From: Taibaiella chishuiensis
GTDB taxonomy: Bacteria > Bacteroidota > Bacteroidia > Chitinophagales > Chitinophagaceae
DNA: 64,000 nt
Direction: 5' to 3'
NCBI RefSeq assembly: GCF_003014535.1
Contig: NZ_PYGD01000009.1
Location: 1 to 64,000, forward strand
Shown here piece by piece: positions 1-64,000 of this stretch; positions within the stretch are counted from its first letter, which is position 1, and the number at the start of each line of letters is the position of its first letter. Made by a program: the position numbers and the translations under genes. The notes under the pieces were generated by a model that did not search any database, was not told the DNA's origin, and saw only the letters and a program-made list of their open reading frames with translations.

Positions 1-107
1 TAGCTGCCAGGCCATGTAAATTCGTAGTGAGACACTAAGAATAGCTAAGCAAATAAATAGGGGTCTGGCAAAATGATGATTCGTTTTAAGAACAAAGCAT
101 TTATTGC
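1..107. repeat. Dispersed repeat, left copy
   Basis: This non-coding stretch recurs in the same orientation with a few mismatches at about 30749-30848. The shared core includes CTAAGCAAATAAATAG and TCTGGCAAAATGATGATTCG. Short reading frames here have no family resemblance and I do not call them. Positions 1-230 hold no gene that I can support. The left copy touches the window edge, so the element may extend further left. Confidence 0.75.
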
Positions 108-200
108 ATGGTTCCATTCTATGCCATACAGTGTTGGGCTTAATGCTCGTGTGAAACAGGCGGGAATGCTTAAGGGGCGGGAGTTGCGGGAAATAAAAAA

Positions 201-220
201 GCCTCAACGAAAGTTGAGGC
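201..220 (-). terminator. Rho-independent terminator of tRNA-Leu copy 1
   Basis: An 8-bp perfect stem GCCTCAAC/GTTGAGGC closes a GAAA tetraloop. Read on the minus strand it is followed by a T-rich run. It lies 10 bp past the 3' end of the tRNA gene. Confidence 0.85.
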
Positions 221-230
221 TTTTTCCAGG

Positions 231-314
231 TGCCCAGGACTGGATTCGAACCAGCACATCCTTGCGAACGCTGCGACCTGAACACAGTGCGTCTACCAAT
301 TTCGCCACCTGGGC
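231..314 (-). tRNA. tRNA-Leu (anticodon CAG), copy 1
   Basis: The reverse complement folds as an 84-nt type II tRNA. The acceptor stem is GCCCAGG/CCTGGGC with A as discriminator base. The D-arm has the leucine-type GGCGAAATTGGTAGACGC. The anticodon stem is CTGTG/CGCAG around the loop TTCAGGT, giving anticodon CAG. A long variable arm and a T-loop TTCGAAT follow. CCA is not encoded. The sequence is identical to the copy at 2388-2471. Confidence 0.96.
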
Positions 315-330
315 TTCCCGTTGGGGAGTG

Positions 331-363
331 CAAATGTAGGGAAAATGTTTTGATTCCAGCAAA
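331..363 (-). promoter_or_regulatory. Promoter of tRNA-Leu copy 1
   Basis: On the minus strand the sequence shows TTTG (360-363), a 21-nt spacer, then TACATTTG (331-338). This matches the Bacteroidota -33 TTTG / -7 TAnnTTTG pattern. The -7 box ends 16 bp before the tRNA 5' end. Confidence 0.8.
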
Positions 364-538
364 TTTTTAAATGGCAATATTTTACAAGGACTGTATTGGG
401 TCACAAAAACCACCTGTTAGGACGCCGGATGTTGGTTTGGAGCCGGCCTGGTTTGAAGTGGCCGGTCACTTGCAGCAGCGAAATGCGATCTTAAAAAATG
501 GTATAACGGCTTACTGGGCGCAGCTCTTTAAGGGACGC

Positions 539-1084
539 TTACCCCGATTGGTCTTTGCACCTATTGATACGCTTTTCCGCCTCCGCAATTGTTATCCCGT
601 TTTGCCAATCCAGGATAAATGGGTGGTCGCTCTCGTACGGAACCAGTTCTGGTCTCAGCCCACCGCTTTTCGTAATTACCTGTACATGCAATTCCAGGGT
701 GCTTGTTGCATACTCCGGGATATCATTACTGATCCTGCCGAAATAGGTTTTTCCTGCTGTATTGTTTTTGAATTCGGCGGCGTATTCATCATAACTTTTT
801 TCGCTCAGAGAAACCCAGATGCCATAATCTAAGTCTTCGCAGGCATCATTGACCTGGAGCGTCAATGTGGCCCTGATAAACCGGTCCGTTTGCTCTTCGT
901 GTTCAATAACACAGAAGTCCTCGGATAGTGTCGCCATGCGTGCTTTATCTGTTTCGTTTAAGACTTCGTAGTAGAAGGGCGTTGTAAACCCGATAGCCGG
1001 GAGCTTGTCGTGGAACTCCCCGCATTTAGCACATTTAGAAGGCGCCCCCTTCCTGCGGTTTCTGAAAAAATCAAAGATGGCCAT
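539..1084 (-). CDS. DUF2199-family protein
   Basis: This 181-residue cytoplasmic protein begins, after a short basic tract, with CAKCGEFHDKLPAIGF. That Cys-x-x-Cys-Gly-x-x-His-Asp pattern followed by a Pro-rich stretch is typical of DUF2199 proteins, whose function is unknown. The region around residues 75-120 (the LDYGIWVSLSE segment) also fits the family. There is no signal peptide or membrane segment. It sits between two tRNA-Leu copies in an AT-richer patch with two other unknown genes. The DUF2199 call comes from motif recognition. A toxin-immunity role would be speculation. Confidence 0.8.
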   Translation of the reverse strand: MAIFDFFRNRRKGAPSKCAKCGEFHDKLPAIGFTTPFYYEVLNETDKARMATLSEDFCVIEHEEQTDRFIRATLTLQVNDACEDLDYGIWVSLSEKSYDEYAAEFKNNTAGKTYFGRISNDIPEYATSTLELHVQVITKSGGLRPELVPYESDHPFILDWQNGITIAEAEKRINRCKDQSG

Positions 1085-1189
1085 AGGTTAAAAATAAATA
1101 TTTTTGCGGGGTTTATGGGCGTGTGTTTTATGTTTTGTAGCATAAAAACGGTGTTGTGATGATGCGCAAAAGAACCGATAATTTTTTTA

Positions 1190-1558
1190 ATGACATTTAT
1201 GGCATCAAACAGGGAAGTGGCGGCACTACTGCAGAATGTGCTGAAAATTTTCAGGGAAAACAGGAGTGGCCCGGAAATCCTTGATGCGCTTACTATACAG
1301 GAAATTATTCACCCGTCTTTTGAAACAAGGTATCTGGCCCATAGCGTTGATTTTGATTTTGAGGTAAGGAGTATGGAAATGCCGGGGAAAAATGAATATA
1401 TCTTTTTCCTGGAGGCTGGTGATGGAAGCCCATATAGGGCGGTGTTTATTTACGAAGGGAAATGGTATTTAAAATCATTTCTCTTCCAATGCCAGGGCTG
1501 CTTTGGCGATGACGATACATGTCTGGTTTGCGGTGGGGAGGGATGGGGTGTTCTCTAA
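1190..1558 (+). CDS. Small hypothetical protein with C-terminal double CxxC motif
   Basis: I do not recognise this 122-residue protein. It is cytoplasmic, mixed alpha/beta, and acidic to neutral. The last 25 residues contain CQGC and CLVCGGEGWG, four cysteines spaced like a small zinc ribbon or DnaJ-type knuckle. A second in-frame ATG occurs three codons later (1199) and could be the real start. It is divergent from the DUF2199 gene, with 105 bp between them. Confidence 0.6.
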   Translation: MTFMASNREVAALLQNVLKIFRENRSGPEILDALTIQEIIHPSFETRYLAHSVDFDFEVRSMEMPGKNEYIFFLEAGDGSPYRAVFIYEGKWYLKSFLFQCQGCFGDDDTCLVCGGEGWGVL

Positions 1559-1620
1559 ATAAGCCAGTTTATGCCGCTGCGATGGTTTTCGTTTCCCTGT
1601 TGTGGAAGAAGAATTTAATA

Positions 1621-2193
1621 TTACAGGTCTAAAGCATTACTCCAGATAATACGTTCCGGCTTGTCTTCAGTATCACGTCTTGCTGGGTTTTTTCTCCATA
1701 AAAAATCACCATCATAAATATCAGCAATTAGCTTGAGACCCATCCGGGTGGGACCGGGCCGTGGAATAACATGCGGGTCAGTATTGGTGTAGTAGTCAGC
1801 GTTGCAGATTACGTCCATATAAAAGGTACTGTTGCCACCTTCTTTCAATTCTTGTACGGTGAGAAAATTGCTATCGCAACCCCAGAATAGAAATTCAACG
1901 AGTTTATTGTCGAGTAACAGGTGGTCGCCTTTAGAGCAGGTCATCATGTACAGGAACGCGGATCGCTTCCCGGTATTGCTTATCTTGATTTTAAGCTTAT
2001 AAACCCGCTTGCCGGGCAGAAGAGGATTACCCCTTTCGAGCAATTCCTGAAACCATAGACCTTTATAGGGATAGGTGTAAAGGGAGTCGACCGTGATTTC
2101 GATTTTGAGCGGGAAGTCTTCTGCTTGTCTGGCGGAACTCGTGTCGCCTTTTATAAGAAAGAAAAATGCGAAGAATAGGGGCAGGTATTTCAT
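1621..2193 (-). CDS. Hypothetical secreted protein
   Basis: I chose the start at 2193 because the protein then begins MKYLPLFFAFFFLIKGDTSS, a good signal peptide; an in-frame ATG at 2274 would put 27 hydrophilic residues in front of it. The mature part (about 170 residues) is probably beta-rich and has Cys residues near TCSKGD, WGCDS and VICNADY that could form disulfides. I do not recognise a family. The stop lies 63 bp beyond the convergent CxxC gene. Composition is AT-richer than the core genes downstream, which suggests accessory DNA. Confidence 0.6.
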   Translation of the reverse strand: MKYLPLFFAFFFLIKGDTSSARQAEDFPLKIEITVDSLYTYPYKGLWFQELLERGNPLLPGKRVYKLKIKISNTGKRSAFLYMMTCSKGDHLLLDNKLVEFLFWGCDSNFLTVQELKEGGNSTFYMDVICNADYYTNTDPHVIPRPGPTRMGLKLIADIYDGDFLWRKNPARRDTEDKPERIIWSNALDL

Positions 2194-2357
2194 AAGCTGA
2201 TTGTGGGTGAATGCGGTCCCGTGAAAATCATTTTTGCTGTAAAGTGCTCCGGAAAGCATCTTGATCCTGCTCATAACTTTTTAAGTTGATCCTTACTTTC
2301 TCGCAGCGCCGCGACACTGCGAGAACATAAATTTAGAATAGCCCCAAAAATAAAAAA

Positions 2358-2377
2358 GCCTCAACTTTCGTTGAGGC
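2358..2377 (-). terminator. Rho-independent terminator of tRNA-Leu copy 2
   Basis: The same 8-bp stem as at 201-220 (GCCTCAAC/GTTGAGGC) closes a TTTC loop instead of GAAA. A T-rich run follows on the minus strand. Confidence 0.85.
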
Positions 2378-2387
2378 TTTTTCCAGG

Positions 2388-2471
2388 TGCCCAGGACTGG
2401 ATTCGAACCAGCACATCCTTGCGAACGCTGCGACCTGAACACAGTGCGTCTACCAATTTCGCCACCTGGGC
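2388..2471 (-). tRNA. tRNA-Leu (anticodon CAG), copy 2
   Basis: This 84-nt tRNA is base-for-base identical to the gene at 231-314. It has the same CAG anticodon, long variable arm and acceptor stem, and no encoded CCA. The similarity continues on both sides through terminator and promoter, so the whole transcription unit was duplicated. Confidence 0.96.
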
Positions 2472-2487
2472 TTCCCGTTGGGGAGTG

Positions 2488-2520
2488 CAAAGGTAAGAAA
2501 AATGTTTTGAAACCCGCAAA
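2488..2520 (-). promoter_or_regulatory. Promoter of tRNA-Leu copy 2
   Basis: On the minus strand TTTG (2517-2520) is followed by a 21-nt spacer and TACCTTTG (2488-2495). Spacing is the same as for copy 1 although the spacer sequence has drifted. Confidence 0.8.
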
Positions 2521-2647
2521 TTTTTTTTGAAATCCATATCCACCGGCAAAAAAATCCTGTTTTCCAACGTTTTGTTAAAGAGCCCTGTCTATGCAATAAG
2601 ACATAATATCTTTTTTGTAAAGACATTATCTCTTTTAACCGAATCGC

Positions 2648-5600
2648 ATGAATAAGATCTTTACTCCTTTACTCACCCTTATTATATTATGGGGGGCAGG
2701 TTTGGCGGCCTGCGCCCATACGCCAACCGGCAGCACGATCGATTTTATAGAGAACCACCGGCAATTTCCCGACCAGGTGTTGTATAAAGCATTCGTGCCT
2801 GGCGGCGCGCTTTTCCTTACGGGCAAAGGCTTTACCTATACCTACTACAATGTGGCCGACCTGGACCGTATTCATGATAAACGGCACGAAGGCGGCGACG
2901 TCAGCCAGGAGCCCGTACGTTTTCATGCCTACCAGGTTAATTTCCTGGGCGCCGACGAGCAGGCCCTGAGCCAGCCTGAAACAAAAAGAAGTTACCACCA
3001 CAATTATTTCCTGGGCAACGATCCGGCACGCTGGGCGGGCGATGTGCCGCTGTATGGCAAGGTTACCCGTAAGCAGGTGTATAAAGGTATCGATGCGGTG
3101 GTGTACAGTAAAGGCAGCGCGGTTAAATACGACTTTATGGTCGATGCGGGTATCGATCCATCAGTGATCAGGCTGCAGTTCGAAGGTGTAACGCCCAGGC
3201 TGCAACGGAATGGCAGCCTGTTGTTACAGACATCGGTCAATACCGTAACCGAGCAGGCGCCTTATGCCTACCAGGTAATCGGCGATAAGGAAGTAAAAGT
3301 GCCCTGCCGGTATAAACTTAGCAGCGATGCCGTGGTATCGTTCGAATTGCCTTCGGGATACAACAAACACTATCCGCTGGTAATCGACCCGGTGCTTGTG
3401 TTCAGCACCTTTAGCGGTGGCAGCGCTATGACCTATGGCTTTAGCGCTACCTATGATACCGCAGGCAGCCTGTATGCCGGTGGCGAGTGTTTTGGCGTAG
3501 GCTGGCCGGTAACTACCGGCGCCTACCAGGTAAACTTTGGCAATGGGGTGGATGCCGGTGTCAATAAATACAGTCCGAACGGCAATATCCTGGTGTACTC
3601 CACCTACTATGGCGGCAGCGGGCAGGACCTGCCTACCAATATGATCGTCAACAACCAGGGTGAACTGGTTATTTGCGGATCGACCTCTTCCACTAATCTG
3701 CCGGTACCAACGGGCTGTTATGACAACACCTACAACGGCGGTTCGGCCGATATCTTTATTGCCCGGTTCAGTGTTAGCGGCAGCAATTTGCTGGCGGCAA
3801 CCTATATCGGCGGCAGCAGCGCCGAAGGACAGAACGTAGGCAGCCTGAGCCCCAACTACGGCGATGCCAGCCGTGGCGAGGTATTGACCGATAGTGTTGG
3901 CAATATCTATATCGCGGCGAGTAGCTCGTCGGGCAATTTTCCCGTTACATCTTCTGCATTCCAGGGGACCCTGGGCGGTTGGCAGGATGGGGTGATCTGT
4001 AAGTTCAACGCGGGCTTAAGCAACCTGCTTTACAGCACCTTCCTCGGGGGCAGCAGCGACGATGCCTGTTTTTCGCTGGTATTCAACAGCAGCGGCGAAG
4101 TGGTGGTTTGCGGTGGTACCATGAGCCCCAATTTCCCGACTACATCGGGTACCGTACACCCTGCGTTCCAGGGCGGTCTCGCCGATGGTTTTGTCAGCAT
4201 CCTGAACCTGGGTACCGGTTTGGTACATTCCACCTACCTGGGCACCAACCAGTATGATCATGCTTTTAAAGTACAGATCGATCCTGCTAACGATATTTAT
4301 GTATGCGGGCAAACAGCGGGCAACTATCCCGTTTCTTCCGGTGTATATTCGATTACGGGCGGCGATATTTTTATCGATAAACTCTCGCCTAATCTCAGTA
4401 GCTCCATGTTGTCTACCCGGCTGGGTAATACCACGGGTACTAAATTTGTACCTACGGCTTTCCTGCACGACAACTGCGGCAATACTTACCTCTGCGGCTT
4501 CAGGGCGGGCAATACCCTGCCCGTTACCCCCAATGCCTTCCAGAGTGCGCCGGTATACGGCTTTTGGCTGGGCGCGCTGGGCCCGGGTTTCACCAATCTC
4601 CTGTACGGTACCTATATCGGTACCAGCGGCGATCATGTGGACGGCGGCTCGAGCAGGTTCGATCCCAAGGGTATTATCTATCACTCGGTATGTACCAATA
4701 GCGCTGCCTTCCCGACGACTACAGGTAGTTGGGCCCCGGTAAAGCTCAATGGTACCTATGACATCGCCAGCTTCAAATTCAATACAGACGTAAGCGCTAT
4801 CGACGCGGCCTTTGCCCTGGCCAATAATGCCAGCGATACCGGTTGTGCGCCTTATTCGCTGCAGTTTACCAATCTCTCGACCGGCAGCTCCAGTTATCTC
4901 TGGGATTTTGGCGACGGTACCCCGGGCAGTACCCTGGCCGAGCCCTCCCATACGTTCGAGGCAGGAGCACACCTGGTAAAACTGATCGCCTATGCGCCCC
5001 TGGGTTGCGCCCTGGCCGATACGGCCGAAATGATGATCTATGTAAAACCGGGCAATAAGCCACGGCTTATCCTCAACGATACTTTTATCTGCGCGGCTGC
5101 GCCCCTGCAGCTTACCGCCCAGGTGTCCAATGTGTCTACTGCCATGGGATTCCATTGGGAGCCGGTTGCAGCTATACTTTCTAATCCAAACCTGCCTACC
5201 GTATCGGTCAACCCCGCAGCCAGCAATACTTTTATGGTATACATCAGTAATGCGGCAACGGGCGAATGCGTGGATACCGCTATGGGCACGGCACATATAC
5301 GCATACACGATAACAACGGGATGTATGCCCTGCCCGGCGATACTACCATCTGTCCCGGCGATACGGTACTGATGCGTGCTTTTGGCGGACGGCATTATAC
5401 CTGGTCGCCCCTGTTTACGATCGATAATATACACAATGCCACGGCCCGGGCCTGGCCCGAAACCGACCGGCAATACAAAGTGCTGATCGAAGGCGATTCG
5501 GGTTGTACTATTGAACGCGCGGTCAATATCCGGCTGGTGCCACCGATGCAACTGGATGCAGGTCCCGACCTGGATGTGAAGTACGGTGAATCGATCACCA

Positions 5601-6040
5601 TCCAGGCTTCGAGCAATAACCCCGTAAGCTGGACGCCGGCCTCGGAGGTACATCCGGCCAATGGCATTAACCCGGTGGTAAGCCCCGCTAAAACTACGAC
5701 CTATTATGTAACGGCCATTACGCCCGAAGGCTGTATCGTAACCGACTCGGTAACGATTCATGTAACCAATGCGGTGCTGCCGAATGCCTTTACGCCCAAT
5801 GGCGACGGGGTAAATGATTACTTCCAGTTGCTGCCTGTGGATGACCGGGTAAAACTGCGGGAAATGAGTATCTATAACCGTTTCGGACAAAGGGTGTTCT
5901 TTACCCGCAACATCGCGGAACAATGGGATGGCACGCATAACGGCAAACCGGCCGACCTGGATACGTATTATTATTATGCCGAGTACAAGATCGGTGAAAG
6001 AACTTATAAGCTGAAAGGCGACGTGACCTTGCTGCGCTAA
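2648..6040 (+). CDS. Giant secreted SBBP-repeat/PKD protein with type B type IX sorting domain
   Basis: The protein has 1130 residues. A signal peptide covers about 1-23. A conserved N-terminal module (about 30-245; FIENHRQFPDQVLYKAF, then VYKGIDAVVY) is of the DUF7948 kind that precedes SBBP repeats. Several repeats of the FSTFSGGS / YSTYYGGSGQD / YIGGSSAEG type (about 250-700) should form a beta-propeller. A PKD domain follows at about 721-800 (YLWDFGDGTP). Two Ig-like stretches come next. The C-terminal module is a gliding-motility-associated CHU_C domain from about 1043 (LPNAFTPNGDGVND). The type IX system would export it and attach it at the cell surface. Its binding target is unknown. 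Confidence 0.9.
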   Translation: MNKIFTPLLTLIILWGAGLAACAHTPTGSTIDFIENHRQFPDQVLYKAFVPGGALFLTGKGFTYTYYNVADLDRIHDKRHEGGDVSQEPVRFHAYQVNFLGADEQALSQPETKRSYHHNYFLGNDPARWAGDVPLYGKVTRKQVYKGIDAVVYSKGSAVKYDFMVDAGIDPSVIRLQFEGVTPRLQRNGSLLLQTSVNTVTEQAPYAYQVIGDKEVKVPCRYKLSSDAVVSFELPSGYNKHYPLVIDPVLVFSTFSGGSAMTYGFSATYDTAGSLYAGGECFGVGWPVTTGAYQVNFGNGVDAGVNKYSPNGNILVYSTYYGGSGQDLPTNMIVNNQGELVICGSTSSTNLPVPTGCYDNTYNGGSADIFIARFSVSGSNLLAATYIGGSSAEGQNVGSLSPNYGDASRGEVLTDSVGNIYIAASSSSGNFPVTSSAFQGTLGGWQDGVICKFNAGLSNLLYSTFLGGSSDDACFSLVFNSSGEVVVCGGTMSPNFPTTSGTVHPAFQGGLADGFVSILNLGTGLVHSTYLGTNQYDHAFKVQIDPANDIYVCGQTAGNYPVSSGVYSITGGDIFIDKLSPNLSSSMLSTRLGNTTGTKFVPTAFLHDNCGNTYLCGFRAGNTLPVTPNAFQSAPVYGFWLGALGPGFTNLLYGTYIGTSGDHVDGGSSRFDPKGIIYHSVCTNSAAFPTTTGSWAPVKLNGTYDIASFKFNTDVSAIDAAFALANNASDTGCAPYSLQFTNLSTGSSSYLWDFGDGTPGSTLAEPSHTFEAGAHLVKLIAYAPLGCALADTAEMMIYVKPGNKPRLILNDTFICAAAPLQLTAQVSNVSTAMGFHWEPVAAILSNPNLPTVSVNPAASNTFMVYISNAATGECVDTAMGTAHIRIHDNNGMYALPGDTTICPGDTVLMRAFGGRHYTWSPLFTIDNIHNATARAWPETDRQYKVLIEGDSGCTIERAVNIRLVPPMQLDAGPDLDVKYGESITIQASSNNPVSWTPASEVHPANGINPVVSPAKTTTYYVTAITPEGCIVTDSVTIHVTNAVLPNAFTPNGDGVNDYFQLLPVDDRVKLREMSIYNRFGQRVFFTRNIAEQWDGTHNGKPADLDTYYYYAEYKIGERTYKLKGDVTLLR

Positions 6041-6066
6041 ATGTGTCCCGGTAAAAATATCCCGCT

Positions 6067-6074
6067 TATCTTTG
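6067..6074 (+). promoter_or_regulatory. Putative -7 element close to the holB start
   Basis: TATCTTTG fits TAnnTTTG and ends only 4 bp before the ATG at 6079. If it is used, transcription would begin at or next to the start codon, giving a leaderless mRNA. No clear -33 TTTG is visible, so this is tentative. Confidence 0.4.
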
Positions 6075-6078
6075 CCTC

Positions 6079-7215
6079 ATGCAATTCAGCGATGTTACAG
6101 GGCAGCATGCCGCCAAGGAAGGCTTGCTTACGTTATGGCATTCCGGCAAGTTGCCGCATGCTATGATGATATTGGGTAAAGAAGGTACCGGCGGACTGCC
6201 GCTGGCGCTGGCCCTGGCGCAATATGTATTCTGCGAGCAAAAACAGGGCAACGATTCCTGCAATCAATGTGCCGGCTGCAGCAAGGTAAAAAAGCTGGCG
6301 CATCCCGATTTGCATTTCAGTTTTCCATCAGTGGCGCCCAAACCCGGCGCCAAGCCGTCGAGCGCGCATTACATGAACGAGTTTCGGGAGTTTATACACC
6401 AATCGCCCTATGGCACTACGTTTGAGTGGCTCCAGTTTATCAATGCAGAAAATAAGCAAGGTAATATTACGGCCGACGAGTGCCGCGAGATCATCGATAC
6501 ACTTAACCTCACCTCCTTCGAAGGCGGGTATAAGATACAGGTCATCTGGCGCCCCGAATACCTCGGTAAGGAAGGCAATATCCTGCTGAAGCTGATCGAA
6601 GAGCCACCGGCGAATACCCTGATCATCATGGTGGCCGAGGACCTGGAAAGCGTACTGAAGACCATTCTTTCCCGTACCCAACAGGTAAACCTGCTGCCGC
6701 TTACCGTAAGGGAAATAGAGGAGGCGCTGCGTAAAAGAGGCGTGGAAGAGCGTAAGGCCATACAGGTGGCACACCTGGCCGAAGGCAGCTTCTCGGGCGC
6801 ATTGCAGCTGTTGCAGTATACCGGCAGCGACCTGCTGGCGCCACTCCGCGACTGGTTCAACGGTATTTTTACCAACAACGGCATTACCCTTAATAAATGG
6901 GTGGAAGACATGGCCAAAACAGGCCGGGAACAACAAAAGAACTTCCTCATCTATACCGAACAATTGCTGGCCCATGCCATGCGCATCAGCCTGATACCGG
7001 GTTACCATGCGCCGTTGCCGGCCGACGAAGCCACCTTTGCCGGTAAGCTGGCCCAGCGCAATTTTGCGCCTTCGGTTTACGAAGCTATGCGTACCCTTAT
7101 CGACAAAACCATCTACCATATCGAACGGAATGCCCACTCCAAAACACAGCTGTTGCACCTGTCTATCCAGATGCAATACTGTATACAAGGCGTGCCGTTT
7201 AAGTTATATCCCTGA
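6079..7215 (+). CDS. holB: DNA polymerase III subunit delta' (clamp loader)
   Basis: This 378-residue AAA+ family protein has the fold of the delta' clamp-loader subunit, which helps load the sliding clamp on primed DNA. It opens with the typical LPHAMMILGKEGTGG region. The Walker A is degenerate and lacks the Lys, as known for non-hydrolysing delta' subunits. A zinc module with CNQCAGC and a preceding Cys (about 52-65), then HPDLHF, follow. LLKLIEEPPANTLIIM is the classical Walker B/sensor area. SRTQQV replaces the usual SRC-type motif. Read-through from the upstream cargo gene is possible, since only 38 bp separate them. Confidence 0.9.
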   Translation: MQFSDVTGQHAAKEGLLTLWHSGKLPHAMMILGKEGTGGLPLALALAQYVFCEQKQGNDSCNQCAGCSKVKKLAHPDLHFSFPSVAPKPGAKPSSAHYMNEFREFIHQSPYGTTFEWLQFINAENKQGNITADECREIIDTLNLTSFEGGYKIQVIWRPEYLGKEGNILLKLIEEPPANTLIIMVAEDLESVLKTILSRTQQVNLLPLTVREIEEALRKRGVEERKAIQVAHLAEGSFSGALQLLQYTGSDLLAPLRDWFNGIFTNNGITLNKWVEDMAKTGREQQKNFLIYTEQLLAHAMRISLIPGYHAPLPADEATFAGKLAQRNFAPSVYEAMRTLIDKTIYHIERNAHSKTQLLHLSIQMQYCIQGVPFKLYP

Positions 7216-7228
7216 TGGTACAACGGGG

Positions 7229-7268
7229 AAACACAAAGGCCGTGCTGCACAGCACGGCCTTTGTGTTT
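7229..7268. terminator. Bidirectional terminator between holB and the BtrH-like gene
   Basis: A perfect 18-bp stem (7229-7246 with 7251-7268) closes a 4-nt loop. T-rich sequence on the plus side and A-rich sequence on the other make it usable for both convergent genes. Confidence 0.85.
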
Positions 7269-7283
7269 TTATCCCGGTCAGGA

Positions 7284-8288
7284 TCAGGAAAAGCGAACGG
7301 CTTTCAGGTCCTTGAAGAATTGTTTTTCGGTATCGCCGATCCCGCGCAGCAATGCGCTCAGCTCTTTGTAAGAAACAAGATCGCTTTCGCGGGCCTTGCA
7401 GATACGGGCCGCGCTATAGGCAAAGTTTCGCCATTGATCGCCCATTTTAGTACAACGTTCGGAGAGCTTGCCCAGCTCGTTATGGCTAAGGTACTGCGCC
7501 GCTTCCTGCAGGAAGGCAGCATACAGGAACCGGAAGCCGCCACCGCCGGTACCGATCTCTTCCTGCATCCGGATAATATTGCCGAGATACAGGGTACATT
7601 GCCTCGGTGTCAGCTTCTCCGGATATTTTTCAATCTTGTTGGCCAGGGTGTAAATCGCGTTAATGCCAAACCAGGGTACCGGTGGCGAGGACATGAAAAA
7701 ACAGGTTTGTTTGATCCCGTCCTTAATGCCTTTGGCCAGGTCTATGGTATCGGGCGCCTCGGTGATATAATACATTTTACCCTTGGGCTCGGGAAAGCCT
7801 TTGGCAAAACGGGCCCTTGCCAGGTCGTCGTACCCGATCTGCGAGGTACCCTCGAGTATTGGGTCGCTTACCAGGTACTGACCGTTTTCTTTGCCATATA
7901 CCACGAGGTTATGTGCATTAAAGTGAAAACGAAAAGCTTCGGGCAGGTAATTCAGATAGTATACACCGGCAATCATACCCACGGGTATATTACGGGCAAG
8001 TGCCTGGTCGAGCGCTTCCATGGCTTTGGCCTCGTTGCTGAATTTTTCGGTATGGATCTTAAGTCCCAGGCGTTGGGTTACCCGTTTAAAAATATAACCC
8101 GGCCATATGCGGAAGGTCGTGCCCGGTATGCCGCTTACTTTTACAAAGGGCAGGTGGCCGAAAAAGATCCCGGCGCCGATCCCGAAGGTCATCGGTTCGG
8201 AAAGCGCGATGCCGCTATGCTTTAATAAATTGGAGGTCACGCCGCTTTCGCAATGTGCGTGCTGCTGGTGGATGAATTGCTCTGCCAA
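7284..8288 (-). CDS. BtrH N-terminal/DUF4872 domain protein
   Basis: The 334-residue protein resembles the butirosin BtrH family, papain-like acyltransferases that move an acyl or aminoacyl group off a carrier protein; DUF4872 forms the second half. HAHCESG at about residues 11-17 supplies the candidate catalytic Cys, and FNAHNLVVYG (about 122-131) the His. It has no signal peptide. The start at 8288 is TTG: upstream codons reach a stop within five codons without an ATG, and the next ATG is beyond the catalytic Cys. It lies 34 bp after the 134-residue gene and is probably cotranscribed. The substrate is unknown. Confidence 0.75.
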   Translation of the reverse strand: MAEQFIHQQHAHCESGVTSNLLKHSGIALSEPMTFGIGAGIFFGHLPFVKVSGIPGTTFRIWPGYIFKRVTQRLGLKIHTEKFSNEAKAMEALDQALARNIPVGMIAGVYYLNYLPEAFRFHFNAHNLVVYGKENGQYLVSDPILEGTSQIGYDDLARARFAKGFPEPKGKMYYITEAPDTIDLAKGIKDGIKQTCFFMSSPPVPWFGINAIYTLANKIEKYPEKLTPRQCTLYLGNIIRMQEEIGTGGGGFRFLYAAFLQEAAQYLSHNELGKLSERCTKMGDQWRNFAYSAARICKARESDLVSYKELSALLRGIGDTEKQFFKDLKAVRFS

Positions 8289-8322
8289 GGGATGTTGTAA
8301 TTATAAGAGATGATGAAGGGGC

Positions 8323-8727
8323 TTATTGTCCGAAGCGTACCAGGCTGTCTACAGGTATATTGAAGACCCGGGCATAACGGTTGAGCGTATCCTGGTCCAG
8401 TTTGCGGAATACTGCGGGTTTGAAATGACGTTTGATCTGCCATTGCCATTTACCCATATGCCGGGCCAGTATGGGCAGTTCCATCAGGTGTTTGTGCATG
8501 AAGTAGGCTATCGGACTGAGCTCGCCATTCCTTACCCGGGCTTCGATCTCCTGGAGTTCCTCCAGCACGGCTTCCCAGGCCTGGCGTGTGGCCATATTCT
8601 CCACTTCCCAGCCTTCGGAGTTGACCTGGGTATAACTGCCGTCTTCTTTCGTAGCGTACATCAGTTTATGGATCTGGCTCTTGCCTTTATAATCCTCCTT
8701 ATCCTGGGGTACTTCATTTTCTTTCAT
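8323..8727 (-). CDS. Hypothetical protein upstream of the BtrH-like gene
   Basis: This 134-residue soluble protein is unrecognised. It has a charged N-terminus, a helical middle (AWEAVLEELQEIEARV) and a basic segment QIKRHFKPAVFRKLD. The C-terminal piece LNRYARVFNIPVDSLVRFG resembles the recognition half of a short helix-turn-helix or a ribosomal-peptide partner domain, but the match is weak. Tight spacing to the BtrH-like gene (34 bp) implies the two products work together. Confidence 0.6.
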   Translation of the reverse strand: MKENEVPQDKEDYKGKSQIHKLMYATKEDGSYTQVNSEGWEVENMATRQAWEAVLEELQEIEARVRNGELSPIAYFMHKHLMELPILARHMGKWQWQIKRHFKPAVFRKLDQDTLNRYARVFNIPVDSLVRFGQ

Positions 8728-8857
8728 AGTCTTCCTGTTTTAGGACGGATAAAATGCCCTGGGGCAAACAACCGGGCATAAAATTACTACTTCATGATTA
8801 AAAAATAAACAACATTAACCGGCCTGCTATTGCGTGCCGTGGATAGCTGTCAAACAA

Positions 8858-8882
8858 AACGCTTCGCAAGAAGCGAAGCGTT
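8858..8882 (-). terminator. Terminator after the DksA-like gene
   Basis: A perfect 10-bp stem AACGCTTCGC/GCGAAGCGTT with an AAGAA loop is followed on the minus strand by GTTTTGTTTG. It lies 28 bp past the stop of the 362-residue gene and ends the ileS transcription unit. Confidence 0.8.
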
Positions 8883-8910
8883 CGGGTATTGTGAATAAAA
8901 ATAGCACTAC

Positions 8911-9999
8911 TTATTTGTTCATCAGCTTTTTGGCGTCGATGCTCAGCGTAGCGTGCGGCACGGCGCGTAAACGGGCCTTGTCGATCAGCTTACCGGTTAC
9001 CCGGCAGATACCGTAAGTTTTGTTTTCAATACGGATCATCGCCTTTTCGAGGTGGTTGATGAACTGGATCTGGCGGCCGGCCAACTGGGAGAGCTGCTCT
9101 CTTTCCATAGCGCCACTACCATCTTCCATATGGTTGAAGCGGTTATCGGTATCATCGGTACCGGCTTCATCCTTACGGGTAATCAGGCCTTGCAGGTAGG
9201 CCAGTTCCTTGCGGGCATTATCGAGCCTTTTAATGATCAGCTCTTTGAATTCGTTCAACTCTTCATCGCTGTAACGATAAACCGGACCTGAACTTTGCTC
9301 GGGTTCGTCCAGCAGTGAACGAACGGATGGGTTATATTCTTTCATAGTTAATCTACTATCTTCTGTTTTTTCAACTTTCTCAATTTTCCGGTGTGCAATT
9401 ACGACACCCGGCTTAGGAGCGGTTTTTCGAGGTAATTGCCGTACGGCGTCGATAATTTCTGAACGGGCAGAAGGTACTGCGGCGCTTACTTTGGGCATTA
9501 CTTTTTTATGTACAAGCTTGGCTGCGGGTTCTTTAGCGGCAACGGGAGCCTTGGCGGGTGGTGTTTTCACCGCTGTTTCCGGCTTTTTTGCTGCTGCAGC
9601 AGGTTTTACTTTTTCTGGGGTGGCTTTTACAGCAACCGGCGCTGCTTTTTTAACGGGCATTGCTTTAGGAGGCGCCGCTTTGGCGACTGTTTTCTTTACA
9701 GGAGTTGCGGCTACCTTTTTGGCTGGTGCGGCTTTTTTTGCGGGTACCGCTTTAGCGGCTACGGCCTTTTTAGCCGGCGCTGTCTTTGTTACCGGTGCAG
9801 CTTTTTTCGCTGGTGTACTCTTTTTTACTGGCGCACTTTTTTTCGGCGCTGCTTTTGCGGCAGGTACACTACTTTTCTTGGCAGGGGTTGCCTTTTTCGC
9901 AGCCACAGTCTTCTTTGCTGGTGCAGCTTTCTTCGCAGCCGGTTTCGCTGGCGCCGCCTTTTTTGCCGATTTAGAAGCTGTTGTCTTTTTTGTGGCCAT
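8911..9999 (-). CDS. DksA/TraR-like protein with long Lys/Ala/Pro-rich N-terminal tail
   Basis: The 362-residue protein is a fusion-like product. Residues 1 to about 165 are almost only K, A, P, T and V in AAPAKK-type repeats, like histone H1 or AlgP tails, and should be disordered and strongly basic. The C-terminal ~125 residues (from about YRYSDEELNEFKELI) form a DksA/TraR coiled coil. The usual four zinc cysteines have decayed: YGICRVTGKLID keeps one, and the second pair is replaced by LSIDAKK, as I recall for many Bacteroidota homologues. It starts 2 bp after the ileS stop and is cotranscribed with it. An RNA-polymerase- or nucleoid-associated role is inferred. Confidence 0.85.
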   Translation of the reverse strand: MATKKTTASKSAKKAAPAKPAAKKAAPAKKTVAAKKATPAKKSSVPAAKAAPKKSAPVKKSTPAKKAAPVTKTAPAKKAVAAKAVPAKKAAPAKKVAATPVKKTVAKAAPPKAMPVKKAAPVAVKATPEKVKPAAAAKKPETAVKTPPAKAPVAAKEPAAKLVHKKVMPKVSAAVPSARSEIIDAVRQLPRKTAPKPGVVIAHRKIEKVEKTEDSRLTMKEYNPSVRSLLDEPEQSSGPVYRYSDEELNEFKELIIKRLDNARKELAYLQGLITRKDEAGTDDTDNRFNHMEDGSGAMEREQLSQLAGRQIQFINHLEKAMIRIENKTYGICRVTGKLIDKARLRAVPHATLSIDAKKLMNK

Positions 10000-10001
10000 G
10001 A

Positions 10002-13000
10002 TTATGAGTTTTTTGTAATTAACACTTTAAGAGTGACATCATTTACTTCGATCTCAACTCCGTTTTCTTTAATTGAACTAACCAAATCAATTGTATCTGC
10101 CAAAATTTCGGCACGAATATAATCATTAAAGTTTACGATTGCAGGTTTTAACGGGGCAAAATCTTCAATGTTTACGGCTATCCTGTCGGTTAGTTCCAGT
10201 CCGCTGTCCTTCCTTATTTTCTGTATCCTGTTTACCAGTTCACGCGCATTTCCTTCGTCCTGCAGCTCCGGCGTAACCGTAATATCCAGGGCTACGGTCA
10301 GGTTGTCCTTATTGGCTACCGACCATCCGGGTATATCGTCGGCGATGATCTCCACGTCGGCGATACCGATGGTTACGGGTTCGCCGTTCAGTACCAGTTC
10401 CAGTTGTTTTTCCTGTTCGAGCAGGGCAATCTCTTCCTGGCCCAGGCCATTGATGGCGGCGGCGGCGGCTTTCATTTTGCTCCCCAGCCTTGCACCCAGC
10501 GACTTAAAGTCGGGCTTGATCTTCTTTTTGATAAAGCCGTCGTTGGCTGCCAGGTATTCGATGGATTTTACATTTACTTCGGATAAAACAATCGGTTCTA
10601 TCGCTTCGATCTGGTGGCGTATATGTTCGTTCAGTACGGGTATCAGTACCTTCTGTAAAGGTTGGCGTACTTTGATATTCACTTTCTTGCGTATAGACAA
10701 AACAAGTGAAGAAATGTTTTGCGCCAGTTGCATTCTTTCTTCCAGGTCTTTATCTACCGCGCTGTCGTCGCATACCGGGAAGTCGGCATGGTGTACCGAT
10801 TCTGCCGTATGCAGCCCGCTTACCGCGTTCAGGTTGTTGAACAACCAGTCGGCGAAGAAAGGCGATACGGGAGCAATGAGCAGCGCCAGTTTTTCCAGGC
10901 ATTCGTATAAGGTCTGGTACGCGCAGATCTTGTCGTGCTCGTATTCTCCTTTCCAGAAACGGCGGCGGCAAAGGCGTACATACCAGTTGCTCAGGTGTTC
11001 GTCGAGGAACAGTTCTATAGCGCGACCGGCCTGGGTAGGCTCGTAATCGTCCATCGAACGGGTTACTTCGGCTACCAGGGTATTGAGCGAGGATAAGATC
11101 CAGCGGTCTATCTCCGGCCGTTCTGCCAACGGTATATAGGCCTCTTTAAACGAGAAGCCGTCTACATTGGCATACAGGGCGAAGAACTGGTACGTATTAT
11201 ATAAGGTGCCGAAAAACTTACGCTGTACTTCTTCGATACCTTTTACATCGAACCGCAGGCTGTCCCAGGGCGATGCATTGGTGATCAGGTACCAGCGGGT
11301 AGCGTCGGCGCTGTATTTTTCTATGGTTTCAAACGGATCGACCACATTGCCCAACCGTTTGCTCATTTTATTGCCATTCTTATCCAGCACCAGGCCGTTG
11401 GATACTACGGTTTTGTAGGCCAGGCCGGGGTATTTGTCTTCAGGGGCAGCGATGCCGGCTTTGGCCAGTTCTTCCTGTACCGATTCTTTCAGCAAGGCGC
11501 CCAGCGCATGCAGGGTATAGAACCAGCCTCGGGTCTGGTCCACGCCTTCCGCGATAAAGTCGGCCGGGTAGTTATCGGCAAATACTTTTTTGTCGCCAAA
11601 AGGGAAGTGCCACTGGGCATAAGGCATGGCGCCGCTGTCGAACCAAACGTCGATCAGGTCGGGCTCACGCAACATGACTTTGCCGGAAGGCGAAACCAGT
11701 TTGATATGATCTACATAAGGTTTGTGCAGGTCGGACGTAAGGTGTTGTACATCGCTGCCGGCAGGCATTACCCCCGCATCGATCGCCTTTTGTAATTCTG
11801 TTTTCAGTTGTTCGATGGAACCGATGCAGATCTGTTCTTCGCCATCTTCGCTTGCCCATATCGGCAGCGGAGTGCCCCAGAAGCGGCTACGGCTCAGGTT
11901 CCAGTCTACCATATTCTCCAGCCAGTTGCCAAAACGGCCCTCGCCGGTAGCTTTGGGTTTCCAGTTGATGGTCTTGTTCAGGCCTACCATCCTGTCTTTC
12001 AGGGCAGTAGTGCGTATAAACCAGGCATCGAGCGGGTAGTACAACACGGGTTTGTCGGTACGCCAGCAATGCGGGTAGCTGTGCTCGTATTTTTCCACTT
12101 TAAAGGCGCGGCCTTCGAGTTTCAGTTTTACGGCTATATCCACATCTACATCGGCATAGGCCGGGTCGTCCTTGTAGTTTTTTACATAACGGCCGGCAAA
12201 TTCACCGCTGTTTTCGACAAATTTGCCCTGTTTATCTACCAGGGTAAACATGCCGATATTGTTTTTCATGCCTACCTTATAGTCATCCGCACCAAATGCC
12301 GGTGCGGTATGTACGATACCGGTACCGTCTTCGGTGGTTACGAAGTCGCCGAGGATCACGCGGAAGGGATCGCCACCGCTCAGTTCGGGTTTATTGCTTT
12401 CGAAAGGCAGCAGTTGTTCGTAACGGATGCCCTCGAGCGCTTTACCTTTATATTCGGCTATGATTTTATACGGAAGCTGTTTCTTCTTGACCAGGTGGTC
12501 GAAAGCAGCTTTCAGCTCGCTGTTGTTTTCTACCAGGTTGTCGTCCTTGCCCCGCTCCAGCCAATTGGTGATGGCATCGAACAGGCCGTTGTTTTCGCCT
12601 TCGGTCCATTCGTCGAGGTGTTCGGGGAAGTACTTGTGCAGCAAGGCTTTGGCCAGTACTACGGCACAGGGTTTACCACTGTAAGGGTTAAAGGTCTTTA
12701 CCAGCACATAGTCGATCTCCGGGCCTACAGTAAGGCCGGCATTCGAAGGCAGGGTCCAGGGAGTTGTGGTCCAGGCCATAAAGAATACTTCTTCAGAGCC
12801 TTTCACTTTTACCGTATCATTGGGTTGTACCTTGAACATGACCACGGCCGTGGTATCCTTTACATCTTTATAGGTACCCGGCTGGTTGAGCTCATGCGAA
12901 CTCAGGCCCGTACCCGCGGCAGGCGAGTAGGGTTGTATGCTTACGCTTTTGTACAACAGGCCTTTTTTGTGCAGTTCGCTAAGGGCCCACCAGAGCGTTT

Positions 13001-13475
13001 CAATATATTTATTGTCGAAAGTGATGTACGGATCGCTGAGATCTACCCAATAACCCATTTTTTCGGTCAGGCTGTCCCATTTATCCTTAAAGCGCATAAC
13101 CACTTCGCGGCACTTCCGGTTGTATTCTTCAACAGTTATTTTCTTACCGATATCTTCTTTCGTAATACCCAGTTCCTTTTCTACACCCAGTTCCACAGGC
13201 AAACCGTGCGTGTCCCAGCCGGCTTTGCGTTTTACCTGGAACCCCTGCATCGTTTTATAGCGGCATACCAGGTCCTTTAATGTACGGGAAATTACATGGT
13301 GAATTCCGGGCATACCATTGGCACTCGGAGGTCCTTCGTAAAAAACGAACGGGGTTTTCCCTTCCCTGATCTGAATGCTTTTGTCGAAAAAACTTCCCTC
13401 TTTCCATTTTGTGAGCCATGCCTGCTCTATTGCAGGCAGGTTGAGCTGTTTTGATTCCAGATATTTCTCTGCCAT
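10002..13475 (-). CDS. ileS: Isoleucyl-tRNA synthetase
   Basis: This 1157-residue class I synthetase charges tRNA-Ile. The HIGH-type signature occurs as GMPGIHHVISR near residue 55, in PPSANGMPGIHH. The editing domain is inserted between the Rossmann halves (WTTTPWTLPSNAGL and the conserved TGIVHTAPAFG). The KMSKR loop is DKNGNKMSKRLGN. The anticodon-binding domain ends in a long C-terminal extension, giving the size expected for Bacteroidota and eukaryote-like IleRS. The ATG at 13475 lies 32 bp after a TACCTTTG -7 element. It is the first gene of a two-gene unit with the DksA-like protein. Confidence 0.97.
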   Translation of the reverse strand: MAEKYLESKQLNLPAIEQAWLTKWKEGSFFDKSIQIREGKTPFVFYEGPPSANGMPGIHHVISRTLKDLVCRYKTMQGFQVKRKAGWDTHGLPVELGVEKELGITKEDIGKKITVEEYNRKCREVVMRFKDKWDSLTEKMGYWVDLSDPYITFDNKYIETLWWALSELHKKGLLYKSVSIQPYSPAAGTGLSSHELNQPGTYKDVKDTTAVVMFKVQPNDTVKVKGSEEVFFMAWTTTPWTLPSNAGLTVGPEIDYVLVKTFNPYSGKPCAVVLAKALLHKYFPEHLDEWTEGENNGLFDAITNWLERGKDDNLVENNSELKAAFDHLVKKKQLPYKIIAEYKGKALEGIRYEQLLPFESNKPELSGGDPFRVILGDFVTTEDGTGIVHTAPAFGADDYKVGMKNNIGMFTLVDKQGKFVENSGEFAGRYVKNYKDDPAYADVDVDIAVKLKLEGRAFKVEKYEHSYPHCWRTDKPVLYYPLDAWFIRTTALKDRMVGLNKTINWKPKATGEGRFGNWLENMVDWNLSRSRFWGTPLPIWASEDGEEQICIGSIEQLKTELQKAIDAGVMPAGSDVQHLTSDLHKPYVDHIKLVSPSGKVMLREPDLIDVWFDSGAMPYAQWHFPFGDKKVFADNYPADFIAEGVDQTRGWFYTLHALGALLKESVQEELAKAGIAAPEDKYPGLAYKTVVSNGLVLDKNGNKMSKRLGNVVDPFETIEKYSADATRWYLITNASPWDSLRFDVKGIEEVQRKFFGTLYNTYQFFALYANVDGFSFKEAYIPLAERPEIDRWILSSLNTLVAEVTRSMDDYEPTQAGRAIELFLDEHLSNWYVRLCRRRFWKGEYEHDKICAYQTLYECLEKLALLIAPVSPFFADWLFNNLNAVSGLHTAESVHHADFPVCDDSAVDKDLEERMQLAQNISSLVLSIRKKVNIKVRQPLQKVLIPVLNEHIRHQIEAIEPIVLSEVNVKSIEYLAANDGFIKKKIKPDFKSLGARLGSKMKAAAAAINGLGQEEIALLEQEKQLELVLNGEPVTIGIADVEIIADDIPGWSVANKDNLTVALDITVTPELQDEGNARELVNRIQKIRKDSGLELTDRIAVNIEDFAPLKPAIVNFNDYIRAEILADTIDLVSSIKENGVEIEVNDVTLKVLITKNS

Positions 13476-13506
13476 ATATAGTACTCCCTAAGCTAAAAAT
13501 TAGGCG

Positions 13507-13514
13507 CAAAGGTA
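13507..13514 (-). promoter_or_regulatory. -7 promoter element for ileS
   Basis: The minus strand reads TACCTTTG, a perfect TAnnTTTG, 32 bp before the ileS ATG. A weaker TTTA stands near the expected -33 position. Confidence 0.65.
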
Positions 13515-13600
13515 CGGAAAATACTTTAATAATTAAATTATGTAATTATTGCGTTATATTAAGGCAATGTAAGGAATCTTTATGGGAAATACAAGCCCGG

Positions 13601-14986
13601 CTATTGCGCTTTCGAAAGAAAATCGACGATTTCGGCTGCATTTAGCTTTTTTTGCTCGCCATTACGCATATCTTTCAGGGTAATTACGGATGCAGCCAGC
13701 TCATCGGAGCCGACAATGCCCACAAAGGGGATATTACGTTTATCGGCATATTTCATCTGCTTGTCGAATTTGGCCTTGTCCGGATAGTATTCCGACGCGA
13801 TGCCGGCCTGGCGCAGCCGGGCTACATAACCCAGGATGGCCGGGGCCGCCTCGGCTTCAATATTCACGAAAATGACCTTTGTCGAGGTCGCCAGCGTATC
13901 GGGATAGAGGTTCAGCTCGGTCATTACATCATAAATACGGTCGATACCGAACGAAATGCCGACACCGGAGAGTCCTTTCAGACCAAAAAGGCCGGTAAGG
14001 TCATCATAACGGCCACCGCCGCCGATACTGCCCATTTTTACGGCCGTAGTGCTTACTTCGGTAATGATGCCGGTATAATAACTCAGGCCGCGGGCCAGGG
14101 TAAAGTCTACGACCAGCTGGCTATCCCAGTCTTTGTTTTTCAGTTGGTTGTGCAATGCTATCGTGTCCTGCAGTTCGGTAATGCCTCTCTGGGCCATGTC
14201 GCTGCCGGCCAGCAGGCTGGCCATTTCGGCCAGTTGGGCCCCGGTATCTCCTTTAATAGCCAGGTAACTGGTTATAAACCGGATTTGCTCTTCGGTAAGC
14301 CCGCGTTCCAGCAGTTCTTTTTCTACACCCTCCATGCCGATCTTGTCCAGTTTGTCGATAGCCACAGTAATATCGGCCATCAGTTCCGGTGCACCGCAGC
14401 ACTCGGCCAGGCCCGCCAGTATTTTACGGCTGTTGATCTTTACCTGTATGCCGGGTACGCCCAGGCGGTTAAACGCTTCGCGGTAAATGGCCAGGAGTTC
14501 GGCCTCGTTGATCAGCGAATTACTGCCCACCACATCGGCGTCACATTGCCAGAATTCACGGTAGCGACCCCGTTGCGGGCTATCGGCCCGCCATACCGGC
14601 TGCATCTGGTACCGGCGGAAGGGGAGGGCCAGGTCGTTCTGGTGCATCACCACGTACCGGGCAAAGGGTATGGTAAGGTCGTAACGCAGGGCCCTTTCGG
14701 TAAGATTCGGATCGTTTTTTCCGGTCAGCACATTTTCAAAGGCGGCCCGGGTCTTTTCGGCCTTCACGGGGTTATTGAGCCCGTTATTGAGGATCTTGAA
14801 AATAAGCCGGTCGCCTTCATCGCCATATTTGCCCATCAGCGTGGTCAGGTTTTCCATCGAAGGCGTTTCCAGGGGCTGGTAGCCGTACAGTTCAAAAACG
14901 GTGCTGATCGTTTTCAGGATATATTGCCTGCGGCGTACGTCGCCCGGCGAAAAATCGCGGGTGCCCGTTGGTATGGAAGGTTTCAT
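13601..14986 (-). CDS. hisS: Histidyl-tRNA synthetase
   Basis: This 461-residue class II synthetase charges tRNA-His. PTGTRDFSPGD at the N-terminus is typical of HisRS. Motif 2 is RGRYREFWQCDADVVG, the His-specific motifs appear as ARGLSYYTGIITEV and IGGGGRYDDLTGLFG, and the C-terminal anticodon domain includes KQMKYADKRNIPFVGIVG. It is longer than the E. coli enzyme (424 residues). The gene starts 52 bp after the phosphatase gene stop and may be read from that promoter. Confidence 0.97.
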   Translation of the reverse strand: MKPSIPTGTRDFSPGDVRRRQYILKTISTVFELYGYQPLETPSMENLTTLMGKYGDEGDRLIFKILNNGLNNPVKAEKTRAAFENVLTGKNDPNLTERALRYDLTIPFARYVVMHQNDLALPFRRYQMQPVWRADSPQRGRYREFWQCDADVVGSNSLINEAELLAIYREAFNRLGVPGIQVKINSRKILAGLAECCGAPELMADITVAIDKLDKIGMEGVEKELLERGLTEEQIRFITSYLAIKGDTGAQLAEMASLLAGSDMAQRGITELQDTIALHNQLKNKDWDSQLVVDFTLARGLSYYTGIITEVSTTAVKMGSIGGGGRYDDLTGLFGLKGLSGVGISFGIDRIYDVMTELNLYPDTLATSTKVIFVNIEAEAAPAILGYVARLRQAGIASEYYPDKAKFDKQMKYADKRNIPFVGIVGSDELAASVITLKDMRNGEQKKLNAAEIVDFLSKAQ

Positions 14987-15038
14987 ATTGCTAAAATTCT
15001 AAAATTTTTATTAAAGTTTGTGTTATATGCTTTATGTT

Positions 15039-15518
15039 TTAACTATGTAAAGGCGGATATATACCTTTGTACTTCCGGATAATGGCCGCGCAGGTATGTT
15101 CGATCAGGTCGTATACCGCTGCATAACCCTCTTCTTCGCCATACCAGGGATCGGGTACATTCCGGTTTTCGCCGGGATGTAATTCGTTGAGGAATAGGGT
15201 GGCTTTTTCGGAATTGAACTGCGAACCCGACATATGGCGGATCTCGTTCATGACATCGGCGGCCATTACGTAAATTTTATCATAACGGTCGAAGTCGGCC
15301 CGTTCGAAGCGGCGGGCGCGTTGTGCAGAGATGTCCACCCCGTTTTTCTGGCATATTTTTTGAGAATAAGGATGAGGTGGTTCGCCTATATGGTAAGATT
15401 CGGTACCGGCCGATGCTATATGCCATTGCAGCTGATGTTGAGCCGCCATTGTTCTCAGTATGCCTTCGGCTATGGGCGAACGGCAGATATTGCCAAGGCA
15501 GACCATTAATATGCGCAT
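15039..15518 (-). CDS. Low-molecular-weight protein-tyrosine phosphatase
   Basis: The 159-residue protein has the phosphatase loop CLGNICRSP (Cys7-x5-Arg13) at the extreme N-terminus and the general-acid motif VPDPWYG near residue 120. Both are diagnostic of LMW-PTP (Wzb/YwlE/ArsC-like fold). In many bacteria such enzymes control tyrosine kinases of polysaccharide export or remove phospho-arginine. The divergent CapD-type gene makes a polysaccharide link plausible but unproven. It lies upstream of hisS in the same direction. Confidence 0.9.
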   Translation of the reverse strand: MRILMVCLGNICRSPIAEGILRTMAAQHQLQWHIASAGTESYHIGEPPHPYSQKICQKNGVDISAQRARRFERADFDRYDKIYVMAADVMNEIRHMSGSQFNSEKATLFLNELHPGENRNVPDPWYGEEEGYAAVYDLIEHTCAAIIRKYKGIYPPLHS

Positions 15519-15766
15519 GATTTTATTTTATGATTAAAAAAATTTATGTTCCTTCGACGTCTCAACCAACATTTACGGCTTTTTGTCCGTCTTATTTAAC
15601 ACTGATACCCTGTATCTTACAAAAGGAACGTTTATAATGTATGCAGCAAAGCTAAGACAAGCTGCTCAAAGATGCCAACCGGCATCCATATCTTATAAAC
15701 TTTAATTCATATTAGAGTACTTGAATTTTATAATAAGGCCGTAGGTATTTCCTCATTTTTTATTTA

Positions 15767-15774
15767 TACTTTTG
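15767..15774 (+). promoter_or_regulatory. -7 promoter element for the CapD-type gene
   Basis: TACTTTTG fits TAnnTTTG and lies 33 bp before the ATG at 15807. No good TTTG is visible at -33. The rest of the 288-bp divergent spacer (15519-15806) shows nothing else that I can support. Confidence 0.55.
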
Positions 15775-15806
15775 CAAGTGCCCCCTATAAAACAGAATTA
15801 CTATTT

Positions 15807-17744
15807 ATGGCCACTCAAAGAATACGTCTCGCACCAAGATGGATTATATTTCTTTTAGATCTGGGCTGTTGTATTATTGCAATGTCCCTCGCCTTTCTGC
15901 TGCGCTGGAATTTCAACACCACGGAAATCAGCCACTATCCCTTAATCAAGATTTTAAGTATTACAGTTGCGGTTAATGCATGTCTGCTGGTTGCTTTTAA
16001 AACTTATGCCGGTATCGTACGGTATACCTCTGTCGAAGATACAGGACGTATTCTTTCGGTAAATACCATCGTTTGCTGCATCCTGCTGCTTATTGAAAAT
16101 ATCTACCCGAAAGAGAACGGAACTTCCGTATTGTTCCCCAATTCGATCGTGCTGATCTATTTTTTGTGTATTAATTTTTTGTTGATCGTTTACCGCCTGT
16201 TTGTAAAAAGAGCGTTCCACTATCTCTTCACGGTAAGGCGTAAAAGTGTAAAAGCGGTATTGTACAGCGCCGGTTACGAAGGGCTGCTGGCCAAGAAAAT
16301 GATCTCCGATAACCAACGCTCCGAAATTAAGGTACTGGCCTTTATTGAAGACAATGAAAAACTGATCGGGAAAATTATCGAGACCACCTCGGTGGTACGC
16401 GCCAATAAGTACAACCTCGAAAAACTGAAACGCGAGGGCGCTGAACTGCTGATCATTGCCGATCCCTATATCCGTAAACAACGCCTCAACGACCTGGTGG
16501 ATATCTGTCTCGAGCTGAATATCAGGATCCAACAGGTACCTTCCAGCGAAAAATGGATCAATAATACCCTCGAACCCGACCAGCTGAAGGATGTAAACAT
16601 CGAACAGCTGCTCGAACGCGACGTGATCAAGATCAAAAACGAGCAGGTCGGTAAAGAGATCAGGGGTAAAAAAGTACTGGTTACAGGCGCCGCCGGTTCG
16701 ATCGGCAGCGAGATCGTACGCCAGGTGCTCCAATATAACCCGGCTATCGTGATTGCCTGCGATATGGCCGAAACGCCCCTGCACGAACTGAGAATATCAT
16801 TGTCCGAAGAAGCCAAGATCAAAACCTTTATCGGCGATATCTGCGATAAGGTGCGTATGGAGCAGATCTTCGAGATCTATGCCCCGGATATGGTGTACCA
16901 TGCCGCAGCCTATAAGCACGTGCCGCTGATGGAAGAACATCCTTCTGCCGCGATCGTCAACAATGTACTGGGTACCAAAATTCTTGCCGAACTGTCGGTA
17001 AGTTATGGCGTGGAGAAGTTTGTGATGGTCTCTACCGATAAGGCGGTTAACCCGACCAATGTGATGGGTGCCTCCAAACGTATTTCCGAGATCTTTACCC
17101 AATCTTACTATAAATATATTTCCCGTTCGGGTAATATTACACCGTCTTCCGCCAGCGGCCTGGCGCACCGTAATACCAAATTTATTACCACGCGTTTCGG
17201 CAATGTACTGGGGTCTAACGGTTCGGTAATACCCCGCTTTAAAAAGCAACTGGAAGAGGGCGGACCGATTACCGTTACGCACCCCGAGATAACCCGTTAC
17301 TTTATGACCATTCCGGAGGCCTGTCAATTGGTACTGGAAGCGGGTACCATGGGCCACGGTGGCGAGATCTTCGTATTCGATATGGGTAGCCCGGTTAAGA
17401 TCGTAGACCTGGCGAAAAAGATGATCCGGCTTTCGGGTAAAGTACCGGAGCGCGATATCAAAATTACCTACAGCGGTCTGCGTCCCGGCGAGAAACTGTA
17501 CGAAGAATTGCTGAACAATTCTGAAAATACCATGCCTACCTATCATGAAAAGATCATGATCGCTACGGTAAGGGAATATGATTTTGCATCGGTTTATACC
17601 CAGGTGGAAGAACTGATCAACCTGGCGCAAAAACACTTCTTAATGGAAACGGTGGCGAAAATGAAAGAGATCGTACCCGAATTTATCAGTAACAACTCTA
17701 TTTACCAGAAGCTGGATAGCAGCAATGGCGACCGCGATAAATAA
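15807..17744 (+). CDS. CapD/WbpM-type membrane nucleotide-sugar 4,6-dehydratase
   Basis: The protein has 645 residues. Four membrane segments lie in the first ~130 residues. A CoA-binding/Rossmann-like domain follows (about 140-270). The SDR catalytic domain has the NAD motif TGAAGSIGSE near residue 292, AAYKHVPLME, and VSTDKAVNPTNVMGASKR near 410, where Met replaces the usual catalytic Tyr, as in the FlaA1/WbpM/CapD group. These enzymes make 4-keto-6-deoxy sugars (for example from UDP-GlcNAc) for O-antigen, capsule or glycoprotein sugars. The gene stands alone, not in a glycan cluster, so it probably feeds a shared sugar pool. Confidence 0.92.
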   Translation: MATQRIRLAPRWIIFLLDLGCCIIAMSLAFLLRWNFNTTEISHYPLIKILSITVAVNACLLVAFKTYAGIVRYTSVEDTGRILSVNTIVCCILLLIENIYPKENGTSVLFPNSIVLIYFLCINFLLIVYRLFVKRAFHYLFTVRRKSVKAVLYSAGYEGLLAKKMISDNQRSEIKVLAFIEDNEKLIGKIIETTSVVRANKYNLEKLKREGAELLIIADPYIRKQRLNDLVDICLELNIRIQQVPSSEKWINNTLEPDQLKDVNIEQLLERDVIKIKNEQVGKEIRGKKVLVTGAAGSIGSEIVRQVLQYNPAIVIACDMAETPLHELRISLSEEAKIKTFIGDICDKVRMEQIFEIYAPDMVYHAAAYKHVPLMEEHPSAAIVNNVLGTKILAELSVSYGVEKFVMVSTDKAVNPTNVMGASKRISEIFTQSYYKYISRSGNITPSSASGLAHRNTKFITTRFGNVLGSNGSVIPRFKKQLEEGGPITVTHPEITRYFMTIPEACQLVLEAGTMGHGGEIFVFDMGSPVKIVDLAKKMIRLSGKVPERDIKITYSGLRPGEKLYEELLNNSENTMPTYHEKIMIATVREYDFASVYTQVEELINLAQKHFLMETVAKMKEIVPEFISNNSIYQKLDSSNGDRDK

Positions 17745-17774
17745 TAAGTACGATAAGCTAAAAAATATACTTAG

Positions 17775-17801
17775 AGGCCGTCTTCTGGACGGTCTTTTTT
17801 T
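17775..17801 (+). terminator. Terminator after the CapD-type gene
   Basis: An 8-bp stem (17775-17782 with 17788-17795, one G-T pair) is followed by seven T residues, 30 bp after the stop codon. Confidence 0.8.
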
Positions 17802-17809
17802 GTGGGGAT

Positions 17810-17939
17810 GTTAGATATTAGATGTTAGATATTAGGTGTTAGATATTAGGTGGTAGATGTTAGATATTAGATGTGAGGTGTGAGGTGTGGGTGTAAGGAT
17901 GTGAGATGAGAGGATGGTGTGAGGTGTAAGGTGTAAGGT
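17810..17939. repeat. Degenerate short tandem repeat (TTAGATATTAGATG-like)
   Basis: About 130 bp of short repeats run from ATTAGATGTTAG units into GTGAGGTGT and GTAAGGTGT variants. Copies are imperfect and vary between 7 and 10 bp. There is no coding potential. It belongs to the 687-bp gene-free spacer 17745-18431, which otherwise contains the repeats listed next. Confidence 0.8.
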
Positions 17940-17965
17940 CGAGCCCATTGTCATCCTGAGCTACT

Positions 17966-18110
17966 CAGGATGACAGGTAAACGCTTGCTACTTTTCTTCA
18001 GACACTCCTGGTCCTGATACTTGCTACCTACTACCTGATACTCCGACTGTCATCCTGAGCTAATCCGGGTGTCATCCTGAGCGTAGCGAAGGATCTTAAT
18101 GGAGGGAGGG
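17966..18110. repeat. Intergenic direct repeat, copy 1
   Basis: A block of about 145 bp starts at CAGGATGACAGGTAAACGC, contains CTTGCTACCTACTACCTGAT and ends after GTCATCCTGAGCGTAGCGAA. It is repeated nearly unchanged 230 bp downstream. The CATCCTGAGC...GCGAAGGATCTT part is a motif I know from intergenic repeats in many bacterial genomes. Confidence 0.85.
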
Positions 18111-18195
18111 GAACTGCTGCTAAGCGATACGTATAACTCGCGTAACAAGCACCTGTAGACAAAGCCAGCTTACTGATGAGATTCTTCGCTACGCT

Positions 18196-18340
18196 CAGGA
18201 TGACAGGTAAACGCTTGCTACTTTTCTTCAGACACTCCTGGTCCTGATACTTGCTACCTACTACCTGATACTCCGCTTGTCATCCTGAGCTACTCCGGGT
18301 GTCATCCTGAGCGCAGCGAAGGATCTTACCGGAGGGAGGG
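18196..18340. repeat. Intergenic direct repeat, copy 2
   Basis: This is the second copy of the 17966-18110 block with a few substitutions. Just before it, 18181-18204 is an inverted copy of the GTCATCCTGAGCGTAGCGAA motif at 18071-18097, so the segment between could form a long hairpin. Confidence 0.85.
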
Positions 18341-18380
18341 TACGTGCAAATAAGCGATTACTCTCCACGTCAAAAACAGC

Positions 18381-18408
18381 AAAGGCCTGCAATGAATTGC
18401 AGGCCTTT
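18381..18408 (-). terminator. Terminator after the 2TM-protein gene
   Basis: A perfect 13-bp stem (18381-18393 with 18396-18408) has a two-base centre. It lies 23 bp past the stop of the minus-strand 82-residue gene. Confidence 0.8.
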
Positions 18409-18431
18409 GGATATCGTTAAAGGGAGGAAGC

Positions 18432-18680
18432 TTAACCGTTATTGATCTGCTCCTGCCACTCGGTGTAATTTTTATCTTCGTAGTTCGCCCAAACCATGCA
18501 GGCGTGCCCGATTACCAGGAGTCCCCATGCGGATGTGATCCAAATCGGCCAAGGGTAAACCCAACCTGTAGCACCTTTATAACAGATGTACCATAAGATG
18601 ATGTTGACAATCGCAAATACAACAAGATGCATAAACCATCCGCGCACTTGCTTCCCTGTAGCTGGTAATTTCTGAGGCAT
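18432..18680 (-). CDS. Small 2TM-domain membrane protein
   Basis: This 82-residue protein has two hydrophobic helices. One is at about 16-35 (MHLVVFAIVNIILWYICY) and one at about 46-65 (PIWITSAWGLLVIGHACMVW), joined by a short Trp/Pro-rich loop and followed by a charged tail. This matches the 2TM domain often found in Bacteroidota as a stand-alone protein or attached to histidine kinases. Function is unknown. The ATG is 30 bp after a perfect -7 element. Confidence 0.85.
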   Translation of the reverse strand: MPQKLPATGKQVRGWFMHLVVFAIVNIILWYICYKGATGWVYPWPIWITSAWGLLVIGHACMVWANYEDKNYTEWQEQINNG

Positions 18681-18709
18681 ATTCTGAATTATTTATTTTT
18701 TCTACGTTG

Positions 18710-18717
18710 CAAAGATA
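18710..18717 (-). promoter_or_regulatory. -7 promoter element for the 2TM-protein gene
   Basis: The minus strand reads TATCTTTG. A TTTG at 18736-18739 lies 18 nt upstream and may be the -33 box. Confidence 0.6.
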
Positions 18718-18760
18718 ATCAGTCTGTTTGTTTTTCAAAAACAAATTTTAATCCAGGCCG

Positions 18761-19849
18761 CTAGTTTATAGCATTTTCTGCCCGTTCCGATTCAATATAT
18801 TGTAATATATGCTGGTCGAACAACGCGCCATTGTCCAGGAAGTCGATAGCGATAGGCGCAACAACGATACGGATCTGCCAGGCCGCTAGCTTTTCGCGGT
18901 GTATAGCCAGGCGTACCGCATCCTTTTCCGTGGTCACTATAATCTTATCGCTTACGTCCCAGTTGTTATAGGTCTGCCGGATCTCGTCAAAATTACTTTC
19001 CGTAAAATAATGGTGGTCGGGGTAACGCAGCAGGTGTACCGCCGGTACGAGCGCACGCAGGTGGGCCAGCAAGGGGCCGGGTTTGGCGATACCGCTTACC
19101 AGCACAATATGGGTATCGACCGAAGGGGTGTAGGCCTCGCCGCTAAAAAAGTCGGTCATCTGGTGGTAGCCGATACCCGAAAAGAATACCTGCTGCTCCT
19201 TACGTGGCCTGATCTTACCGATCATATCCTTCCGTGCATCGGCGCCGAGACCGGGCGGACATTTCGATACAATTATAATGTCGGCCCGGTGATAGGCTTT
19301 CCGGCTTTCGCGCAGGCTGCCGAAAGGCAGTACATAATCTTTATAAAAGGGTTTGCTGTAATCAGTGATCAGGATATTGAGTCCCGGTTTTACCGACCGG
19401 TGCTGGAAGGCATCGTCGAGCAGCACCACATCGATCTCCGGTACTTTACGCAACAGGTAGGGAATGCCGGTCATGCGATCCTCGCATACGCTTACTGCAA
19501 TCTCCGGGAACTTGCTGAAGAACTGCATGGGTTCATCGCCGATCTGGCCGGCATCGGTGCCGGGCCCTGCCAGGTAAAAGCCCCGGGTGCGGCGTTTGTA
19601 CCCACGGCTCATGGTCGCTACCTTGTACTGGTATTGCAACAGCCGGATCAGGTATTCGATATGGGGCGTCTTACCCGTGCCGCCGGTAGAGAGGTTGCCT
19701 ACGCAGATAACGGGTATGCTAAACGATACCGAGGACAGTACACCCGCATCATAGAGCTTATTGCGCAGCCATACGATACCGCCGTACAGGAAGGAAAGCG
19801 GGTAGAGTAGCGGCTTAAGCAGGTTGACGAGAAACAACAAAGGGTTCAT
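18761..19849 (-). CDS. lpxK: Tetraacyldisaccharide 4'-kinase (lipid A synthesis)
   Basis: LpxK phosphorylates the 4' position of the lipid A disaccharide at the inner membrane. The N-terminal membrane helix (NPLLFLVNLLKPLLYPLSFL) precedes GNLSTGGTGKTP, the unusual Walker A of this family. The motif DDAFQHRSVKPGLN and the later HHYFTESNFDEI region also fit. I place the start at 19849 (MNPLL, 362 residues); an in-frame ATG at 19870 would add seven residues. It stands alone between the 2TM gene and a divergent esterase. Confidence 0.93.
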   Translation of the reverse strand: MNPLLFLVNLLKPLLYPLSFLYGGIVWLRNKLYDAGVLSSVSFSIPVICVGNLSTGGTGKTPHIEYLIRLLQYQYKVATMSRGYKRRTRGFYLAGPGTDAGQIGDEPMQFFSKFPEIAVSVCEDRMTGIPYLLRKVPEIDVVLLDDAFQHRSVKPGLNILITDYSKPFYKDYVLPFGSLRESRKAYHRADIIIVSKCPPGLGADARKDMIGKIRPRKEQQVFFSGIGYHQMTDFFSGEAYTPSVDTHIVLVSGIAKPGPLLAHLRALVPAVHLLRYPDHHYFTESNFDEIRQTYNNWDVSDKIIVTTEKDAVRLAIHREKLAAWQIRIVVAPIAIDFLDNGALFDQHILQYIESERAENAIN

Positions 19850-19992
19850 AACAGGGCGAAGATAGGGCAAATGCCGGCGTAAATAAAAATACCCTTAATG
19901 GTAAAGCGGCATGGGGCACCGCAGATTCTGTTTACCTTTAATCATAAATTCCGGCACCGGGTAGCCGGTAATGTATCCTAATACAAACTACC

Positions 19993-20925
19993 ATGAAAAC
20001 GGTCATCGCCTTGTTACTCCTGTTCCTCGGTGTCGAAGCGGCGCTTGCACAAAAGGCCGGGCCGGATTTCAATAGCCTGCCCGCAATAGACCTGTGGCCC
20101 GGTGCGGCGCCCGGAGGCCCCGGCCCTGCCGGCGCCAACAGGATGTCTGGAAAAGGTTCGCTCACCAACGTATCCCGGCCCCGGCTGCTGGTGCATGTGC
20201 CGGCAAAGCCCAATGGCACGGCTATTCTGGTGATCAGTGGCGGAGGTTATGCGCATATCGAACTGGGTAAAGAGAGTTATCCCGCGGCGCAATGGTTGCG
20301 GTCGATGGGCATTACGGCTTTTGAACTGGAATACCGTTTGCCCGGCGAAAACTGGGCAACCCGGGATGTGCCTTTCCAGGATGCGCAGCGGGCCATGCGG
20401 ATCATAAGGGGTAAGGCAGCCGTTTATGGTATCGACCCCGCTAAGATAGGCGTACTGGGCTTTTCGGCGGGCGGTCACCTGGCGGCTTATATCGCTTCGG
20501 CTTTTGCCCGCAACTTTTATCCACCGCAGGATGCATGGGATTCCTTATCGGCAAGGCCCGATTTTTGCGGATTGCTTTACCCGGTAATTTCCATGCTGCC
20601 GCCTAATAACAAAACGCATGCTTTCAAAAGTATTTTAGGCGCCGATCCGGCTATGGCTGCAGAGCGCGCCTACTCGGCGGAACTACAGGTAGGGCCGCAA
20701 ACCCCGCTTACTTTTATCGCACAGGCGGTCGACGATCCGGTGTCGCCGGTGGCAAACAGTACCCTGATGGCTGATGCCCTGAAGGCGCATCATATCCCCG
20801 TTGAACTGCACCTGTTCTCCTCCGGCGGACATGGTTGGGGTATGGGTAAGGCCGGGACCGAAACCGTAACATGGCCCGGCCTGTTTGCGGCCTGGATGAA
20901 AAATAATAAACTGGTCAGACCCTGA
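19993..20925 (+). CDS. Secreted alpha/beta-hydrolase esterase
   Basis: The protein has 310 residues and a signal peptide (MKTVIALLLLFLGVEAALAQ). LWPGAAPGGPGPAG near the mature N-terminus is typical of the acetyl-xylan-esterase-like (BD-FAE) hydrolases. The oxyanion motif is SGGGYAHIE, the nucleophile elbow GFSAGGH places Ser near 160, and the acid and base residues are in VDDPVSP and GGHGWGMG. It is probably periplasmic or secreted, releasing acyl groups from carbohydrate esters. No glycan-degradation genes are adjacent, so the substrate remains open. Confidence 0.85.
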   Translation: MKTVIALLLLFLGVEAALAQKAGPDFNSLPAIDLWPGAAPGGPGPAGANRMSGKGSLTNVSRPRLLVHVPAKPNGTAILVISGGGYAHIELGKESYPAAQWLRSMGITAFELEYRLPGENWATRDVPFQDAQRAMRIIRGKAAVYGIDPAKIGVLGFSAGGHLAAYIASAFARNFYPPQDAWDSLSARPDFCGLLYPVISMLPPNNKTHAFKSILGADPAMAAERAYSAELQVGPQTPLTFIAQAVDDPVSPVANSTLMADALKAHHIPVELHLFSSGGHGWGMGKAGTETVTWPGLFAAWMKNNKLVRP

Positions 20926-20973
20926 AACTATTGCGCATAGCGGGTCGCAGGAATTTGATAATAGCCCTAAAAT

Positions 20974-21005
20974 AAAGATGCCGCCCGGACAGGGGCGGCA
21001 TCTTT
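20974..21005. terminator. Bidirectional terminator between esterase and alkaline phosphatase genes
   Basis: A perfect 13-bp stem (20974-20986 with 20993-21005) encloses a 6-nt loop between the two convergent genes, with A/T-rich flanks on both sides. Confidence 0.85.
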
Positions 21006-21023
21006 TCCGTTATCAGGAATTGC

Positions 21024-23099
21024 TTAGTGGGTAACCACCAGTTTTTTAGAGATCTTACCATCGGCAGACAGTACATTGATCAGGTAGATACCACCCGGCA
21101 GTGCGGAGGTATTGTAATGCCAGGTACGGGTACCGGCATTCAGTTCCTGTACCGGCAGGCGATGAATGATCTGGCCGGTGATGTTGGATACATTGACCTG
21201 GATAGTCGCTTTCTCGCGCAGTACCAGTTCAATGGCCACATCGTTATCGGCAGGGTTAGGATAGAGATTCAGTTCGCCGATCTGGTTCTGACCGTCTACA
21301 CCTGGTTTCAGACCGGTAGGATCCAGGCCCAGGAACGATGCCATGATATGTGTCAGGTAAGTATTGTCGAGCTGGCCTTTACCGGTGATCTGCGAAGCGA
21401 AAGCGCCGCCGGCATTATCTTCAGCGCCTACCCATACATCCATCGGGGTGTGGTTACCGGGTGTGCCGCCGGCTTTGTCGCCATTACCATTGGTGATCGG
21501 GTTAGAGGCATAAGACACGACGATACGGCGACCGGCTGTATCTACCCTTGGCCATAATTCTTCGGTACGGCCCTGGATGGTATACGTGGTATAATTAGGA
21601 TACCAGCCGTTAGGACTAGTGGTGCCGAAGTCGATATCGCCACGGGTGGTGCCGGCAGGGTTAGCTACGGTTGTAGGGGTAGCGGCGCCGCCTGAAGAAG
21701 CGCTGTTGCCGTTCTGTTTAGGTCCGAGGGCATAAGTACGGATGCGGGTAGCATTCTGCTGGGCATCGGCCTGGTCATGCAGACCAACGATAGCCGTACC
21801 GCCACACTCGTGGTCGGAGCTGGAGAAGATCAGGGTCTGTGATGTGGTTTCTGCCAGCAGTTTGCGGGCCTGGGCTACCGAGTAGTCGAAAGCCAGTACT
21901 TCCTTGATCAGGTAGTCGGAACCATAAACGGTATCATGACGGGGTGTGGCAGGTGTTACGCCATAAACGGCTTCACCGCCGCCTACATAAGAGCGTTTGT
22001 CGGCATCTACAGTGTACAGGTTGTTGGGCGAACCGCTTACTACGGTGATACCACCGCTGTTGGCGTGCTCCAGGTGGTCGATACGGCCGCCTTCTACCAG
22101 CAGGAAGAAGCCTTTGGTACCGCCTTTAGCCTTCAGTACTTTAATGGCCATTTCGGTCATTTCGGGCAGCGAAGGTTCCCACTGGGCGTTCATCTGGCGA
22201 TCCTGCTCATAGTTTACGTGAGAGGCATTGAACAGGCCGATCAGTTTTTTATTATTGCTCGAGGTAAATTGGCTCACGTCGAGGTTCAGCAGGGCATCGC
22301 GGCTGTTTACATACTGGTAGCCACGGGCCTGGGCCAGGCTGATCAGGTTTACGCTGTCGGTCCTTTTACCGGTTTGCTTTACTACCGCACCGGAGGCGTC
22401 TACGATAGCGGTACCGGCCGCATTCTTAATAGTGTCGTTGTAAGACTTGGGCAGGAAGTGCCTGGAACCGCCACCGAGTAATACGTCGATCTCTACGGTT
22501 GCTTTAGGCGCTGGCAAAGCCCAGTCGCGGGCTGCATTGTAAGGTTTGATCAGGGATGCAGGAGCATTGAAGATCTCTTCGTATTGCGCCTGGGTAGAGG
22601 AGATGAACTGTGCTGCGATATAATCTTCCAGGTCGCGGAACCAGATATGCGATCCGAAGGTAGCAGGCGTAGCGTGTGTAATACGGGTAGTGGTAACGAG
22701 ACCTACAGCATAACCTTGTTTTTTAGCCATCTCCAGGATGGTTTCAACCGGTGTACTGGTGGATACGTTAAAAGAGATGGATTCGTTGTCCAGTTTACCG
22801 GGTTTGCCGCATGCATAAGCCGAAGCGCCCGGACCCGAATCCGTGATCCAGGAGTTAAGACTGTGTGTGGTAAGGGTCCCGTTGTATTTTAATTTGTCGA
22901 GGGCCAGGATGTGGAAGCCCGCGTCGTCGGTAAAACGTTTACCCGGTGTGCCCTGACCCAGGGACATACGGGCAGCAGTTTTAGCCGAGATACCAAATCC
23001 GTCGCCGATAAACATGACAACGTTTTTGGGTTGTGTACCCTGTGCAAAGGACTGGATTCCCAATGCCAGCACTACCGCAGTGGATAGTATTTTTTTCAT
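21024..23099 (-). CDS. Secreted alkaline phosphatase with type IX sorting domain
   Basis: The protein has 691 residues and a signal peptide (about 1-19). The PhoA-family metal site begins with VVMFIGDGFG. The nucleophile motif is ITDSGPGASAYACG (Ser near residue 89). Later metal ligands are in VEGGRIDHLEHANSGG and SSDHECGGTAIVG. The central fold has insertions that make it larger than E. coli PhoA. The last ~80 residues (LNLYPNPADNDVAIEL to KKLVVTH) are a type A type IX C-terminal sorting domain, so the enzyme is surface-bound or released. It hydrolyses phosphomonoesters to free phosphate. No Pho box could be identified. Confidence 0.93.
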   Translation of the reverse strand: MKKILSTAVVLALGIQSFAQGTQPKNVVMFIGDGFGISAKTAARMSLGQGTPGKRFTDDAGFHILALDKLKYNGTLTTHSLNSWITDSGPGASAYACGKPGKLDNESISFNVSTSTPVETILEMAKKQGYAVGLVTTTRITHATPATFGSHIWFRDLEDYIAAQFISSTQAQYEEIFNAPASLIKPYNAARDWALPAPKATVEIDVLLGGGSRHFLPKSYNDTIKNAAGTAIVDASGAVVKQTGKRTDSVNLISLAQARGYQYVNSRDALLNLDVSQFTSSNNKKLIGLFNASHVNYEQDRQMNAQWEPSLPEMTEMAIKVLKAKGGTKGFFLLVEGGRIDHLEHANSGGITVVSGSPNNLYTVDADKRSYVGGGEAVYGVTPATPRHDTVYGSDYLIKEVLAFDYSVAQARKLLAETTSQTLIFSSSDHECGGTAIVGLHDQADAQQNATRIRTYALGPKQNGNSASSGGAATPTTVANPAGTTRGDIDFGTTSPNGWYPNYTTYTIQGRTEELWPRVDTAGRRIVVSYASNPITNGNGDKAGGTPGNHTPMDVWVGAEDNAGGAFASQITGKGQLDNTYLTHIMASFLGLDPTGLKPGVDGQNQIGELNLYPNPADNDVAIELVLREKATIQVNVSNITGQIIHRLPVQELNAGTRTWHYNTSALPGGIYLINVLSADGKISKKLVVTH

Positions 23100-23284
23100 G
23101 AACGTCTTGTTTTATTTGCTGCAAAGGTGGCTTCATGCCATTACGGAATCATTACGGCACTGTTACCTTAAAATTATACTCGTGTTATAATTACGTTGCT
23201 TAATTATTACGCTTTCATGAAGAATGCAACACCGCATTATTATTGCCGGGAATCCCCCGTTTTTTTGCAGAAAAATTAAGACCG

Positions 23285-24286
23285 ATGAAAGTGCTGTTTT
23301 CCTTTATGTTGCTGCTTGTTACCGCGCTGCATGCCGGTGCTAAAACTCCAACCTTCGACCTGCCCGCAGGACATAAGCCGGTAAGGGTGCTCAACGACGA
23401 TAAACAGGCTTACCTGGTTACCGATAAGGCCGTGTTGCTGCTGGGCAAAGAAGGCAGTAAAGAAGTGGTAAAAGACGCCGGCGCCATAGCCGATGCATTG
23501 CTCTCCGGCAACCAGTTGTGGCTCGCTACCAGCGATGGTTTGAAAGTGTATGACCGTAAAAGTAGGGCGTTGTTGCACCAGTATTTCGGCGGGAAGCAGG
23601 TGCCAGCCATTGGCCTCGACGTATACAACCGGGTATGGGTCGCCACGGCACACGACGGTGTATATATGCAGGTGGCTGCCGATAGCTTTATACAGAAGCT
23701 GAACATGTCTGCCGCCTATTCCCTGGTTTGTACCAAAGACAGCAGTGTATGGATCGGTACGAATATCGGTATGTACCATGTTTCCGCCACAGACTTCAAT
23801 ATGGTGCGTTATGCCGAAGAGGGCTACAGCGGCCACGAGTTGCCCGATAACCTCGTAGAAAGACTGTACAAAGACGATGCCTCTAATGTATGGGTACTGA
23901 TGCCCGATAATATCTCTTTTAAAAGCAGCAGCCAGTATGCCGGCGAGATCCCCTCTTTCGGTTTTGTGGGCGAACAGCGCAACGAGATCGCAACCATCGT
24001 AGCCCTGCAGCAGCTATCCTATCTTTTTGTAACGGGTAAAGGCGTTATCCTGCTGCCTTCCTCTTCACTTCGCGAAGAGTCGCACCAGCACAACAGCGAG
24101 ATCTTTGCTGCACATACCACACAGGCCTTTGCCTTATCCGGCGCACAATTGGGCACACCCGATGCCTTAAAGAACAGCCCGGTACTCTTTGCCGAAAAAA
24201 CAGGTAACGATATTTATTTTATTACCGCTGCCGGCGGCTGGAAGATCAGGGAAAAACAATTGCTGAAACTGATGCTTAAAGGATAA
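23285..24286 (+). CDS. Secreted beta-propeller protein (two-component-regulator-propeller-like)
   Basis: I set the start at 23285 because MKVLFSFMLLLVTALHAGAK is a clear signal peptide; the open frame begins at 23243. The mature ~315 residues contain repeats of the form LWLATSDGLKVYDR, VWVATAHDGVYM, VWIGTNIGMYHV and VWVLMPDNI. These are the W-x-G/A-T-x-x-G-L blades known from periplasmic Reg_prop sensor domains. Here there is no kinase or membrane segment, so it is a stand-alone propeller, function unknown. The next gene starts 38 bp later in the same direction. Confidence 0.7.
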   Translation: MKVLFSFMLLLVTALHAGAKTPTFDLPAGHKPVRVLNDDKQAYLVTDKAVLLLGKEGSKEVVKDAGAIADALLSGNQLWLATSDGLKVYDRKSRALLHQYFGGKQVPAIGLDVYNRVWVATAHDGVYMQVAADSFIQKLNMSAAYSLVCTKDSSVWIGTNIGMYHVSATDFNMVRYAEEGYSGHELPDNLVERLYKDDASNVWVLMPDNISFKSSSQYAGEIPSFGFVGEQRNEIATIVALQQLSYLFVTGKGVILLPSSSLREESHQHNSEIFAAHTTQAFALSGAQLGTPDALKNSPVLFAEKTGNDIYFITAAGGWKIREKQLLKLMLKG

Positions 24287-24324
24287 GAGTGCGGGATTGC
24301 TTATTTTTGGGTAAAACCAGGCAT

Positions 24325-24990
24325 ATGTCGTACACCGCAATCGTGGCCGGAAGCACGGGGCTTATCGGGCAGCAACTGATCGAACAATTATGCGCCGATC
24401 CTGACTGCGGCCGTATCCTGGCGCTGGTAAGGCGCCCCGGCAATTTCGATTATCCTAAAGTGCAGGAACTGGTGGTCGACTACGACCGGCTCGGCGACTA
24501 TGCAGGCCAGATTAAAGGCGATGTTGTGTTTTCCTGCCTGGGTACCACCCGTAAGCAAACGCCCGATCAGAAGGCTTATTTTAAGATCGATCACGATTAC
24601 CCGCTGCACCTGGCGCAGCTGGCAAGCGCCAACGGCATAGCCCAGTTTCACCTTATATCCTCCATCGGCGCCGATGCCCGCTCCTCCACTTTTTATATCC
24701 GGTTAAAAGGACAAACAGAGCTGGACATAGCAGCCGTGCCTTTCCGGGCGATACACCTGTACCGGCCTTCCTTTCTCGATGGCGACCGCAAAGAATACCG
24801 ATTCTGGGAAAAGACCGGTCTGGCGGTGTTTAAAGTCGTGAACCCCTTATTGCGCGGCCGTTTGCGCAAGTACAGGAGCATAGCCGTAAAGGATATTGCT
24901 ACCGTCATGATCCGGCGGTTCAAGTCAGGGGCGGCAGGGATCCATTACTACGAATCAGACCAGATACAGCGCCTGGCCGACGGTGTTTAA
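24325..24990 (+). CDS. Atypical short-chain dehydrogenase (NAD(P)-binding, HTATIP2/TIP30-like)
   Basis: The 221-residue product starts MSYTAIVAGSTGLIGQQL, with the GxxGxxG nucleotide-binding motif at once, which is why I prefer this start to the in-frame codons 36 bp earlier. CLGTTRKQTPDQ and the YIRLKGQTE segment (Tyr-x-x-x-Lys) near residue 125 match TIP30-like oxidoreductases. The substrate is unknown. Its stop codon overlaps that of the convergent ftcD gene by two bases. Confidence 0.82.
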   Translation: MSYTAIVAGSTGLIGQQLIEQLCADPDCGRILALVRRPGNFDYPKVQELVVDYDRLGDYAGQIKGDVVFSCLGTTRKQTPDQKAYFKIDHDYPLHLAQLASANGIAQFHLISSIGADARSSTFYIRLKGQTELDIAAVPFRAIHLYRPSFLDGDRKEYRFWEKTGLAVFKVVNPLLRGRLRKYRSIAVKDIATVMIRRFKSGAAGIHYYESDQIQRLADGV

Positions 24991-25988
24991 AACAGCCCGG
25001 CCGCTTGCAGTGCATATTCCAGTATTTTTGCTCCGGGTACAAATGGTTTGACCCGGTCCAGGCCCAGGTAACTGATACCTGCCGCTACCAGCTCCGCTAC
25101 CGGGGCATCGCCTTGTAGCGCAGCGCTCCCCGCTTCGGTCACGCAGGCCTCGGGTATCAGCCCGATCACTTCGCAGCCTGTGGGTTGTACCCCGTATTCC
25201 GCAGCCAGTGTTTTACAGGTTTCCCATACGGTAAGCGGCGAGGTTATGCGGTAGTCGAGCAGGTTCATCGATACCTGTGCACAATCAAAATCTTCCATAT
25301 ACCAGCCTATGGCTCTTAGCGCGGGCAGGCCGCCGCCGATGCTGCGCATTTTGCGGGCTATAGTCGCCGCTATGTTTTCGTCGCGGGTATCAAGCGAGAT
25401 GTTGAAGGCTACCAGTACATCCCGTACACCGATTACCGTAGCGCCGGTATGCGCTACCCGTATAGAGCCCGGCGCATAACCATAGTCGGGTTGCCAGCCT
25501 TCCTGTTGCATTTTATACTGCAGGCCTTCGTATTGTCCTTTGCGTATCGCGGGCAATGTACGCCGGTAGCCGGCTTTTGCGGCGTGCTCGTAGAGATATA
25601 CCGGGATGCCTAATTCGGTACCTACGCGCCGGCCCAGGGCTTCGGCATAAACCACGGCTTCTTCGATACTGAGTTGTGCCAGCGGGATCAGCGGACACAC
25701 ATCCGTGGCCCCGATACGGGGGTGCGCGCCGGTCTGTACTGCCATGTCTATCCTTTCGGCAGCCGTTTTTATAGCCTCGAAGGCCGCTTCTGTAACGGCT
25801 TCGGGCCTGCCGGCAAAGGTCATTACCGTGCGGTTGGCCGAGGGGCTGATGTCCTGGTGCAGCAGTTGCTGGCCGGGCACATCCTGTATGGCGCGGGCTA
25901 TAGCGGCTATTACCGTAGTGTCGCGGCCTTCGCTGAAGTTAGCCACACATTCCATCAGCGGGCCAGCAGTATTCGTCATGGGGTTCAT
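24987..25988 (-). CDS. ftcD: Glutamate formimidoyltransferase
   Basis: This enzyme moves the formimino group from N-formimino-L-glutamate (from histidine breakdown) to tetrahydrofolate. LMECVANFSEGRD near the start, SANRTVMTFAG, GAHPRIGATDVCPL and the closing RVKPFVPGAKILE are family hallmarks. I start at 25988 (MNPMTNTAG, 333 residues) because the family begins there; the open frame extends 111 bp further upstream to 26099. The cyclodeaminase domain of the mammalian fusion is absent. No other histidine-degradation gene is visible nearby. Confidence 0.92.
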   Translation of the reverse strand: MNPMTNTAGPLMECVANFSEGRDTTVIAAIARAIQDVPGQQLLHQDISPSANRTVMTFAGRPEAVTEAAFEAIKTAAERIDMAVQTGAHPRIGATDVCPLIPLAQLSIEEAVVYAEALGRRVGTELGIPVYLYEHAAKAGYRRTLPAIRKGQYEGLQYKMQQEGWQPDYGYAPGSIRVAHTGATVIGVRDVLVAFNISLDTRDENIAATIARKMRSIGGGLPALRAIGWYMEDFDCAQVSMNLLDYRITSPLTVWETCKTLAAEYGVQPTGCEVIGLIPEACVTEAGSAALQGDAPVAELVAAGISYLGLDRVKPFVPGAKILEYALQAAGLF

Positions 25989-26284
25989 TTTATTTAAGGC
26001 GGCCCAAATGTAAGTATTGCCCGGCAATGCCCCGCCTTCCCGTTGGAGCCATTCCTTTAGAAAACCTGCTACTGCCCGGTAAGGTACCTGTATCCGCAAA
26101 GGGCGGGGGAGATTTTGAGAGCAGTATGCATGAAAATTTTAATTAAAATAACATGTGTGATCAAATTTTTATGCAAAAAAATATTATTATTGTAGGGCAG
26201 AAATTGACTGTTGCTATTGCAGGAAAGAATATTAATGATGGTATTTTCTCTGATTAAATTTTTACCCTCTAAATATAGCCGATC

Positions 26285-27571
26285 ATGTCTATTAATCTCG
26301 TTGAGTTAGCCAAAGGTCTTTTTACACCAGATGTTGTTTCGGGAGCCGGAGCTACACTTGGCGAAGACGAAGGCAATATCCGCAAGGCGGTCAACGCCAT
26401 CATCCCTGCTGTCCTGCTGGGACTTTTTCAGAAAGCCGATAATCCATCCGATCCCGGGCGTGCCGGGGTAGTCAGTGCCGCAACCGCGGCCGCCGGCAAT
26501 ACCGATCTGCCGGGTACCCTGCAAAGCGTATTGAGTGGCGGTGGCGCCAGCCCCGAAAACCCCTGGCTCCAGAAAGGACGGGAGTTGCTCGGTACTCTTT
26601 TTGGCGATAAGACCGATGCTATTGTTTCTATGGTATCGGGTTACTCGGGCGTCAAAACATCGTCGGCCAATACCCTGATGAGCGCTACGGCGCCCGCCGT
26701 ACTGGGACTCGCCGGCAACCAGGCGCAGGGCAGCGATGGCATCTGGGCCCTGTTGCTGGCACAGAAAGACCATATAATAAGAAGCCTGCCTTCGGGGCTC
26801 AACCTTGCCGGCGTTCCCCTGCTCGGTAGTTTCGCAGGCTGGTTCAGTCCATCGGGCCCGCCGGTTACCCCGGTCTCCCCCGTATCGCCCGTTTCCGAAA
26901 CCACTTATCCCGACCGTAAAAAAGGCGGCGGCGGATGGCTGCTTTGGTTGTTGTTGCTGGTGCTGGTAGCGCTGGCTATCTGGTACTTTATGGGACAAAA
27001 AGGATGTAACAACCAGGTAACGGTACCCGAAGAGGATACGGCTATGATGGCGCCTATGGATACTAACGCCAATGCCGGTGCGGCCAGTAACCTGCCGGCC
27101 CGCGAATCCATCAAAGTACAATTGCCCGACGGATCGGAGCTGGATGCTTACCGGGGCGGTATAGAAGATATGCTGGTCACCTTCCTGAAAAGCGATTATA
27201 AAAAACTGGGCCCCGATTCACTGAAAAATATTTGGTTCGACTTCGATAACCTGAATTTCGAGACCGGCAGTGCGAAGATCACGCCCGAAAGCCAGATGCA
27301 GATCAATAACCTTACCGCTATCCTGAAAGCATTCCCGGGTGCCCGGCTGAAAATAGGCGGTTATACGGATAAGACCGGCAACGAACCGGGCAATGTTAAA
27401 TTGTCGGGCGAACGGGCCAAAGCCGTTCAAACCGCATTAAGCGATGCCGGTGTGGGTAAACAGGTAGATGGTGCAGAAGGATACGGATCAAAATTTGCAA
27501 AATTCCCGGCAGAAGCTCCCGAAGCCGACCGTGTAAAAGACCGTCATGTGTCGGTAAGCGTACGGGGCTGA
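26285..27571 (+). CDS. DUF937-OmpA fusion membrane protein
   Basis: The protein has 428 residues. A DUF937 domain occupies about 1-165 (VELAKGLFTPDVV, AINAIIPAVLLGL-type motif, then GYSGVKTSSANTLMSATAPA). A Pro/Ser linker follows, then one membrane helix at about 216-238 (GGWLLWLLLLVLVALAIWYF). The OmpA/MotB-type peptidoglycan-binding domain lies at about 315-428 (IGGYTDKTGNEPGN, LSGERAKAVQTAL). There is no signal peptide, so DUF937 stays in the cytoplasm and OmpA reaches the cell wall. A structural or anchoring role is inferred. The 185 bp upstream is AT-rich and gene-free. Confidence 0.88.
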   Translation: MSINLVELAKGLFTPDVVSGAGATLGEDEGNIRKAVNAIIPAVLLGLFQKADNPSDPGRAGVVSAATAAAGNTDLPGTLQSVLSGGGASPENPWLQKGRELLGTLFGDKTDAIVSMVSGYSGVKTSSANTLMSATAPAVLGLAGNQAQGSDGIWALLLAQKDHIIRSLPSGLNLAGVPLLGSFAGWFSPSGPPVTPVSPVSPVSETTYPDRKKGGGGWLLWLLLLVLVALAIWYFMGQKGCNNQVTVPEEDTAMMAPMDTNANAGAASNLPARESIKVQLPDGSELDAYRGGIEDMLVTFLKSDYKKLGPDSLKNIWFDFDNLNFETGSAKITPESQMQINNLTAILKAFPGARLKIGGYTDKTGNEPGNVKLSGERAKAVQTALSDAGVGKQVDGAEGYGSKFAKFPAEAPEADRVKDRHVSVSVRG

Positions 27572-27604
27572 GCGGGTCACCTTTGTTTTATTTGAAAAAG
27601 AGAG

Positions 27605-27635
27605 ACTGTCCCGGCCGGTGCCGGGCAGTTTTTTT
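27605..27635 (+). terminator. Terminator after the DUF937-OmpA gene
   Basis: A 10-bp stem (one G-T pair) closes CGGT and is followed by a run of T residues, about 34 bp past the stop. Confidence 0.8.
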
Positions 27636-27771
27636 ATTTGCTTGCGCTGTTTTATGGCTTGCAGGGGCCCCGGCCCCGCTTTCCGGTCATTTTTAACATA
27701 TATCAAGCAGCAAAAGCAGCAATATTTAAGGCTTTCAGGCGGAACGTCCTATATTTATCATAATATAATCG

Positions 27772-27779
27772 TACCTTTG
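27772..27779 (+). promoter_or_regulatory. -7 promoter element for the DEAD-box helicase
   Basis: TACCTTTG is a perfect TAnnTTTG match, 32 bp before the ATG at 27812. A convincing -33 box is not visible. Confidence 0.6.
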
Positions 27780-27811
27780 CGCCCTGTTTTAAAAAAGAAC
27801 AGTTGAGAAGT

Positions 27812-29575
27812 ATGGAAACATTCCAAGATTTTGGATTGAAAGAAGAGCTTGTGCAGGCAGTGCAGGCTTTAGGGTTTACCACGCCGAGCCCCATCCAGCA
27901 GCAAGCTATACCATTACTGGTGCAGGAGACTACAGACATCATCGCATTGGCACAAACCGGTACCGGTAAGACTGCCGCATTCGGTTTGCCTTTGTTGCAT
28001 AGAATAGATACCAATGAGAGTGGCGTGCAGGCTCTTGTACTGAGTCCTACGCGTGAATTATGTATGCAGATCCAGGAAGAATTTGTGAAATACAGCAAAT
28101 TCAGCCGTGGTATCAATACCCTTGCGGTATATGGCGGTACGCCTATCGGTTCGCAGATCCGCGACCTCAGGCGCAGCAATATCCAGGTGGTTGTAGCGAC
28201 CCCGGGTCGCCTGATCGACCTGCTGGAGCGCAACGCCATCGACCTGGAGCAGGTACGTATGCTCGTACTCGACGAAGCGGACGAAATGCTCAACATGGGC
28301 TTCCGCGACGACATCGACTTTATCCTGAAAAATACCCCGGTAAGAGAAGCTACCTGGTTGTTCTCTGCAACGATGAACAACGACGTGCGCCGCATCTCCA
28401 AAAGGTATATGAAGGATCCGAAAGAAGTGGCCGTAGCCAGGGAGAACGTAGGTAACGAAAACATCGATCACCAGTACTTTGTGACCAATGCCCACCAGCG
28501 TTTCGATGCCCTGCGCCGTATCCTTGATTTTGCACCTGATATTTATGGTATCATTTTTACCCGTACCAAGCAGGATGCACAGGATATCTCGGAGAAGCTG
28601 ATGCGCGAAGGATACCATGTAAGTGCGCTGCACGGCGATATGGACCAGAAGATGAGGACGAAGGTGATGGACCGGTTTAAACGCCGCCAGTTCCAGGCCA
28701 TTGTAGCTACCGATGTGGCCGCCCGTGGTATCGATGTGAACGATATTACCCATGTAATTAACTATGAACTGCCCGAAGATCCGGAGGTATATACCCACCG
28801 CAGCGGCCGTACCGGTCGTGCAGGTAAATCAGGCGTATGTATGTCGCTGGTTACCTCCCGTGAGATAGGCCGTATCCGGCAGGTAGAACGCCTTGCGAAA
28901 ACGCGCTTCCACAAAAGCGATATTCCTGATGGCGCCGAAGTGGTACGCAAACGCCTGTTCCACTTCCTGGATAAGATCGAGAATGCTGAACCGCAAAGTG
29001 GCTTCGGCGAGATCTATCAGAACAGTATCCACGAGAAGTTCGAGCACCTGGATAAGGACGAACTGATCAACCGCCTGATCTGGTTGCAGCTGAAGGATAC
29101 CATGAAGGATTATGAAAATGCCCCCGACCTGAATGCCGGTTTCGACAACAGGCGCCTGGGTGGTAGTAGCAGCAGCGCCGGTGCAGACCGTACCGGATCT
29201 GTGCGCCTGTTCATCAACATTGGTACCAAAGACGGCGCCGATCCCGGCACCCTGGCCCGTTTCATTACTGAAATGACCGACCTGGACCCGAAAGCTGTAA
29301 GCCGTATTACTGTAAGGGAGCTGAGCAGCTTCTTTAACGTACCGGCAGAAGCGGTAGAATTCCTCTCCGAATCCCTGGCATCCCGCAAGTTTAACAACCG
29401 TAAGGTAAGGGTAGAAGAAGCGGATAAAAAACCGGGCTTTGGTGGCGGAAGTGGTGGTGGAAACTACGGAAAACCAAGGGATAACTACAAAAAAGGTGGT
29501 TACGAGAAGAAGGACTACGGTTATGGCGAAGCGCCCAAATTTACCCGCGCCCGCAAGCCGCAAAACAAATATTAA
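27812..29575 (+). CDS. DEAD-box RNA helicase (DeaD/DbpA-like)
   Basis: This 587-residue ATP-dependent RNA helicase remodels RNA, probably in ribosome assembly or cold adaptation. The Q motif is FTTPSPIQQQAIP, motif I AQTGTGKTAAF (about 48), motif II VLDEADEML (about 151), motif III FSATM and motif VI HRSGRTGRAGK (about 328). A DbpA-type RNA-binding domain follows at about 460-535 (VRLFINIGTKDG to NRKVRVEEA). The Gly/Lys/Tyr-rich tail is typical of Bacteroidota. I use the ATG at 27812; a TTG three codons earlier is also in frame. Confidence 0.95.
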   Translation: METFQDFGLKEELVQAVQALGFTTPSPIQQQAIPLLVQETTDIIALAQTGTGKTAAFGLPLLHRIDTNESGVQALVLSPTRELCMQIQEEFVKYSKFSRGINTLAVYGGTPIGSQIRDLRRSNIQVVVATPGRLIDLLERNAIDLEQVRMLVLDEADEMLNMGFRDDIDFILKNTPVREATWLFSATMNNDVRRISKRYMKDPKEVAVARENVGNENIDHQYFVTNAHQRFDALRRILDFAPDIYGIIFTRTKQDAQDISEKLMREGYHVSALHGDMDQKMRTKVMDRFKRRQFQAIVATDVAARGIDVNDITHVINYELPEDPEVYTHRSGRTGRAGKSGVCMSLVTSREIGRIRQVERLAKTRFHKSDIPDGAEVVRKRLFHFLDKIENAEPQSGFGEIYQNSIHEKFEHLDKDELINRLIWLQLKDTMKDYENAPDLNAGFDNRRLGGSSSSAGADRTGSVRLFINIGTKDGADPGTLARFITEMTDLDPKAVSRITVRELSSFFNVPAEAVEFLSESLASRKFNNRKVRVEEADKKPGFGGGSGGGNYGKPRDNYKKGGYEKKDYGYGEAPKFTRARKPQNKY

Positions 29576-29609
29576 CATTTCAGCAGGGCTGGATCTCAGC
29601 CATTTGGTG

Positions 29610-29617
29610 TACTTTTG
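29610..29617 (+). promoter_or_regulatory. -7 promoter element for the RlpA-like gene
   Basis: TACTTTTG fits TAnnTTTG, 26 bp before the ATG at 29644. It lies just after the helicase stop, so the RlpA-like gene can be transcribed separately. Confidence 0.55.
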
Positions 29618-29643
29618 CACCCGTACCAAATAGTTAATGTGTA

Positions 29644-30105
29644 ATGGGATTTGGAATCGTACTTTGGTCTTGGCTTACATTTGCTTTGCCAATTCAGCAG
29701 CAGAACCTGCCTAAGAGCCAGGAAGCTGCAAGCAAAAAGGAAATAAAAACAGAACAAAAAACCGGCATCGCCAGCTTTTATCATAACAAGTTTGAAGGCA
29801 GGAAAACCGCTACCGGTGAGGTTTTTGACAACGATAAATACACTGCCGCCAGTAACCATTTTAAACTGGGCACCTATGTAAAGGTAACCAACCAGGTAAA
29901 CGGCAAAGTGGTATATGTAAAGGTGAACGACCGTATGGGCCACCAGAGCCGCATGATCGATCTTGCCGAAGTCGCTGCCGAAGAACTTAAATTTGTACGC
30001 AGGGGTACTGCTAAAGTTAAAATAGAATCGGTACCCGCCGCAGAAGGAAAACGCCAGATACTGGCACAAAATGCGGGCGAAGAACAACCCAAGAACGAAC
30101 TGTAA
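29644..30105 (+). CDS. RlpA-like double-psi beta-barrel protein
   Basis: The 153-residue protein has a short N-terminal hydrophobic segment (FGIVLWSWLTFALP), probably a signal peptide. The RlpA-type double-psi beta-barrel is at about 40-130: GIASFYHNKFEGRKTATGE, then KVNDRMGHQSRMIDLAEVAA with the conserved Asp. RlpA proteins act on peptidoglycan, some as septal lytic transglycosylases. No SPOR domain is present, which is usual for the short Bacteroidota forms. The N-terminus is only weakly signal-like, so the export route is less sure than the fold. Confidence 0.88.
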   Translation: MGFGIVLWSWLTFALPIQQQNLPKSQEAASKKEIKTEQKTGIASFYHNKFEGRKTATGEVFDNDKYTAASNHFKLGTYVKVTNQVNGKVVYVKVNDRMGHQSRMIDLAEVAAEELKFVRRGTAKVKIESVPAAEGKRQILAQNAGEEQPKNEL

Positions 30106-30125
30106 ATTTTCTGAAAAGTATGTGT

Positions 30126-30153
30126 AAAGGCCGCTTCGAAAGAAGCGGCCTTT
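30126..30153 (+). terminator. Terminator after the RlpA-like gene
   Basis: A perfect 12-bp stem (30126-30137 with 30142-30153) closes a GAAA tetraloop and is followed by TTTATTT. Confidence 0.88.
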
Positions 30154-30248
30154 TTATTTACGCCGGGCATGGTCCGGATGGGAACTCCGCTCCGTAAGTA
30201 ATCGTTAGCACAGCGTTCCTTGCAGGAAGCACTACGGCGACATCAAAA

Positions 30249-30471
30249 TCAAGACTGCAGAAAATTGCTAAAAATACCTTGTACACCTAAAAGAAATATT
30301 CCGGGCAGCAGTAAAAAACGGATCAAGTGGAATATCTGGGGGGGATACTTACCCTGATATTTTTTTATTCTTCTTTGTCTTGATACAAAGAAGCAAAAAT
30401 CAAGACTATAGAAAAAGTGCTAAAAATGCTTTGTACGCCTAAAAGAAATAAGTCCGGGCAGTAGAAAAAAA
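30249..30471. repeat. Imperfect direct repeat pair (about 70 bp each)
   Basis: The segment 30249-30316 recurs at 30402-30471, sharing TCAAGACT, GCTAAAAAT and CCTAAAAGAAATA with TCCGGGCAG. The whole interval 30106-31933 holds no gene I can support; short frames in it are unlike any family and are interrupted in sister copies. Confidence 0.7.
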
Positions 30472-30473
30472 TG

Positions 30474-30724
30474 AACGAAGGAATGACGAACGAACTAAGG
30501 TACAGGGCCAGACTATGGGAACTGTATTTCTTTCTATACGGCGTCCTGCAGCATTTTATTAACGCCCTTTTTCTAAGGTCGGTATGTTGGGTTGTTTCCT
30601 GGCTGGATGCCCGGCAATGCATGTAATGGGCGTCTAGCAAAGCATGCCTATGCGGTTGGTGGCCAGATGTTATGATCAATATTCACCCATTCACTGCGTC
30701 TCCGTATCGCTGCGAGAAAAAAAA
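30474..30724. repeat. Imperfect repeat B
   Basis: This block begins AACGAAGGAATG, contains TACAGGGCCAG and GGGAACTGTATTTCTTT, and ends CCGTATCGCTGCGAGAAAA. A shorter diverged copy lies at 30890-31053. A 104-codon frame on the minus strand covers this block, but it has no counterpart in the second copy and I do not accept it. Confidence 0.7.
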
Positions 30725-30748
30725 GTATTCCACTGCTGCAAATAGTAG

Positions 30749-30848
30749 TAGCTGCCATGCCTGGTAGATTCGTAGTGAGGCAATAAGAATAGCTAAGCAA
30801 ATAAATAGAGATCTGGCAAAATGATGATTCGTTTTAAGAATAAGGCTT
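30749..30848. repeat. Dispersed repeat, right copy
   Basis: This is the second copy of the element at 1-107, about 30.7 kb away and in the same orientation, with scattered mismatches. Both copies lie next to non-coding, repeat-rich DNA. Confidence 0.75.
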
Positions 30849-30889
30849 TTTATTAATCCCCCAGAAATTCTGCTTTATCCTAAAAAACG

Positions 30890-31053
30890 AACGAAGGAAT
30901 GTAAAGTACAGGGCCAGGCTGTGGGAACTGTATTTCTTTTTTATGCGGTGCCCTGCAGGGCGTTGAGCGAAGCATTCCTACCCGGTTGATGGGCGGATGT
31001 TACGACTAATATTCAGCGGTTCGCTGCGTCGCCGTATCGCTGCGGGAAAAAAA
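30890..31053. repeat. Imperfect repeat B, second copy
   Basis: This is a shortened, diverged copy of 30474-30724, sharing AACGAAGGAATG, TACAGGGCCAG, GGGAACTGTATTTCTTT and the CCGTATCGCTGCG end. Confidence 0.7.
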
Positions 31054-31170
31054 TCACAGGATCATATTCGCTCGCAAGAACTTTGTAATGTCTTTATCTA
31101 TCTTGGATACCTTAAGTGTGCCCTATTTACTACTCTCGAATAAAGAATATGCTGCGCCGTTGTCCATAAC

Positions 31171-31887
31171 ACAGGATGCGCTAAAATCAGCGTTTTCGCG
31201 TATTTAGCTGTCCTCGCAGGGTCTCCTGCAAAGGGACCCTGTGGAAGGCAGGGAACAACACAGGTAAATAGCATCAAATGCATATAACGAGATAAACTGC
31301 CCCGTTCGCAACGTCCCTTACCGGAGCCGCCGCAGCGAAAATCGGCCGACCTGTTTGGTGACCCTCAGTGGCATAGCGGCGCAACGAGAAAATTAGGGAC
31401 AGGTTAAACGAATCGCTTTGTCAGGCCTAATAAGTTCCTTTGTCCTCTTTTCGCCTGAGCGGAATACCGGTATAAAAGCGATCCTTTCCGTGCGACGGCT
31501 ACTGCCAGGGTACAGGATGCGCTAAAATCAGCGTTTTCGCGTATTTAGCTGTCCTCGCAGGGTCTCCTGCAAAGGGACCCTGTGGAAGGCAGGGAACAAC
31601 ACAGGTAAATAGCATCAAATGCATATAACGATATAAACTGCCCCGTTCGCAGCGTCCCTTACCGGAGCCGCCGCGGCGAAAATCGGCCGACCTGTTTGGG
31701 GACCCACAGTGGCATAGCGGCGCAACGAGAAAAATAGGGACAGGTTAAACGAATCGCTTTGTCAGGCCTAATAAGGTCCTTTGTCCTCTTTTCGCCTGAG
31801 CGGAATACCGGTATAAAAGCGGTCCTTTCCGTGCGACGGCTACTGCCATAACACAGGATGCGCTAAAATCAGCGTTTTCGCGTATTT
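31171..31887. repeat. 341-bp tandem duplication plus partial third copy
   Basis: ACAGGATGCGCTAAAATCAG occurs at 31171, 31512 and 31853, exactly 341 bp apart. Units 1 and 2 differ at roughly ten positions (about 97 percent identical by eye). The third copy keeps about 35 bp (through TTTTCGCGTATTT) and then runs into the first peptide gene. Each full unit contains a hairpin CAGGGTC/GACCCTG. A diverged version of the last motif also precedes the second peptide gene near 32242-32266. Confidence 0.92.
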
Positions 31888-31933
31888 GTAGTCCTGTTTT
31901 TCGTGGTAATTTGGCAGTACTAAAACACTGATC

Positions 31934-32170
31934 ATGAAAAAGAAAACCGTTCAACTCAACAAAAAACTGGTATTCAGTAAGGAGAACATTGCGCACCTGA
32001 ATGTTTCGGAGCAGGAAAGCCTGGCCGGCGGCGCAGTTACAGGTACCCAGCCGTCCTGTATACTGGCCGCCTGTGGTAATGTTACCATCAATGCAACCTG
32101 TCCTTTGCAATGCCGATCGATTACCTGTGTAACCCGGAAACCGCTTACCCCGATCTGTTTGCCAGGTTAA
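31934..32170 (+). CDS. Lanthipeptide-type (RiPP) precursor peptide 1
   Basis: This 78-residue peptide has a charged leader (MKKKTVQLNKKLVFSKENIA, then HLNVSEQESLAGG) ending in Gly-Gly. The core of about 43 residues is rich in Thr/Ser and has six Cys (PSC, AAC, ATC, LQC, ITC, PIC). The K-x-L-x-F-x-K-x-x-I-A-x-L-N leader and GG site match the class I lanthipeptide and GG-leader precursor families common in Bacteroidota. Cys, Ser and Thr in the core suggest thioether rings after processing. It is 67 percent or more identical in the leader to the next gene. No LanB, LanC, protease or exporter gene is in the window, so maturation is inferred. Confidence 0.78.
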   Translation: MKKKTVQLNKKLVFSKENIAHLNVSEQESLAGGAVTGTQPSCILAACGNVTINATCPLQCRSITCVTRKPLTPICLPG

Positions 32171-32194
32171 GCCGCTTTCTTTAGCCCCGATTAA

Positions 32195-32225
32195 AAAAGC
32201 TTCCGGCATCATCCCGGAGGCTTTT
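32195..32225 (+). terminator. Terminator after precursor 1
   Basis: A 12-bp stem AAAAGCTTCCGG/CCGGAGGCTTTT with one G-T pair and a T-rich tail. It closely resembles the terminators at 32614 and 33361. Confidence 0.82.
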
Positions 32226-32312
32226 GCTTTTCTATATATCGAAAAATCAGTTTTTTCACGTATTTATGATGCTGCTTTTCATGGTAATTTAGTTGTATAA
32301 AACTCTTTTATT

Positions 32313-32588
32313 ATGAAAAAGAAAACCGTTCAACTCAACAAAAAGCTGATCTTCAGCAGGACAAACATTGCCAACCTGAACCCCGAAGAACAGGAAAGCC
32401 TGGCCGGTGGTGCGATTACGGGTACCCAGAATACTTGTGTTGCGGGGGCTTGTGCAACCGGCACCCAGAATACCTGTGTATTAACCGCCTGCCCGAGTTT
32501 ACCCGATGCAAACTGCTCTGTTTTGTGCCAGTCGGTGGTTTGTAGCATTACCAAACGTAAAGTTACGCCAGTCTGCCTACCATGCTAA
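32313..32588 (+). CDS. Lanthipeptide-type (RiPP) precursor peptide 2
   Basis: This 91-residue paralogue of the previous gene opens with the same MKKKTVQLNKKL and has the same EQESLAGG end of leader. The core has nine Cys. It contains an internal duplication, TGTQNTCVAGAC then TGTQNTCVLTAC, where peptide 1 has a single TGTQPSCILAAC; this accounts for the 13-codon length difference. Both peptides end in a TP(I/V)CLP motif. Upstream sequence is also homologous (CACGTATTT ... TCATGGTAATTT), so promoter and gene were duplicated together. Modification enzymes are absent from the window. Confidence 0.78.
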   Translation: MKKKTVQLNKKLIFSRTNIANLNPEEQESLAGGAITGTQNTCVAGACATGTQNTCVLTACPSLPDANCSVLCQSVVCSITKRKVTPVCLPC

Positions 32589-32613
32589 GCCCGGACCTGA
32601 ATCGCATAGTAAA

Positions 32614-32643
32614 AAAGCTTCCGGGATCATTCCCGGAAGCTTT
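32614..32643 (+). terminator. Terminator after precursor 2
   Basis: A perfect 13-bp stem AAAGCTTCCGGGA/TCCCGGAAGCTTT with loop TCAT, followed by GATTTTGG. Confidence 0.85.
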
Positions 32644-32821
32644 GATTTTGGTAATGTGGTCAAAATTAGTTGGTTTTTGGTGCAGTTACCAGTTGAAGAT
32701 CCGCGACTGGTTGTATAATACACGCACTTACGAACTATCCCTGGTAATATTGACAATAATGTTTCATTTTTGAATAGATAATTATCAGCATTTAATTGTT
32801 TACAAATCAAATCTATTTATC

Positions 32822-33226
32822 ATGAAATTTTTAAGAACGGTTTTTATCCTGGCCTGCCTGATGGGTACCGCCCAGGCGGTAATGGCGCAATATCCGCACA
32901 TAGCAAGAGAAAGAAGAGGCCTGGCAGCCCAGGTAACTTTTACTGTAAAAAATAGCGGCGGTACAGCATCCTCGTATACGTACAACTGGCTCGCTGCACC
33001 CGAAACCCGTATTTTTTACATAACCAGCCCCACCACCTTTGAAGTATCCGCGGTGGCGACAGGTGTCGGAACCATGAATTTCCTGGTCAGCAAATCCAGT
33101 GTGGATGCGGTTGCCGGTTCCTACTACCAAACGGCGCCATCCACAGGAGGACGCAAACTTTATATCAAGAATACCAACCCGTCGAGCCCCGGCACCAATA
33201 ACTATACTTTTTACCTGGACTATTAA
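32822..33226 (+). CDS. Small secreted protein next to the precursor peptides
   Basis: The 134-residue protein has a clear signal peptide (MKFLRTVFILACLMGTAQAV, cleavage near MAQ-YPH). The mature part of about 110 residues has no Cys and looks like a single beta-sandwich or fibre-like domain rich in Ser, Thr, Tyr and Asn (VTFTVKNSGG, TSPTTFEVSAV). I recognise no family. It follows the second precursor gene and ends in the same type of terminator, which suggests common history. Whether it helps the peptides is unknown. Confidence 0.65.
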   Translation: MKFLRTVFILACLMGTAQAVMAQYPHIARERRGLAAQVTFTVKNSGGTASSYTYNWLAAPETRIFYITSPTTFEVSAVATGVGTMNFLVSKSSVDAVAGSYYQTAPSTGGRKLYIKNTNPSSPGTNNYTFYLDY

Positions 33227-33360
33227 ATAAGCGGTTCTGCGCCTGCCCCTGCTGTTACTCCCCGCGATGTAAGTTACCCGCAATGCTTCATCGTATGGCG
33301 CGTGCACACTCATGTATCACACCGGCTTCTAACAGAACAACAGAACAGCTAAAATAACAG

Positions 33361-33389
33361 AAGGCTTCCGGGTTGATTCCGGAAGCCTT
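33361..33389. terminator. Terminator between the secreted-protein gene and pyc
   Basis: An 11-bp stem AAGGCTTCCGG/CCGGAAGCCTT around GTTGATT, with ATTTTT after it on the plus strand. It is related to the two precursor terminators and also lies 42 bp past the stop of the convergent pyc gene. Confidence 0.85.
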
Positions 33390-33430
33390 CATTTTTATGC
33401 TGAGGATTTTAGCAGTTGTGCCGGTTTTGT

Positions 33431-36400
33431 TTATTCCATTTCTATCACAACATCGTTCTGGTCTACCATTGTACCGGCCAGGATATGCACTTTCTTCACT
33501 TTGCCATCCTTGGAGGCGCTTACGGTGCTCTCCATCTTCATGGCTTCGATCACGAACAGGGCGCTGCCTGCTTTTACTTCGTCGCCTTCTTTTACCAGCA
33601 CCACGCTCAGCTTACCCTGCAGCGGCGCGCCGGTTTCTTTGGTGCTGTCGCTTACTTTCTTATGTTGTGGTTTTACCGAGGCTACCGACTTGTCTTTCAC
33701 TTTAATGGTACGGTTATAGCCATTCAGTTCGAAAGATACGGTACGCATACCGCTTTCGTCGGCATCGGAAACATAGATCAGTCTTACGTGGATGGTTTTA
33801 CCCTTACCCAGTTCGATCAGCAATTCCTCGTTGTTCTTCATCGGGTAGAAGAAGGCCGGTGTCGGGATATTGCCCACTTCGCCAAACTCGTTCAGGTGGT
33901 TATAGTATTCGTCATAAACCTTGGGGAACATCTGGTACGACAGGAAGTCGAGGAAGCTGCTGCCCGGGTATTTGGCGTCGAATGCTTTTACCGCTTCATC
34001 CAGGTCGATATCGGGAAGCAGCTGTGCATTGGTATCGCCTGCCGGTGGCTCGTTGCGCAGTACGATCTGTTTCAGTTTTTCCGGGAAACCGCCATAAGGC
34101 ACACCCAGTTCGCCCCTGAAAAAGCCGACTACGGAAGCCGGGAAGGAGTGATTCTGTTTTTCGTCGAGCACATCGGCTGCGCTCAGGCCGTTGGCCGTCA
34201 TGAACAGCGCCATGTCGCCCACTACTTTCGAGCTCGGCGTTACTTTTACGATATCGCCAAACAACTGGTTCACCACCGCGTAATTGGTCTTGATGGTGGA
34301 GAGTTGTCCGCCCAGGCCAATGGCGTCGGCCTGCTGGCGCAGGTTGGAGTATTGTCCGCCGGGTATCTCGTTGTCGTACACTTCGGCTGTGGCCGATTTC
34401 AGGTCCGATTCGAAAGGATAATAGTATTCGCGCACGGCTTCCCAATAGTTGCTATAGGCATTCAGGCTGTGCAGGTTGCTTTTGCGTTCGCGCTCATGAC
34501 CTTCCAGCAGGGCTACCAGCGAGTTCAGGTTGGGTTGTGCGGTGGTACCGCTGAACGAAGCCAGGGAACAGTCGATGGTATCGATACCGGCATTGACCGC
34601 ATTCAGGTAGGTGGCGATCTGCGTACCCGCCGTATCGTGGGTATGCAGGGCTATCGGCATGTCTACGGCTTCTTTCAACGCCTGTATCAGCACGGTGGCT
34701 GCATTGGGTTTCAGCAGGCCGGCCATGTCTTTAATGGCCAGCATATGCGCACCGGTATCTTCCAGCCTTTTGGCCAGGTCGGTATAATACTGCAGGTTGT
34801 ATTTGTTGTTGTCCTTACGCAATACGTCGCCGGTATAACAGATAGAAGGCTGTGCAATACCGCCGGTATGTTTAACCACATGCTCGATACCGGGCAACAT
34901 GGATTCGATATTATTCAGCGAGTCGAAGATGCGGAAGATATCGACGCCGCACTCCCAGGACTTTTCGATGAACTGGTGGATCACATTCCGCGGGTAGGCC
35001 GAGTAGCCTACAGCGTTGAAGCCACGGAACAGCATTTGCAGCAGTACGTTCGGCATGGCTTTGCGAATGTCTTTGAGGCGGGTCCAGGGATCTTCGTGCA
35101 GGAAACGCAGGGCTACATCGAAGGTAGCGCCGCCCCATACTTCCATCGAGAACAGTTCGGGATGGTTATAGGCATAGCCTTCGGCCACGGCCAGGATGTC
35201 GCGGCTGCGTACACGGGTAGCCACCAGCGACTGGTGGGCATCGCGGTAGGTAGTATCGGTAAAGAGTACCGGCTTTTCGGCTTTCAGCCATTGCATGAAT
35301 TGCTGCGGGCCCAGCTCGGTCAGTTTATCTTTGGTGCCTTTCGGATGATCGGCAAAGGAATTGAAGGATGGGATCTCCGGGGTGCGGAATTTGCGGCCGG
35401 CATCAAAATGCTTGACATCGGTATGCCCGTTGATCTTGATATTGGCCAGGTATTTCAGCAGCCGGGTAGCGCGGTCTTTGGGGCGGTCGAAGGCAAACAG
35501 TTCGGGGTTGGTATCGATAAAGTTAACCGTGCAAAGCCCTTTGCGGAACTGCTCGTGCGAGATCACGTTTTCCAGGAAACGGATATTGGTCGTTACCCCG
35601 CGTACCCTGAATTCGCGCAGCGAACGGTTGAGGCGTTGTGCGGCGCCGGCCAGCGTACGGCCGCTTGCCGTTACTTTTACGATCATCGAGTCGAAGAAGG
35701 GGGAGATCTTCATGCCCGAGTAGGCGCTGCCCTCGTCGAGCCTGATGCCGAAGCCGCCTGCATTACGATAGGTAATGAGGGTGCCGTAGTCGGGTTTGAA
35801 GCCGTTTTCCGGGTCTTCGGTGGTGATACGGCACTGGATGGCAAAACCATTCAGTTTTACATCATCCTGGTTCTGGATAAAGATGTTGGGATCGGACAGG
35901 GGAACGCCCTGCGCGATAAGGATCTGGCTGCGTACGATATCGATACCGGTTACCTCTTCGGTAACGGTATGCTCTACCTGGATACGCGGGTTTACCTCGA
36001 TAAAATAAACATTATCGGCGCGGTCGACCAGGAACTCTACGGTACCGGCGTTATTATAATTTACGGCTTTGGCAATTTTCAGCGCATAGTCGTATACGGC
36101 TTGTTTTACTTTATGGGAAAGATTGGGGGCCGGGGCTATTTCCACTACTTTCTGGAAGCGGCGTTGTACCGAGCAATCGCGCTCGAACAGGTGTACCACG
36201 TGCCCGTGGTTATCGGCCAGCAGCTGTACTTCGATATGTTTGGGCTGGTCGATGAATTTTTCAATAAAGATAGTGCCATCGCCAAAGGCTTTCTGGGCTT
36301 CGTTGTGTGCCTCGGTAAAGGAGGCGATCAGGTCTTCTTTCTGGCGTACCACGCGCATACCACGCCCGCCACCACCGGCGGCGGCTTTTAGGATAATGGG

Positions 36401-36898
36401 GAAACCGATACGTTCGGCTTCGGCAATTACCTGGTCCGAGTTGCCAAGCTCGATCATACCGTCTTCGATCACCGGTACCTGTACGGAACGGGCTATTTTC
36501 TTAGCCGCGATCTTATCGCCCAGCTGTTCCATAACCTCGGGTGTGGGTCCGATAAAGATGATACCTTCCTCGCGGCAACGGCGCGCAAACTGTACATTTT
36601 CGCTCAGGAACCCGTAACCCGGGTGGATAGCGTCTATCCGGTTATCTTTTGCCGTTTTGATAATGGCTTCGATGTCCAGGTACGGTTTCAGCGGTTCTTC
36701 TTCGCTGCCGATCAGGTAGGCTTCGTCGGCCTTGTACCGGTGCAGGGAATACCGGTCTTCATACGTGTAAATGGCAATGGTACGGATACGCATTTCTGAT
36801 GCGGCACGGAGGATACGGATCGCAATTTCGCCCCTGTTGGCAACCATAAGTCTTTTGATTGCATTGGGCCCGCCTGTTGCGAGGGTGTCGGTATGCAT
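33431..36898 (-). CDS. pyc: Pyruvate carboxylase
   Basis: This single-chain biotin enzyme of 1155 residues makes oxaloacetate from pyruvate, bicarbonate and ATP. The biotin carboxylase domain is at about 13-460 (MVANRGEIAIRILRA, AAAGGGGRGMRVV, EVNPRIQVEHTVTEE). The carboxyltransferase domain starts near 545 (FTDTTYRDAHQSLVATR) with metal-site LHTHDTAG. The C-terminal biotinyl domain has EAMKMES, the biotin Lys being about residue 1121. Length matches the normal 1150-residue enzyme. The gene appears monocistronic and anaplerotic. Confidence 0.97.
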   Translation of the reverse strand: MHTDTLATGGPNAIKRLMVANRGEIAIRILRAASEMRIRTIAIYTYEDRYSLHRYKADEAYLIGSEEEPLKPYLDIEAIIKTAKDNRIDAIHPGYGFLSENVQFARRCREEGIIFIGPTPEVMEQLGDKIAAKKIARSVQVPVIEDGMIELGNSDQVIAEAERIGFPIILKAAAGGGGRGMRVVRQKEDLIASFTEAHNEAQKAFGDGTIFIEKFIDQPKHIEVQLLADNHGHVVHLFERDCSVQRRFQKVVEIAPAPNLSHKVKQAVYDYALKIAKAVNYNNAGTVEFLVDRADNVYFIEVNPRIQVEHTVTEEVTGIDIVRSQILIAQGVPLSDPNIFIQNQDDVKLNGFAIQCRITTEDPENGFKPDYGTLITYRNAGGFGIRLDEGSAYSGMKISPFFDSMIVKVTASGRTLAGAAQRLNRSLREFRVRGVTTNIRFLENVISHEQFRKGLCTVNFIDTNPELFAFDRPKDRATRLLKYLANIKINGHTDVKHFDAGRKFRTPEIPSFNSFADHPKGTKDKLTELGPQQFMQWLKAEKPVLFTDTTYRDAHQSLVATRVRSRDILAVAEGYAYNHPELFSMEVWGGATFDVALRFLHEDPWTRLKDIRKAMPNVLLQMLFRGFNAVGYSAYPRNVIHQFIEKSWECGVDIFRIFDSLNNIESMLPGIEHVVKHTGGIAQPSICYTGDVLRKDNNKYNLQYYTDLAKRLEDTGAHMLAIKDMAGLLKPNAATVLIQALKEAVDMPIALHTHDTAGTQIATYLNAVNAGIDTIDCSLASFSGTTAQPNLNSLVALLEGHERERKSNLHSLNAYSNYWEAVREYYYPFESDLKSATAEVYDNEIPGGQYSNLRQQADAIGLGGQLSTIKTNYAVVNQLFGDIVKVTPSSKVVGDMALFMTANGLSAADVLDEKQNHSFPASVVGFFRGELGVPYGGFPEKLKQIVLRNEPPAGDTNAQLLPDIDLDEAVKAFDAKYPGSSFLDFLSYQMFPKVYDEYYNHLNEFGEVGNIPTPAFFYPMKNNEELLIELGKGKTIHVRLIYVSDADESGMRTVSFELNGYNRTIKVKDKSVASVKPQHKKVSDSTKETGAPLQGKLSVVLVKEGDEVKAGSALFVIEAMKMESTVSASKDGKVKKVHILAGTMVDQNDVVIEME

Positions 36899-37033
36899 GA
36901 GGTATAATTTTTTGATGGGTGTATAAATTGATTAAACAGTTTGCTTTTATACCCAAAAAGCGGTGCAATGTACAGCAATAATCTAAAAATAAAAGAATAG
37001 GAAAGTTAAAAAGAGATAACTTATGAAAAGCGG

Positions 37034-37525
37034 CTACCAGAGCGTAGGCTGGCCGTATTTACCGGAGCCTTCGAGCCTGAGGAGGAATTCTTTGCGCCAG
37101 AGTCCGCCGGCATAACCGGTAAGGTTGCCATTGGCGCCGATTACCCGGTGGCAGGGGATCAGGATAGCAATGGGATTTTGGCCATTGGCGGTACCTACCG
37201 CCCTTACGCTTAGCGGGTTATTGAGCCGGCGGGCGATATCGGAGTAGCTGGTTGTTTTACCAAAGGGGATTTGGAGCAGTTCCTGCCAGACCTGTTGCTG
37301 GAACTGGGTTCCGGGTGGTGTAAGGGGCAGGTCGAAGCTGCGCCTGCCGGCGTGAAAGTATTCGTCGAGCTGTTGGATCGCCGCAGTAACCAGGCTGTTC
37401 GTCGCCGGCGCCGTATCGCCGGGCTGACCGGCTCCGTCGTCGATAAACAGTACGGAATGCAGACCGGAGTTGTCTGCCCTTACCTGTATGGCACCCAATG
37501 GCGAAATATAACAGGCGGTATACAT
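37034..37525 (-). CDS. ogt: Methylated-DNA-protein-cysteine methyltransferase
   Basis: This 163-residue suicide DNA-repair protein removes O6-alkyl groups from guanine. The active-site motif PCHRVIG is near residue 128, preceded by the helix-turn-helix part GKTTSYSDIARRLNNP and RAVGTANGQNPIAI. The family end GYAGGLWRKEFLLRLEG is present. There is no Ada-type N-terminal regulator domain. It lies 54 bp after trxB on the same strand, with a hairpin between. Confidence 0.95.
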   Translation of the reverse strand: MYTACYISPLGAIQVRADNSGLHSVLFIDDGAGQPGDTAPATNSLVTAAIQQLDEYFHAGRRSFDLPLTPPGTQFQQQVWQELLQIPFGKTTSYSDIARRLNNPLSVRAVGTANGQNPIAILIPCHRVIGANGNLTGYAGGLWRKEFLLRLEGSGKYGQPTLW

Positions 37526-37538
37526 AGGGATATGAAAA

Positions 37539-37565
37539 GGCCCGGGAGCCGTAAGGTCCCGGGCC
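37539..37565 (-). terminator. Hairpin between trxB and ogt
   Basis: A perfect 9-bp GC stem GGCCCGGGA/TCCCGGGCC is followed by CTTTTC on the minus strand. The T-run is short, so termination may be partial. Confidence 0.6.
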
Positions 37566-37579
37566 GGTATAGGTTTAGG

Positions 37580-38551
37580 TTAGGCTACAGTTGGCTCCTG
37601 CAGGGCAGCCTGGTGCTCCAGGGCGCCCAGGTAGCGTTCTGCATCGAGCGCTGCCATACAACCGCTGCCGGCTGCGGTTACAGCCTGGCGATAAATTTTA
37701 TCCTGTACGTCGCCGCAGGCAAACACGCCTTCGATATTGGTACGGGAAGTACCGGGGATCGTAACGATATATTCCTGCTCGTCGAGCGTGATGTAGTCTT
37801 TAAACAGGCCGGAATTGGGCTGGTGGCCGATGGCCACGAAGAAAGCACTCAATGGGATGGTGGTCTCCTCGCCGCTCTGATTGTCTTTTATTTTTACACC
37901 TTCTACTTTTTTATCCCCCAATACCTCAAGGGTTTCGCTGTTCCAGTATACCTGGATGTTCGACGTTTTTAATACGCGGTCCTGCATTACTTTAGAAGCG
38001 CGCATTTCGTCGCGGCGTACGATCATGTGTACTTTGGTACAAAGCTTAGCCAGGTACAGGGCCTCTTCGCAAGCGGTATCGCCGGCGCCTACGATCGCTA
38101 CTTCTTTATCTTTAAAGAAGAAACCATCACATACGGCACAGGCCGAGACGCCATAACCGTTAAGACGCTGCTCGGACTCGATGCCTAGCCATTTGGCCGA
38201 TGCACCGGTAGCAATGATTACGGAATCCGCTTCGATCCATTTTTCTTCATCCACTTCCACTTTAAACGGGCGCTGCGAAAAATCTACTTTAGACGCCATA
38301 CCCCAACGGAGATCGGTACCCATACGACGGGCCTGGGCCTCGAAGTCTTTCATCATCTGCGGACCCATAATACCTTCGGGATAACCGGGATAGTTCTCCA
38401 CATCGGTAGTAATGGTCAGCTGGCCACCCGGCTGCAGACCTGAATAAAGTACAGGTTTCAGACCCGCACGGGCTGCATAGATAGCCGCAGTGTATCCTGC
38501 CGGTCCTGAACCAATAATAAGGCAATGAATTCTTTCTGTTCCTTCTGACAT
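37580..38551 (-). CDS. trxB: Thioredoxin-disulfide reductase
   Basis: This 323-residue NADPH-dependent flavoenzyme keeps thioredoxin reduced. FAD site: IGSGPAGYTAAIYAARAG near residue 12. Redox-active pair: CAVCDG near 139. NADPH motif: VGAGDTACEEALYLA near 155. C-terminal FAD motif: GVFACGDVQDKIYRQAVTAA. All key residues are in place. Its likely electron acceptors include the periplasmic-system thioredoxins of this organism, although none is directly adjacent. Confidence 0.96.
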   Translation of the reverse strand: MSEGTERIHCLIIGSGPAGYTAAIYAARAGLKPVLYSGLQPGGQLTITTDVENYPGYPEGIMGPQMMKDFEAQARRMGTDLRWGMASKVDFSQRPFKVEVDEEKWIEADSVIIATGASAKWLGIESEQRLNGYGVSACAVCDGFFFKDKEVAIVGAGDTACEEALYLAKLCTKVHMIVRRDEMRASKVMQDRVLKTSNIQVYWNSETLEVLGDKKVEGVKIKDNQSGEETTIPLSAFFVAIGHQPNSGLFKDYITLDEQEYIVTIPGTSRTNIEGVFACGDVQDKIYRQAVTAAGSGCMAALDAERYLGALEHQAALQEPTVA

Positions 38552-38679
38552 TTTTATAACTCGTTTTAAATATTTTATGCTTGAAATAACAAGCGAAAAT
38601 AATGTATTTTTTTGTTGTTTCCCGGTCTCCGGCCATAGTTACTTTCAATACAGGCTTACCGGTTGGTGGCAGCAGGGGG

Positions 38680-39579
38680 TTAACGGATCACGATGGTGCT
38701 GGTACTCACACCGTAGCCGGCCCATACGCCCAGGGCGCCGCCCGATATATTGCTGGTAACCGCAACGGGAGTCGTAAAGGGATTGCCGGTAGAACCGTAG
38801 GAAAACTCCAGGGTACGCCAGAAATCGAATACGCCCTTGTCGATCGCGCTCCATTTTACGGTTACGGTATCGCCTGCGTAAAAATAGCCGAAAGTTTCGC
38901 GGTTTATCGTGTCCATTTTGTTAAAACCGGCGTCGATCTGTACCTGGATGCGGGTACCGTTGATAATCACATCGTCGTATACGGAATAATAGGGCGGCAG
39001 GTAGGCCTCGCTGTTCTTCCGGGTATAATAACGGATCCTGTTGCCCAGGGTGTCCGGGTCGGTATAACTGCCGAAAAGCTGTCGCATACCCGGGAAATCA
39101 GGGCTTTGCTTGTCGGGCGGCGGCAGCTCGGACCAAAGCGAATCCAGTGGTTTTACGCGGGGGATAAAAGTACTGGAGGTATAGGTCTTCCCATTTACTT
39201 CGATCTTCAGGTCGTAGTTTTTGCCTGCCTCGCCGGTAAAATTACGGGCTGCAAAGTCGCCGGTATCTACCGAATAGACATAAAAGCTGACGCCGTTATT
39301 ATCGTAGGAGTATTCTTTCAGGGTAAAAGAGCGGTTGCCTTCGCTCACGGTAATTACCGCATCGTGCAGGAAGGCATTGCCCAGGGTGCTGAAGTCCACC
39401 CTGGAGAAGAAGCCGATGCTTTTGGATAAGAGCACATAGGGCGGCAACCCGCTTTCGATGGTGCCTTCGACCACTACTTTTTCTGCACTGGGTCCCAGGT
39501 CGAAATTAACCTCTTTCTCGCAGGCGCTGAGGCCGGCAAGTGCAATAAGACCCACTGCAACAAAAAGCTTTTTGATCAT
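38680..39579 (-). CDS. DUF4249 lipoprotein
   Basis: The 299-residue protein has a lipoprotein signal peptide with lipobox LSAC (Cys near residue 20), and so is anchored in an outer or inner membrane. The body fits DUF4249 (KVVVEGTIESGLPPYVLLSKS, then FTGEAGKNYDLKIEVNGKTY). Members often accompany TonB receptors in Bacteroidota, but here the neighbours are rlmB (15 bp from the stop of that gene) and trxB. Function is unknown. Confidence 0.88.
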   Translation of the reverse strand: MIKKLFVAVGLIALAGLSACEKEVNFDLGPSAEKVVVEGTIESGLPPYVLLSKSIGFFSRVDFSTLGNAFLHDAVITVSEGNRSFTLKEYSYDNNGVSFYVYSVDTGDFAARNFTGEAGKNYDLKIEVNGKTYTSSTFIPRVKPLDSLWSELPPPDKQSPDFPGMRQLFGSYTDPDTLGNRIRYYTRKNSEAYLPPYYSVYDDVIINGTRIQVQIDAGFNKMDTINRETFGYFYAGDTVTVKWSAIDKGVFDFWRTLEFSYGSTGNPFTTPVAVTSNISGGALGVWAGYGVSTSTIVIR

Positions 39580-39594
39580 CAGGACGCGCAGAGG

Positions 39595-40362
39595 CTATCC
39601 CCTCTGCCGGTTTACTTCGTATAAAATGATACCGGCTGCTACCGATACATTCAGCGAATCAAATTTACCGGACATTGGGATACGGACCAAATCATCGGCC
39701 TGTTTTAATATGAAATCGCTTACGCCCTTGTCTTCGGCCCCCATTACGATAGCCAGGGGATAGCTGAGGTCGGCGGTGGCAATAGTCTCGCTGCCCTTCA
39801 GTGCCGTAGCCAGGATGCGGATGCCGTTCATACGCAGGATGTCGACGGCCTGCTCTACTGATGCAATGCGGCATACAGGCAGGTGCTCGAGCGCGCCGGC
39901 AGAGGCTTTAATACCTTCTTCGGTAATGGCTGCATTGTTGGATGAGGGCACAATAAGCGCATGAGCGCCGTAACATAAGGCCGAACGTGCAATAGCACCC
40001 AGGTTGCGGGTGTCGGTAATGCCGTCCAGCAGGATCATCAATGGCGTCTCTCCTTTATCTACTACCATGCTGATCACATCCTGCAGCGGCTGGTACTCGA
40101 TCAGTCCGGCAATGGCCACAACGCCCTGGTGGTTGGCCTGGGTAAAGCGGGTCAGCTTCTCCTGCGGCACCAGGCTTACGGCAATATTGCGTTCCCTCGC
40201 TATTTTTTTGATACTGTTGATCTCATCGCCGGTAGCGGTTTGCAGCAGGAATATCTTTTCGATGTTCTGTGCTTGTTGCAGGGCTTCCAGCAAAGGTTTG
40301 CGCCCGATAATGAGGCGGTTTTTAGGAACAGAAGGGCGGGACTTTCGGAATGAAGGATTCAA
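39595..40362 (-). CDS. rlmB: 23S rRNA 2'-O-methyltransferase RlmB (TrmH/SpoU family)
   Basis: This 255-residue SPOUT enzyme methylates a ribose in 23S rRNA (G2251 in E. coli). The substrate-binding N-terminal domain starts IIGRKPLLEALQQ. SPOUT motifs: LDGITDTRNLGAIARSA, LVIVMGAEDKGVS-type motif (YPLAIVMGAEDKG) and the knot strand DSLNVSVAAGIILYEV. The start is TTG (40360-40362): the frame upstream has no ATG or GTG before a stop. It may be read together with the DUF4249 gene, which begins 15 bp later. Confidence 0.93.
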   Translation of the reverse strand: MNPSFRKSRPSVPKNRLIIGRKPLLEALQQAQNIEKIFLLQTATGDEINSIKKIARERNIAVSLVPQEKLTRFTQANHQGVVAIAGLIEYQPLQDVISMVVDKGETPLMILLDGITDTRNLGAIARSALCYGAHALIVPSSNNAAITEEGIKASAGALEHLPVCRIASVEQAVDILRMNGIRILATALKGSETIATADLSYPLAIVMGAEDKGVSDFILKQADDLVRIPMSGKFDSLNVSVAAGIILYEVNRQRG

Positions 40363-40396
40363 TGGACGGAAATTTGTACGTTAGACCTGTAATAAA

Positions 40397-40427
40397 CAGG
40401 AACATGGAGGAGGCCTCCATGTTCCTG
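40397..40427 (-). terminator. Strong hairpin between the thioredoxin gene and rlmB
   Basis: A perfect 14-bp stem (40397-40410 with 40414-40427) closes an AGG loop and is followed by TTTATT on the minus strand. A -7 element (TAACTTTG on the minus strand, 40433-40440) sits directly upstream, so an rlmB transcript from that promoter would begin with this hairpin. Confidence 0.75.
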
Positions 40428-40432
40428 TGCTG

Positions 40433-40440
40433 CAAAGTTA
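40433..40440 (-). promoter_or_regulatory. Putative -7 element upstream of rlmB
   Basis: The minus strand reads TAACTTTG, a TAnnTTTG match. It lies 71 bp from the TTG start of rlmB, with the 14-bp hairpin between. Confidence 0.45.
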
Positions 40441-40489
40441 ACTTAAATTACCTTGTCCGCCTGCATGGGCGGTGCCCTTAAAGAGTTGA

Positions 40490-40987
40490 TCAGTTTTTCA
40501 GCGTTTTGCCGGCCACCGCGTCTGGGCTCCATTGGGTAAAGAATTCGGCGATTTTTGCCGGGCTATGGCCTTTCCCTTCTTCGAGGTAGGCCGAGCTTTG
40601 GGTATGGATGCGTTTGCCCTGTTCATCCAGGATCACGAACACCGGGAAGCCGAAACGCTGCGGATAACCCAGCTCCTTCCAGATCGCATCTTTACTGTTT
40701 TTCTGCTCGTAGTTTACGTATACCATCACGTAGTTGTCCTTTTGCAGGCGGCTTAGGGTATCGTTAGCCGCTACCGTATGGTGAAACCGGGTGCACCAGA
40801 TACACCAGTTACCGCCAACCTGCAGCATCACATACTTGTGTTCTTTGGCTGCCTGTTGTACTGCCTTTTTGATATCCGCACGGGCATCCGCATTAGGGTC
40901 GTACAGTTTAGGTCCTGCTTGTTTATCCTGGGCAAAGCCCAGCATCGCGGGCAGTACCAGTAATATACTGAAGAGTATTTTTTTCAT
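40490..40987 (-). CDS. Periplasmic thioredoxin-like protein
   Basis: The 165-residue protein has a signal peptide (MKKILFSILLVLPAMLGFAQ) and a thioredoxin fold with active site GGNWCIWCTRF (Cys about 62 and 65) and the cis-Pro loop as RFGFPVFVILDEQG. CIWC resembles the CxWC form of DUF255/thioredoxin-like proteins rather than CGPC. It probably reduces or isomerises disulfides of exported proteins. It ends in a strong hairpin. Confidence 0.88.
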   Translation of the reverse strand: MKKILFSILLVLPAMLGFAQDKQAGPKLYDPNADARADIKKAVQQAAKEHKYVMLQVGGNWCIWCTRFHHTVAANDTLSRLQKDNYVMVYVNYEQKNSKDAIWKELGYPQRFGFPVFVILDEQGKRIHTQSSAYLEEGKGHSPAKIAEFFTQWSPDAVAGKTLKN

Positions 40988-41065
40988 AGTACGAAGGTAA
41001 ACCAGCTAATGCTAAAATAAACATAAGGCGTTGCGGCCCCGGCATCGAGTTTGCTTATCGCTGTA

Positions 41066-43345
41066 TTACCTGGCCCTGCTCCGGCTAGGTTGTAAGAAGG
41101 TATAGCGCAAGCCGGCAAAGAGCCGCGTACCCTGCAATGAGGCGTAGTTATATTCCGTATCGAAGGTATAACCTTTGGGGTTATTTACCGGGTCGTTCAC
41201 ATATTTGTCGAAGGGGTCGAAGGCGCGCATAAACACATCTTTCGGGATAAAATTGAAAAGGTTTTTAACGCCCCCGTATACCTCGATGCCGCCGGGCAGC
41301 TTCTGGGTCAGCTGTATATTGGCAATGCAGAATGCGGGGGAGTATTCGGGGCGGTAGTCTTCCGGTTGTAGCGGCAGGCGCATGGGGCCGTTGAACTGCC
41401 CGGTAAAGTCGGCTGTGCAGCCGAAGGGCAGGGTATAACTTATCGCGAAGTTGCCCGACCATCTGGGTGCAAACAACTGGTTGCTCCTTTTCAGGGTACC
41501 GGTATGGTGCTCATCATTCATCTGGAACACATCCATAAAAGTAACCCCGGCCATTACCTGCAGCGGAATGCTGAAGGTCATAGTCGTATTGAGCGATACG
41601 CCGCGGGAGATCGCATGGCCCGAAAGGTTGTCGTAAATGATCTTATTAGGATCGGTATTGTAGTCGCCGATGATCTTATTGGTAAAATAGCTGTAGAAGC
41701 CGGTGGCATCGATATTGATAAAATTAGCGCCTATAGGTACCTGCCATACATAGTTCAGGTTGGCGTTGTAAGACTTCTCGGGTTTCAGATCGCTAAGGAT
41801 CTCTACCTTGCGCGAGCCGGTAAGCGCGGCATGGTCTTCGGTAAAAAGGTTAACCACCCGGAAGCCCGTGCCAAAGCTGCCTCTCAGCGTGTGCCTGTTA
41901 TCGGGCGACCATTTATACGCCACGCGCGGCGAGTGGATATTGCCGTGGTACCGGTCGTAATCGTAGCGGTAGCCCGCAAGCAGTTTATGATGATTATTAA
42001 TGCGCCATTCATCCTGGATGTAGATGCCGGGCAACGGTTTGCGGTCGGGTGCATTGAGCCCGTCGGCGGTGGCGGTACCGGGGGTATTATCGTCGTAATA
42101 GGTATAGCGGAACGAAGAGCCGAGCAACAGGTTATGACCGCCCCACTGTTTATCCCAGTACACCTGTGCAAAGGCAACGCGTTGTACCGCCTGGTACGAG
42201 GTAGTGCCGTAGTAAGAATCCTGGTTATGATCGTTGAGCGAGAACTGCAGCATGATCTTCTCGGCTACCGGTAGCTGGTACTGGCCGATCAGTTCCCATC
42301 TTTTGGTATAAATGCTTTCGCCGTATACCTGGTCGCCGCCGCGGAAGCTTTTATTCCAGCCCATTTGGCCACCCCAGCGATCTTCGTACACATAACGCGC
42401 CGCAAGGCTGGCTACCCGGTTCAGTTTACGGTTAAAATTCCATTTGTTGAACACCGATACGCGGTTCTGGAGCGCTACATCGGTAAAGCCATCGCCGTTT
42501 TTATCAAAGGGTTTCTGGTAGTTAAAGTAATTGATGCCCAAAAGGGCCTGGGCCTGTTTGCCTACATTGGCTTTCAGCGAAAGGTCGGCATTGTACTCCT
42601 GCCAGGAGGTAGCCATCAGGTCGGCGCTGACAACCGGCGCTGTTGCCGGGTTTTTCGTAATCACGTTAATGATGCCGCCCATGGCTTCGCTGCCATAAAG
42701 TGCTGCAGCAGGCCCCTTTACCACTTCGAGCCGCTCTACGATGCTGTTGGGAATGCCACTCAGGCCGTATACCGTCGATAACGAACTTACAATGGGCATG
42801 CCGTCGATCAGTACCATGGTATAAGGCCCTTCCATCCCGTTGATATGGATATCGCCCGTGTTACACACGTTGCAGTTCAACTGGGGCCGTACGCCATTGA
42901 TCATGCCTACGGCTTCGAATAGCGATGGGCTGGGGTTCTTCTTAAAAAACTTCGGGGTAAATACTTCGACCGGTATAGGACTTTCGGTGCGGCTTACACT
43001 GCGCAGGGTGCCGGTTACCACCACCTCGTCGACCTGCAGCACCGGTTTCAGCATAATGGTCAACTCTTCCGTATTACTAACCTGTATGGTATCGGGTTGG
43101 TAGCCCAGGAGGCTTACCAGCAGCCGGGGCCGGGACAGGCTGTCGGGCAGGCTTAGGCGGAAGCGGCCCTGCTCATCGGTGTGTACCGCATAATCTGCTG
43201 CAGGTATGGCCACGGTTACATAAGACAGGGTTTCGCGGCTGCGGGCATCTTTAACCTGGCCGCTAATGCTGCGGCTTTGGGCCTGCGATATTGCAGGTTG
43301 CAACAATAAAGTATAGAAGAGTAGAAAGTAAACTAGTTTATTCAT
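41066..43345 (-). CDS. TonB-dependent outer-membrane receptor, probably metal-related
   Basis: The protein has 759 residues. Signal peptide about 1-22. A carboxypeptidase-regulatory-like domain at about 25-105 (ISGQVKDARSRETLSYV). Plug at about 115-230 with VDEVVVTGT and KGPAAALYGSEAMGGIINVIT. A 22-strand barrel to the end, finishing GLRYTF plus a short basic tail. The plug carries an unusual NCNVCNTGDIHINGMEG motif with two Cys that could bind metal. It starts 73 bp after the COG0523 GTPase gene, and a 16-bp palindrome lies between. Zinc or another transition metal is the inferred substrate, from context. Confidence 0.9.
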   Translation of the reverse strand: MNKLVYFLLFYTLLLQPAISQAQSRSISGQVKDARSRETLSYVTVAIPAADYAVHTDEQGRFRLSLPDSLSRPRLLVSLLGYQPDTIQVSNTEELTIMLKPVLQVDEVVVTGTLRSVSRTESPIPVEVFTPKFFKKNPSPSLFEAVGMINGVRPQLNCNVCNTGDIHINGMEGPYTMVLIDGMPIVSSLSTVYGLSGIPNSIVERLEVVKGPAAALYGSEAMGGIINVITKNPATAPVVSADLMATSWQEYNADLSLKANVGKQAQALLGINYFNYQKPFDKNGDGFTDVALQNRVSVFNKWNFNRKLNRVASLAARYVYEDRWGGQMGWNKSFRGGDQVYGESIYTKRWELIGQYQLPVAEKIMLQFSLNDHNQDSYYGTTSYQAVQRVAFAQVYWDKQWGGHNLLLGSSFRYTYYDDNTPGTATADGLNAPDRKPLPGIYIQDEWRINNHHKLLAGYRYDYDRYHGNIHSPRVAYKWSPDNRHTLRGSFGTGFRVVNLFTEDHAALTGSRKVEILSDLKPEKSYNANLNYVWQVPIGANFINIDATGFYSYFTNKIIGDYNTDPNKIIYDNLSGHAISRGVSLNTTMTFSIPLQVMAGVTFMDVFQMNDEHHTGTLKRSNQLFAPRWSGNFAISYTLPFGCTADFTGQFNGPMRLPLQPEDYRPEYSPAFCIANIQLTQKLPGGIEVYGGVKNLFNFIPKDVFMRAFDPFDKYVNDPVNNPKGYTFDTEYNYASLQGTRLFAGLRYTFLQPSRSRAR

Positions 43346-43379
43346 CTTAATTTTTATTTTGTTTGCAAAGAAACAATAA

Positions 43380-43395
43380 TTTAGATTAATCTAAA
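43380..43395. promoter_or_regulatory. 16-bp palindromic operator candidate before the TonB receptor
   Basis: TTTAGATTAATCTAAA is a perfect palindrome 35 bp before the receptor ATG. Its shape is close to DtxR/MntR-type boxes (TTTAG...CTAAA), but the regulator is not identified. It differs from the TGCAACA boxes further upstream. Confidence 0.55.
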
Positions 43396-43418
43396 AATAA
43401 ATTTTGGTAAACTAATTA

Positions 43419-44636
43419 CTATTCCAGCTCAGCGGGAAAAGGATCCTCCCAGATATGATGCGGCTGTAACAGGTGCAGCTCCCCGGGTTGCAACAGGCAG
43501 GCTTCCAGTTCGGTCATGATCTGGTCCGTATCCGGGTGCTGGCCGATAAATACCAGTTCGTTGCGCCGGTCGCCCCATTGTTTGTGCCAGCGGCTTTCTA
43601 TATCGGTTTGGTATTCGCGGAAACCCGGGTGGCGGTGGCGCTCGGCAAAAGGCATGCTGCTCCACCATACCCCGGCGTGGGTAACCCGCAGCGAACCGCC
43701 CGCCTGCGAAAAACTGATGGCTATACCCGGCCGCGAAGCAAGCCAGAACAGGCCTTTGGCCCTGATCAGCGAAACAGGGTAATCGTGGTTCAGGTATTGC
43801 CAAAGTCGTAAGGGGTGGAAGGGGCGCGGGTCGCTGAACACGAACGACCGGATCCCGTAGGCTTCGGTCTCGGGCTGGTGCTCCTGTTCCAGTTCCTGTT
43901 GCCAGGCCGCGGTGGCGGCCGCTTCGCCGGCATCGAACAGGCCGGTATGGATCACTTCCGGCAGATTTACCCGGCCAAAACTGCTGGTCAGTATACGCGC
44001 CTCCGGGTTGAGTTTTTGTAACATGCTGCGCAGCAGGCTCACCGTATCGGCAGGTACCAGGTCGGTCTTATTGAGCAGGATCACGTTGGCAAACTCTACC
44101 TGTTCGGTCAGGAGGTTTACGATGGGACGGGCATCGGCATCGTTGCCGGCCGGTGCACGATCGGCAATCAGGTCGGTGCTGCCGAAGTCGCGTATAAAAT
44201 TATAACAGTCTACAACGGTTACCATGGTGTCGATATAGCTGAAACGGCCCAGGTCGATACCGCTGGTTTCGTCGATATAGCTAAAGGTTTGCGCCACGGG
44301 TACGGGTTCGCTGATACCGGTGCTTTCGATAATCAGGTAATCGAAGCGGCCCTCGCGAGCCAGTTGTTCCACGGCTACTACCAGGTCGGCGCGCAGGGTA
44401 CAGCAGATGCAGCCGTTGCTTAAGGTTACCAGCTGCTCTTCCGTATGCGACAATACGTCCTGGGCTTCAATAAACTGTGCGTCGATGTTTACCTCGCTCA
44501 TATCATTAACGATCACGGCTACTTTCAGCCCCTCTTTATTGTGCAGGATATGATTGAGCAGGGTGGTCTTGCCGCTGCCCAGAAAGCCGGATAATATGGT
44601 TGCAGGTAATTTTTTAAGTGGTCTGAAATCGGACAT
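43419..44636 (-). CDS. COG0523 (CobW/ZigA-type) GTPase, putative metallochaperone
   Basis: This 405-residue G3E-family GTPase is of the kind that delivers zinc or other metals to target enzymes. P-loop: GFLGSGKTTLLNHIL (about 17-31). Metal motif: NGCICCTLR, the CxCC signature, near residue 75. Base recognition: NKTDL near 190. The C-terminal CobW_C domain includes RPFHPLRLW and ends with a His-containing region. The position directly behind two Fur-family-like palindromes and before a TonB receptor fits the zinc-starvation subgroup. The metal itself is inference. Confidence 0.9.
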   Translation of the reverse strand: MSDFRPLKKLPATILSGFLGSGKTTLLNHILHNKEGLKVAVIVNDMSEVNIDAQFIEAQDVLSHTEEQLVTLSNGCICCTLRADLVVAVEQLAREGRFDYLIIESTGISEPVPVAQTFSYIDETSGIDLGRFSYIDTMVTVVDCYNFIRDFGSTDLIADRAPAGNDADARPIVNLLTEQVEFANVILLNKTDLVPADTVSLLRSMLQKLNPEARILTSSFGRVNLPEVIHTGLFDAGEAAATAAWQQELEQEHQPETEAYGIRSFVFSDPRPFHPLRLWQYLNHDYPVSLIRAKGLFWLASRPGIAISFSQAGGSLRVTHAGVWWSSMPFAERHRHPGFREYQTDIESRWHKQWGDRRNELVFIGQHPDTDQIMTELEACLLQPGELHLLQPHHIWEDPFPAELE

Positions 44637-44658
44637 GATTTTTTAGGGAATAAATGGG

Positions 44659-44808
44659 TTAGGGAATAACAGGATCGATGGCTTGCGCATGCTGCCGCTC
44701 CGGGGCAGCGCATGCCCGGTGATGTTTGCAATCTTTACTGCAACTGCAACTGAGTGTACAGCAATACAGCAGGAGCAACGACATTTTTAAAAGGGCGTAA
44801 AATTTCAT
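44659..44808 (-). CDS. Small Cys/His-rich peptide at the head of the metal operon
   Basis: This 49-codon frame starts at the ATG closest to the operator. It has a hydrophobic N-terminus (MKFYALLKMSLLLLYC) and then CTLSCSCSKDCKHHRAC, seven Cys in the first 34 residues together with two adjacent His. It looks like a signal or lipoprotein-type leader followed by a metal-binding tail. It stops 22 bp before the GTPase gene. There is no family match that I know. The position right after the -7 element and palindromes argues that it is translated, but shortness keeps this uncertain. Confidence 0.5.
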   Translation of the reverse strand: MKFYALLKMSLLLLYCCTLSCSCSKDCKHHRACAAPERQHAQAIDPVIP

Positions 44809-44826
44809 GAGCTATAAATTTTTAAA

Positions 44827-44867
44827 TGCAACAATGTTGCAAATATACAAAATGCAACAATGTTGCA
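44827..44867 (-). promoter_or_regulatory. Two identical 7-1-7 palindromes at the metal-operon promoter
   Basis: TGCAACAATGTTGCA occurs at 44827-44841 and 44853-44867, centres 26 bp apart. Each is a perfect 7-1-7 inverted repeat, the geometry of Fur/Zur/PerR boxes. The only -7 element on the minus strand, TATATTTG (44840-44847), lies between them, so a bound repressor would block transcription of the small peptide, the GTPase and perhaps the receptor. Zur is the likely regulator by context. The 360-bp gap 44637-44996 otherwise holds only the 49-codon frame. Confidence 0.75.
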
Positions 44868-44996
44868 TTTGTGTGTTATGGGTGAAATAAAGGGGGATAT
44901 TGGTTCTTGCCGGGGCTTACCGTATGCCTTGTTGGTGATAAAGTAATACCCGTTACGGTGTTTTAATGCCTATTTTTACCGGTCTAACGCGGTATT

Positions 44997-45797
44997 ATGT
45001 TATTACGGTTCCCTGCTTTTATACCCCGGTTTGTCCTGGTCCTGTTGGTAGTGCTACCGGCGGTAGCGGGCTTGCCTGCTGCGGCCCGGGTAACCGAAAC
45101 GGAGCATAGTGGCGCAGAAGCCTTACCTTGCGGCAACGCAACCGGGAACGATATGCAGACTATATATTTTTTTAGCGGGCTGGGCGCAGACGCCCGTGCT
45201 TTCGACCGGTTGGAGCTGCCGGGTTGCCGGATCATACATATCCGGTGGATCGACCCGCTAAAGGGCGAATCCATGGCGGATTACGCCCGCAGGTTATCGG
45301 AGCAGATCACGGTGGCGCACCCGGTATTGGTCGGTCTTTCGTTTGGGGGGATGATGGCGATCGAAGTTTCCAGGATCATACCGGTTCAAAAACTGGTCCT
45401 GATCTCTTCTGCAAAAACGGCAGGGGAACTGGCCGCGAATAAATCGTTTTTCCTGAAATGGGGCCTGTACAAATACCTGCCGGGTAGTTGGATCACCAAG
45501 CCTAATTTTATGGTCTACCGCCTGTTCGGCGCTGCATCGCCTGCCGATAAGGCGCTGCTGGCGGCCATCCTGGAGGATACCGATCCCCGCTTTTACCGTT
45601 GGGCAATGAATGGCATGGTGCACTGGGACAACAGTTATATACCGGCGCATCTGATACACATCCACGGCACCGCCGACCGGATCATTCCTTTTCAAAATGT
45701 AAAAGCCGACTTCGCTATCGAAGGCGGCGGTCATCTTATGGTCTATAACCGTGCTGCAGAAATAAGCCGGATCATACGCGACTATCTTAACCTGTAA
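44997..45797 (+). CDS. Alpha/beta-hydrolase
   Basis: This protein has 266 residues if it starts at 44997. Hydrolase core from YFFSGLGADARAFDRL, with VGLSFGGMMAIEV as nucleophile elbow (Ser about 117), IHGTADRIIPFQN for the acid loop and GGHLMV for the His. The first ~50 residues resemble a signal peptide (FVLVLLVVLPAVAGLPAAA). Many relatives begin at the equivalent of the internal ATG at 45153 and stay in the cytoplasm, so the start is not settled. The gene lies 17 bp before the YyaL-type gene and may be cotranscribed with it. Substrate unknown. Confidence 0.8.
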   Translation: MLLRFPAFIPRFVLVLLVVLPAVAGLPAAARVTETEHSGAEALPCGNATGNDMQTIYFFSGLGADARAFDRLELPGCRIIHIRWIDPLKGESMADYARRLSEQITVAHPVLVGLSFGGMMAIEVSRIIPVQKLVLISSAKTAGELAANKSFFLKWGLYKYLPGSWITKPNFMVYRLFGAASPADKALLAAILEDTDPRFYRWAMNGMVHWDNSYIPAHLIHIHGTADRIIPFQNVKADFAIEGGGHLMVYNRAAEISRIIRDYLNL

Positions 45798-45814
45798 AAA
45801 CTTTTTAACCGATA

Positions 45815-47857
45815 ATGGCTAACCGTCTTCAATACGAATCGAGTCCCTATTTGCTACAACATGCGCAAAACCCCGTAGACTGGTATCCCTGGGGCGACGA
45901 AGCCTTTGAAAAAGCCCGGACTGAACATAAGCCGGTACTGGTCAGTATTGGTTACGCGGCCTGTCACTGGTGCCATGTCATGGAGCATGAGAGCTTTGAA
46001 GATCCTGTGGTTGCTGCATACATGAATACTCATTTTGTATGTGTAAAAGTAGACCGGGAAGAACATCCCGATGTCGATCACCTGTATATGGATGCCCTGC
46101 AGGCCATGTCGGGGGCAGGCGGCTGGCCGCTTAATATGTTTGTAACGCCGGCCCGGCAACCTTTTTACGGCGGCACTTATTTCCCGCCCAAAGCCTTGTA
46201 TGGCCGCAATTCGTGGATGCAGATCCTGGAGGCGATACAACATGCATGGCAGGAAAAGCAGGAGGAGATTGCCCTGCAGGCCGGGCAGATGGTACAGCAC
46301 CTGCAACAGGCATCGCTTACCGGTAGTGCATCGCCGGAGGACCGCATCACGCCGGAGGTGATGACGCTTATCGCGCACAACCTGCTGCAGCAGGCCGATG
46401 TGGAGGAGGGTGGTTTTGGCCCCGCGCCTAAGTTCCCGGCCACGGGCTCCATCCGCTTCCTGCTCGAATACTATCATTTCCGTACCCGGCAGGGTAGGGG
46501 GGATGCCTTAGCTACAGATGCTTTGCAGCATGCTTTGCTATGTCTCGATAAAATGATCGGTGGTGGTATCTATGACCAGGTGGGGGGCGGCTTTGCCCGG
46601 TATGCCACGGACCGGGAATGGCTGGTGCCGCATTTCGAAAAAATGTTGTACGACAATGCTTTGCTGGTCGGGGTACTGAGCGATGCCTATACGCTTACGG
46701 GCGATGAACGTTACCGGTCGGTGATCGAAGCCACCTTGTCTTTTTGTAACCGCGAGTTACGCCCCGCCACGGGCGAGCCGGGTTATTACTGCGCGCTGGA
46801 TGCGGATTCGGAAGGTGTGGAAGGCAAATACTATACCTGGACCTGGCAGGAATGGCAGGAACTGATGGGCGATGCGCATCCGGCCATTGCGGCTTATTAT
46901 GGCGTAAGCGAAGCGGGCAACTGGGAGCATACCAATATCCTGCACAGGGCTATGGATACCGGAACGGTATTGCAGCAATTCGGGCTTGCCCCCGAAGCAT
47001 GGGCAAGCCTGCTGGAAGAGGCGCGGCTCCGGCTGATGGCCCGGCGGGAACAACGTATACGACCGCAAACCGACGATAAGATCCTGCTTTCCTGGAATGC
47101 CCTGATGAACACGGCCCTGGTTAAGGCGGCCCTGGCGCTGGACCGGAGGGAATGGCTCGACGATGCCGTTACACATATGGACTGGCTGTTAGCGACTTTC
47201 TCAACGGAAGAGGGCTTGCTGTTGCATACTTATAAAAACGGGGAAGCCCGTATCCCGGGCAAACTGGAGGACTATGCTTACCTGCTGGAAGCCTTGCTGC
47301 AACTGGTCTCTGCAACGGCGCGGACTACGTACCTGCCTGCAGCCGAAGCCCTGTTGCTGAAGGTGCAGGAGCAGTTCCTGCACGAAGACCGGAATTTCTT
47401 TTATTTTTCGGCTGCCAGCCAGACCGATATTATAGTACGAAAAGTAGAATTGTACGATGGAGCCACGCCCTCGGCCAACGCGGTAATGGCGGCGCAGCTC
47501 TGGCATATGGGCAACCTGTTTGAGCGGAGCGACTGGCTGGAACAGGCTGAGGCCTTGTTGCACCAGATGGTACGTACCGTGCAGCGATACCCGACCTCGT
47601 TTGCCTGCTGGGCTACCTTTATGCAACGATACAGCATAGGGTTAAAACAGCTGGTGCTGTCGGGAGAAGGTGCCGTGACGGAGCTGGTTAAATGGCAGGC
47701 CCGTTACCGCCCCGAGGTATTTGCGTTGGCAGATACGGAAGGCCTTACTACAGGCGCCTTCGCGGGGAAATATAAAGCGGGGGCAACCTGGTGTTACCTC
47801 TGTGCGCATTTCGTATGCGGTCAGCCGGTACAGGGGGTGGAGCAATTGGTTTTGTAA
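45815..47857 (+). CDS. YyaL/SPATA20-type thioredoxin-domain protein
   Basis: This 680-residue cytoplasmic protein has two parts. The N-terminal DUF255 thioredoxin-like domain (about 1-165) has [16 protein letters not shown] and [16 protein letters not shown], with CHWC in place of CxxC of thioredoxin. A large alpha/alpha-barrel of the glycoside-hydrolase/epimerase kind follows ([43 protein letters not shown]). The family is widespread and often called a thioredoxin-domain or putative sugar-epimerase protein. The reaction is unknown. Length fits the family. Confidence 0.93.
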
Positions 47858-48464
47858 AACGGCCCGGGGCCGGTACCCGCGCGCCACGGGAAGGACAGCC
47901 GCCGATGATAAAAAATAAAATATTTCAGGTAATTGCCTGTTAAAGCGCTTTAAATAAAACACGCAGATTGCGGCAAAATAAATTTTGTTGCAATATTGTT
48001 TAAAAAATAAAAATTCCTTTATTTAGCAACTTCAAAGAGGATTTCGGCGGGGAAAAAGGAAAAAAAAATTAACGGTATTGTTGCATTTTCAAAAAATTAT
48101 TTGAATATTGTGTCCCGTTGTGAAAACAGCTAAGCAGAACGGGAGGTAACAGTTATTTCCCGAATTATGATAACGGAACCTCTTCCGGAAATATTGCGAC
48201 AGGAGGGGATTCAAATTCTGTTAAGGTTGGAATAAAAACAGCAGTAAAAGTTTAAGAGTATCGTCCGTTGAGATAAGAAAGAATAGAAAAATCAATATTT
48301 ATTTAGCAAAAGTTAATTTTTCAAAACTTTTATTATCTTTCGGCCAGATTTGAACATTATTCTCTATAAAAATTGCAGTTCATACATTATAGCATAGTAA
48401 TAGTGTTTTAATGAAACAGCTAGAAGCAAAGCTGAACAATTAAAAATTTGTACGGAGCATAACA
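47858..48464. other. Gene-free AT-rich region before the gld operon
   Basis: These 607 bp have no open frame I can support and no hairpin typical of a terminator. The sequence is clearly more AT-rich than the flanking genes. It must contain the gldKLMN promoter: TTATCTTTCGG at about 48330 is a near match to TAnnTTTG and lies about 130 bp before the gldK start, which would leave a long leader. Confidence 0.6.
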
Positions 48465-49760
48465 ATGACAAAACAAAAACAGATGAAACAACTCTCCCTG
48501 AGTATTGCCGCAGTGGCTATGGCTATGTTTGCCGCGAGTTGCGGGCAACCTACTTCGCAAGGTCAGTTAGTGGGCGACTACTCTAATAGATCGAGTTACA
48601 AGGCCCCTACACCTGTTGGTATGGTTTACGTACCATCCGGGGTTTTAAAAACCGGCTACAGCGATCAGGATATTCAGAACGCGCTTGATGCCCCTGTCCG
48701 TACCGTACAGATGACGGGCTTCTATATGGATGCTACCGAAATTACCAATGCGGAGTATCGCCAGTTCACGAGTTGGGTTCGTGATTCTATTGCACATGTT
48801 ACACTCGGTGATTATAAAGATAATGACGATGGTACCCAGCAGATCGATTGGGCAAACCGCGTAAAGTGGACCGATGCTGATGTTCAGGATCAGCTGATGG
48901 GTCTGTTTGTTGATGCCAGCCAGACCGGTACCGGTAAAAAAGAGCTGGACGTTACCAAACTGAATTATACGACCAAATACTTCGACATGGAGTCCTCGGC
49001 TAAAAACCCGGGCCAACCCAGGAGCAATTTCGTTGTTACGAAATCAATCAATATTTACCCCGATACCCTGGTGTGGATGCGCCAGTTTACCTACTCCAAT
49101 AACGAGCCTATCGCACGCCAGTACAACTGGTTCCCTGCTTTCGACGAGTACCCTGTTGTAGGTGTGAACTACCACCAGGCCAATGCCTTCTGTGATTGGA
49201 GGACCAACCTCTGGAAAGCAGATCGTGAAAAACGTAAATTATTCTTCGAAGGTACCTTCGAACTGCCTAACGAAAGCGAATGGGAATGGGCAGCACGCGG
49301 AGGCCGTCAGTTATCTCCTTATCCATGGGGTGGCCCGTATGTGCTGAACCAGAAAGGTTGTTACCTGGCCAACTTCAAACCGGACCGCGGAGATTATTCT
49401 GCTGATGGCGGCCTCTACACCGTTAATGCCAATGCTTACTGGCCTAACGATTACGGTCTGTACAACATGTCCGGTAACGTAGCAGAATGGACCCGCTCCG
49501 TTTATGTTGCAGATGCCTACAATACCAATATCATTTCCGACATGAACCCTGATATCAAAACCCGTATCGGCGAAAACGATCCAACCTGGATGCGCCGTAT
49601 GGTGGTAAAAGGCGGAAGCTGGCGTGATCCTGCGGCTTACCTGAATGTAAGCAACCGCGATTACGAATTTGCAGATACTGCTAAAGCTTACATCGGTTTC
49701 CGTTGTATCATCAGGCAGATCGCCCCGGCTATCAAAAACGAGCCTAACTCACGTCGCTAA
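48465..49760 (+). CDS. gldK: Gliding/type IX secretion lipoprotein GldK
   Basis: This 431-residue lipoprotein (lipobox FAASC, Cys about 27) has a formylglycine-generating-enzyme/SUMF1 fold. Core motifs: MVYVPSGVLKTG, FYMDATEITNAEYRQF, LPNESEWEWAARGG, YGLYNMSGNVAEWTRS and FRCII. It lacks the SUMF1 catalytic role and instead forms, with GldN, the periplasmic ring of the type IX secretion system under the outer membrane. It is first in the gldK-L-M-N operon, with 63 bp to gldL. Confidence 0.95.
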   Translation: MTKQKQMKQLSLSIAAVAMAMFAASCGQPTSQGQLVGDYSNRSSYKAPTPVGMVYVPSGVLKTGYSDQDIQNALDAPVRTVQMTGFYMDATEITNAEYRQFTSWVRDSIAHVTLGDYKDNDDGTQQIDWANRVKWTDADVQDQLMGLFVDASQTGTGKKELDVTKLNYTTKYFDMESSAKNPGQPRSNFVVTKSINIYPDTLVWMRQFTYSNNEPIARQYNWFPAFDEYPVVGVNYHQANAFCDWRTNLWKADREKRKLFFEGTFELPNESEWEWAARGGRQLSPYPWGGPYVLNQKGCYLANFKPDRGDYSADGGLYTVNANAYWPNDYGLYNMSGNVAEWTRSVYVADAYNTNIISDMNPDIKTRIGENDPTWMRRMVVKGGSWRDPAAYLNVSNRDYEFADTAKAYIGFRCIIRQIAPAIKNEPNSRR

Positions 49761-49823
49761 GAATCTTGAAGAGAAAGAAGCTAAATAAATAAATTAAATT
49801 TTAATTCGTTAAATCAATAAAAA

Positions 49824-50666
49824 ATGGGCTCAATATCTTTGTTTTTTGAAACCAAGCAAGGCAAATACATTAAAAATTTAATCATCGGTGTTGGTGCGGG
49901 CGTTGTATTGTTAGGAGCACTTTTCAAAATCAACCACTGGGAAGGCGCTACCATGATGCTGACCGTGGGTATGTGTACAGAAGCATTCATCTTTTGTCTT
50001 TTAGGTATCTTACCTCCGCATAAAGATTACTACTGGGAGCGTTACTATCCCAACCTGGATGAGAATCCACACGTTGAAGCTTACAGGAAAGGTATTAAAT
50101 TCAAAGCACCGGCCGAAGCGATTGGTATGGGCGGCGGCTCCGGTGGCAACGCTACAGCTTCCCTGGATAAAATGCTGGAAGAAGCCAACATCAATGCGCC
50201 TAACCTGAAACGCCTGAACGATAACTTCCAGCGCTTCGGACAGACTGTAGAGCAGATGAAAGATATTACAGATGTTACCGCAGCTACAGGATCTTACTCT
50301 CAGAGTGCACGTGAAGCTGCTGATGCCCTGGGTAAAATGAAAGATACTTTTGTTGGCGCTTCCAACACCATGTCTTCTTTCAACAGCGCTGCCGACAGCA
50401 CTGCTCAATTCCACCAGCAGGTACAGGTACTTTCTAAAAACCTGGGTTCCCTGAACCAGATTTATGAAGTAGAACTGCAGGATGCCAACAACCACCTGAA
50501 AGCAATGAACAAGTTCTACAGCAACCTGGTAAATGCTTCTGATGCTATGGCTTCCAGCGCTTCTGATGCAGTTGCCGCTAAAGAGCAGATCGCTACACTG
50601 TCTAAAAACCTGGCTTCCCTCAATACTATTTATGGCAACATGTTAAGCGCCATGCAGGGTCGTTAA
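49824..50666 (+). CDS. gldL: Gliding motility/type IX motor protein GldL
   Basis: The protein has 280 residues, with two membrane helices at about 20-40 (LIIGVGAGVVLLGALFKINHW) and 45-63 (MMLTVGMCTEAFIFCLLGI). A long cytoplasmic helical tail of about 210 residues follows, much of it heptad-like. GldL is the stator-like part of the GldLM rotary motor that uses proton-motive force to drive type IX secretion. The conserved charged residue sits in the second helix (CTEAF). The gene lies between gldK and gldM. Confidence 0.95.
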   Translation: MGSISLFFETKQGKYIKNLIIGVGAGVVLLGALFKINHWEGATMMLTVGMCTEAFIFCLLGILPPHKDYYWERYYPNLDENPHVEAYRKGIKFKAPAEAIGMGGGSGGNATASLDKMLEEANINAPNLKRLNDNFQRFGQTVEQMKDITDVTAATGSYSQSAREAADALGKMKDTFVGASNTMSSFNSAADSTAQFHQQVQVLSKNLGSLNQIYEVELQDANNHLKAMNKFYSNLVNASDAMASSASDAVAAKEQIATLSKNLASLNTIYGNMLSAMQGR

Positions 50667-50793
50667 GCCTGAGTTTTAAACATCTCAATATTTTTTGTCT
50701 TCCTGTGCATACCTTTATTATATAGGTATATGGGGCAGGGATGCCGGAAAATATTAATCCAATAATTAATCATAACTAAGAAAAAGTCTAAGG

Positions 50794-52338
50794 ATGTCCA
50801 TACCTAAAGAGCCCCGGCAGTTGATGATCAACCTTATGTACCTGGTGTTGACTGCCATGCTTGCCCTTAATATTACCAAAGAGGTATTAACGGCCTTCGC
50901 TACGATTAATAGTAGTATCGAAAGCACGAATAAGACCATCATTGGTAAAAACGACGAGTTTTATAAGTCGTTTGACGAAGCTCAGTTGACGGCTGATAGC
51001 GCTAAAGTTAGGCCGTTGAATGATATTGCTAAACTGGTTAAAACGCAATCCGAACAAACTTTCGCTTACCTGCAGAGTTGGAAAGACTCTGTAGTACAAC
51101 GCTCCGGTGGTTACGAAACCGCAGCAAACGGTACACAAACAATCAAAGCGTTGGACGATATCAATACACCAACCAAAATGTTCGTGGATGAGAAGAAAGG
51201 TGACGAGATCAAAAAGCGTCTGAACAGTTATGTAGAATTCATCTTGAGCAAAGTTGAAAATCCTGCAGACAGGGAGCGTATTAAAAAGCAGATTCCTTTG
51301 CGTCTGCTTGATTATCCCAGGTCTGAAGAGAATCCAAGCGGAGACTGGTCACACGGTACCTTTAACAATATCCCGGTTGTCGCTTCTATTGCAATGTTCT
51401 CCAAATTCCAGAACGATGTAAAGAATGCAGAATCCATGGTGTTGGAGTATCTTTCCAGCCAGGTCCATCTTAAAGATAAAAAATTCGATGCGCTTGTTGC
51501 TATCGCAACGCCTAATACGAGTTATGCACTGGAAGGCCAGGAAATTGAAGCCTCTATCGTATTGGCAGCTTACAATAAATCAGCGAACCCAAGGATGTCT
51601 TCTTCCGGCGGTGCTGTAGTTGTAAAAGACGGTGTAGGTACGCTGAAGATCAAAGCCAGCGGCGCCGGTATGAAAACCGTAAATGGTGTGATCGTTAACG
51701 AAAGCAATGGTGTTAAAGAAGAGTACGCCTTTAAGTTCCAATATACTGTCGGTTCAGCAGGCGCTTCCCTGCAGCTGGATAAAATGAACGTAATGTATAT
51801 CGGTGTTCCGAACCCCGTTACCTTATCTGCTTCCGGTTACAACATCGAAGACGTAAAACTGAGCATGCCGGGTGCCGACATTACTTCTACTGGCAAGGGT
51901 ACCTATTCCATCAACGTTACCAAACAAGGTGTACTGGAATATGCGATCAATGCCTCCAGGGGCGGCCAGGGTGGCGGTAAGATCAGCGGTGGTAAGATCA
52001 GGGTTAAATACATCCCGCCACCACAAGCTATGGTAGGTGGTATCACCTCCGGCCGTCTGCCAGCGGCAACTGCCAAAGCACAGAAAGGTGTGGTAGCCAA
52101 ACTGGATAACTTTGATTTTGACACGCGTTTCGAAGTAGTAAGTTTCCGTTTCGCTTATGTACCAAGGAATGGAGAATATGGTGAGCAGGAAAACTCCGGC
52201 GCCCTCTTCAGCAATGCCGTGAGAGGTTATATGGATCGTTCCCGTCCTGGTGACAAATGGATATTTGAGAATGTCAAAGCCGTTGGTCCGGATAAAAGGG
52301 TACAAACGATCAATTCTGTAACCATTACATTGAACTAA
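50794..52338 (+). CDS. gldM: Gliding motility/type IX motor protein GldM
   Basis: The 514-residue protein starts with MSIPKEPRQLMINLMYLVLT, the standard N-terminal transmembrane helix of GldM. A large periplasmic section with helical and then beta-strand domains follows. GldM spans the periplasm and transmits the rotation of GldL to the GldKN ring. It lies 127 bp after gldL and 21 bp before gldN. Confidence 0.96.
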   Translation: MSIPKEPRQLMINLMYLVLTAMLALNITKEVLTAFATINSSIESTNKTIIGKNDEFYKSFDEAQLTADSAKVRPLNDIAKLVKTQSEQTFAYLQSWKDSVVQRSGGYETAANGTQTIKALDDINTPTKMFVDEKKGDEIKKRLNSYVEFILSKVENPADRERIKKQIPLRLLDYPRSEENPSGDWSHGTFNNIPVVASIAMFSKFQNDVKNAESMVLEYLSSQVHLKDKKFDALVAIATPNTSYALEGQEIEASIVLAAYNKSANPRMSSSGGAVVVKDGVGTLKIKASGAGMKTVNGVIVNESNGVKEEYAFKFQYTVGSAGASLQLDKMNVMYIGVPNPVTLSASGYNIEDVKLSMPGADITSTGKGTYSINVTKQGVLEYAINASRGGQGGGKISGGKIRVKYIPPPQAMVGGITSGRLPAATAKAQKGVVAKLDNFDFDTRFEVVSFRFAYVPRNGEYGEQENSGALFSNAVRGYMDRSRPGDKWIFENVKAVGPDKRVQTINSVTITLN

Positions 52339-52359
52339 TATTAAAATAAACGAAGGAGT

Positions 52360-53268
52360 ATGAATATCCTCAATAAATTTGGTTTTGCATTAAGTGCTAT
52401 TTTGTTTAGCGGAGCGGCTTTTGCCCAGAATCCTATGATTACGGATCAGGCAATGCAGGCTGGTAACACTTCTACCGAAGCGGTTAACACTTCCTGGAAA
52501 CCATCTCTTGTAAAAGACGGTATTATCGATAAAGTTCCCCATGTAAACAAAGCGTTGGATCTGACCAATATCCGGGAGATCGATGCGGCATGGAAACGTC
52601 GTGTATGGCGCCAGATCGATATCCGCCAGAAACAGAATCAACCGTTCATTTACGAGGGGGATGAATACACCGGCGGTGGCGCCTTTATCGAGATCCTGCT
52701 GGATGCTGTGAAAAAAGGAAAAGTTCAGGCTTATAGTGCCCTGGATGACGCCTTCACTACACCGCTGGATATGGCTACCTTCGAAAAACAGATTGGTGGT
52801 ACCGAAGATTCCGTACTGGTTGAAGATCCGATTACCGGCGAACAGATATGGACCAAAACACATACTGAATTCAATATCCAGTCTGTAACCAAATACCAGC
52901 TGAAAGAAGATTGGATCTTCGATCGTAATGCAGGCCGTATGGTGGTTCGTATCATTGGTATCGCTCCACTCCAGGATCGCCTCGACGATAACGGTAACTT
53001 CCGCGGTTCACTGGCGATGTTCTGGTTATACTACCCCGAATTAAGGAAACTCTTGGCCAACTACGAAGTATACAATCCACAGAATGATCTGCACCGTATT
53101 TCATGGGCTGATTACTTCGACGGACGCTATTTCTCTTCTTATGTAATCAGAAGCAGCGGGAACAATCCTACCGGCCGCAAATTCTCATCAGACCTGCGTG
53201 GTCTGGAAGAAGGCCAGAAAGCTATGGATGCGCTCATCGACAGGGAAAGCGATATGTGGCAGAAATAA
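52360..53268 (+). CDS. gldN: Gliding motility/type IX protein GldN
   Basis: The 302-residue protein has a signal peptide (about 1-22, ending FAQ). The body contains the family core: KRVWRQIDIRQKQNQPF, then LKEDWIFDRNAGRMVVRIIG and FWLYYPELRKLLANYEVYN. GldN (PorN) forms the ring with GldK. It is the last gene of the operon, followed by a strong terminator. Confidence 0.95.
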   Translation: MNILNKFGFALSAILFSGAAFAQNPMITDQAMQAGNTSTEAVNTSWKPSLVKDGIIDKVPHVNKALDLTNIREIDAAWKRRVWRQIDIRQKQNQPFIYEGDEYTGGGAFIEILLDAVKKGKVQAYSALDDAFTTPLDMATFEKQIGGTEDSVLVEDPITGEQIWTKTHTEFNIQSVTKYQLKEDWIFDRNAGRMVVRIIGIAPLQDRLDDNGNFRGSLAMFWLYYPELRKLLANYEVYNPQNDLHRISWADYFDGRYFSSYVIRSSGNNPTGRKFSSDLRGLEEGQKAMDALIDRESDMWQK

Positions 53269-53285
53269 TTACGCAATTTATAGGG

Positions 53286-53315
53286 AAAGCGGCCGGAAAT
53301 TCTTCCGGCCGCTTT
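53286..53315 (+). terminator. Terminator of the gldKLMN operon
   Basis: A perfect 13-bp stem AAAGCGGCCGGAA/TTCCGGCCGCTTT closes ATTC and is followed by a T-run. Confidence 0.9.
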
Positions 53316-53421
53316 TTTATTGTTAATTTTGACAATTCTGAAACAGAAATTGAATCTCAATTAGCTAAGTTTGCCTGGGGGCAATGGTGGATGCCTTTTG
53401 CCCGGTTATACGTATATGCAC

Positions 53422-55116
53422 ATGAAAAGACGGAATTGGAGCGTAGCCGCGCTCGTTACTTTATTAGCACTGACACCGGCAGCAGATCCGGCAGCACAGA
53501 TCTGGAAAAAGATCCTTCCCGATAAGGACAAAAACGAGAGCGCTAAGAATGACGCGAACGCAGAAGAAGTGATCAAACAATTGCGTGCAGATATCGGTTA
53601 CCTGGCCTCCGACCAACTGGAAGGCCGCCGTACCGGGACAAAAGGAGAAGCGCTGGCGGGTATGTTTATCGAAAAGCGTATGGCCGCCATCGGGCTGGTT
53701 CCTTATGGCGCCTCTTACAGGAGACCTTTTAAATTTGAATGGGGTAAAGAGCTTACACCCGAGATAAGACTCACCATCGGTGGCAAATATGTATCCGTTC
53801 CCGAAGATGCCTTTCCTGTAGGCTTCTCCGGTGCAGGTACCGACGAAAACTATGTATTGCCCGAAAGTAAAGAAGCCAACAGCCCCTGGCTGATTGCCCT
53901 GTACGAAACCCAGCAGGATGCGGAAAACCCGCATTACGATTGGGAGAAAAACGCCTTTGACCGGGCACGGAAAGCGATTGAACGCGGTGCGACCTCGGTT
54001 CTTTTTTACGATAATTTCGGCAGTAAGTATGCCCCCGTATATACCAAACGTACGGATTACGAAAGCCTGGGTGTGCCCGTGCTGGTGCTGGGCAAGAAAG
54101 TATACGACCAGTATGTCAAAGACATGAAGGTGATGCAGCCGGTATACATGAATATCGCGTTCAAAAAGGAATTCCGTACCGGCACCAATATTGTAGGGTA
54201 TATCAATAACAATGCGACGTATACCGCTGTGATCGGTGCGCACTATGATCACCTGGGTTATGGCGAGGATGGCAATTCCCGTTCGGTAGACGGTGTGAAA
54301 AGCATTCATAACGGCGCCGACGATAATGCCAGTGGCGTAGCAGCTATGCTGGCCGTGGCTACCAAGCTCAAACAATCTTCCTACAAAAAATACAATTACC
54401 TGTTTATCGCCTTCTCGGCCGAGGAGCTGGGATTACTCGGCTCCAAAGCTTTTGTAAAGGAAAAAGACTTCCAGAAACAAAAGGCGGCGTATATGCTCAA
54501 TATGGATATGGTAGGCCGCCTGGGCCCCGATCGCAAACTTACCGTGGGCGGTGTGGGTACCTCGCCGGTATGGAACAGCGTAATGGCCGCGGTGCCGTCT
54601 ACGCTCAAGATATCGAGAGACAGTTCCGGCGTAGGCCCTTCGGATCATTCCTCTTTTTACAACGACAGTATCCCGGTCCTGTTCTTCTTTACCGGTACGC
54701 ATACCGATTATCATAAGCCTACCGACGATGCCCAGAAAATCAATTATTCCGGTACGAAAGACGTGGTTAATTACGTTTATAGTATAATAGGCGGCATGGA
54801 AAAACAGCCTGCGCCTTTGTTCAGCACCACGAAGAACAGCAGTATGGGCAGCCGTACGGCCTTTAAGGTAACCCTGGGTATTATGCCCGACTACAGCTAC
54901 CAGGAGATCGGCGTACGCGTGGATGGTGTGATCGACGATAAGCCCGCCGCCAAGGCCGGTTTGAAGCAGGGCGATATCATACTGCAGCTGGGCGATAAAA
55001 AGATAAATGGTATGCAGACCTATATGGAAGCCCTGGGTACCTTTAAGCCGGGCGACAAGGCCGATGTAAAGGTAAAAAGAGGGCCTACGGTGCAGGAATT
55101 CAAACTGGTGTTTTAA
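53422..55116 (+). CDS. Secreted M28 aminopeptidase with PDZ domain
   Basis: I start at 53422 (MKRRNWSVAALVTLLALTPA, signal peptide; 564 residues), although the frame is open from 53371 and another ATG lies at 53416. Zinc ligands of peptidase family M28 are all visible: GAHYDHLGYG, GADDNASGVAAML, FSAEELGLLGS, NMDMVGR and PSDHSSF. A PA-like insert sits before the catalytic core, and a PDZ domain ends the protein (about 470-560; VDGVIDDKPAAKAGLKQGDI). It probably trims peptides in the periplasm or at the surface. Confidence 0.93.
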   Translation: MKRRNWSVAALVTLLALTPAADPAAQIWKKILPDKDKNESAKNDANAEEVIKQLRADIGYLASDQLEGRRTGTKGEALAGMFIEKRMAAIGLVPYGASYRRPFKFEWGKELTPEIRLTIGGKYVSVPEDAFPVGFSGAGTDENYVLPESKEANSPWLIALYETQQDAENPHYDWEKNAFDRARKAIERGATSVLFYDNFGSKYAPVYTKRTDYESLGVPVLVLGKKVYDQYVKDMKVMQPVYMNIAFKKEFRTGTNIVGYINNNATYTAVIGAHYDHLGYGEDGNSRSVDGVKSIHNGADDNASGVAAMLAVATKLKQSSYKKYNYLFIAFSAEELGLLGSKAFVKEKDFQKQKAAYMLNMDMVGRLGPDRKLTVGGVGTSPVWNSVMAAVPSTLKISRDSSGVGPSDHSSFYNDSIPVLFFFTGTHTDYHKPTDDAQKINYSGTKDVVNYVYSIIGGMEKQPAPLFSTTKNSSMGSRTAFKVTLGIMPDYSYQEIGVRVDGVIDDKPAAKAGLKQGDIILQLGDKKINGMQTYMEALGTFKPGDKADVKVKRGPTVQEFKLVF

Positions 55117-55241
55117 CCTGTACCGTAAAAGGAATGATCCCTGCTTGAGCGCCCGGGCAACCGGTTCCGGACGCTACCGGGTTTTGGTTTTTACCGCCGT
55201 TTGGCGTATTTTAGTGATGAATAACAGGGGTAGTTTTTGAT

Positions 55242-56117
55242 ATGCGTGTGAATAAAAAGATACAGGCTTTATTGCATCTGGTGGATGACCCGGACCAGGA
55301 AGTGTTTACGACCGTAGCCGACCAGTTGTTGCGCTACGGCACCGAAATTATTCCGAACCTGGAGCAGCTTTGGGAAGTGACGGAAGATGAATCGGTGCAA
55401 TACCGTATTGAAAATCTTATTCACCGGGCGCTCTTTACCGATTTACAGGCCGAGTTCGTAGCCTGGAACAACGAGCCCAATCCCAACCTGTTTAAGGGAG
55501 CGATGCTTGTTGCCAAATACCGCTATCCCGAAATGAATACCACCGCGCTGCTCTCCCAGTTTGAGCAGATAAGGCGTAATGTATGGCTGGAACTGAACCA
55601 GTACCTGACGCCGCTCGAACAGATCAATGTGGTGAACAGTATCCTGTACAATTATTATAAATTGCAGGGCCACGAGATCACCGAGCGGGACCCTAACCTC
55701 TTCTTCATTAACCATGCGCTCGAAAGCAAGCAGGGCAACGCCTTTTCGCTTGGCGTTATCTTCCTGGCGCTTTGCGAGCTGCTCGATATTCCCATCTTTG
55801 CGGTAGCGCTGCCGCGGCAGTTTGTGCTGGCTTATTTCGATAGCCAGTACCACTTCTTCAGTCCCGACGACGAACCGTTACAAACCATCCAGTTTTATAT
55901 CGACCCGGTAAACGGTATGGTATATACCCAGAACGATGTGGATGTATACCTGAAGAAAATCAAAGCCGGGCACGACGATAAATACTTCCAGCCATTGAGC
56001 AACCGCGAGATCATTGCGCGTATGCTGGAGGAGCTTGCGCTTACCTACGAATACAGCAACGAACCGGATAAGTCGGACGAGCTGCACCAGCTTATCGCCG
56101 TGCTTAAACCGGAGTAA
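55242..56117 (+). CDS. SirB1-like transglutaminase-family protein
   Basis: The 291-residue soluble protein starts with a helical repeat-like section (about 1-90). The central part is of the Transglut_core2/SirB1 kind: INHALESKQGNAFSLGVIFL and ALPRQFVLAYFD correspond to the RxGNP-hSL and lPgHFllr motifs. It has no Cys in the usual catalytic position, as in most SirB1 proteins, so enzymatic activity is doubtful. Function unknown. It stands alone. Confidence 0.8.
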   Translation: MRVNKKIQALLHLVDDPDQEVFTTVADQLLRYGTEIIPNLEQLWEVTEDESVQYRIENLIHRALFTDLQAEFVAWNNEPNPNLFKGAMLVAKYRYPEMNTTALLSQFEQIRRNVWLELNQYLTPLEQINVVNSILYNYYKLQGHEITERDPNLFFINHALESKQGNAFSLGVIFLALCELLDIPIFAVALPRQFVLAYFDSQYHFFSPDDEPLQTIQFYIDPVNGMVYTQNDVDVYLKKIKAGHDDKYFQPLSNREIIARMLEELALTYEYSNEPDKSDELHQLIAVLKPE

Positions 56118-56226
56118 GGCAGGCGCGGAAAATATTTTTATTACGCCTTGTATGCCTTTATGGATAAGGGTTTTAGCGTGTCTTGCTCCTGTTGCGGTAA
56201 TAAATATTTAAGAAGTTTTTTCTTTC

Positions 56227-56259
56227 CTTGCGTATTCTGATAAATATTCCCTACCTTTG
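56227..56259 (+). promoter_or_regulatory. Promoter of the SRP RNA
   Basis: CTTG (56227-56230) lies 21 nt before TACCTTTG (56252-56259), the same spacing as for both tRNA promoters in this window. The -7 box ends 4 bp before the helix of the RNA. Confidence 0.75.
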
Positions 56260-56263
56260 CACC

Positions 56264-56357
56264 GGCAAGTCTTATACGACCAGCTCCTGCTGAACCTCCC
56301 CAGGGCAGGAATGCAGCAAGGATAGGCGGTTGAGCGGTGCGATATAAGTAACTTGCC
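56264..56357 (+). ncRNA. ffs: Signal recognition particle RNA (small bacterial type)
   Basis: The terminal helix pairs GGCAAGT (56264-56270) with ACTTGCC (56351-56357), and CTTATA pairs with TATAAG further in. The apical domain has CCTCCCCAGGGCAGGAATG followed by CAGCAAGG, the region that binds Ffh and matches the Bacteroidota form of small SRP RNA. A T-run starts right after the helix and serves as terminator. Exact ends may differ by a few bases. Confidence 0.9.
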
Positions 56358-56600
56358 ACTTTTTTATTTCAGCCAATATTGTACGTTTCAGGTTTTAATG
56401 AACGCTCTTCAGATGGAACCCCTCTTATTCCAACCGCTTACTTCGGGCACAATATCCGGCGCTTTTTTATCCCCATTCTTCGCGAAATTTTCCTTTTTTA
56501 TAAAACACCCGATCATTTTACGCCGGCGTAAACAAAGCCTTGTGTAAAAGGGTAAACTTATTGGATCGCTCAATTAAAAAAATCTAAATCTGCAATAAAT

Positions 56601-57251
56601 ATGAAATTCTTCATTGATACAGCAAACCTGGCCCAGATTAAGGAAGCAGCCGATTTCGGCATTCTCGACGGTGTTACCACCAATCCTTCCCTGATGGCTA
56701 AAGAAGGTATTAAAGGCCAGGACGCCATTTTGCAACACTATAAAGATATCTGTGCTATTGTAGATGGCCCGGTAAGTGCTGAAGTAATCTCTACCGACTT
56801 TAAAGGTATGGTGGAAGAAGGTCTGAAACTGGCTGAACTGCACGAAAACATCGTGGTAAAGGTACCGATGATCAAAGACGGTATCAAAGCGATCAAATAT
56901 TTTTCAGACAACGAGATCAAAACCAACTGTACCCTCGTATTCTCTGCCGGCCAGGCTATCCTTGCCGCTAAAGCAGGCGCTACTATGGTATCTCCCTTTA
57001 TCGGCCGTATCGACGACGGTAGCTGGGACGGTGTACAACTGATCGAGCAAATCGTAAACATCTACAACGCGCAGGGCTTTATGACGGAAGTGCTGGCAGC
57101 CTCTATCCGTAACCCTTTGCACATCGTACGTTGTGCCGAAGTGGGCGCCGATATCTGTACCTGCCCGCTCAGCTCTATCCTCGGCCTGCTGAACCATCCG
57201 CTTACGGATATCGGCCTGGCTAAGTTCCTGGAAGATGCTAAAAACCTGTAA
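56601..57251 (+). CDS. fsa: Transaldolase-family protein (fructose-6-phosphate aldolase-like)
   Basis: This 216-residue TIM-barrel enzyme is of the short transaldolase/FSA subgroup. Motifs: MKFFIDTANLAQIKEA at the start, GVTTNPSLMAKEG, the Schiff-base Lys in NIVVKVPM (about residue 84), CTLVFSAGQAILAAKAG and SPFIGRIDD. It may act as transaldolase or as fructose-6-phosphate aldolase; the sequence alone cannot separate the two. It ends in its own terminator. Confidence 0.93.
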   Translation: MKFFIDTANLAQIKEAADFGILDGVTTNPSLMAKEGIKGQDAILQHYKDICAIVDGPVSAEVISTDFKGMVEEGLKLAELHENIVVKVPMIKDGIKAIKYFSDNEIKTNCTLVFSAGQAILAAKAGATMVSPFIGRIDDGSWDGVQLIEQIVNIYNAQGFMTEVLAASIRNPLHIVRCAEVGADICTCPLSSILGLLNHPLTDIGLAKFLEDAKNL

Positions 57252-57300
57252 GTATAACCGGAGAACAATATTGCTTTTCCAATGTTATTTCAAGTAAATT

Positions 57301-57328
57301 TGCGTATCCTGCACCAGCCGGGTACGCA
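57301..57328 (+). terminator. Terminator after fsa
   Basis: A 9-bp stem TGCGTATCC/GGGTACGCA (one G-T pair) with a 10-nt loop and a following T-run. Confidence 0.75.
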
Positions 57329-57391
57329 TTTTTTATTGGACACCACCGGTAAACCCTGAAGCAAAACTTAAAAAAACTTGCATTTTACAAC

Positions 57392-58171
57392 ATGATAGAA
57401 TTAAAGAATGTACGGAAGAGCTTTGGCGATAAAACGGTATTGCAGGATGTAAACTTTACGATGAACGCCGGGCAGACCAACCTGATTATCGGTACCAGCG
57501 GCAGCGGCAAAACCGTGCTGATGAAATGCATGATCGGCCTGTTTCAACCCGACGAAGGCCAGATCCTTTACGAAGGCCAGGACCTTACCAAAATCGATGA
57601 AAAAGAGAAAAAGGAACTGCGCCAGCAGATCGGGATGCTCTTCCAGGGCTCGGCCCTCTTCGATAGTAAGACCGTGCAGGAAAATGTAATGTTCCCGCTC
57701 GATATGTTTACCCGTAAGAAATACCGGGAAAAACTGAGCCGTGTTAATGAAGTGCTGGACCGTGTGAACCTGAAAGATGCCAACCGTAAATTCCCGGCCG
57801 AGATCAGCGGGGGTATGAAGAAAAGGGTAGCCCTGGCGAGGGCCCTGGTACTGAATCCCAAGTACCTGTTCTGCGATGAGCCCAACTCGGGCCTGGATCC
57901 GCAAACCTCGCTGGTGATCGATCAACTGATCAGTGAACTGACCAAGGAGTATAATATTACTACGGTGATTAATACCCACGATATGAATACCGTAATGGAA
58001 AGCGGCGATCATATTGTATACATGCACCAGGGTAAGAAGCAATGGGAAGGTTCGAATAAGGATATCATCTTCAGCAAAGACAAATTGCTCAACGACTTTA
58101 TTTTTGCTTCCGAGTTCCTGAGGGATGCCAAGCAGAAGCGGATGGAAGAAATGGAACGCGAATCCAAATAA
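57392..58171 (+). CDS. MlaF-like ABC transporter ATPase
   Basis: This 259-residue ATP-binding subunit starts [20 protein letters not shown]. Walker A is GTSGSGKT (about 37-44), the Q-loop region [12 protein letters not shown] is distinctive of the MlaF phospholipid/toluene-tolerance group, the signature is [14 protein letters not shown] and Walker [13 protein letters not shown]. It would energise lipid transport between membranes. Its usual partners (MlaE permease and MlaD) are not next to it: the previous gene is fsa and the next is a VF530 protein. Confidence 0.92.
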
Positions 58172-58187
58172 ACATCGTATAGCTTTT

Positions 58188-58427
58188 ATGCCCGAACCGA
58201 TTCAAAAAAACAACCCCTTACACGGAAAGACCCTGGAGACGATACTCCGGGAACTGCTGGACTATTATGGAGGCTGGGAGCAGCTGGGCCGTAATATCCG
58301 GATCAAGTGCTTCAATATCGATCCCAGTATTTCCTCCAGTCTTAAATTCCTGCGTAAAACGCCCTGGGCGCGTAAGCAGGTCGAAGACCTGTATCTCTCT
58401 ATTGCCGACTATACCCATGATACTTAG
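58188..58427 (+). CDS. VF530-family small protein
   Basis: This 79-residue protein starts at the ATG at 58188, 17 bp after the ATPase stop; the frame is open further back into the ATPase gene, but only this start fits the family. [40 protein letters not shown] and the Trp-Ala-Arg end are typical of the VF530 (DUF2132) family, whose solved member binds DNA. Role in this organism unknown. Confidence 0.9.
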
Positions 58428-58575
58428 GTATTGCCTCCTGTCTTGGTTCCTCAAGGGGGCCGATGCCTGCCAGGGTAAATCTTGATCTTAATCAGGATTA
58501 TTTAACTTGAAATGCGGTGTGGATTACGGAAATTTGTAAGGCTCATTTTTCCTGTTTTAAACCCAAGCTTTATTT

Positions 58576-59157
58576 ATGGCACAGAAAAAGATCTTATTCC
58601 TGACCGGCGACTATGCCGAAGATTACGAAACCATGGTTCCTTTCCAGATGTTGCTGATGGTAGGGCACGAAGTACATGCCGTATGCCCGGATAAGAAAAA
58701 AGGAGACAAAGTATTTACCGCCATACACGACTTCGAAGGCGCCCAGACCTATAGTGAAAAGCCAGGCCATATGTTTGCGCTCAACTATAATTTCGACGAG
58801 GTAGATCCGGCCAACTACGATGGTCTTTACATTGCAGGTGGCCGTGCGCCCGAATACCTGCGGCTTAACGATAAGATATTGGAAATAGCCCGGCACTTTG
58901 CAACGGCCAATAAGCCCCTGGCGGCTGTATGTCATGGTATCCAGATCCTGACGGCTGCCGGTGTGGTAAAAGATAAAAAGCTTACGGCATATTATGCGGT
59001 AGCGCCCGAAGTAACCGCAGCCGGCGGTACCTTCGTTAATGTGCCTGCCGACCAGGCCGTAACTGATGGTAACCTGACCACTTCGCCTGCATGGCCCGGG
59101 CATCCTGCACTCATCGCCTCTTTCCTGCAGCTGCTGGGTACAAAGATTGAACCCTGA
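58576..59157 (+). CDS. DJ-1/PfpI-family protein
   Basis: The 193-residue protein has the glutamine-amidotransferase-like fold: [20 protein letters not shown] at the start with conserved Glu, [15 protein letters not shown], and the nucleophile elbow AVCHGIQIL (Cys about 116) with following His. The family contains proteases, deglycases and holding chaperones. Which one applies here cannot be told. Separate transcription unit with a terminator after it. Confidence 0.9.
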
Positions 59158-59244
59158 TAAGGCTTTCGGTGATCACTGCGATTAAACAAGATGATCCTGC
59201 AGCGCTGCCGCTGCCATGATCAATACTTCCCTGATAGCATAACT

Positions 59245-59273
59245 AAGGGCACATGTTCAAAACATGTGCCCTT
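59245..59273. terminator. Bidirectional terminator after the DJ-1 gene
   Basis: A perfect 13-bp stem AAGGGCACATGTT/AACATGTGCCCTT around CAA, with TTTTAT after it. It serves the convergent genes at 58576 and 59325. Confidence 0.85.
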
Positions 59274-59324
59274 TTATGTTTAGGTCAACTTAAGGTCATC
59301 TTAGATCGCCATCATGGAACCGTA

Positions 59325-61259
59325 TTATTGTTTGCTGATCTTGATCGTTTGGCAACGGCTATCGTCCTGGTAGCGGGCAAAATACAAGCCGCCGGGCAGG
59401 GCACTCATGTCGACTGCTGTTTCGCTGCCGGTAACAGGTTGTGTCTTTAATGTTTTACCGGTCAGGTCTATAACCGACAGGCTTGCACCCGGCTTTTGTT
59501 CTCCCTGGATCATGATCATCAACCGGTCTTTTACCGGGTTGGGCGCGGCCGTAAGCATAAAGGAGGCTGCATTACCGGGAGCCAGCTGTATGGTGTTGGA
59601 GGTGGTTGTCCTGCCATCTATATCCGTTTGTTGCAGCCGGTAATAAGCTGTGGCCACCAGGGCTTCTGGGTCGCTGAACACATAGTTTAGGGCTTGCGTA
59701 CTGTTGCCCTGTGCGGCATTGCTTTTTACCCAGCCCGCATTGTGGAAATCTTTTCCATCGGCAGAACGCTGTACCACAAAGCCTTTATTGTTTTGTTCGG
59801 TAAAGGTACTCCAGGTCAGGAAAGCCCTGCCGTTCCTGGTAGTGCCGGAAAGTTTGCCGCCGGTTACAGGTAGTACTGTACCGCCAAATGTGATATCGAA
59901 TGTGCCTGCACCATCACCGAAGTAGTCATATACCCTCAGATAATAAGTAGTGTTGGCGGTAACCGGCACGGTCCAGGGGAAACCGTAATCTATACAATCT
60001 ATACTACTCAGGGCGCCACAGGAACCGCTGAAAATTTCCGCTACCGCGTCTACATTCAACTCATTGATGTCAATGATCATATCGCCGGTCGCCGCAGGAG
60101 TAAACGTAAACCAAACGTCATTAGGCTGGCTACTAGAGCTACAACTGTTTTGCGGCATACTTGAGGTGGCATCGGTATTGTCGCCGGTTATTACCGTATT
60201 AGCGCCCATAACCGGGATGGCCCCTGCACATTCATCGTTGGCCGGAGGTGGGGGGGCCATGCCGACACAAACTTCAAAACCGATATTGTTTTCTATCCAG
60301 TAGAAGTTGTTATCGTATCCTGCACCACTCGTTACCCGGATATAATAAGTCTGGCCTATGGTGAGTCCGCCTGCGGTCAGGTTTTTAGAGGATGGGGCAC
60401 TTCCGGGTTCCTGGGCATTATCACATGCCATTTCTGTTAAACTGCCGCAGTTGCCGCTATAAACAGTCAAAAAATAGTCGTAATAAAAAGCATTAGGGTT
60501 ATTGGGGAGTACATTGCTTAACTGGACCCTGTGCGTTGTGGCGGTTGCTGTAAAACTATACCATACGTCGTTCGCCACGCCAAAGTAACAGGATGGTGTT
60601 GGGTAGGATGTGGTCGCATTAAGTGTTGAACCTGCAACCGGCGCAGTACAGGCCAGGTCGTTGGACGGGACAAGAGTAATGGCACCGTTACATGCATCAT
60701 TTGCCGGAGGAGGAGGAGGGGTACTGACACATACTTCAAAAGCGATCATGTTGCTGACGGCGTTGTAGTTGATATCATACCCGTTACCGCCCGCCACCTG
60801 GATATAGTAAGTCTGGCCTATGGAGAGCCCGCTTATGGCTAGGTTACCAGCAGAGGGGGAACTTGCCGGTTTATAGAAACTACTACATGCCATTTCTGCT
60901 AAACCCGTACAGTTGCCACTGTAAATCGTTAAAAAATAATAATAATTAAAGACATCGGGGTTATTGGTGTGTACATTACTCAACTGGATTTTATGCGTTG
61001 TGGCTGTTGCTGTAAAGCTGTACCATACGTCGTTAGATGCCCCAAAGGAACAGGATGGGGTATGGGCGGACATAGTAGCATTAAGCTCCGAACCGGTAAC
61101 AGTGGCCGTACAGGTTGCGCCACTGGCCGGGATAAGCGTAATTGCGCCGCCGCATTCATCATTAGCGGGCGCCTGGGCCATGGCGCTGCCTGCCCATAAC
61201 TGGAGGCCGAGCAGGAGAATAATAGCTTTCCAGGCTTTGGTGGTGTACATTTTCTTCAT
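59325..61259 (-). CDS. Secreted multidomain protein with type IX sorting domain
   Basis: The protein has 644 residues and a signal peptide (about 1-28, ending AMAQ). Three tandem modules of about 150 residues each start ANDECGGAI, ANDACNGAI and ANDECAGAI and share NDVWYSFTATATTH and SGNC motifs; they resemble the pre-peptidase C-terminal-like jelly-roll repeat common in Bacteroidota exoproteins. A type A type IX sorting domain closes it (about 570-644; AAPNPVKDRLMI to KTIKISKQ). It is likely a surface adhesin or binding protein. No catalytic domain is present. Confidence 0.85.
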   Translation of the reverse strand: MKKMYTTKAWKAIILLLGLQLWAGSAMAQAPANDECGGAITLIPASGATCTATVTGSELNATMSAHTPSCSFGASNDVWYSFTATATTHKIQLSNVHTNNPDVFNYYYFLTIYSGNCTGLAEMACSSFYKPASSPSAGNLAISGLSIGQTYYIQVAGGNGYDINYNAVSNMIAFEVCVSTPPPPPANDACNGAITLVPSNDLACTAPVAGSTLNATTSYPTPSCYFGVANDVWYSFTATATTHRVQLSNVLPNNPNAFYYDYFLTVYSGNCGSLTEMACDNAQEPGSAPSSKNLTAGGLTIGQTYYIRVTSGAGYDNNFYWIENNIGFEVCVGMAPPPPANDECAGAIPVMGANTVITGDNTDATSSMPQNSCSSSSQPNDVWFTFTPAATGDMIIDINELNVDAVAEIFSGSCGALSSIDCIDYGFPWTVPVTANTTYYLRVYDYFGDGAGTFDITFGGTVLPVTGGKLSGTTRNGRAFLTWSTFTEQNNKGFVVQRSADGKDFHNAGWVKSNAAQGNSTQALNYVFSDPEALVATAYYRLQQTDIDGRTTTSNTIQLAPGNAASFMLTAAPNPVKDRLMIMIQGEQKPGASLSVIDLTGKTLKTQPVTGSETAVDMSALPGGLYFARYQDDSRCQTIKISKQ

Positions 61260-61687
61260 ATCGTTAAGATTTTATGCCTACTCTGAATAAGTTTTCGGCT
61301 TCCCTTGGGTCTGCATATTGCTGAAAGACTGTAATGAAAATAATACAACCGGCTTTTTTCTATTGTTAATTTATATAAATAAAAAATATTTAATGTTTTT
61401 AACTTTCCATTTTAACACAATCAATGAGGTACGGCCAGGTATGTTTGTCTGATTGGCGGATGGTATGGGTTTTATGAAGTTATTACTTGGGGGAGTAATG
61501 GGATCATTTGTTCAGGCAGGATATCATAAATACGCTATGGCGCGCAGGTGAAACCGTTCCAATGTTTGGACCATGTGAAGGCCTGCTGGCACTGCTTATA
61601 CGCTGACGGTCATGTTGTAAGTTGTAAGACGGATAAAAAAAAGACCTCCAATTTGGAGGTCTTTTCTGTAACAAAAGGTAAGCATGT
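61260..61687. other. Gene-free spacer
   Basis: These 428 bp have no gene. They hold the promoter region of the minus-strand gene at 59325 and one terminator-like hairpin at 61639-61665, on the 3' side of the next minus-strand gene. A 67-codon frame on the plus strand runs through that hairpin and is not credible. Confidence 0.7.
61639..61665. terminator. Terminator of the SprB-repeat gene
   Basis: A perfect 11-bp stem AAAAGACCTCC/GGAGGTCTTTT with a 5-nt loop, 22 bp past the stop of the minus-strand gene. Confidence 0.85.
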
Positions 61688-64000
61688 TTATTTCAGGATC
61701 ACCAGCTTTTGGGTAGTCTTCGTTGCTCCTGCTGACAGGCTCACAAAGTAAACGCCGGGGATCAGGGCGCCGGTGCTTACCTCTATGGCTTGCTTGCCGG
61801 GGTACAGCCGGGTGTCTTTACGCAGCAGTACCCTGCCGCTTATGTCTGCCACCGTAAGCGTAGCATCCTTTGCTGTTTTATTATCCAGTAATATGGAGCA
61901 GGAGGCCGATGCAGGGTTGGGGTAGATCATAAACGAGATGCGATCGCCGACTGCAGGGTTATCTACACTGGTAGGTTTATACAGGGTATTGGTGGTGGTA
62001 TTGGTAATTACCGGCTCATTATAATCGAAGTAGATCGCGGCTGTATTGGTAAACACCGTACCGAGCGGCAGGTTCGACCTGGTGCGGATGCTGTAGGTAA
62101 ACATACCGTTGCTGCCTGCTTCATCGTGCATCTTGGCCGGCAGGTTAATATTCTTGTAGGTATATTTTAATACGCCGGTTTCGCTGATCTGGATATTGCT
62201 GGTCTTATGCGAGCTGTAAACAGGGCGCAGGGTCTTCCAATCCAGGTCGGGGTCGAGGGTATCGATCACTACGATGTTCTGTGCAAAATAAGTACCCAGG
62301 TTCTGGAAATGGACCATGTACTGCAGGTTGGAGTCGGCACGTTCGATATTACCCGCGGCGCCGATACCTTGTGGAATTACCTGTTTGAAGTTGGGGTCGT
62401 AAGAGCTTACCACCGTGGTGTTCACCTGGTTTACATTATTCCAGGGCGAGTAGTCGCTCAGCCAGTTGCTCATAGGGCTAGTGTAGGCCACCGAGTCTTT
62501 AACGGCAACCAGTGTAGCCATTGGTATATTGGTCGGTACGTTGTAGTTGATATTAAATGCTGCCGATGTGCCCGGTGCAAGGTTGGGCATACCGCTGCCA
62601 GTGGTATACCTGTTGGCGCCGCTTGCGCCAAATATGCCGGAAGGGACAAACGTCGCTGTATTGAGCTGCCCGTCTGTATTATAGCTGGCTATGGCAGCAG
62701 GTTCGGCAACAGTGCCCTGGTTGCTGACAATGCATTTCTGTACATAGGTATTGCCGGGTACGGCAGCGGTAAAGTCCCAGGTGCTGATCTGCATATCATG
62801 AATCGGGTTCACGGTATTGGCAAAGTTTACGGTCTGCACACAGCCGGTACCCGCAGTGGTGGTTACGGATTGTGTATTGCTCTGGCAGGATGCCAGCGGG
62901 TACATGCCCAGTACATTTTCAGATACCGTGTAGGTGCCTGAAGGAACCTGGAAAGCATACTGGCCGTTGGCATCGGTAAATACGGAACCCGAATTGCTGC
63001 AATGTATAAGAATGTTAGGTATGCCCGGTTCGCCGGCATCGCGTACACAGTTGTTGTTCATGTCGTGATATACGGTACCGCTTATGGTGCAGTAGCAACT
63101 GCTGTTTGCCGTATTATAACCCAAGCCGGTATACTCGCCGCCGGTACAGCCATTGGCGTCTGTTACATGTACATTGTAATTGCCGGCGTGTAACCCGGTC
63201 GCATTGGCTGTGGTTTGCCCGTTACTCCAGGAGTACGTATAGGGTGCTGTACCGCCGCTGGCGGTAGCGAGTATACTGCCATCGCCGGTAAATATGCAGG
63301 ATGCAGGTGTGCTTACCAGGCCCACATGTACCGGGGAGCTGGTGGATATGTTGCGGGAACGAGTGGTAGCGCAACCGTTGGCATCGGTAACGGTTACGGT
63401 GTATATGCCGGCGGCAAGGCTGTTCAGCGTTGCTGTGCTGGCGCCGGTATTCCAGCTGTAGGTATAGGGTGCGGCGCCGCCGGATGGCGTAACAACAATA
63501 CTACCGTTAGCCGAGGTACAGCTGGCATTACTACCGGTCATATTGACTGCGACGGTTGCAACGGGTGGAATGACTGCCGTGCCGGTCCGCACGCATCCGT
63601 TGGCATCGGTTACCGTAAAGCTGCAGGAGCCCGCAGGCAGGTTATTGGCTGTAGTGCCGGTTTGCGCCGGGAAGGTGCTCCAGTTGGTTGTGTACGGCGC
63701 CTGTCCGCCCGATATGGAAAGGGTTGCCGTGCCTGTTGCTGCGGTGCAGGAACTGGGCGTTGCGCTATAGGTTACGTTAACCGGCGTCGAAGTGCCGATA
63801 TAACCGCCGCCATGGCCGGTACAGCCATTGGCATCGGTTACCGTTACCGGGTAATAACCGGGGGCAAGGTTAGTCTGGGTTTGAGTGGTAGCGCCATTGC
63901 CGTAAAGATAGCTGTATGGCGGAGTGCCACCCGATCCGAATACCATAATAGCGCCGTTGTTCTGCAGGCAGGTGCTATTGGTCGGTGTGGTATTAACCCC
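61688..64000 (-). CDS. Large SprB-repeat surface protein with type IX sorting domain (partial)
   Basis: The frame stays open to the right edge of the window, upstream of the ATG at 63946, so the gene is cut. The visible 770 residues show, in order: five or so SprB repeats of about 70 residues (TVTDANGC ends, SGGxAPYTYSW cores), an SdrD-B-like/carboxypeptidase-like domain (ISGTVYHDMNNNCVRDAGEP), a DUF7619-type domain (YDPNFKQVIPQGIG to IYFDYNEPVITN) and a type A sorting domain (FMIYPNPASASCSI to QKLVILK). It is probably a surface adhesin exported by the type IX system; the total length is unknown. Confidence 0.88.
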   Translation of the reverse strand, partial: GVNTTPTNSTCLQNNGAIMVFGSGGTPPYSYLYGNGATTQTQTNLAPGYYPVTVTDANGCTGHGGGYIGTSTPVNVTYSATPSSCTAATGTATLSISGGQAPYTTNWSTFPAQTGTTANNLPAGSCSFTVTDANGCVRTGTAVIPPVATVAVNMTGSNASCTSANGSIVVTPSGGAAPYTYSWNTGASTATLNSLAAGIYTVTVTDANGCATTRSRNISTSSPVHVGLVSTPASCIFTGDGSILATASGGTAPYTYSWSNGQTTANATGLHAGNYNVHVTDANGCTGGEYTGLGYNTANSSCYCTISGTVYHDMNNNCVRDAGEPGIPNILIHCSNSGSVFTDANGQYAFQVPSGTYTVSENVLGMYPLASCQSNTQSVTTTAGTGCVQTVNFANTVNPIHDMQISTWDFTAAVPGNTYVQKCIVSNQGTVAEPAAIASYNTDGQLNTATFVPSGIFGASGANRYTTGSGMPNLAPGTSAAFNINYNVPTNIPMATLVAVKDSVAYTSPMSNWLSDYSPWNNVNQVNTTVVSSYDPNFKQVIPQGIGAAGNIERADSNLQYMVHFQNLGTYFAQNIVVIDTLDPDLDWKTLRPVYSSHKTSNIQISETGVLKYTYKNINLPAKMHDEAGSNGMFTYSIRTRSNLPLGTVFTNTAAIYFDYNEPVITNTTTNTLYKPTSVDNPAVGDRISFMIYPNPASASCSILLDNKTAKDATLTVADISGRVLLRKDTRLYPGKQAIEVSTGALIPGVYFVSLSAGATKTTQKLVILK

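Follow-up and report, generated by a model that had tools for sequence, protein, structure and literature searches.

What do two adjacent small genes with Gly-Gly leaders and Cys-rich cores make, and if their products are modified, where are the enzymes? The genes lie in the window, by which we mean the whole 64,000-nucleotide stretch of Taibaiella chishuiensis DNA analyzed here. A preliminary description had presented them as a pair with near-identical leaders and cores of six and nine Cys, and the open reading frames (ORFs) are as it described. The two leaders have the same residue at 27 of their 33 positions and both end in Gly-Gly, and the cores contain 9 Ser/Thr with 6 Cys (ORF1) and 13 Ser/Thr with 9 Cys (ORF2). 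The locus is laid out as follows.

31870..31933, + strand: region upstream of gene 1, resembling that of gene 2 (pairwise alignment); probable promoter
31934..32170, + strand: precursor gene 1, 78 aa, with leader MKKKTVQL...LAGG and a core with 6 Cys (ORF and NF038153)
31934..32032, + strand: leader of gene 1 with its Gly-Gly end (NF038153 match, residues 1-33)
32195..32225, + strand: terminator-like hairpin 3' of gene 1 (pattern scan, 12 pairs)
32250..32312, + strand: region upstream of gene 2, resembling that of gene 1 (pairwise alignment)
32313..32588, + strand: precursor gene 2, 91 aa, with a core with 9 Cys (ORF and NF038153)
32313..32411, + strand: leader of gene 2 with its Gly-Gly end (NF038153 match, residues 1-33)
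32418..32495, + strand: duplication within core 2, a 13-residue unit with the start TGTQNTCV, present twice (unit length by eye)
32614..32643, + strand: terminator-like hairpin 3' of gene 2 (pattern scan, 13 pairs)

Core 1 has a single unit similar to the doubled TGTQNTCV unit of core 2. By pairwise alignment, about 50 nt 5' of each gene are common to both, and positions 31700-32900 contain six terminator-like sites (both strands) versus a shuffle mean of 1.4. The two genes are probably transcribed as separate units. A tandem duplication without a clear gene (window 31171-31546 and 31512-31887, period 341 bp, 96.8% alike) ends against gene 1, and its fragments weakly match other loci of the same genome. 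Directly 3' of the pair, 32822-33226 (+) encodes a 134-aa protein with a signal-peptide-like start, for which profile scans gave no significant family match.

The class I lanthipeptide-type leader that had been proposed for the pair was borne out. Against NF038153 (lant_leader_L1a, the class I lanthipeptide leader model; cut-off, 22 bits), ORF1 scored 44.1 bits and ORF2 41.4 bits, about twice the cut-off. The TIGR04149-type model that had also been suggested did not fit, as ORF1 reached 14.2 bits against a cut-off of 25 and ORF2 had no match. Pfam returned nothing significant for either ORF, and the three Rfam matches at the pair were all far under their gathering scores, none of them credible. 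In agreement with the preliminary description, no LanB, LanC, radical SAM, C39, or ABC-transporter protein was found at an E value of ≤1e-5 among the 27 window proteins scanned, which are nearly all of the ORFs of at least 120 aa within about 20 kb of the pair. The scanned neighbors include a helicase, a pyruvate carboxylase, a thioredoxin-reductase-like protein, and Gld proteins; an alpha/beta hydrolase (19993-20925) gave a weak Peptidase_S9 match. The pyruvate carboxylase is 87 to 88% identical to those of T. koreensis, T. lutea, and the MAG UBA1312. Beyond it the stretch differs in these three genomes, and thus there is no empty site for comparison.

The pair had been called orphan, and this stands with respect to local enzymes but not with respect to the genome, in which the two genes are 2 of at least 63 such genes scattered throughout. 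In the T. chishuiensis genome (5.84 Mb, 24 contigs), NF038153 matched 80 places at an E value of ≤10, with 63 over the cut-off; none of 14 control genomes had a match over the cut-off. Grouped with a spacing of more than 10 kb between clusters, the 63 leaders form 37 clusters and occupy 16 contigs. Leaving out 3 of the 80 matches (<15 bits), we extracted 77 genes, 13 of which have a LanB, LanC, or LanT gene within 20 kb. The precursors have a lysine-rich start, a leader ending in GG (in a few, GA or AG), and then a variable core. One gene (C12:27792) is without a core and was excluded from core counts, leaving 76 cores, in which Cys makes up 12.0% of the residues. The 77 leaders contain a single Cys in 2,405 residues.

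A search for modification enzymes elsewhere in the genome, the check that had been recommended, found LanB, LanC, and a C39 exporter-type protein. There are three LanB genes for 71 leaders (E ≤ 0.01): LanB1 (C1:1004541-1007648, 1,035 aa), LanB2 (C1:1017134-1020292, 1,052 aa), and a divergent LanB3 on contig C7 (939 aa). LanB2 matched the NisB structure 4wd9 with an E value of 1.2e-39, and in the alignment R83, R87, T89, R784, R786, E823, and R826 of NisB face identical residues. LanB1 has the same residues in these seven columns, as do the full-length LanBs of T. koreensis and of another genome of the genus, G001, and all of these proteins, LanB2 included, keep the histidine of an HxxxNR motif (Taibaiella alignment only). 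We take these seven residues and the histidine to be catalytic. LanB3 has Val at the T89 column. A contig scan with LanB2 as the query gave no confirmed relative. Adjoining LanB2 is a microviridin/marinostatin-type precursor (NF033738, 65.9 bits; cut-off, 26; L036:2514-4914, which is C1:1014514-1016914). At that locus, proteins of 345 aa and 334 aa are, as judged by eye, candidates for its ATP-grasp ligases.

The genome encodes six LanC-domain proteins in open frames of 403 to 464 aa, which are too short for LanM. Three of them (C2, C4, and C11) adjoin precursors without a LanB, and such LanA-LanC islands were likewise seen in T. koreensis and G001 (leader peptides by eye). Thus, if the precursors of these islands are modified, LanB reaches them in trans. 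The C39 protein (C1:1000439) has a 736-aa frame and scored 119.6 bits; a second, weaker match over the cut-off is at C1:520792 (29.2 bits). In T. koreensis and G001, the gene for a LanB (1,074 and 1,063 aa, respectively; 89% identical) precedes those for a C39 ABC protein (731 aa) and an HlyD protein (444 aa). Pfam, applied to the latter two proteins in T. koreensis only, found ABC domains in this counterpart of the T. chishuiensis C39 protein. These LanBs are 56 to 57% identical to LanB1 and about 39% identical to LanB2. For its 98 leaders, T. koreensis has only two LanBs, this full-length B1-type protein and a divergent one of 922 aa. The second LanB of G001 is split (726 and 302 aa; L228:7814-10915, G001 C33) and adjoins a LanC and a precursor.

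We then compared the occurrence of leaders and enzymes across genomes. Leaders at an E value of ≤0.01 numbered 71 in T. chishuiensis, 60 in G001, 98 in T. koreensis (G101), and 0 in T. lutea (G147). In the same order, LanB places numbered 4, 2, 3, and 0 (two of those in T. chishuiensis, and two in T. koreensis, are stretches of one gene), and LanC numbered 6, 4, 4, and 0. Thus, three of the four genus genomes have leaders, LanB, and LanC alike, and T. lutea lacks all three. This species sits beside the outgroups in a tree of one gene (support, 0.795), so that a gain after its split and a loss in it look the same; the joint absence may be a single event. Among 147 genomes sampled from the larger family, 15 had a leader at an E value of ≤0.01, 21 had a LanB, and 12 had both (one-sided Fisher P = 8e-10, with relatedness ignored). 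The leader was found without a LanB match in G076, G140, and G141 (in two of these genomes, the leader match was weak), and nine family genomes had a LanB without a leader match. Outside the genus, every sampled genome had at most seven leader matches.

Class I lanthipeptides usually have the dehydrated residue on the N-terminal side of its partner Cys. We therefore determined whether each Cys of a core can be assigned its own preceding Ser/Thr, using the T. chishuiensis cores and the congener precursors read with a pattern on extracted stretches (65 of 98 in T. koreensis, after one duplicate start was removed, and 39 of 60 in G001). This signature was present in 72 of 76 T. chishuiensis, 60 of 65 T. 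koreensis, and 36 of 39 G001 cores. Full shuffles passed in 30.2, 21.9, and 13.1 cores, respectively, and reversed cores passed in 13, 13, and 5 (31 of 180 in all). With Cys fixed and the other residues shuffled, 112.8 of the 180 cores were expected to pass (standard deviation [SD], 5.5) and 168 did, although the 180 cores include orthologues and paralogues and, being mutually related, are not independent. The same test with the residue sets AG, PN, VIL, GP, and NQDE gave no excess, and for the AV and KR sets the rise fell just short of 2 SD. Thr and Ser taken singly, which are parts of the signature, each rose by about 3 SD. The frequency of Ser/Thr was 0.39 five residues before Cys and 0.12 to 0.30 at the other offsets from -8 to +8, and only 2 of the 76 T. 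chishuiensis cores have fewer Ser/Thr than Cys.

Orthologous cores carry the mark of purifying selection. Comparison of T. koreensis with G001 gave 26 reciprocal-best core pairs, for which dN/dS, when pooled, was 0.08 in cores and 0.13 in leaders, a rough ratio because the pairs were chosen by core similarity (identity, ≥0.55; coverage, ≥0.85) and because the core pS of 0.66 is near saturation. In these pairs, Cys is kept at 154 of 156 sites and Ser/Thr is kept as Ser/Thr at 206 of 216, whereas other residues are identical at 536 of 730.

These data bear on the best-surviving alternative, in which the scattered peptides are exported GG-leader, Cys-rich peptides with disulfides and LanB and LanC serve only adjacent precursors. 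The high Cys content of the cores is consistent with this alternative, as is the distance of most precursors from LanB, and the C39 protein would suffice for export. However, disulfides do not ask for Ser/Thr N-terminal to Cys, and the observed excess is specific both to Ser/Thr and to the N-terminal side of Cys; the signature thus counts against disulfides. The preferential keeping of Ser/Thr in orthologous cores and the joint absence of leaders and LanB/LanC in T. lutea argue in the same direction. We consider this alternative unlikely.

A second possibility is that the scattered genes, and with them the window pair, are unused remnants of duplication, silent or in decay. There are features of this kind: the T. 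chishuiensis gene without a core, some weak leader copies, and the 341-bp tandem duplication that abuts gene 1. Against it stand the low core dN/dS in the 26 congener pairs and the open core kept in 76 of 77 T. chishuiensis genes. No close core orthologue of the pair was found among the T. koreensis and G001 genes read, and so for these two genes the selection evidence is that of the common leader only. The pair's distant relatives (T. koreensis C10:1373359 and G001 C30:207620) resemble it in two parts, the leader and a stretch toward the C terminus that ends in (I/L/V)TPxC. Nevertheless, the pair has intact frames, 3' hairpins, and a conserved upstream stretch, and the differences between its two leaders are mostly synonymous (pS, 0.53; pN, 0.11). 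Decay is therefore improbable, more so than disulfides. Lastly, modification of the pair by another RiPP route, for example, by a radical SAM enzyme on TIGR04149-type leaders, is highly improbable, since the weak TIGR04149 similarity of ORF1 falls under the cut-off, ORF2 has none, and the NF038153 leader and LanB co-occur across the family.

The reading that we prefer, to which we give a probability of about 0.75, is that both genes encode precursors for a class I lanthipeptide system that is dispersed over the genome and has enzymes acting in trans. The two genes have a leader over the model cut-off and a Cys core with Ser/Thr N-terminal to Cys, and LanB and LanC are present in the genome. 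LanB and LanC in the same gene cluster, which is usual but not demanded by the model, were not found, and the nearest enzymes are on other contigs. More broadly, the Taibaiella precursors probably share a few modifying enzymes encoded elsewhere. In the proposed sequence of events, the conserved leader would be recognized in trans by a distant LanB (C1 at about 1.005 and 1.019 Mb, with the divergent third on C7), which would dehydrate Ser/Thr in the core. A LanC, from the C1 locus or one of the three LanA-LanC islands without LanB, would then join Cys to the dehydrated residues to form (methyl)lanthionine rings. Finally, the C39-type exporter (C1 at about 1.000 Mb) would cut after Gly-Gly and export the product. 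For the window pair, we infer the action of LanB, ring formation, export, and the choice of LanC, and the conversion of the two peptides to thioether peptides, as first proposed, is likewise a prediction from sequence. Taken together, these results support the original observation and enlarge its interpretation from two peptides to a genome-wide set.

A subset of the GG-peptide genes has a further feature in common. By pattern, a compact element lies 5' of 26 of 181 precursors (12 of 77 in T. chishuiensis, 8 of 65 in T. koreensis, and 6 of 39 in G001). It consists, in order, of GCY-GAA, a pyrimidine-rich tract, GGC(G/A), and then AAGACA with a purine-rich tract, and in 25 of 26 cases the pattern ends 15 to 35 nt 5' of the start codon. 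We aligned 24 of the 26 matches, leaving out one in T. chishuiensis (C1:1010345) and one in G001 (C27:110151). The aligned copies form two crossing helices, with 87.5% of cells paired versus 77.3% in shuffles. Cells changed on both sides numbered 46 versus 16.4 shuffled, a value reached in 0 of 500 shuffles, and such two-sided changes occur at all seven pairs of helix 2 and at two of five pairs of helix 1. The count of further pair types in the helices (20 versus 18.5) was not unusual.

A covariance model of this pseudoknot gave at least 38 matches at ≥23.9 bits in T. chishuiensis, G001, and T. koreensis; the best T. lutea match among the candidates scored had 16.1 bits. The search scored 150 candidates per genome, and one training copy that it missed was found later. 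Of the two copies left out of the alignment, that in T. chishuiensis was later matched by the model and that in G001 was not among the matches listed. A GG/GA-leader peptide gene lies within 60 nt 3' of 37 of the 38 matches (exception, G001 C28:291184), an association that is circular for the 23 matches in the training set; among the 15 others, 14 are followed by such a gene. Three of those 14 genes have non-LanA leaders: L262:1140-1559 (T. koreensis C23), L287:894-1200 (T. chishuiensis C3), and L290:640-985 (G001 C27). The L262 leader scored 20.7 bits against a class II model (cut-off, 32.95), and the L287 and L290 leaders were judged by eye. A common pseudoknot despite non-NF038153 leaders suggests one group of GG peptides across RiPP types.

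Copies in T. chishuiensis include L058:4429-4483, L043:5686-5730, and L081:3124-3180. At 11 copies in six loci of this genome, Rfam 15 gave no same-strand match at an E value of ≤10; on the opposite strand, two matches that overlap copies scored 22.2 and 14.5 bits, against gathering scores of 100 and 376, respectively. Our guess is that the pseudoknot controls expression in cis, in which case it would offer a way to study how GG-peptide genes are controlled at the RNA level. Upstream of the window pair, the covariance model did not find it (E ≤ 0.1). Another precursor subset was seen, by eye, to have a GGGGCAT..ATGCCCC hairpin about 40 to 60 nt 5' of the start, for example, upstream of C14:14701, C11:12006, C3:261482, and C7:165868 and of others in T. 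chishuiensis.

The type of chemistry that we infer is familiar; its genome organization and scale are unusual. Class I LanAs with GG leaders are known from Bacteroidetes, with an LxLxKx5L motif and C39 protease genes often in the cluster (PMC7268733), and the Taibaiella leader motif likewise ends in Gly-Gly. Unlike those mined LanAs, most Taibaiella precursors are far from any enzyme. According to the same source, that mining covered only the seven genes on each side of LanC and could not have reached scattered precursors. Enzyme-centered mining would in general miss most precursors in such genomes. The pinensins of Chitinophaga are lanthipeptides of the same family, Chitinophagaceae, and are likened here by description only; pinensin has been assigned to class I family I 17 (PMC7268733), and one pinensin gene cluster has been reported in six strains (PMC9248904). 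The class I lanthipeptides of Pedobacter lusitanus NL19 likewise come from a Bacteroidota species, and PMC12328550 describes PedA15.2 as a class I lanthipeptide whose leader was removed with a GG protease. In the literature searched, seen partly in excerpt and with the primary P. lusitanus papers outside it, we came across neither a description of a scattered set of class I precursors nor a paper joining Taibaiella and lanthipeptides.

The closest counterpart in organization is the prochlorosins and synechococsins of marine picocyanobacteria, in which ProcM has 29 substrates and SyncM has 79 putative ones in single strains (PMC10783134). As in the ProcA-ProcM and SyncA-SyncM systems so described, the Taibaiella precursors are numerous, have one type of leader in front of diverse cores, and are dispersed through the genome, for the most part at a distance from the enzyme; the 63 scattered leaders of T. 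chishuiensis have diverse cores and far fewer dehydratases than precursors. The set is not prochlorosin type in the strict sense, which involves a class II LanM synthetase, as the six LanC-domain frames are of LanC length. Whereas prochlorosins use one LanM for both steps and a Nif11 leader, Taibaiella has LanC-length proteins with a separate LanB and an NF038153 leader, and its LanC genes are themselves dispersed. We lean toward viewing Taibaiella as the class I, GG-leader counterpart of the prochlorosins, with 60 to about 100 scattered, species-diverse precursors under purifying selection where orthologues exist; a common LanB-C39 exporter-HlyD core acting in trans (in T. koreensis, one full-length B1-type and one divergent LanB) with a few LanC islands; and a subset of GG genes controlled by a non-Rfam 5' pseudoknot. 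If so, the roughly 200 evolved substrates of Taibaiella would make a natural library for studying the tolerance of class I dehydratases and cyclases, and T. lutea, which is without the system, would be a natural comparison for what the peptides do. Apparently, a one-machine-many-products arrangement has been built here with a different enzyme class than in cyanobacteria, and, if this is true, the strategy arose in a second lanthipeptide class and in another phylum.
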